15,231 nucleotides of DNA from Planctomycetota bacterium (GTDB lineage Bacteria > Planctomycetota > Phycisphaerae > UBA1845). Below, piece by piece: positions 1 through 15,231 of this stretch. Both the position numbers and the translations under genes were made by a program. The notes beneath the pieces are model-generated. The model ran no database searches and was not told the DNA's origin. It saw nothing but the letters and a program-made list of their open reading frames with translations. The DNA lies in assembly GCA_022566435.1 (NCBI GenBank), contig JADFIX010000008.1, positions 1-15,231 of the forward strand, in the 5' to 3' direction. Every line of letters starts with the position of its first letter. Position 1 is the stretch's first letter.

Positions 1-334
1 GCGCATCCCATTCGCGCGGGATACATCCGAGCGCGTGCCTCGCGTGCTCGATTTCGTTCTTGTGGGTGAGTCTGCGGCACTCAGGCGGGTACCCCATCTC
101 CTTTCGGGATGTGGGGTGGCGATTGTCTCGCGGGCGAGTCTCTGCCGACAAACACCATTGTCGACCTCGCATGGGAACCGGCGTAGATCTTGTGCGATTG
201 CACAAGTTTCGTGCTTGTACGCCGCACGACGCAGGTTTTCTGTACCTAACCGAGAGGGATTGTCGTAACGTAGGCATCTCAAGAACGAACAGCGCGCCTG
301 ATTTTCGAACACTTCCAGTCTTGATCCTCTCCTA
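1..334. other. Region without a confident gene; possible decayed 5' part of the next gene
   Basis: No frame here gives a recognisable protein. In the third forward frame, around 219-282, the translation reads CTPHDAGFLYLTERDCRNVG. This resembles the Cys-rich module (CC..DG.C..LTE.DC...GG) that recurs three times in the downstream 335-1183 protein, so the stretch may be frameshifted remains of an earlier module. A hairpin-like sequence (ACCCCA ... TGGGGT) lies near 90-117 without a T tract. I see no promoter, tRNA or repeat. Confidence 0.3.
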
Positions 335-1183
335 TTGACGATATCTGATTCTCTACGTCGCTCCGGCGGGGTTGCCATTGGTGTGTGCTGTCAGGGAGGC
401 GGTGCCTGCAGTGCGGGGAATTCGCAGGGACAATGTGCCGCGATGAACGGAGAGTACCAAGGCGATGACACCACCTGTGAAGGTGATGATGATGACGACG
501 GCGTTGATGGTACGTGCGGCGACGAGTGTCCGACCGACCCGGACAAGGTCACGCCGGGGATATGTGGTTGTGGAGAGGGGGACGCCGATAGCGATGGCGA
601 CGGCGCACTAGATTGCATCGATAACTGTCCAGAAATCGGTAACCCAGGGCAGGAGGATCGCGACGGTGATGGAATCGGCGATGTCTGTGACAATTGTCCA
701 GAGGATGCGAACCCTGGACAAGGGGACATCGACGGCAATGGAATCGGGGATGCCTGCGAAGAGCCGGGGCAGGCGTGCTGCACCACTTTCTTCGGTGGTG
801 TTTGTGCTAATGCGTCGCCGTCCGTTTGCGCGGGTGTGGGTGGAACCCCACAGGGCTCGGGAACGTCGTGTCTCTCCGGATGCCTTCCAGGAGACGACCC
901 CGTACAGGCCTGTTGCCTACCGGATGGCTCCTGTGTCGAAGACGATCCGATATGTTGTGACGACAGGGGTGGTGTTCCAACGGGCGCACAGGTTTGTCCC
1001 GGGGATTCACTGCCTTGTTTTGGTGACCAAAATGAGGACGGCATCGACGACGCGTGCGAACACACCATCCCGACCGTGTCGGAATGGGGGCTGGCCGTGC
1101 TCGCGCTGCTTCTGCTGGTGAGCGCGAAGATCTGCTTTGCCCGGCGTCGGGTCCGCCCAGGCGTGACGCCCGCGACTTCGTAA
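335..1183 (+). CDS. Cys-rich surface protein with thrombospondin-3-like repeats and IPTL-CTERM tail (5' end uncertain)
   Basis: Probably an exported or cell-surface structural protein of unknown partner. Residues about 17-48, 147-179 and 192-224 are three copies of a CC-rich module (CC..G.C......C...GG...G..TC). Residues about 50-141 hold acidic DxDGDG repeats typical of thrombospondin type 3 calcium-binding segments, including the motif DPDKVTPGICGCG. The C-terminus, from residue 245, is IPTVSEWG followed by a hydrophobic helix and RRR, which is the IPTL-CTERM sorting signature handled by exosortase-like systems (family knowledge). The start is unsettled: TTG at 335 has no Shine-Dalgarno, the frame is open only from 302, and no signal peptide is visible although the CTERM tail implies secretion. 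The gene is therefore likely 5'-truncated or frameshifted. The antisense open frame is a composition artefact. Confidence 0.75.
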   Translation: MTISDSLRRSGGVAIGVCCQGGGACSAGNSQGQCAAMNGEYQGDDTTCEGDDDDDGVDGTCGDECPTDPDKVTPGICGCGEGDADSDGDGALDCIDNCPEIGNPGQEDRDGDGIGDVCDNCPEDANPGQGDIDGNGIGDACEEPGQACCTTFFGGVCANASPSVCAGVGGTPQGSGTSCLSGCLPGDDPVQACCLPDGSCVEDDPICCDDRGGVPTGAQVCPGDSLPCFGDQNEDGIDDACEHTIPTVSEWGLAVLALLLLVSAKICFARRRVRPGVTPATS

Positions 1184-1206
1184 AGCGAATTCACGGGCCG
1201 CCTCTT

Positions 1207-1785
1207 CTACTTGCCGCCCGCTCCATTTTTGATGCTATGCCGCTGGAATCGTAATTCGGTCGGTGAATCCTTTCCGATTCGGATGACGAGATCGCCGTTT
1301 TGCCTTTCGTACGTGAAGCGCAACGGTTTGCCCTTTCGTTCTCCGTCGAAAATCACCTTGTTTTCCGACAAGTGGGTTAGCTTGGCCGTAAGCGATTCGT
1401 CTTTTTCCTCCCAACCCACCATGCCACGGCTGAAGTGCTTGAGCCGGAAGACGACGTCGTTGCCGTCCGCGGTGATGGTGATCAACTCGAATATCCAAAC
1501 CTTGTCGCCTTTGATCCAGCGGAACATGCCCATCATGGAGTCGCCGTGCGGTGCGCTCCATGTTTCGTGAAGCGTGTCGCCGTCCTGCTTCGAGATCCAC
1601 TCACCGTGCATCCAGCTTAATCGACTGAGCTTCTCAAGCGCCTGTGGGGTAGCGCCGGTCGCCGTATTCACGCCGTCACGTTGGGCATCGCCGGCCCCAA
1701 CGGCTCCAACGACCGTCAAGAGTACAATGACCACGGCGACGCCCGCACCCGCGAGCAGTACTTGCGTTTTTGTTCGGTTTCTCAT
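1207..1785 (-). CDS. Secreted DUF6265-like protein
   Basis: This 192-residue protein opens with a positively charged stretch and a hydrophobic segment (about residues 8-30, ending near VGAGDAQ), consistent with a signal peptide or N-terminal anchor. The mature part contains LSWMHGEWIS, a W.AP.G..MMGMFR segment and FELITI, which fit the small DUF6265 family (one beta-barrel-like domain, function unknown). I chose ATG at 1785 because AAGGAGG sits six bases upstream. A GTG at 1803 in the same frame overlaps that ribosome site and is unlikely. The IS701 element ends only 54 bp upstream of the start and probably separates the gene from part of its original control region. It converges with the 335-1183 gene, 23 bp away. 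Confidence 0.8.
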   Translation of the reverse strand: MRNRTKTQVLLAGAGVAVVIVLLTVVGAVGAGDAQRDGVNTATGATPQALEKLSRLSWMHGEWISKQDGDTLHETWSAPHGDSMMGMFRWIKGDKVWIFELITITADGNDVVFRLKHFSRGMVGWEEKDESLTAKLTHLSENKVIFDGERKGKPLRFTYERQNGDLVIRIGKDSPTELRFQRHSIKNGAGGK

Positions 1786-1793
1786 CGTCGGCC
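1786..1793 (-). promoter_or_regulatory. Ribosome binding site setting the DUF6265 start
   Basis: The minus strand reads AAGGAGG, then CCGACG, then ATG. This consensus Shine-Dalgarno decides for ATG at 1785 over the upstream GTG. Confidence 0.6.
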
Positions 1794-1839
1794 TCCTTAT
1801 CACAGTTTTCCGCGTCCGTCGCCGCGGCTTGCCCGTTGC

Positions 1840-1856
1840 CTAGTATGACAGCGCTA
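1840..1856 (+). repeat. IS left end: CTAG target copy plus 13-bp inverted repeat
   Basis: CTAG at 1840-1843 followed by TATGACAGCGCTA at 1844-1856. The exact reverse complement of this 17-mer is at 3322-3338. Confidence 0.85.
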
Positions 1857-1952
1857 TTCTGGCTCAAGCGTGTGGAGATGTCGAGCCGATGGATTTGTTG
1901 CAGTTGATTCCGAGAGCGCGCTCTCCTGAGCAAGCAATCAGGAGACTCAATC

Positions 1953-3221
1953 ATGACTGCGGATCAGATTCGATCCCTGCAGCCGGAGTTGGCTGCGCTT
2001 TTGGAGACATTCCGGCCTTATCTGCGTCGGGCCTCGAATTTCGGACACTTGGTTGCGTATGTGTTGGGCTTGATGGCGGATCTGAAGCGGAAGAGCATCG
2101 AGCCGATCGCTTTGGCCGCGGGGGCGGCCGTTCGAACGCTGCAGGAGTTTCTCTCGTTTCTGGAGTGGGACCACGAGGGAGCCAACGATCATCTGCATCG
2201 TGTGGTGATGGACCGGCACGGCTGTGCACGGGCGATCGGCGTGATCGACGCCAGCGGGCATGCCAAACAGGGGCGTATGACGCCGGGGGTGGCCCGACAG
2301 TGGTGCGGCGAGAAGGGGAAGGTCGACAACTGCGTGGTGGGCCAGCACTTGTTGTACAGCGACAATCATCCGAGCAATCCGTTCAACTGTGCGCTGGCCA
2401 GCGATCTGTTTGTGCCGGAGAACTGGGCGAAGGACCGCGATCGATGCCGCAAGGCGCACATTCCCGACGAGGTCACGTATCGCCCCAAGTGGCGGATCGC
2501 CTTGGATCAGCTCAAACGGTCCATGGCCAACGGCGTACGGTTTTGGTTCACGGTGTTCGACGAGGACTACGGCAAAGTGCCGCAGTTTTGGTTCGGACTG
2601 GACGCGATGGGACAGCAGGCCATCGGCGAGGTGCCGAGGAATTTTCGTGTTTTCGCCAAGCGGCCCGCCTGTCGGTCCCAGCAGAAGGCGCACCGGCCCA
2701 AACGTGTCGACAACCTCTGTCGCTTCAGCCCCCTTTTTCGCGAGCCGCCTTGGCAGCGCGTGACCGTGCGTCATGCCACCCGTGGACCGATTGTGTGGGA
2801 GGTCAAGATGGCCCGCGTGCACATGGTGGTTGCCCGTCCACGCCCGTCGCGTCCGACCGATCGACGGTATGCGTTGATCGTGGCCCGCAACGTGGACACG
2901 GGCGAGATCAAGTATTTCATCAGCAACGCTGCGGCCAGTGTGCCCCTGTGCGACCTGCTGACGGCGGCCTTCGCTCGTTGGCAGATCGAACTGTGGTTCG
3001 AACGAGCCAAACAAGAGGCCGGCTTTGGGGCGTTCGAGGTGCGAACCTATCGCAGTCTCTTACGTCATTGGTTCTGTTCGCGACTGGCGATGTACTTCCT
3101 GGCTGCTCAAACGCAACGGCTTCGGGGGGGAAAATCAGCGGATCACGCTGGAGCAAGTGGCCGAAGCGGCCAACGCTCTGGCGTGGACCCTTTGGATGCG
3201 TACGTGGCGCTCGCCGGATGA
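1953..3221 (+). CDS. IS701-family DDE transposase, C-terminus frameshifted
   Basis: Cut-and-paste type DDE transposase. The first catalytic Asp is D99 in VIDASGHAKQG, followed by the family-typical GVARQWCGEKGKVDNC. A second candidate is D203 in VFDEDYG, and the Glu lies in WFERAKQEAGFGAFEVR. ATG at 1953 has AGGAG eight bases upstream. After residues AAQTQRLRG the frame runs through a seven-G tract (3124-3130) into a low-sense tail ending at 3221. Removing one G restores an IS701-like C-terminus (ENQRITLEQVAEAANALAW and on to WRSPDEIAARCTYYQARNHA), stopping at 3267. The intact protein would be about 437 residues, within the family's usual size. The copy is probably inactive, unless the extra G is a sequencing error or slippage on the tract recodes it. 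Confidence 0.88.
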   Translation: MTADQIRSLQPELAALLETFRPYLRRASNFGHLVAYVLGLMADLKRKSIEPIALAAGAAVRTLQEFLSFLEWDHEGANDHLHRVVMDRHGCARAIGVIDASGHAKQGRMTPGVARQWCGEKGKVDNCVVGQHLLYSDNHPSNPFNCALASDLFVPENWAKDRDRCRKAHIPDEVTYRPKWRIALDQLKRSMANGVRFWFTVFDEDYGKVPQFWFGLDAMGQQAIGEVPRNFRVFAKRPACRSQQKAHRPKRVDNLCRFSPLFREPPWQRVTVRHATRGPIVWEVKMARVHMVVARPRPSRPTDRRYALIVARNVDTGEIKYFISNAAASVPLCDLLTAAFARWQIELWFERAKQEAGFGAFEVRTYRSLLRHWFCSRLAMYFLAAQTQRLRGGKSADHAGASGRSGQRSGVDPLDAYVALAG

Positions 3222-3267
3222 AATCGCTGCCCGATGCACGTACTACCAAGCCCGCAACCACGCCTGA
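3131..3267 (+). pseudogene. Displaced C-terminal part of the IS701 transposase
   Basis: This stretch encodes the genuine transposase C-terminus, in the frame one base offset from the main open frame. Sense resumes at GAA-AAT-CAG immediately after the G tract and ends with TGA at 3265-3267. Nothing suggests an independent gene, since no start signal precedes it. Confidence 0.7.
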
Positions 3268-3321
3268 TACGAAAGCCGAAAACGAAAGGCCAAGCGTCGA
3301 GCAGCTAACCGGGGCGAAACC

Positions 3322-3338
3322 TAGCGCTGTCATACTAG
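3322..3338 (-). repeat. IS right end: 13-bp inverted repeat plus CTAG target copy
   Basis: TAGCGCTGTCATA at 3322-3334 followed by CTAG at 3335-3338. It is the exact reverse complement of the left end. Similarity stops just inside both repeats. Confidence 0.85.
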
Positions 3339-3350
3339 TGCCCTGTTTCA

Positions 3351-3398
3351 CAAGTTCCACGACAACTTGAGCCGCGGGCTTTAGTTAGCCCGCGCGGC
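3351..3398. other. Two adjacent dyads right of the IS
   Basis: CAAGTT and AACTTG (3351-3356, 3364-3369) are separated by 7 bp. Next comes a GC-rich hairpin with GCGGGCT (3374-3380), loop TTAGTT and AGCCCGC (3387-3393), whose flanks also pair (GCC/GGC). No T tract follows, so this is not a standard intrinsic terminator. It could be a REP-like palindrome or a bidirectional attenuator downstream of the minus-strand gene ending at 3502. Confidence 0.4.
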
Positions 3399-3501
3399 GT
3401 CCCCGGAATCGATCGTCACACGGGCATTCGCAGCGCCGCGCAAGCTGAAGCATGCGGCTCGGGAATAGTGGCGATACTCGCACGATTTATGTAACATCGT
3501 A

Positions 3502-4137
3502 CTAGTCGCGGTCGGTGAGCCAATGGCTGCGGGCGTAATAGGCGGCGGTTTCGCGTTGCAAGCGGCGAATCATGTGCTTGGCGCGACGGTAGAGCCACAC
3601 GGTTCCCAATAGAAGACCGGGCGCGCAAACAATCACCAGAATAATCTCTGCCACGGGAATCCCGGGGCCGGAGGCCTTCACGACAAGCCAACCCCACCAC
3701 AGGAGAAAGATGACCGACACGCTCATGCCGACAACCAGGCATACCAACGCATTGAACCGCCACAACGCGCCGAACCAGCCTTGTTTGCCTCCGCACGACG
3801 CGCGGAAGAAAAAGACGCCGACGATCCAGAACACGACCGATGCGACTATCGCCGCAAAGACAAACACCCAGATGTACAACGGAAGCGGTGGATGCAGCTG
3901 GAAGAGCATGACGGCCAACACCGGCAGGAGCCAATAAAAAAGTGCTGACGCCGTGGCACCGCAAAGCGCGGCGCCCGTTTCCATGCGGCGCAGCGCGCGG
4001 ACCATGAGTTCGGCCGGCACCTCCAGATCCGCGAGTTGGTTCGTGTGTCCGCATTCTGGGCAACGAACGGGATCGCCTGAATGGCCGCGCAAATTGTAGC
4101 CGCAGTTGAGGCAGAACATGTCTCGTCGTGCATTCAC
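3502..4137 (-). CDS. Zinc-ribbon membrane protein, four predicted helices
   Basis: The N-terminus holds a zinc ribbon with C9, C12, C26 and C29 (CLNCGYNLRG ... RCPECGH). This type is common at the start of planctomycete membrane proteins. Four hydrophobic segments follow at about residues 57-80, 86-112, 128-152 and 160-182, then a short basic and acidic tail (LTDRD). The role is unknown; the ribbon is probably cytoplasmic. GTG at 4137 is preferred because AGGAGG lies ten bases upstream. The in-frame ATG at 4119 would keep the ribbon but has no ribosome site. A candidate -10 (TATAAT) on the same strand at 4227-4222 gives a leader of roughly 80 bases. Confidence 0.8.
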   Translation of the reverse strand: MNARRDMFCLNCGYNLRGHSGDPVRCPECGHTNQLADLEVPAELMVRALRRMETGAALCGATASALFYWLLPVLAVMLFQLHPPLPLYIWVFVFAAIVASVVFWIVGVFFFRASCGGKQGWFGALWRFNALVCLVVGMSVSVIFLLWWGWLVVKASGPGIPVAEIILVIVCAPGLLLGTVWLYRRAKHMIRRLQRETAAYYARSHWLTDRD

Positions 4138-4221
4138 GAATGAATTGCCTCCTGCCCAGAGTTGCCGTCCGTGCCAACATGTTCATCCACCGGACGACGC
4201 CCCGCAAACATTCTTCTACGC

Positions 4222-4227
4222 ATTATA
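4222..4227 (-). promoter_or_regulatory. Candidate -10 for the zinc-ribbon gene
   Basis: The minus strand reads TATAAT, a perfect consensus -10, about 85 bp upstream of the GTG start. No good -35 is visible (the best is TGAACC at 18 bp spacing). The remainder of the 4138-4432 gap shows no gene. Confidence 0.4.
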
Positions 4228-4432
4228 CCTGCGCCGATCGTTGCCGGTTCATCGTCGGCTCGCAGGGTACCCTCGGATTTGGTGGTCTTTCGAGGCTACA
4301 ATCGAGCGGACGCTGGGAGAATCGTATGCGAGTATATCGCCAACCTCAAATATGCGGGTTGACCGAGAGCCGGGTCGCTCACGCTCGCCGTACGGAACGC
4401 AACACACCCGCAGAATCCACCTTGGCGATACA

Positions 4433-5929
4433 CTAGCTCGACTTCGAATCGGTCGGCCCCGTGTCGTCATCTTCCGGGTCGTTGCCCGGCGGGGATTCGT
4501 CGCCCGTATCTTCGGCTGCGTCCGTGGCCGGTGTCAGGGTGGGGATTGGGGCATCGACGATGGGCAAGGGAATGTTTCCCTCACTCACCGGCGCCGGGGC
4601 GGCGTTCGTCTTGGACGGGATTTCCGCGTCGCCGGGGTCATCGTCCTCATCGATATAAATGTCGTCCAGGTCCGTCTTGTCCACATCCCGGCGCAACAGG
4701 AAATAGACCACCGTGCATCCAGAGAAGTAGAAGGAGGCGAGAAACGACCACATCGCGGCGATCACCAGTAGGACATAAACCGCGATGAAGAAAACCGAAA
4801 TGTACTCGTTCCAGGCGAGATTCGCGGTATCCGGCCAGCGATAGAGCGCATTGGGGCCCGCGAGCGGCCACAATAACTCCAGTTTGGCCGCCGCCGCGTC
4901 TCCGGTGCCACGGCGCCACCAGCCGAAGGGAGAGGTTCCCCATGAGACAATACTCCTCACCAGGGTCATGGCGAGGAAGGTAAACAGATTGACGAATAAC
5001 CAGCAAATGCCGGCGAAGACGGTGGCGATGACCGCGTAGAGGATTGTTTTCCACGGCTTGGTGAAGGCGTAGCTTAGACCGCGGGAAAAAGCATCATAGG
5101 CGTCTTGTCCTTCCGAGGCCACTGCGGGCCAAAACAGGTGACCGCCGACGAGGGTGCCAATCATCAGTAGGGCGATGGCAATACCGCCGAAAATCGGAAG
5201 CACGAACAGTATGCCGCCAAGCAGATCGCCGAGAAACGGGATACGCAGAAAGGCGCCGAACAGTGCCAGCGCCAGCATCAGGACTACGATGAAGCCCAGC
5301 GGAATACAAGGGGCAAGTACGAATCCATCAAACAAGTGGGCGCGAGCGTATGCCAAGCCTTGTCGCATCCCGAGCTTTTCGTCGCGTGCGAATTGCACGG
5401 ACGCCAGTCGACAGACCGCCCCGCCCGCCAGAGACCAAATGAACAGGCATCCCGCACCAAACAATACGAAGTAAAAAGGATGCATTCGAAACAGCCACCG
5501 GAATCCGTCCACCGCGGCGGCCAAGTTGCTCAGCGGCTGTGCGGCGGAATGGGTTTGCACGTAGATTCCGACGGACGTGCCGGCCGCCACGGATGCGAAG
5601 GGGACGGACGATGCCATCAGGCCCAATATGCACCCTCGCTCATGCTCGCGCCAAACGTGGAATATGCCGTGCTCACCCTCCGGATCTTGGTACGCGGCGT
5701 CGTCGGCGCGGGAGATGATGAATGCCGCGACGGCGTCCTCGCCGATACCGCCGTTGGCCGTCCAGAACCAGTCAAGGACGGTTCCTAATGCAAATGTCAT
5801 TATGATGGCACCCAGCATGATGCCGAGTTTTGCGGGTTGAACCGCGAGTCCCAGTACGCGAAACAGCTGAAGCAGCCCGCTTGCCTCCAACCATCCGCCC
5901 TCGGACGACGCGTGGTCGTCGTTTGCCAT
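4433..5929 (-). CDS. Polytopic membrane protein with acidic Pro-rich C-terminal tail
   Basis: I do not recognise a named family. The 498 residues include a short charged N-terminus, then several strongly hydrophobic stretches (about residues 35-56, 99-120, 149-172, 207-232, 236-265, 292-320 and 371-410) separated by hydrophilic loops. The final ~85 residues are a disordered-looking acidic tail (DLDDIYIDEDDDPGD, then Pro/Thr/Asp-rich). The arrangement suggests an inner-membrane protein with a large cytoplasmic or linker tail. ATG at 5929 follows AGGAG by six bases. A plausible sigma70 promoter lies at 6094-6121 on the same strand. The gene is monocistronic, with intergenic gaps of ~295 and ~255 bp. 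Confidence 0.8.
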   Translation of the reverse strand: MANDDHASSEGGWLEASGLLQLFRVLGLAVQPAKLGIMLGAIIMTFALGTVLDWFWTANGGIGEDAVAAFIISRADDAAYQDPEGEHGIFHVWREHERGCILGLMASSVPFASVAAGTSVGIYVQTHSAAQPLSNLAAAVDGFRWLFRMHPFYFVLFGAGCLFIWSLAGGAVCRLASVQFARDEKLGMRQGLAYARAHLFDGFVLAPCIPLGFIVVLMLALALFGAFLRIPFLGDLLGGILFVLPIFGGIAIALLMIGTLVGGHLFWPAVASEGQDAYDAFSRGLSYAFTKPWKTILYAVIATVFAGICWLFVNLFTFLAMTLVRSIVSWGTSPFGWWRRGTGDAAAAKLELLWPLAGPNALYRWPDTANLAWNEYISVFFIAVYVLLVIAAMWSFLASFYFSGCTVVYFLLRRDVDKTDLDDIYIDEDDDPGDAEIPSKTNAAPAPVSEGNIPLPIVDAPIPTLTPATDAAEDTGDESPPGNDPEDDDTGPTDSKSS

Positions 5930-6093
5930 GGGATGCTCCTTTTCGATAGGCTCGCGCTTATCGGTTCGCAGAAAAACGTTCTACCTGGTTGTCGAGCCGC
6001 GACATCGTTCGGTGCGCCCATCGCCTACGTCGGCGAGGCGCCACACTCGAGCGACTGCGGGTACCGCGCCCTTGGTCACACTCGATCGGTACC

Positions 6094-6121
6094 ATTATAA
6101 GACCGGCGAGTCGATGGGCAA
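6094..6121 (-). promoter_or_regulatory. Candidate sigma70 promoter for the membrane-protein gene
   Basis: On the minus strand, TTGCCC (6121-6116) is spaced 16 bp from a perfect TATAAT (6099-6094). Transcription would begin near 6087, leaving a leader of about 158 bases before ATG at 5929. Confidence 0.45.
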
Positions 6122-6185
6122 TGCCGACGCTTCTGTGCCCTGAGGCATGGGTACCCGCGACTTCACAACCTGCAAATCCCGACCG

Positions 6186-7013
6186 CTAGGACTCTTCGAC
6201 CAGCCCCGACGCGAGTTCGTCCAAAAATCCCGCGACGCTGCGAATCAACTCATCGCGCGGCAGGCCCGCGCGTAACGCATTGTCGATTCTTCGAATGATC
6301 GCACTGCCGACGATGGCCCCGTCCGCGTATCGGCATACTTGGCGGACATGATCCGCGGAACTGACCCCGAATCCGACACAGACCGGGAGACCGCTGACCC
6401 GACGAAGTTCGGCGACGGACTGCGGAAGATCGTCCGCCAAGCGAGCCCGCTCTCCGGTAATCCCCGAGACTGCAATTTGATATACGAATCCGGTCGAATT
6501 CTTGGCGATGGCGATGCGCCGCTGCGGGGATGTCGTTGGGGCTACCAATCCGATATGGCAAAGCCCGGCACGGGTGACGGCCGCCACCGCTAGGCAAGAT
6601 TCCTCCACGGGCACGTCGGGCAAGATGACGCCGTCAAATCCGGCGGCCGCCGACTGTGCAAGAAATGCATCCACGCCGAATCGGTGCACAATCGAATAGG
6701 AAACCATCGCCACGAGGCCGCACGCCACGCTTTTGCGGACTTGCGACACCAAACGAAAGGTGTTTTCCAACTTGTGCCCGTTCTCGAGAACGTAATGGAA
6801 GGACTCCTGGATCACCGGGCCGTCCGCGATGGAATCCGAGAAGGGAAACCCGAGTTCAACAACTGCCGCTCCTAAGCTGTCGGCGTGGCGAATCAAGGCT
6901 GCCGTCGCCTCGGCGTCGGGAAAGCCGGCGGTGAAATAGGGCAGGAAGGCGCCGCACATGCCGCTTTTCCGATTCTCCAGTCGGGCTCGGATTCTCTTTT
7001 CCGTATGCATCAT
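6186..7013 (-). CDS. trpA: Tryptophan synthase alpha subunit
   Basis: Cleaves indole-3-glycerol phosphate to indole and glyceraldehyde-3-phosphate, passing indole to TrpB (family knowledge). The 275 residues match the usual length of a single TIM barrel. Visible signatures are PYFTAGFPD, VELGFPFSDSIADGP carrying the catalytic pair E53 and D64 (equivalent to E49 and D60 of Salmonella TrpA), GVILPDVP, VAPTTSP, Y178 in FVYQIAVSGITG (equivalent to Y175), and the phosphate-binding GFGVSS and GAIVGSAII. Two adjacent ATG codons open the gene; 7013 is used, although no clear Shine-Dalgarno precedes either. No trpB or other trp gene is adjacent. trpF lies 5 kb away on the opposite strand, so the pathway is dispersed here. 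Confidence 0.95.
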   Translation of the reverse strand: MMHTEKRIRARLENRKSGMCGAFLPYFTAGFPDAEATAALIRHADSLGAAVVELGFPFSDSIADGPVIQESFHYVLENGHKLENTFRLVSQVRKSVACGLVAMVSYSIVHRFGVDAFLAQSAAAGFDGVILPDVPVEESCLAVAAVTRAGLCHIGLVAPTTSPQRRIAIAKNSTGFVYQIAVSGITGERARLADDLPQSVAELRRVSGLPVCVGFGVSSADHVRQVCRYADGAIVGSAIIRRIDNALRAGLPRDELIRSVAGFLDELASGLVEES

Positions 7014-7050
7014 AAGGAGCCAGCCGATCGATCCTTTCGGATCAAAGCCC

Positions 7051-7087
7051 TCTATACCGGCGTCTGCCAGACTCGTCCAACGAGTCT
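7051..7087 (-). promoter_or_regulatory. Candidate trpA promoter overlapped by a dyad
   Basis: On the minus strand, TTGGAC (7080-7075) and TATAGA (7056-7051) are 18 bp apart, upstream of trpA. A 7-bp perfect dyad, AGACTCG (7069-7075) and CGAGTCT (7081-7087) with a 5-bp centre, covers the -35. This is the geometry of an operator. Both promoter boxes are weak matches, so this is inference. Confidence 0.35.
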
Positions 7088-7198
7088 ACGTTCGATCGAT
7101 GATTATCTTGTGGGCGCTTCGTTTTCGACACGCACGTGGCGCGCCGGTACGGGTCATGCTGTAATTCCCGGCGGCAACATAGGTTACATGGCATGCTC

Positions 7199-7221
7199 GG
7201 CCCCGCACTTCCCTCGGGGCC
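7199..7221. other. GC-rich hairpin in the trpA / ncRNA gap
   Basis: GGCCCCG (7199-7205) and CGGGGCC (7215-7221) form a 7-bp perfect stem with a 9-base loop. Neither side has a clear T tract. I see no gene in 7088-7300. Confidence 0.35.
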
Positions 7222-7304
7222 ACTTCTATTCCCTGGCACGTGCCTCCTGAAACTCTTCCTTGGCAGCCCGCATGTTTTTCCTTTTCTCGCGAACGTCGAT
7301 TGGC

Positions 7305-7310
7305 TATAAT
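7305..7310 (+). promoter_or_regulatory. -10 of the 6S-like RNA
   Basis: A perfect TATAAT stands seven bases before the first paired base region of the RNA. The -35 is weak (TTTCTC at 17 bp spacing). The predicted start is near 7317. Confidence 0.55.
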
Positions 7311-7316
7311 ACACAT

Positions 7317-7571
7317 GTCTGCTCGGTGTGACTTTCATGTTCGGCAGGGAGCCAACTATTTGGCCGAACCGATATGAGAACCCGAGGAGGCTTTCGTCGG
7401 TCAACGAACGACGTACCGACTCCTTTCGAGGTCGGCGGTCTGAGTTGCGGAAAGCCACCCACGTTGAAATAAGGGTTCTGCCAAGGGGCTCCCACCGGCA
7501 TTACGGCGGTTGCTCCGGGCGTGACGTAAAGATATCGGGCTTGCGCTTTCGGCGCAAGCCCGTTCTTTTTT
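7317..7571 (+). ncRNA. ssrS: 6S-like regulatory RNA
   Basis: 6S RNA mimics an open promoter and sequesters the housekeeping RNA polymerase. The sequence folds as one long rod of nested stems: GCTCGG 7321-7326 with CCGGGC 7515-7520; GGGAGCC 7347-7353 with GGCTCCC 7487-7493; TTTGGC 7359-7364 with GCCAAG 7480-7485; AGAACCC 7377-7383 with GGGTTCT 7473-7479; GGCTTTC 7389-7395 with GAAAGCC 7450-7456; and an apical hairpin GTCGGT/ACCGAC 7396-7420. The 3' side at 7460-7478, CACGUUGAAAUAAGGGUUC, matches 16 of 19 positions of E. coli 6S (CACCUUGAACCAAGGGUUC, from memory), and ACGGCGG further 3' also resembles it. A promoter and intrinsic terminator frame it. The mature form would be about 200 nt, the usual 6S size. 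The identification rests on the eye, not on a covariance search. Confidence 0.72.
7536..7571 (+). terminator. Intrinsic terminator of the 6S-like RNA
   Basis: An 11-bp perfect stem, CGGGCTTGCGC (7536-7546) and GCGCAAGCCCG (7552-7562), with loop TTTCG, is followed directly by TTCTTTTTT. It is the strongest terminator in the window and points to transcription on the plus strand. Confidence 0.9.
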
Positions 7572-7666
7572 CCACCGTGGGGCCTGCCACTTCGTGGGAT
7601 GCGGCGGGTTCGGGTTGTGGAGATGGACCGCCGAGCCACGATCCGTGCATTCACTCCAGCCTGATG

Positions 7667-7672
7667 TATACT
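7667..7672 (+). promoter_or_regulatory. Candidate -10 giving a leaderless mRNA
   Basis: TATACT lies seven bases before ATG at 7680, so transcription would start on or next to the A of the start codon. No Shine-Dalgarno precedes this ATG. The -35 is not clear. Confidence 0.4.
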
Positions 7673-7679
7673 TTCTGTC

Positions 7680-8921
7680 ATGAAAGGCATCGTCCTATTT
7701 GATGACAGAGGTTTTTCCGATCTTCTTCCGCTGACTCTTTGGCGATCCATCGGCGAACTTCGTTTGGGGCGGAAGCTTCTCTTGGATCGAACCGCCCAGC
7801 GTCTCGGCCTCCCCATTGTGGGCATCTGGTCACACGCGTGGCTTGCGGCGGTGGCCGCTCATCGTTGCGGTGCTCCCGCAAATAAGCCGATCGAAGAGGG
7901 CGGCGTTCTGGTCAATAGTCGGTGGCTTGTCGACGAAACGCCCGAGTTTTCGCCTTCGCCGCATGTCGGGGTCGTGGGGGACGAGGTGGCATTCGTCGTT
8001 GTCGACCGAAAGTTGGCGGATGGCCTGCGTCCCAACGATTTTTTGGACCACTCCGCTGAAGAGGAGGCTCTCAGCGGGCTCCCGCGCATGGAAGTGGGCG
8101 GTCGAATGATCCGCTATCCATGGGATATCATTGGTCATGTGGGCGAGCTCTTGGTGCAGGATTGGCGATCATCGGAGGCGGTCATCGAGTCTGAACTGGA
8201 TGCCCGCGTCTTGCTGGTTGGTAAAGATTCGATACACATTGCACAGAACGTGACAATCCATCCCACCGCGGTGATCGACGGTTCCTTCGGGCCCGTTTAC
8301 ATTAGCCATGACGTTTTGATCGGGCCCTACGTTGTCCTCGAAGGGCCGGCGTACATCGGTCCGGGCACTCGCGTGAACCCTCATGCCTACCTTCACGGCG
8401 GCGTGGGGATCGGTCCGATGTGCAAAATCGGGGGCGAAATCGACACGTGCATCCTTGACGGCTATGCCAATAAGCAGCACTCCGGGTTTCTCGGCCACGC
8501 CTACGTCGGCAGTTGGGTCAATATCGGCGCCGGGGCGGAAAACTCCGATTTGAAGAATACTTACAGCACGGTTCGCGTGCCGATTGGCGGCTCGGAGGTC
8601 GACACCGGCACCCTGTTTTTCGGCTGCGTCATCGGTGACCACGCCAAAATCGGGATCAACGCCTCGATTCCGACGGGTGCGGTGATCGGCTTTGCGGCGA
8701 TGATTGCCACCACTCGCTTGTTGCCCAAATTCGTCCCTTCGTTCGGGTGGTTGACCGAGGATGGACTGGCGACGGGGAAAGTGGATTTGATGCTCGACGC
8801 GGCGACACGCATGATGGTCCGTCGCAACGTGGACATGACCGATGAAGAAGTGGAACTGTTCCTCGAAAACGGCGACCGGGCCAAAGCACTCGAGGGCGGG
8901 CGTAGCCGCACGGCCCCTTGA
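7680..8921 (+). CDS. GlmU-like sugar nucleotidyltransferase / left-handed beta-helix acyltransferase
   Basis: The 413 residues fit the alternative bacterial GlmU-like family (putative UDP-GlcNAc diphosphorylase/glucosamine-1-phosphate N-acetyltransferase; family recall). The N-terminus, MKGIVLFDDRGFSDLLPLTLWRS, has the IVLFDD...LLPLT...RP-like opening of that family rather than the classical LxxGxGTRM loop. From about residue 195 a left-handed beta-helix starts, with hexapeptide-like turns (IGPYVVLEGPAYIGPGTRVNPHAYLHGGVGIGP), then LGHAYVGSWVNIGAGAENSDLKN, FFGCVIGDHAKIGINASI and PKFVPSFGW, all hallmarks. Its likely job is making an activated amino sugar for the envelope. ATG at 7680 fits the family N-terminus, although transcription may be leaderless. 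It converges with the thiamine-binding gene, leaving a 54-bp gap. Confidence 0.88.
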   Translation: MKGIVLFDDRGFSDLLPLTLWRSIGELRLGRKLLLDRTAQRLGLPIVGIWSHAWLAAVAAHRCGAPANKPIEEGGVLVNSRWLVDETPEFSPSPHVGVVGDEVAFVVVDRKLADGLRPNDFLDHSAEEEALSGLPRMEVGGRMIRYPWDIIGHVGELLVQDWRSSEAVIESELDARVLLVGKDSIHIAQNVTIHPTAVIDGSFGPVYISHDVLIGPYVVLEGPAYIGPGTRVNPHAYLHGGVGIGPMCKIGGEIDTCILDGYANKQHSGFLGHAYVGSWVNIGAGAENSDLKNTYSTVRVPIGGSEVDTGTLFFGCVIGDHAKIGINASIPTGAVIGFAAMIATTRLLPKFVPSFGWLTEDGLATGKVDLMLDAATRMMVRRNVDMTDEEVELFLENGDRAKALEGGRSRTAP

Positions 8922-8975
8922 TCGGCGAAGAGAGTCCCTGTGCGGGGCTCACGAATCAAGTTGGCGCGGTGTCCC

Positions 8976-9278
8976 TTACGCCTCGAGTTTTTCCTGGACG
9001 CTACGAACCTTGTCCGCCGCCGTTTGGGTTCGGTCCGTACGCGTGCCGAGCCTGATCGAAGTGGAGATTCGCGGAACACCCTCGTCGTGGAGTACCTCGT
9101 GGCATCGTTTGACAGCCCCGAGGACCTTTTCCCATTCACCCTCGATCGTCGTGCCGTAGGCATGTAGAAGGGGCTCGAGCCCACAGGCTTTAAGCTCTTT
9201 CTCGCAACGAACGATGTACTTCGAAACGGAAACGCCCACGCCCAACGGTACGACGCACAAATCCAGTATGACATGCAT
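8976..9278 (-). CDS. MTH1187-family thiamine-binding protein
   Basis: A 100-residue ferredoxin-like domain of the MTH1187/YkoF-type family, which binds thiamine or related molecules and usually forms tetramers (family knowledge). Visible features are the N-terminal strand MHVILDLCVVPLGVGVSVSKYI, the HAYGTTIEGEW segment (typically H.. .T.iEG.w in the family), and VPRISTSIRLGTRTD near the C-terminus. ATG at 9278 is chosen because GAGGAGG lies eight bases upstream and the length then equals the family's. An in-frame GTG at 9359 would add 27 residues with no counterpart in the family. It is divergent from the Rieske gene across 130 bp. Confidence 0.88.
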   Translation of the reverse strand: MHVILDLCVVPLGVGVSVSKYIVRCEKELKACGLEPLLHAYGTTIEGEWEKVLGAVKRCHEVLHDEGVPRISTSIRLGTRTDRTQTAADKVRSVQEKLEA

Positions 9279-9408
9279 GGCAAAATCCTCCTCGATCACG
9301 TAATTGTAGTCGCCCGCCGGACTTTGGACTACACCGAGTCTTTCCAGCAAAAGCGACACTCCTTACGATATACGAGTTTACGGCTTACGAAGCTTACGTG
9401 AGAGACGA
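9279..9408. promoter_or_regulatory. Divergent control region with dyad and TTACG repeats
   Basis: It lies between the starts of the thiamine-binding and Rieske genes. It contains TGTAGTC (9305-9311) and GACTACA (9327-9333), a 7-bp inverted repeat with arms 22 bp apart (two helical turns), and four TTACG copies near 9363, 9378, 9386 and 9395. Operator function is inference. Confidence 0.3.
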
Positions 9409-9738
9409 ATGACCCTGGAAAAGCTGATCGACCTATCCCGCTGCCACGCCGAGGGTGGGACGTTCGTGGAGTTTCAGGCACGCGAGCTGGCCGTCTTTCG
9501 TTTTTCGAGCCCCGAGCGGGTGATCGTCATCGACAACGCCTGCCCCCATTCCGCCGGCAATTTGTCCGGCGGAGAAGTAGACGGCTCGATAGTAACGTGT
9601 CCGTCGCATAACTGGCAATTCGATTTGGAGACGGGAATCTGCACCCATACGGATATGGCCCGCGTGAAACGATACCCGGCGGAGATCCGAGACGACGCAG
9701 TCTGGGTCGACGTGGAGGGTCAAGTCGACAGCATATGA
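9409..9738 (+). CDS. Rieske-type [2Fe-2S] ferredoxin (NirD-like)
   Basis: A small 109-residue electron carrier or oxygenase ferredoxin component. The cluster ligands are plain: C45 and H47 in CPHSAGNLSGG, and C64 and H67 in CPSHNWQFDLETG. These give the CxH...CxxH pattern with the usual 16-residue gap. No signal peptide or membrane segment is visible, so it is cytoplasmic. The partner cannot be told, since no oxygenase or reductase gene is adjacent. ATG at 9409 has GAGAG four bases upstream. The gene stands alone, divergent from the thiamine-binding gene and converging on the broken propeller gene. Confidence 0.92.
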   Translation: MTLEKLIDLSRCHAEGGTFVEFQARELAVFRFSSPERVIVIDNACPHSAGNLSGGEVDGSIVTCPSHNWQFDLETGICTHTDMARVKRYPAEIRDDAVWVDVEGQVDSI

Positions 9739-9861
9739 GTGGATAAGCCGCACGAACCGGACATAGACCCCAAAGCGGCAGTTCCAGGAAGACCGTCGAC
9801 GAACTCCGGTAATCAACGCTGGAACCACGGGAAAAGCGCACTTTGTAATGCAGGCGTTTCG

Positions 9862-10560
9862 TCACTGCCTGCCGGGCGTTCTGCCTTCGATGACGCGCTT
9901 CGACGGTCTACGTTCGTTCGAGCTGCCAGCACAACGGGCGATGCGGCCGACGTCCTTACCGGATAGCAGCCCCCCCCGCCGCCACTCGTTGGTATGGCGC
10001 GCGACGCAGGCTGTCGACTCGCCATGGCTGTGAGCGCCGACGGAGCATTCGGTCAGCACATCATTCATCGTGCACCCGTCGTTAAGTAGTTGGTTGGGTA
10101 CGCCGGTCGGGCATTCTTCGACTGCGATCAACTTGGCCAAGTCTGAATCGAGACAGGCGTCGCAGGCGTCGGGGAGACCGTCGCCGTCGCTGTCATTGCT
10201 CTCGGCTATGCCGCATCCACAGAGCCCGGGCGAGAGTTTCGCAGGGTCAAGAGGGCAGCCATCGCATTCATCAATAATCCCGTCTCCATCCGAATCGAAT
10301 TCATTCAAATCCGGAATACTGTTCGCGTTGCAATCTTCGTCGCAATCGCCGCAGTCGAGCGTGTAGAAGAACGCCGCCCCGGCAAAGAAACCGCCGTCAT
10401 GATCAAATCCAGCCCCGACCACCGCCGTATCGCAATCGAGTGAGATGGAACTGGGAAAACCATCCTGAATGGATGCCGGATCGCGCCCCGATACGACGGC
10501 CCCCTCGAGAACCCAATCGATGCCATTACGACGATAAAAAAAGACCTTTCCGGTGCCGCA
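9862..10560 (-). pseudogene. 3' part of the FG-GAP propeller gene, beyond an in-frame TGA
   Basis: This continues the frame of the 10561-11745 gene without another stop. It encodes the rest of blade 6 (CGTGKVFFYRRNGIDWVLEG) and a full blade 7 (TAVVGAGFDHDGGFFAGAAFFY). Next comes a Cys/Asp-rich thrombospondin-3-like segment (DSDGDGIIDECDGCPLDPAKLSPGLCGCG), then a C-terminal module (CPTGVPNQLLNDGCT ... VARHTNEWRRGGLLSG) that I associate with planctomycete secreted proteins. No start signal precedes it, so it is unlikely to be translated alone. The last ~20 residues look like random read-on. Confidence 0.7.
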
Positions 10561-11745
10561 TCATATGGGGTCGCAAAAAACGCCGACGGGAAGACTGCCG
10601 CCGATGGCGATGACATTCCCATAGATGGAGACGGCCGCGCCGAAACTCCGTACCGAGTCGTCGAAAAGCCTTGCCTCCAGGGTCCATGAATCGTCGCTAT
10701 CGTCCTCCGGCGTATTGTCGGCATTACGCCGATAGACATACGCCGCACCCGGTCCGAATATTTCTCGGGGCGCGCCGACGACCAGTCGGTTACCGCTGAT
10801 GGCGACTGATTGCCCCATTTCTCTTGCAGACTCCGATGCCGAAAGCACGACGTGCTCGGTCCAAACGTCATCGTTCGGGTCTGAGGGTGTACCGCCTTGA
10901 TCCCGCCGAAAGACATAGGCAGCGCCATCCCAATTGTGGCCCCGCAACGGTGCGCCGACCACCGCCCATTGGCCGCTGATCGAAACGGCCTTGCCGAATT
11001 GGTCGCGGCGCGCTGCGTTCGATGCCAGGAGCTTTGCCTCCTGAAACCAGTAATCATCAGTCGATATATCCGGTGTGCCGTTGTTATGTCGTCGAAAGAC
11101 ATAGGCCGCCCCAGGTCCGTCTTGCTGCTGGCCGCCGGAATTACCGGCGCCGACGGCCCCGACAATCGCGGTGTCGCGGTGGACGGCCATACCTAGCCAG
11201 CGGAAGACGTCACCGGGCGTCGCATCTAGTGGAACAAGCTTCGCCACCTCCAGCCACGAATCATCGCGCGGGTCTGCCGGCGTGTCATGGTCGTCGTGTT
11301 GAAACACGTACACGGCGCCGGAGCTCCTGATCTCTCTGCTGTCTCGAGTCGCACCTACAAGGACAAGCCCGTCAGTCATTGCAACGCTTCTGCCGAAATG
11401 ACCACTCACAGTTAGGTCTGATGCGACGAGCTTGGCCTGGTGTATCCACAGGTCGTCTGACGAGTCCAAAGGTGTGCCATTACGGTCACGTCGCAAAACG
11501 TATGCTGCGCCGCTGCCGTTGAATGGCGCAGTATGGCCTTCGTTGGGAGCACCGACGACGGCAAAATCACGTCCGATCGAAACCGCGGTGCCAAACTGAT
11601 CGTTGCTGAGCGTATCAATACCTGTGACTTTTTGTCGTTCCTCGACCGAGCATGGTTGACCTTGTACCGAACGCGCCACCAAGCATATAAGAAGGCCCAC
11701 CACTAGATGAGGAGTCTTGACCTTACATTGTCTTGGGATGAGCAT
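10561..11745 (-). CDS. Secreted FG-GAP beta-propeller protein, interrupted by TGA
   Basis: ATG at 11745, with GGAG eight bases upstream, opens a signal peptide (basic start, hydrophobic HLVVGLLICLVA, likely cut near VQG/QP). FG-GAP-like repeats of roughly 55-67 residues follow, each reading FG.AVSI.G..AVVGAP ... GAAYVFRRD ... TP.D..DD.W..EAKL. Five are complete before TGA at 10563-10561, which cuts the sixth. The frame beyond the stop supplies the rest of blade 6 and a seventh blade, making the seven-bladed propeller typical of the fold. The product as read would be 394 residues and unlikely to close its propeller. An upstream in-frame start at 11841 would add 32 residues before the signal peptide and is disfavoured. 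The role is probably surface binding or adhesion (inference). Confidence 0.82.
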   Translation of the reverse strand: MLIPRQCKVKTPHLVVGLLICLVARSVQGQPCSVEERQKVTGIDTLSNDQFGTAVSIGRDFAVVGAPNEGHTAPFNGSGAAYVLRRDRNGTPLDSSDDLWIHQAKLVASDLTVSGHFGRSVAMTDGLVLVGATRDSREIRSSGAVYVFQHDDHDTPADPRDDSWLEVAKLVPLDATPGDVFRWLGMAVHRDTAIVGAVGAGNSGGQQQDGPGAAYVFRRHNNGTPDISTDDYWFQEAKLLASNAARRDQFGKAVSISGQWAVVGAPLRGHNWDGAAYVFRRDQGGTPSDPNDDVWTEHVVLSASESAREMGQSVAISGNRLVVGAPREIFGPGAAYVYRRNADNTPEDDSDDSWTLEARLFDDSVRSFGAAVSIYGNVIAIGGSLPVGVFCDPI

Positions 11746-11965
11746 CGTTTTGGCTCCGGGAGAGATGCCGAACCTGTGTGGACAACGGTGCTGTTCTACG
11801 GTTGTGTCTTCGTTTCTCACGTCTTGACCGGGACTTCCCATTTGTCAGGCCTCAAGCCGCCATCATACCTAAACGAACCGCTCGATTCAAGCGCAAACCG
11901 CCTGTTACGCTGTGATTCGTACCTTTCTGGACGCTCTCCCGGCGCGCCGCGATGCCAATCTGGCT
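11746..11965. other. Short intergenic stretch upstream of the propeller gene
   Basis: I see no gene, strong promoter or repeat here. It should hold the propeller gene's promoter on the minus strand, but no convincing -10 stands out. Confidence 0.3.
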
Positions 11966-12196
11966 CTAGCCGCCTCCGGGAACGAGTTGCCCACGGTCTC
12001 CGCGCAACATCAGCCTCTGGCCCCACCAATCGCCAATCATCGAACTGACGATGTCACCGAGCGATACGACGGCGTCGGCGATGCGGGCATAGGAGTGGCC
12101 GGTGATGTCGGCCACCAGCTTGACGACGGCCAGCGTACCATTGACCGGCATGCTCACGCGCGACACGCGCACCCCTTCGGCTTCTCGACTGCTCAC
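11966..12196 (-). pseudogene. Remnant of a cation diffusion facilitator (CDF) transporter
   Basis: The 76-residue frame opens like the N-terminus of CDF metal/proton antiporters: SREAEGVRVSRVSMPVN, then LAVVKLVADITGHSYARIADAVVSLGDIVSS, which is the first two helices with the ADA..SL.D metal-site signature. After DWWGQRL the similarity stops. The expected HPYGHGK loop and the remaining helices are absent in all frames I checked below 11966. Normal CDF proteins are about 300 residues, so this is a 3'-deleted fragment. The GTG start at 12196 has no good ribosome site. It is divergent from trpF. Confidence 0.6.
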
Positions 12197-12292
12197 GGAA
12201 GCAGCGTATCATAGCCCATTGAATCGTGCATCGATCGCTTGATCCACTTACAGGCGTCGGTTTGGCTCTAGGGCGTCTTTCGAGGGTACGAC

Positions 12293-12970
12293 GTGTCCAA
12301 TAGCACCATCATCAAGATCTGCGGTTGCACCGGTAAGGACGATGCGCGGTTCGCCCTGCAAAACGGCGCGGACTGGATCGGGCTGAATCTCGTGGGCGGG
12401 CCGCGAGAAATCCGCCTGGCTGATGCGTTGGCCATCCTCGATGGTCTCGACGATCCGTCTCGCGCCGTGTTCCTGCTGTCCGTGGAGGACGAAACAAGCT
12501 TTGATAAAATTATTGAAAATCTGAAACCGAATGGTGTGCGCCGTTTGCAGCTTTATGGCCACGTCGCGCCGAGAATCATCCAACGAGCGGAGCAGCAGGG
12601 ATTCGAGACCATCAAGGTGCAGGCGATCGCCGACGAGGATTCGATTCGTGCCGCCGATGAGTTTTTGAGCGACTGCGCCACCGCCGGACCGACGTACCTG
12701 TTGCTCGATGCGTCATCGGAAAGGCAACTCGGCGGTACGGGGCGACGCGCGAATTGGCCGGTTATTGAGAACGCGCAACAAAAAGGCCGACTTGTCGACT
12801 GGCCGCCGCAGATCCTGGCCGGTGGTTTGAATGCCGAGAACGTAGCCGAAGCCCTTCGACGTGTCCGCCCGGCCGGCGTCGACGTGAGTTCCGGCGTTGA
12901 ATCGTCACCGGGCCGAAAGGACCCAGTAAAGGTGACCGCCTTCACTGAAGCTGTTCGGGGTCAAAGATGA
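12293..12970 (+). CDS. trpF: Phosphoribosylanthranilate isomerase
   Basis: Third step of tryptophan synthesis: Amadori rearrangement of PRA to CdRP in a TIM barrel (family knowledge). The 225 residues are of normal length. IKICGCT carries the general base C10, LLLDA carries the general acid D139, GGTG at 147-150 follows, and ILAGGLNAENVAEAL and GVDVSSGVESSPGRKDPVKV give the phosphate-binding end. Two motifs are unusual: LQLYGH stands where most enzymes have QLHG, and PREI replaces the common SPRY/SPRx. GTG at 12293 has GAGGG six bases upstream and gives the expected N-terminus. The gene is monocistronic, with no trpB or trpC beside it, and converges with the GH130 gene. Confidence 0.95.
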   Translation: MSNSTIIKICGCTGKDDARFALQNGADWIGLNLVGGPREIRLADALAILDGLDDPSRAVFLLSVEDETSFDKIIENLKPNGVRRLQLYGHVAPRIIQRAEQQGFETIKVQAIADEDSIRAADEFLSDCATAGPTYLLLDASSERQLGGTGRRANWPVIENAQQKGRLVDWPPQILAGGLNAENVAEALRRVRPAGVDVSSGVESSPGRKDPVKVTAFTEAVRGQR

Positions 12971-13030
12971 TGGGCGCGCTTCGGTCCGCAAGAGAGTAAC
13001 GATTTGATCCGTCGATGGTGCGTGTGGACG

Positions 13031-14491
13031 CTAGGATTTCAGGTGAGCGAGAAGGTCCGGCAGCGGGACGGTGGCGATTCGGGTGTAGGTGTCGGCGACG
13101 CCGTAGGGAATGATCAGCGTATCATGGTGAATCATCGCCCCGCAGGAGTAGACGACGTTGGGTACGTACCCGTCACGTTCGCTTGCCCGGGGCGCGAGGA
13201 GGGGTTTTTCGAGATGGCCGAGAACCGTTGTCGGGGCATCGCGATCGAGCAACAAAGCCCCGATCCAATATTGCCGCATAGGTCCGACGCCGTGGGTCAG
13301 CAGGAGCCAACCGGCGTCCGTTTCCAACGGGGAGCCACAGTTTCCGATCTGAACCACTTCCCACGCGAGTGTCGGCCGGCAAAGGGGGACCGCCTCGTCC
13401 CAGTAATACACGTTGTCGGATCGGAGAAGAAAGAGGTTCTCGCCGTCGAGTCGCGCGACCATGCAGTACTTGCCGTTGATGCGCCGCGGAAAAAGGGCCA
13501 TCCCCTTGTTCTGCGCCGAACAGCCGTTCAGCGTATGAATTTCGAAATGGAGAAAGTCTTCCGTGTGAATCAGTTGCGGTAAAATTCGCACGTCGTTGTA
13601 TGCCGTATAGGTGGCGTAGTAGGCGGACCGCCCGTCCGGCTCGATGAATCGCACGAATCGGGCGTCTTCGATGCCGCGGCTTTCATTCTCGGTCACCGGG
13701 AAAATGACCCGCTCCGACAGATCCGACTCCGGTGGAAAATCCAAGTGATAGTTGGAGCGGGCTAACCAGAGAACGTCTTTCGCCTGCTCGTCGAATTTGT
13801 CGATTCCGGCGAACTGGGCTCTTACCCCGTCGATGGCGGCGCGGAGTTGATCGAAGGTGAACGTCTCGCCCAGGCTGCCGACGAGTCGTTGTTCAAACGA
13901 ATGGCGGGCGTGCATCTCGCTCAGTTTCTGTAAGAACGCTTCGCGGCCGTACAACCTGTCCTCCACCGGCAGGGCAGGCGTAGCGGTCGGTGCGACAGGA
14001 TCGAAATCGATCTTTCCGCCGGGTTGGACGATTCCGCTTCGGAACTCGATCGATGAAATGTGCCCTTCTCCACATGCCCGAACGCTCATGACGAAGCGCA
14101 CCGCACCGGGTGCGAGACCGCTTTGGTCGGGGTGCTCCACGATAGACGGATTGAAAAGCGCAACCGATTCAAGTGAATACTCGCTCGTGACACAGGAGCC
14201 GATCAACAGGCGACGTGCAAGGGAATCGGGGGCACGACCGTCGAGATGCGGCCGGACGCGTTGGTAATGCCTTAGCAAAACCGATTGAATATCACGATGA
14301 CGGGAGCCGAATGAGGTCAACACTTTCGAGAGAAGCCGGCCTACCTCTTGGTCGGAAAGCTTGGCCAGCCGGTCGGTGATCGAAGACACGCGATCGATCG
14401 CGCCGGGCAGGAAGGGACGCACGATCACACGAGCCGGATCGCCGGCGAGCCTGTTCGGCAGCCGGCGCACTTTCAGTGTTCGTCGCTTCAT
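13031..14491 (-). CDS. GH130-type glycosidase / mannoside phosphorylase
   Basis: About 486 residues, resembling the long bacterial members of glycoside hydrolase family 130, which phosphorolyse or hydrolyse beta-mannosides in the cytoplasm. An alpha-helical N-terminal extension (RVIVRPFLPG ... RHRDIQSVLLRHYQRV) precedes a five-bladed propeller. Visible signatures are GIEDARFV, whose Asp corresponds to the proposed catalytic acid, NKGMALFPRRINGKYCMVARLDGEN, VYYWDEAVP, NCGSPLETDAGWLLLTHGV and the end region EKPLLAPRASERDG. Specificity cannot be read from this. ATG at 14491 starts at MKRRTLKVRRLPNRL, where family similarity begins. No strong Shine-Dalgarno precedes it, and an in-frame upstream start at 14551 is less likely. 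No sugar transporter or partner enzyme is adjacent. Confidence 0.88.
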   Translation of the reverse strand: MKRRTLKVRRLPNRLAGDPARVIVRPFLPGAIDRVSSITDRLAKLSDQEVGRLLSKVLTSFGSRHRDIQSVLLRHYQRVRPHLDGRAPDSLARRLLIGSCVTSEYSLESVALFNPSIVEHPDQSGLAPGAVRFVMSVRACGEGHISSIEFRSGIVQPGGKIDFDPVAPTATPALPVEDRLYGREAFLQKLSEMHARHSFEQRLVGSLGETFTFDQLRAAIDGVRAQFAGIDKFDEQAKDVLWLARSNYHLDFPPESDLSERVIFPVTENESRGIEDARFVRFIEPDGRSAYYATYTAYNDVRILPQLIHTEDFLHFEIHTLNGCSAQNKGMALFPRRINGKYCMVARLDGENLFLLRSDNVYYWDEAVPLCRPTLAWEVVQIGNCGSPLETDAGWLLLTHGVGPMRQYWIGALLLDRDAPTTVLGHLEKPLLAPRASERDGYVPNVVYSCGAMIHHDTLIIPYGVADTYTRIATVPLPDLLAHLKS

Positions 14492-14573
14492 CGTCAGAGG
14501 TCTTTTTCTCGCACTGCATTGGTCTTGTCGATGGCGACCGTCGGGGCACAATCCACGGCAATTCCATCATTCT

Positions 14574-14861
14574 CTATTGGCTTTCTAGGCATGTTAGAAC
14601 GATCATGTCCACTGTCAGAACACTTTCAATTCGTGGTCCGGAAAAACATGATTCGAAGGCCTCGATCCGGTCCTGGAAGAACGGCTTCAGCACCAGGTCC
14701 TCGGGCGGATAGCCGCACAGCACCAACTCGGAATAGACCACCAGGTCGGCGCCGCCCTCGGCCGCCGCCGCCCGGGCATCGCGGATCTTGCGCAGATTCG
14801 CCTGCAGGTCGCCCATCCTGGGGTTGAGCTGTGCCAGCGCGATGACGAGGGAATCGGTCAT
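14574..14861 (-). CDS. nadE: N-terminus of glutamine-dependent NAD+ synthetase, cut at a sequence junction
   Basis: Residues 1-68, from ATG at 14861, are a clean nitrilase-type glutaminase start: MTDSLVIALAQLNPRMGDL ... ADLVVYSELVLCGYPPEDLVLKPFFQDRIEA. E45 in YSEL is the first catalytic residue, and GYPPEDL is diagnostic of NAD+ synthetases. From about 14658 downward the frame runs into unrelated sequence and stops at 14574, so about 85% of the ~540-residue enzyme is missing. Codon use is strongly GC-rich and the text is alphaproteobacteria-like, unlike everything to the left. This suggests a chimeric assembly or read join; a real rearrangement or transfer is the alternative. Confidence 0.75.
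   Translation of the reverse strand: MTDSLVIALAQLNPRMGDLQANLRKIRDARAAAAEGGADLVVYSELVLCGYPPEDLVLKPFFQDRIEAFESCFSGPRIESVLTVDMIVLTCLESQ
14605..14712 (+). other. Possible start of a plus-strand gene cut by the junction
   Basis: ATG at 14605 reads MSTVRTLSIRGPEKHDSK up to the junction, then continues as nonsense inside antisense nadE until a stop at 14712. It could be the genuine neighbour of the GH130 gene, divergently transcribed, truncated by the join. There is no Shine-Dalgarno and I cannot name a family. Confidence 0.2.
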
Positions 14862-14984
14862 GGTTGGGTCGCCCGCGGCCTGGTGGGGTGCGCAAGGTAG
14901 CAACGCGGTCCGGCCTGTCAACGTCGTGGCATAGGCACAAGCCGGTCAATAAACCGGTAACCAATTTCCGATAGGGTCGCGCCC

Positions 14985-15231
14985 ATGCGGGAAAATCAGG
15001 CGCTGACCGACCAGGTAGGGGACCGGCGGCCACTCGGCCCGGGGCGCATCGAGGCCCTGGTCCATGCCGCGCTCGACGCCTTCGCCGCCCGACTCGAGGC
15101 CGCGGCCCTGGCCGGCGGCGGGGCGCTGACGCCGGACGACGTCGACGCGCTGGTCGCCGACTTCAAGGCCGATGCGGACGGACGCCTGGCGCAGGGCTTT
15201 CGCCAGGCCTGGGAAACCTGCATGAGCGACA
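14985..15231 (+). CDS. Partial unknown protein, GC-rich, runs off the window end
   Basis: An open frame of 82 codons starts at ATG 14985 and has no stop before the end. It begins MRENQALTDQVGDRRPLG and becomes Ala/Asp/Leu-rich and probably helical (EALVHAALDAFAARLEAAAL, DDVDALVADFKADADGRLAQG). I do not recognise the family. Codon positions are strongly GC-biased, like the nadE fragment it diverges from, so it belongs to the same foreign or chimeric block. A small dyad CCGGT/ACCGG (14942-14957) lies in the 123-bp divergent gap. Confidence 0.55.
   Translation, partial: MRENQALTDQVGDRRPLGPGRIEALVHAALDAFAARLEAAALAGGGALTPDDVDALVADFKADADGRLAQGFRQAWETCMSD

Follow-up and report, generated by a model that had tools for sequence, protein, structure and literature searches.

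The locus and its neighbourhood

The window, a stretch of 15,231 nucleotides from an uncultured Planctomycetota bacterium of the class Phycisphaerae, holds trpA and a GlmU-like sugar nucleotidyltransferase gene on opposite strands, and the gap between them accommodates an RNA element preceded by a -10 box and followed by an intrinsic terminator (Table 1).

Table 1. Features of the RNA locus and its flanking genes, in window coordinates.
Feature	Position	Strand	Particulars	Evidence
trpA (tryptophan synthase alpha)	6186-7013	-		Pfam PF00290
-10 element TATAAT	7305-7310	+	six bases upstream of G7317	
Core of the very probable 6S RNA	7317-7526	+		RF00013 7326-7516; R1 7324-7517
Closing and lower stems, 5' strand	7328-7353	+	partners 7487-7513	helices 1 and 2, paired in 91.4% and 87.9% of cells
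Predicted product-RNA (pRNA) template	7360-7373	+	start opposite U7373	inference
Helix P2, 5' strand, below the central bubble	7361-7370	+	first copy GAACC 7366-7370; partners 7474-7483	helix 3, paired in 88.9% of cells
Central bubble, 5' side	7371-7385	+		RF00013 alignment
Second copy GAACCC, candidate collapse (release) helix strand	7378-7383	+	with 7473-7478	pairing counts, blocked folds
Upper-stem base GG-A-GGCUUU	7386-7394	+	A7457 opposite; partners 7451-7459	helix 4, paired in 77.2% of cells
Apical hairpin	7410-7440	+	GACGUACCGACU...GGUCGGCGGUC	helices 5 and 6; alignment and pattern scan
Central bubble, 3' side, with GGGUUC	7461-7478	+	GGGUUC 7473-7478 is the 3' strand of P2	RF00013 alignment, pairing counts
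Intrinsic terminator	7536-7571	+	12-pair stem 7536-7562, then T-rich tail TTCTTTTTTC	
Sugar nucleotidyltransferase with hexapeptide repeats (GlmU-like)	7680-8921	+		Pfam PF13562, PF00132

The first-pass annotation, made from the letters of the window, had placed a consensus TATAAT upstream of the RNA and an 11-bp terminator downstream; the former is present in the sequence, and the latter exists with a stem that we count as 12 pairs. The -10 box is kept among relatives: in an alignment of 16 sequences including its own, inspected by eye, TATAAT is exact in 11, carries one mismatch in four and is not clear in one (L015). A sigma-70 scan of positions 7000-7800 returned a good -10 element without a -35 consensus, and so without a complete promoter. 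The ends of the core, 5' GUC and 3' GAC, pair with each other in relatives (alignment, by eye), and transcription probably continues past the core and the terminator stem as far as about 7571. The terminator scan alone proves nothing, because a shuffled region yields 1.2 terminator-like sites on average; the relatives' alignment, judged by eye and uncounted, has a hairpin at this position, with T tails that are poor in some sequences (e.g. L004, L005).

The neighbouring genes are likewise kept. Counting the window's own locus, and within flanks of up to 1.5 kb with some loci ending at contig ends, the nucleotidyltransferase accompanies the RNA in 22 of 30 close loci, and trpA does so in 15. 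This supports orthology of the RNA across these genomes, and also raises the possibility of a cis-acting leader, which is weighed below.

Elsewhere in the window, trpF (PRAI, Pfam; 12293-12970, plus strand) is about 5 kb from trpA on the opposite strand with other genes between, so that the trp genes are dispersed. A transposase-like gene (1953-3221, plus strand; Pfam DDE_5 PF13546, E 1.9e-52) lies about 3 kb past the far end of trpA. The open reading frame at 335-1183 (plus strand) contains many DxDxDG-like calcium-binding motifs and ends in IPTVSEWGLAVLALLLLVSAKICFARRR, which we take to resemble an IPTL-CTERM sorting tail.

Family assignment and covarying structure

In other bacteria, 6S RNA is a small RNA that grips and silences RNA polymerase. 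A probable 6S RNA had been annotated in this gap, with a search by the Rfam 6S covariance model suggested as a check, and that search bore the annotation out. With cmscan against Rfam 15 at a relaxed threshold, RF00013 (6S) was the top of four Rfam matches in the window, covering 7326-7516 on the plus strand over model positions 1-187 with 36.9 bits (E 1.7e-4); the remaining three (mir-92, sR23 and Rev44, E 3.3-6.3) were taken as chance. In the source assembly, which is 63.6% complete, the locus is the sole RF00013 match (E 1.3e-5). A clade model, R1, built from the window's sequence and those of 15 relatives, matches the window at 7324-7517, its next-best match in the same genome having an E value of 8.2. 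The RF00013 score falls below the gathering cut-off of 46.4 bits, a curation rule rather than a biological trait, so default Rfam annotation would miss the RNA. It was nonetheless filed as a member of the family because the same RNA in relatives from its family and order passes the cut-off (e.g. G176, G014, G114 and G003 (its family)) and because its structure covaries.

The Rfam 6S structure aligns over its full length (1-187): the window supplies both partners for 48 of its 51 pairs, and 44 of those 48 are standard. Escherichia coli ssrS falls on the same columns of the RF00013 alignment as the window RNA. The likeness to the E. coli 3' internal loop given in the first-pass annotation proved correct against the MG1655 gene: window positions 7460-7478 (CACGTTGAAATAAGGGTTC) and MG1655 ssrS (CACCTTGAACCAAGGGTTC) are identical at 16 of 19 positions.

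The rod of about 200 nucleotides with nested stems and an apical hairpin that had been drawn from the letters was recovered both by thermodynamic folding and by the Rfam structure. The plus-strand sequence 7317-7535 folds at -87.8 kcal/mol (RNAfold; z -2.62), with 2 of 200 dinucleotide shuffles equal or better, and alignment and folds together place a closing stem, a large central bubble, an upper stem and an apical hairpin in the window RNA. An RNA from the minus strand was rejected, its fold being weaker (z -2.14, 5 of 200 shuffles equal or better) and none of the four Rfam matches lying on that strand.

Compensatory changes keep the stems in related genomes, as a genuine structure had been expected to show. 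In a MAFFT alignment of 16 sequences (A2), 87.4% of 749 cells were paired in the 6S structure, counted here as the Rfam alignment pairs together with lower-stem and apical pairs taken from the folds, a few weak pairs being dropped, and the pairing fell to 29.8-49.7% when slid by one to three columns. Double changes affected 27 of 47 pairs against a shuffled mean of 14.9, with none of 500 shuffles as high; the weakest helix was the upper stem (77.2% paired). RNAalifold run on the relatives' alignment also predicts the rod, with double changes in 21 of 39 pairs. In an 82-sequence alignment, itself fitted to the model, 89.2% of cells were paired and 40 of 47 pairs had double changes, against 32.0 when shuffled. 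These data demonstrate homology and a covarying rod, and we regard it as nearly certain that 7317-7526 on the plus strand is the 6S RNA (ssrS) gene of this genome and a divergent representative of an established family.

The apical hairpin at 7410-7440 is strongly conserved among close relatives, other apical sequences being found in the rest of the order; many genomes of the window's family carry it almost unchanged as ACGACGUACCGACCCC...GGUUGGCGGUC.

Three other accounts of the locus were considered. Since RNA and terminator lie on the same strand as the nucleotidyltransferase gene and just upstream of it, the element might be a cis-acting leader, either a riboswitch or an attenuator, in which the terminator controls read-through, and the persistence of that gene in 22 of the 30 close loci agrees with such a role. 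A leader is nevertheless very unlikely because the match to a trans-acting family, RF00013, is full-length; moreover, the gene was not found within the flanks of 8 of the 30 loci, some of which end at contig ends, and Rfam offered no competing leader family with E below 3. The general 6S-like shape would equally suit an RNA of the Ms1 type, an actinobacterial RNA that is reported to bind core polymerase rather than holoenzyme; here, however, the RF00013 sequence match over positions 1-187, the CCGAU at the pRNA start and the 3'-bubble segment shared with E. coli at 16 of 19 positions make this highly improbable, the search for Ms1 itself having been the scan of the Rfam library. Open reading frames do exist mechanically across the gap (7328-7702 on the plus strand and 7304-7825 on the minus strand), but coding was rejected because core lengths vary by one and two bases from relative to relative (e.g. 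194, 193, 192); substitutions, moreover, follow base pairs, and a protein-coding stretch or a chance structure has a negligible probability.

Occurrence among planctomycetes

A blastn search with 7270-7575 found the RNA in 15 of the 39 other genomes, or 16 of 40 once the window's own is counted, and R1 extended it to 99 of the 114 genomes of the order, that is, to 83 of the 98 outside model building. Each positive genome has one R1 match except one with two (L099 and L100, G282:C1:1228693-1228880 on the minus and 1597045-1597231 on the plus strand), an arrangement that to us is reminiscent of 6S-1 and 6S-2 in Bacillus. R1 had no match in 15 of the 114 genomes, seven of them in family f5 and four at least 97% complete, which may reflect true loss, further divergence or loss at the filter stage; the large genome scans were run with the stricter filters of Infernal, and absences in them are soft because these filters lose weak matches.

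At E 0.01, RF00013 located 6S RNA in 123 of the 248 class genomes (67 above the cut-off) and in 152 of the 343 from the phylum (44%; 93 above it). For the window's family within the class sample, 11 of 22 genomes matched and four passed the cut-off. A second model, R2, built from 82 sequences, raised the count in the class to 191 of 248 genomes versus 123 of 248 for RF00013, a comparison in which R2 was built partly from those same genomes; within that sample it matched all 22 genomes from the window's family, including the seven used in neither A2 nor alignment A5. Two R2 matches each were seen in the class genomes G090 and G229. Outside the class R2 brought no gain (140 of 343 phylum genomes versus 152 of 343 for RF00013). 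Of the 18 records that a pattern scan for the apical motif retrieved from named genomes, 17 are titled Phycisphaerae, Phycisphaerales or Planctomycetota and one is labelled only 'bacterium', and the description of the RNA as a divergent planctomycete-type example holds.

The first-pass annotation had left undecided whether the RNA is already catalogued, and the answer is divided: the family is visible to Rfam in this phylum, where relatives exceed the cut-off, and the window locus itself is not. With 93 of 343 phylum genomes above the cut-off, many planctomycete 6S RNAs are very likely on record already in annotation based on Rfam, and planctomycete members may be among the RNAs in Additional File 1 of PMC2864571, a file described there as expanding the 6S collection. 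A single published statement on the matter turned up: a report on Thermogutta terrifontis (PMC5673643) states that 6S RNA was not found there and cites its absence in Pirellula and Rhodopirellula from Wehner et al. Set against this reported absence in three planctomycetes, the present scans detected 6S RNA in roughly half the class genomes sampled and in 44% of those from the phylum. In the open-access literature searched, where absence is not absence from print, no paper describing 6S RNA in Phycisphaerae was found. The novelty is not the family; it is a lineage lying mostly below the Rfam cut-off, whose remaining members a clade model recovers, together with the candidate repeat-based switch described below.

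A candidate release switch, compared with known 6S RNAs

By analogy with the 6S family, from which its transcription, polymerase binding, pRNA start and release are all carried over, the RNA would be transcribed from about 7317 and end at the terminator near 7562-7571. Its predicted rod has a large central bubble resembling an open promoter, so that it should bind the primary-sigma holoenzyme, and the bound enzyme would be held inactive at low nutrients. Once nutrients return, the polymerase would start a short pRNA at about U7373 and copy the P2 5' strand, and this synthesis would free GGGUUC (7473-7478); the freed strand could then pair with the second copy, GAACCC, upon which the bubble would collapse and the enzyme be released. 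The start was placed at U7373 as this residue aligns in the RF00013 alignment with U44 of E. coli, which we take to be the pRNA start there; for an assumed template length of 14 nt, the predicted pRNA would begin 5'-AUCGGUUCGGCC (start also written 5'-AUCGGUUCGG).

The proposed exchange depends on a near repeat, GAACCC at 7378-7383 nearly duplicating GAACC at 7366-7370, and both are complementary to GGGUUC. A stretch of the 5' bubble with at least five of six possible pairs to the GGGUUC strand occurs in all 16 close sequences (sum 92, against a maximum of 83 in 2000 shuffles) and in 98 of 100 order sequences; such best-6-mer counts choose the best register and thereby favour pairing, which makes folding with a shuffled bubble the fairer control. 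In unconstrained folds GGGUUC was held by the first copy (P>0.5) in 82 of 100 order sequences and by the second in 8. When the pRNA template was blocked, the second copy took it (P>0.5) in 83 of the 100 and the 3' bubble in 2, the hundred being related by ancestry and not independent, and 17 did not favour second-copy pairing; with the 5' bubble shuffled, the second copy took GGGUUC in 2-8 of 100 (eight replicates). A conserved capacity for this refolding in silico is demonstrated.

The tendency is weaker outside the order. The 29 sequences folded there were the best-scoring RF00013 hits retained as loci, 20 from the class and 10 from the phylum, less L095, which had no R1 match. Under the blocked template the second copy exceeded 0.5 in 13 of the 20 sequences from the class and in 4 of the 9 from the phylum, and 3 of these 9 preferred the 3' bubble.

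In a rigid six-base register, tested on 35 distinct triples, the second copy and GGGUUC showed no covariation: pairing was 87.1% against 86.4% after shuffling, and 229 of 1000 shuffles reached that level. Single compensatory-looking cases, such as GAAACC with GGTTTC in L012, are too few for proof. The second copy may therefore be conserved for another reason, for instance as a contact of polymerase or sigma factor in the bound state, its complementarity to GGGUUC then being a by-product of its resemblance to the P2 strand. Conservation of GAACCC without rigid-register covariation with the 3' strand agrees with such a contact; the predicted refolding, however, is specific to the real base order (83 of 100 against 2-8 of 100 shuffled), and PMC8876501 reports a helix of this kind in Bacillus subtilis 6S-1 on the basis of probing and mutants. 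We consider a contact role a real contender, though somewhat short of an even chance.

For the release switch itself, we give the second copy GAACCC about an even prospect of acting in this way. The broader reading, that this order of Phycisphaerae keeps a duplicate of the P2 strand in the 5' bubble (GAACC, about 6-11 bases, GAACCC) as a strand-exchange switch in which pRNA synthesis would hand GGGUUC to the second copy, we place at the same midpoint. The candidate built-in switch looks unusually clear in the window RNA. If the switch is true, mutating the repeat would offer a simple way to probe how polymerase is released from 6S RNA outside the gammaproteobacteria, and release through a collapse helix would gain strong comparative support as a conserved route alternative to the 3'-bubble hairpin of gammaproteobacteria.

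Among known 6S-type RNAs, that of E. coli shares with the window RNA the rod, the central bubble over the whole model and CCGAU at the pRNA start, but it scores 139.8 bits on RF00013 versus 36.9. The two also differ under the blocked fold: the freed P2 strand of E. coli pairs inside the 3' bubble (hairpin, P 1.00, same protocol), whereas in the window RNA its predicted partner is the second copy, on the 5' side of the bubble. PMC8876501 describes, for E. coli, opening of the downstream helix by pRNA synthesis and formation of a 9-pair hairpin in the 3' bubble. For B. subtilis 6S-1 and Aquifex aeolicus, the same paper infers a central bubble collapse helix, formed between the freed 3' P2 strand and the distal part of the 5' bubble; three A:U pairs of this helix in B. 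subtilis are called weakest and perhaps transient. Ms1 of Actinobacteria shares with the window RNA a 6S-like shape. In its predicted fold the window RNA resembles B. subtilis 6S-1 and A. aeolicus, as the freed 3' strand of P2 would meet the distal 5' bubble; its helix, compared with the B. subtilis one as described, would have up to six pairs, be GC-rich and derive from a near repeat of the P2 strand.
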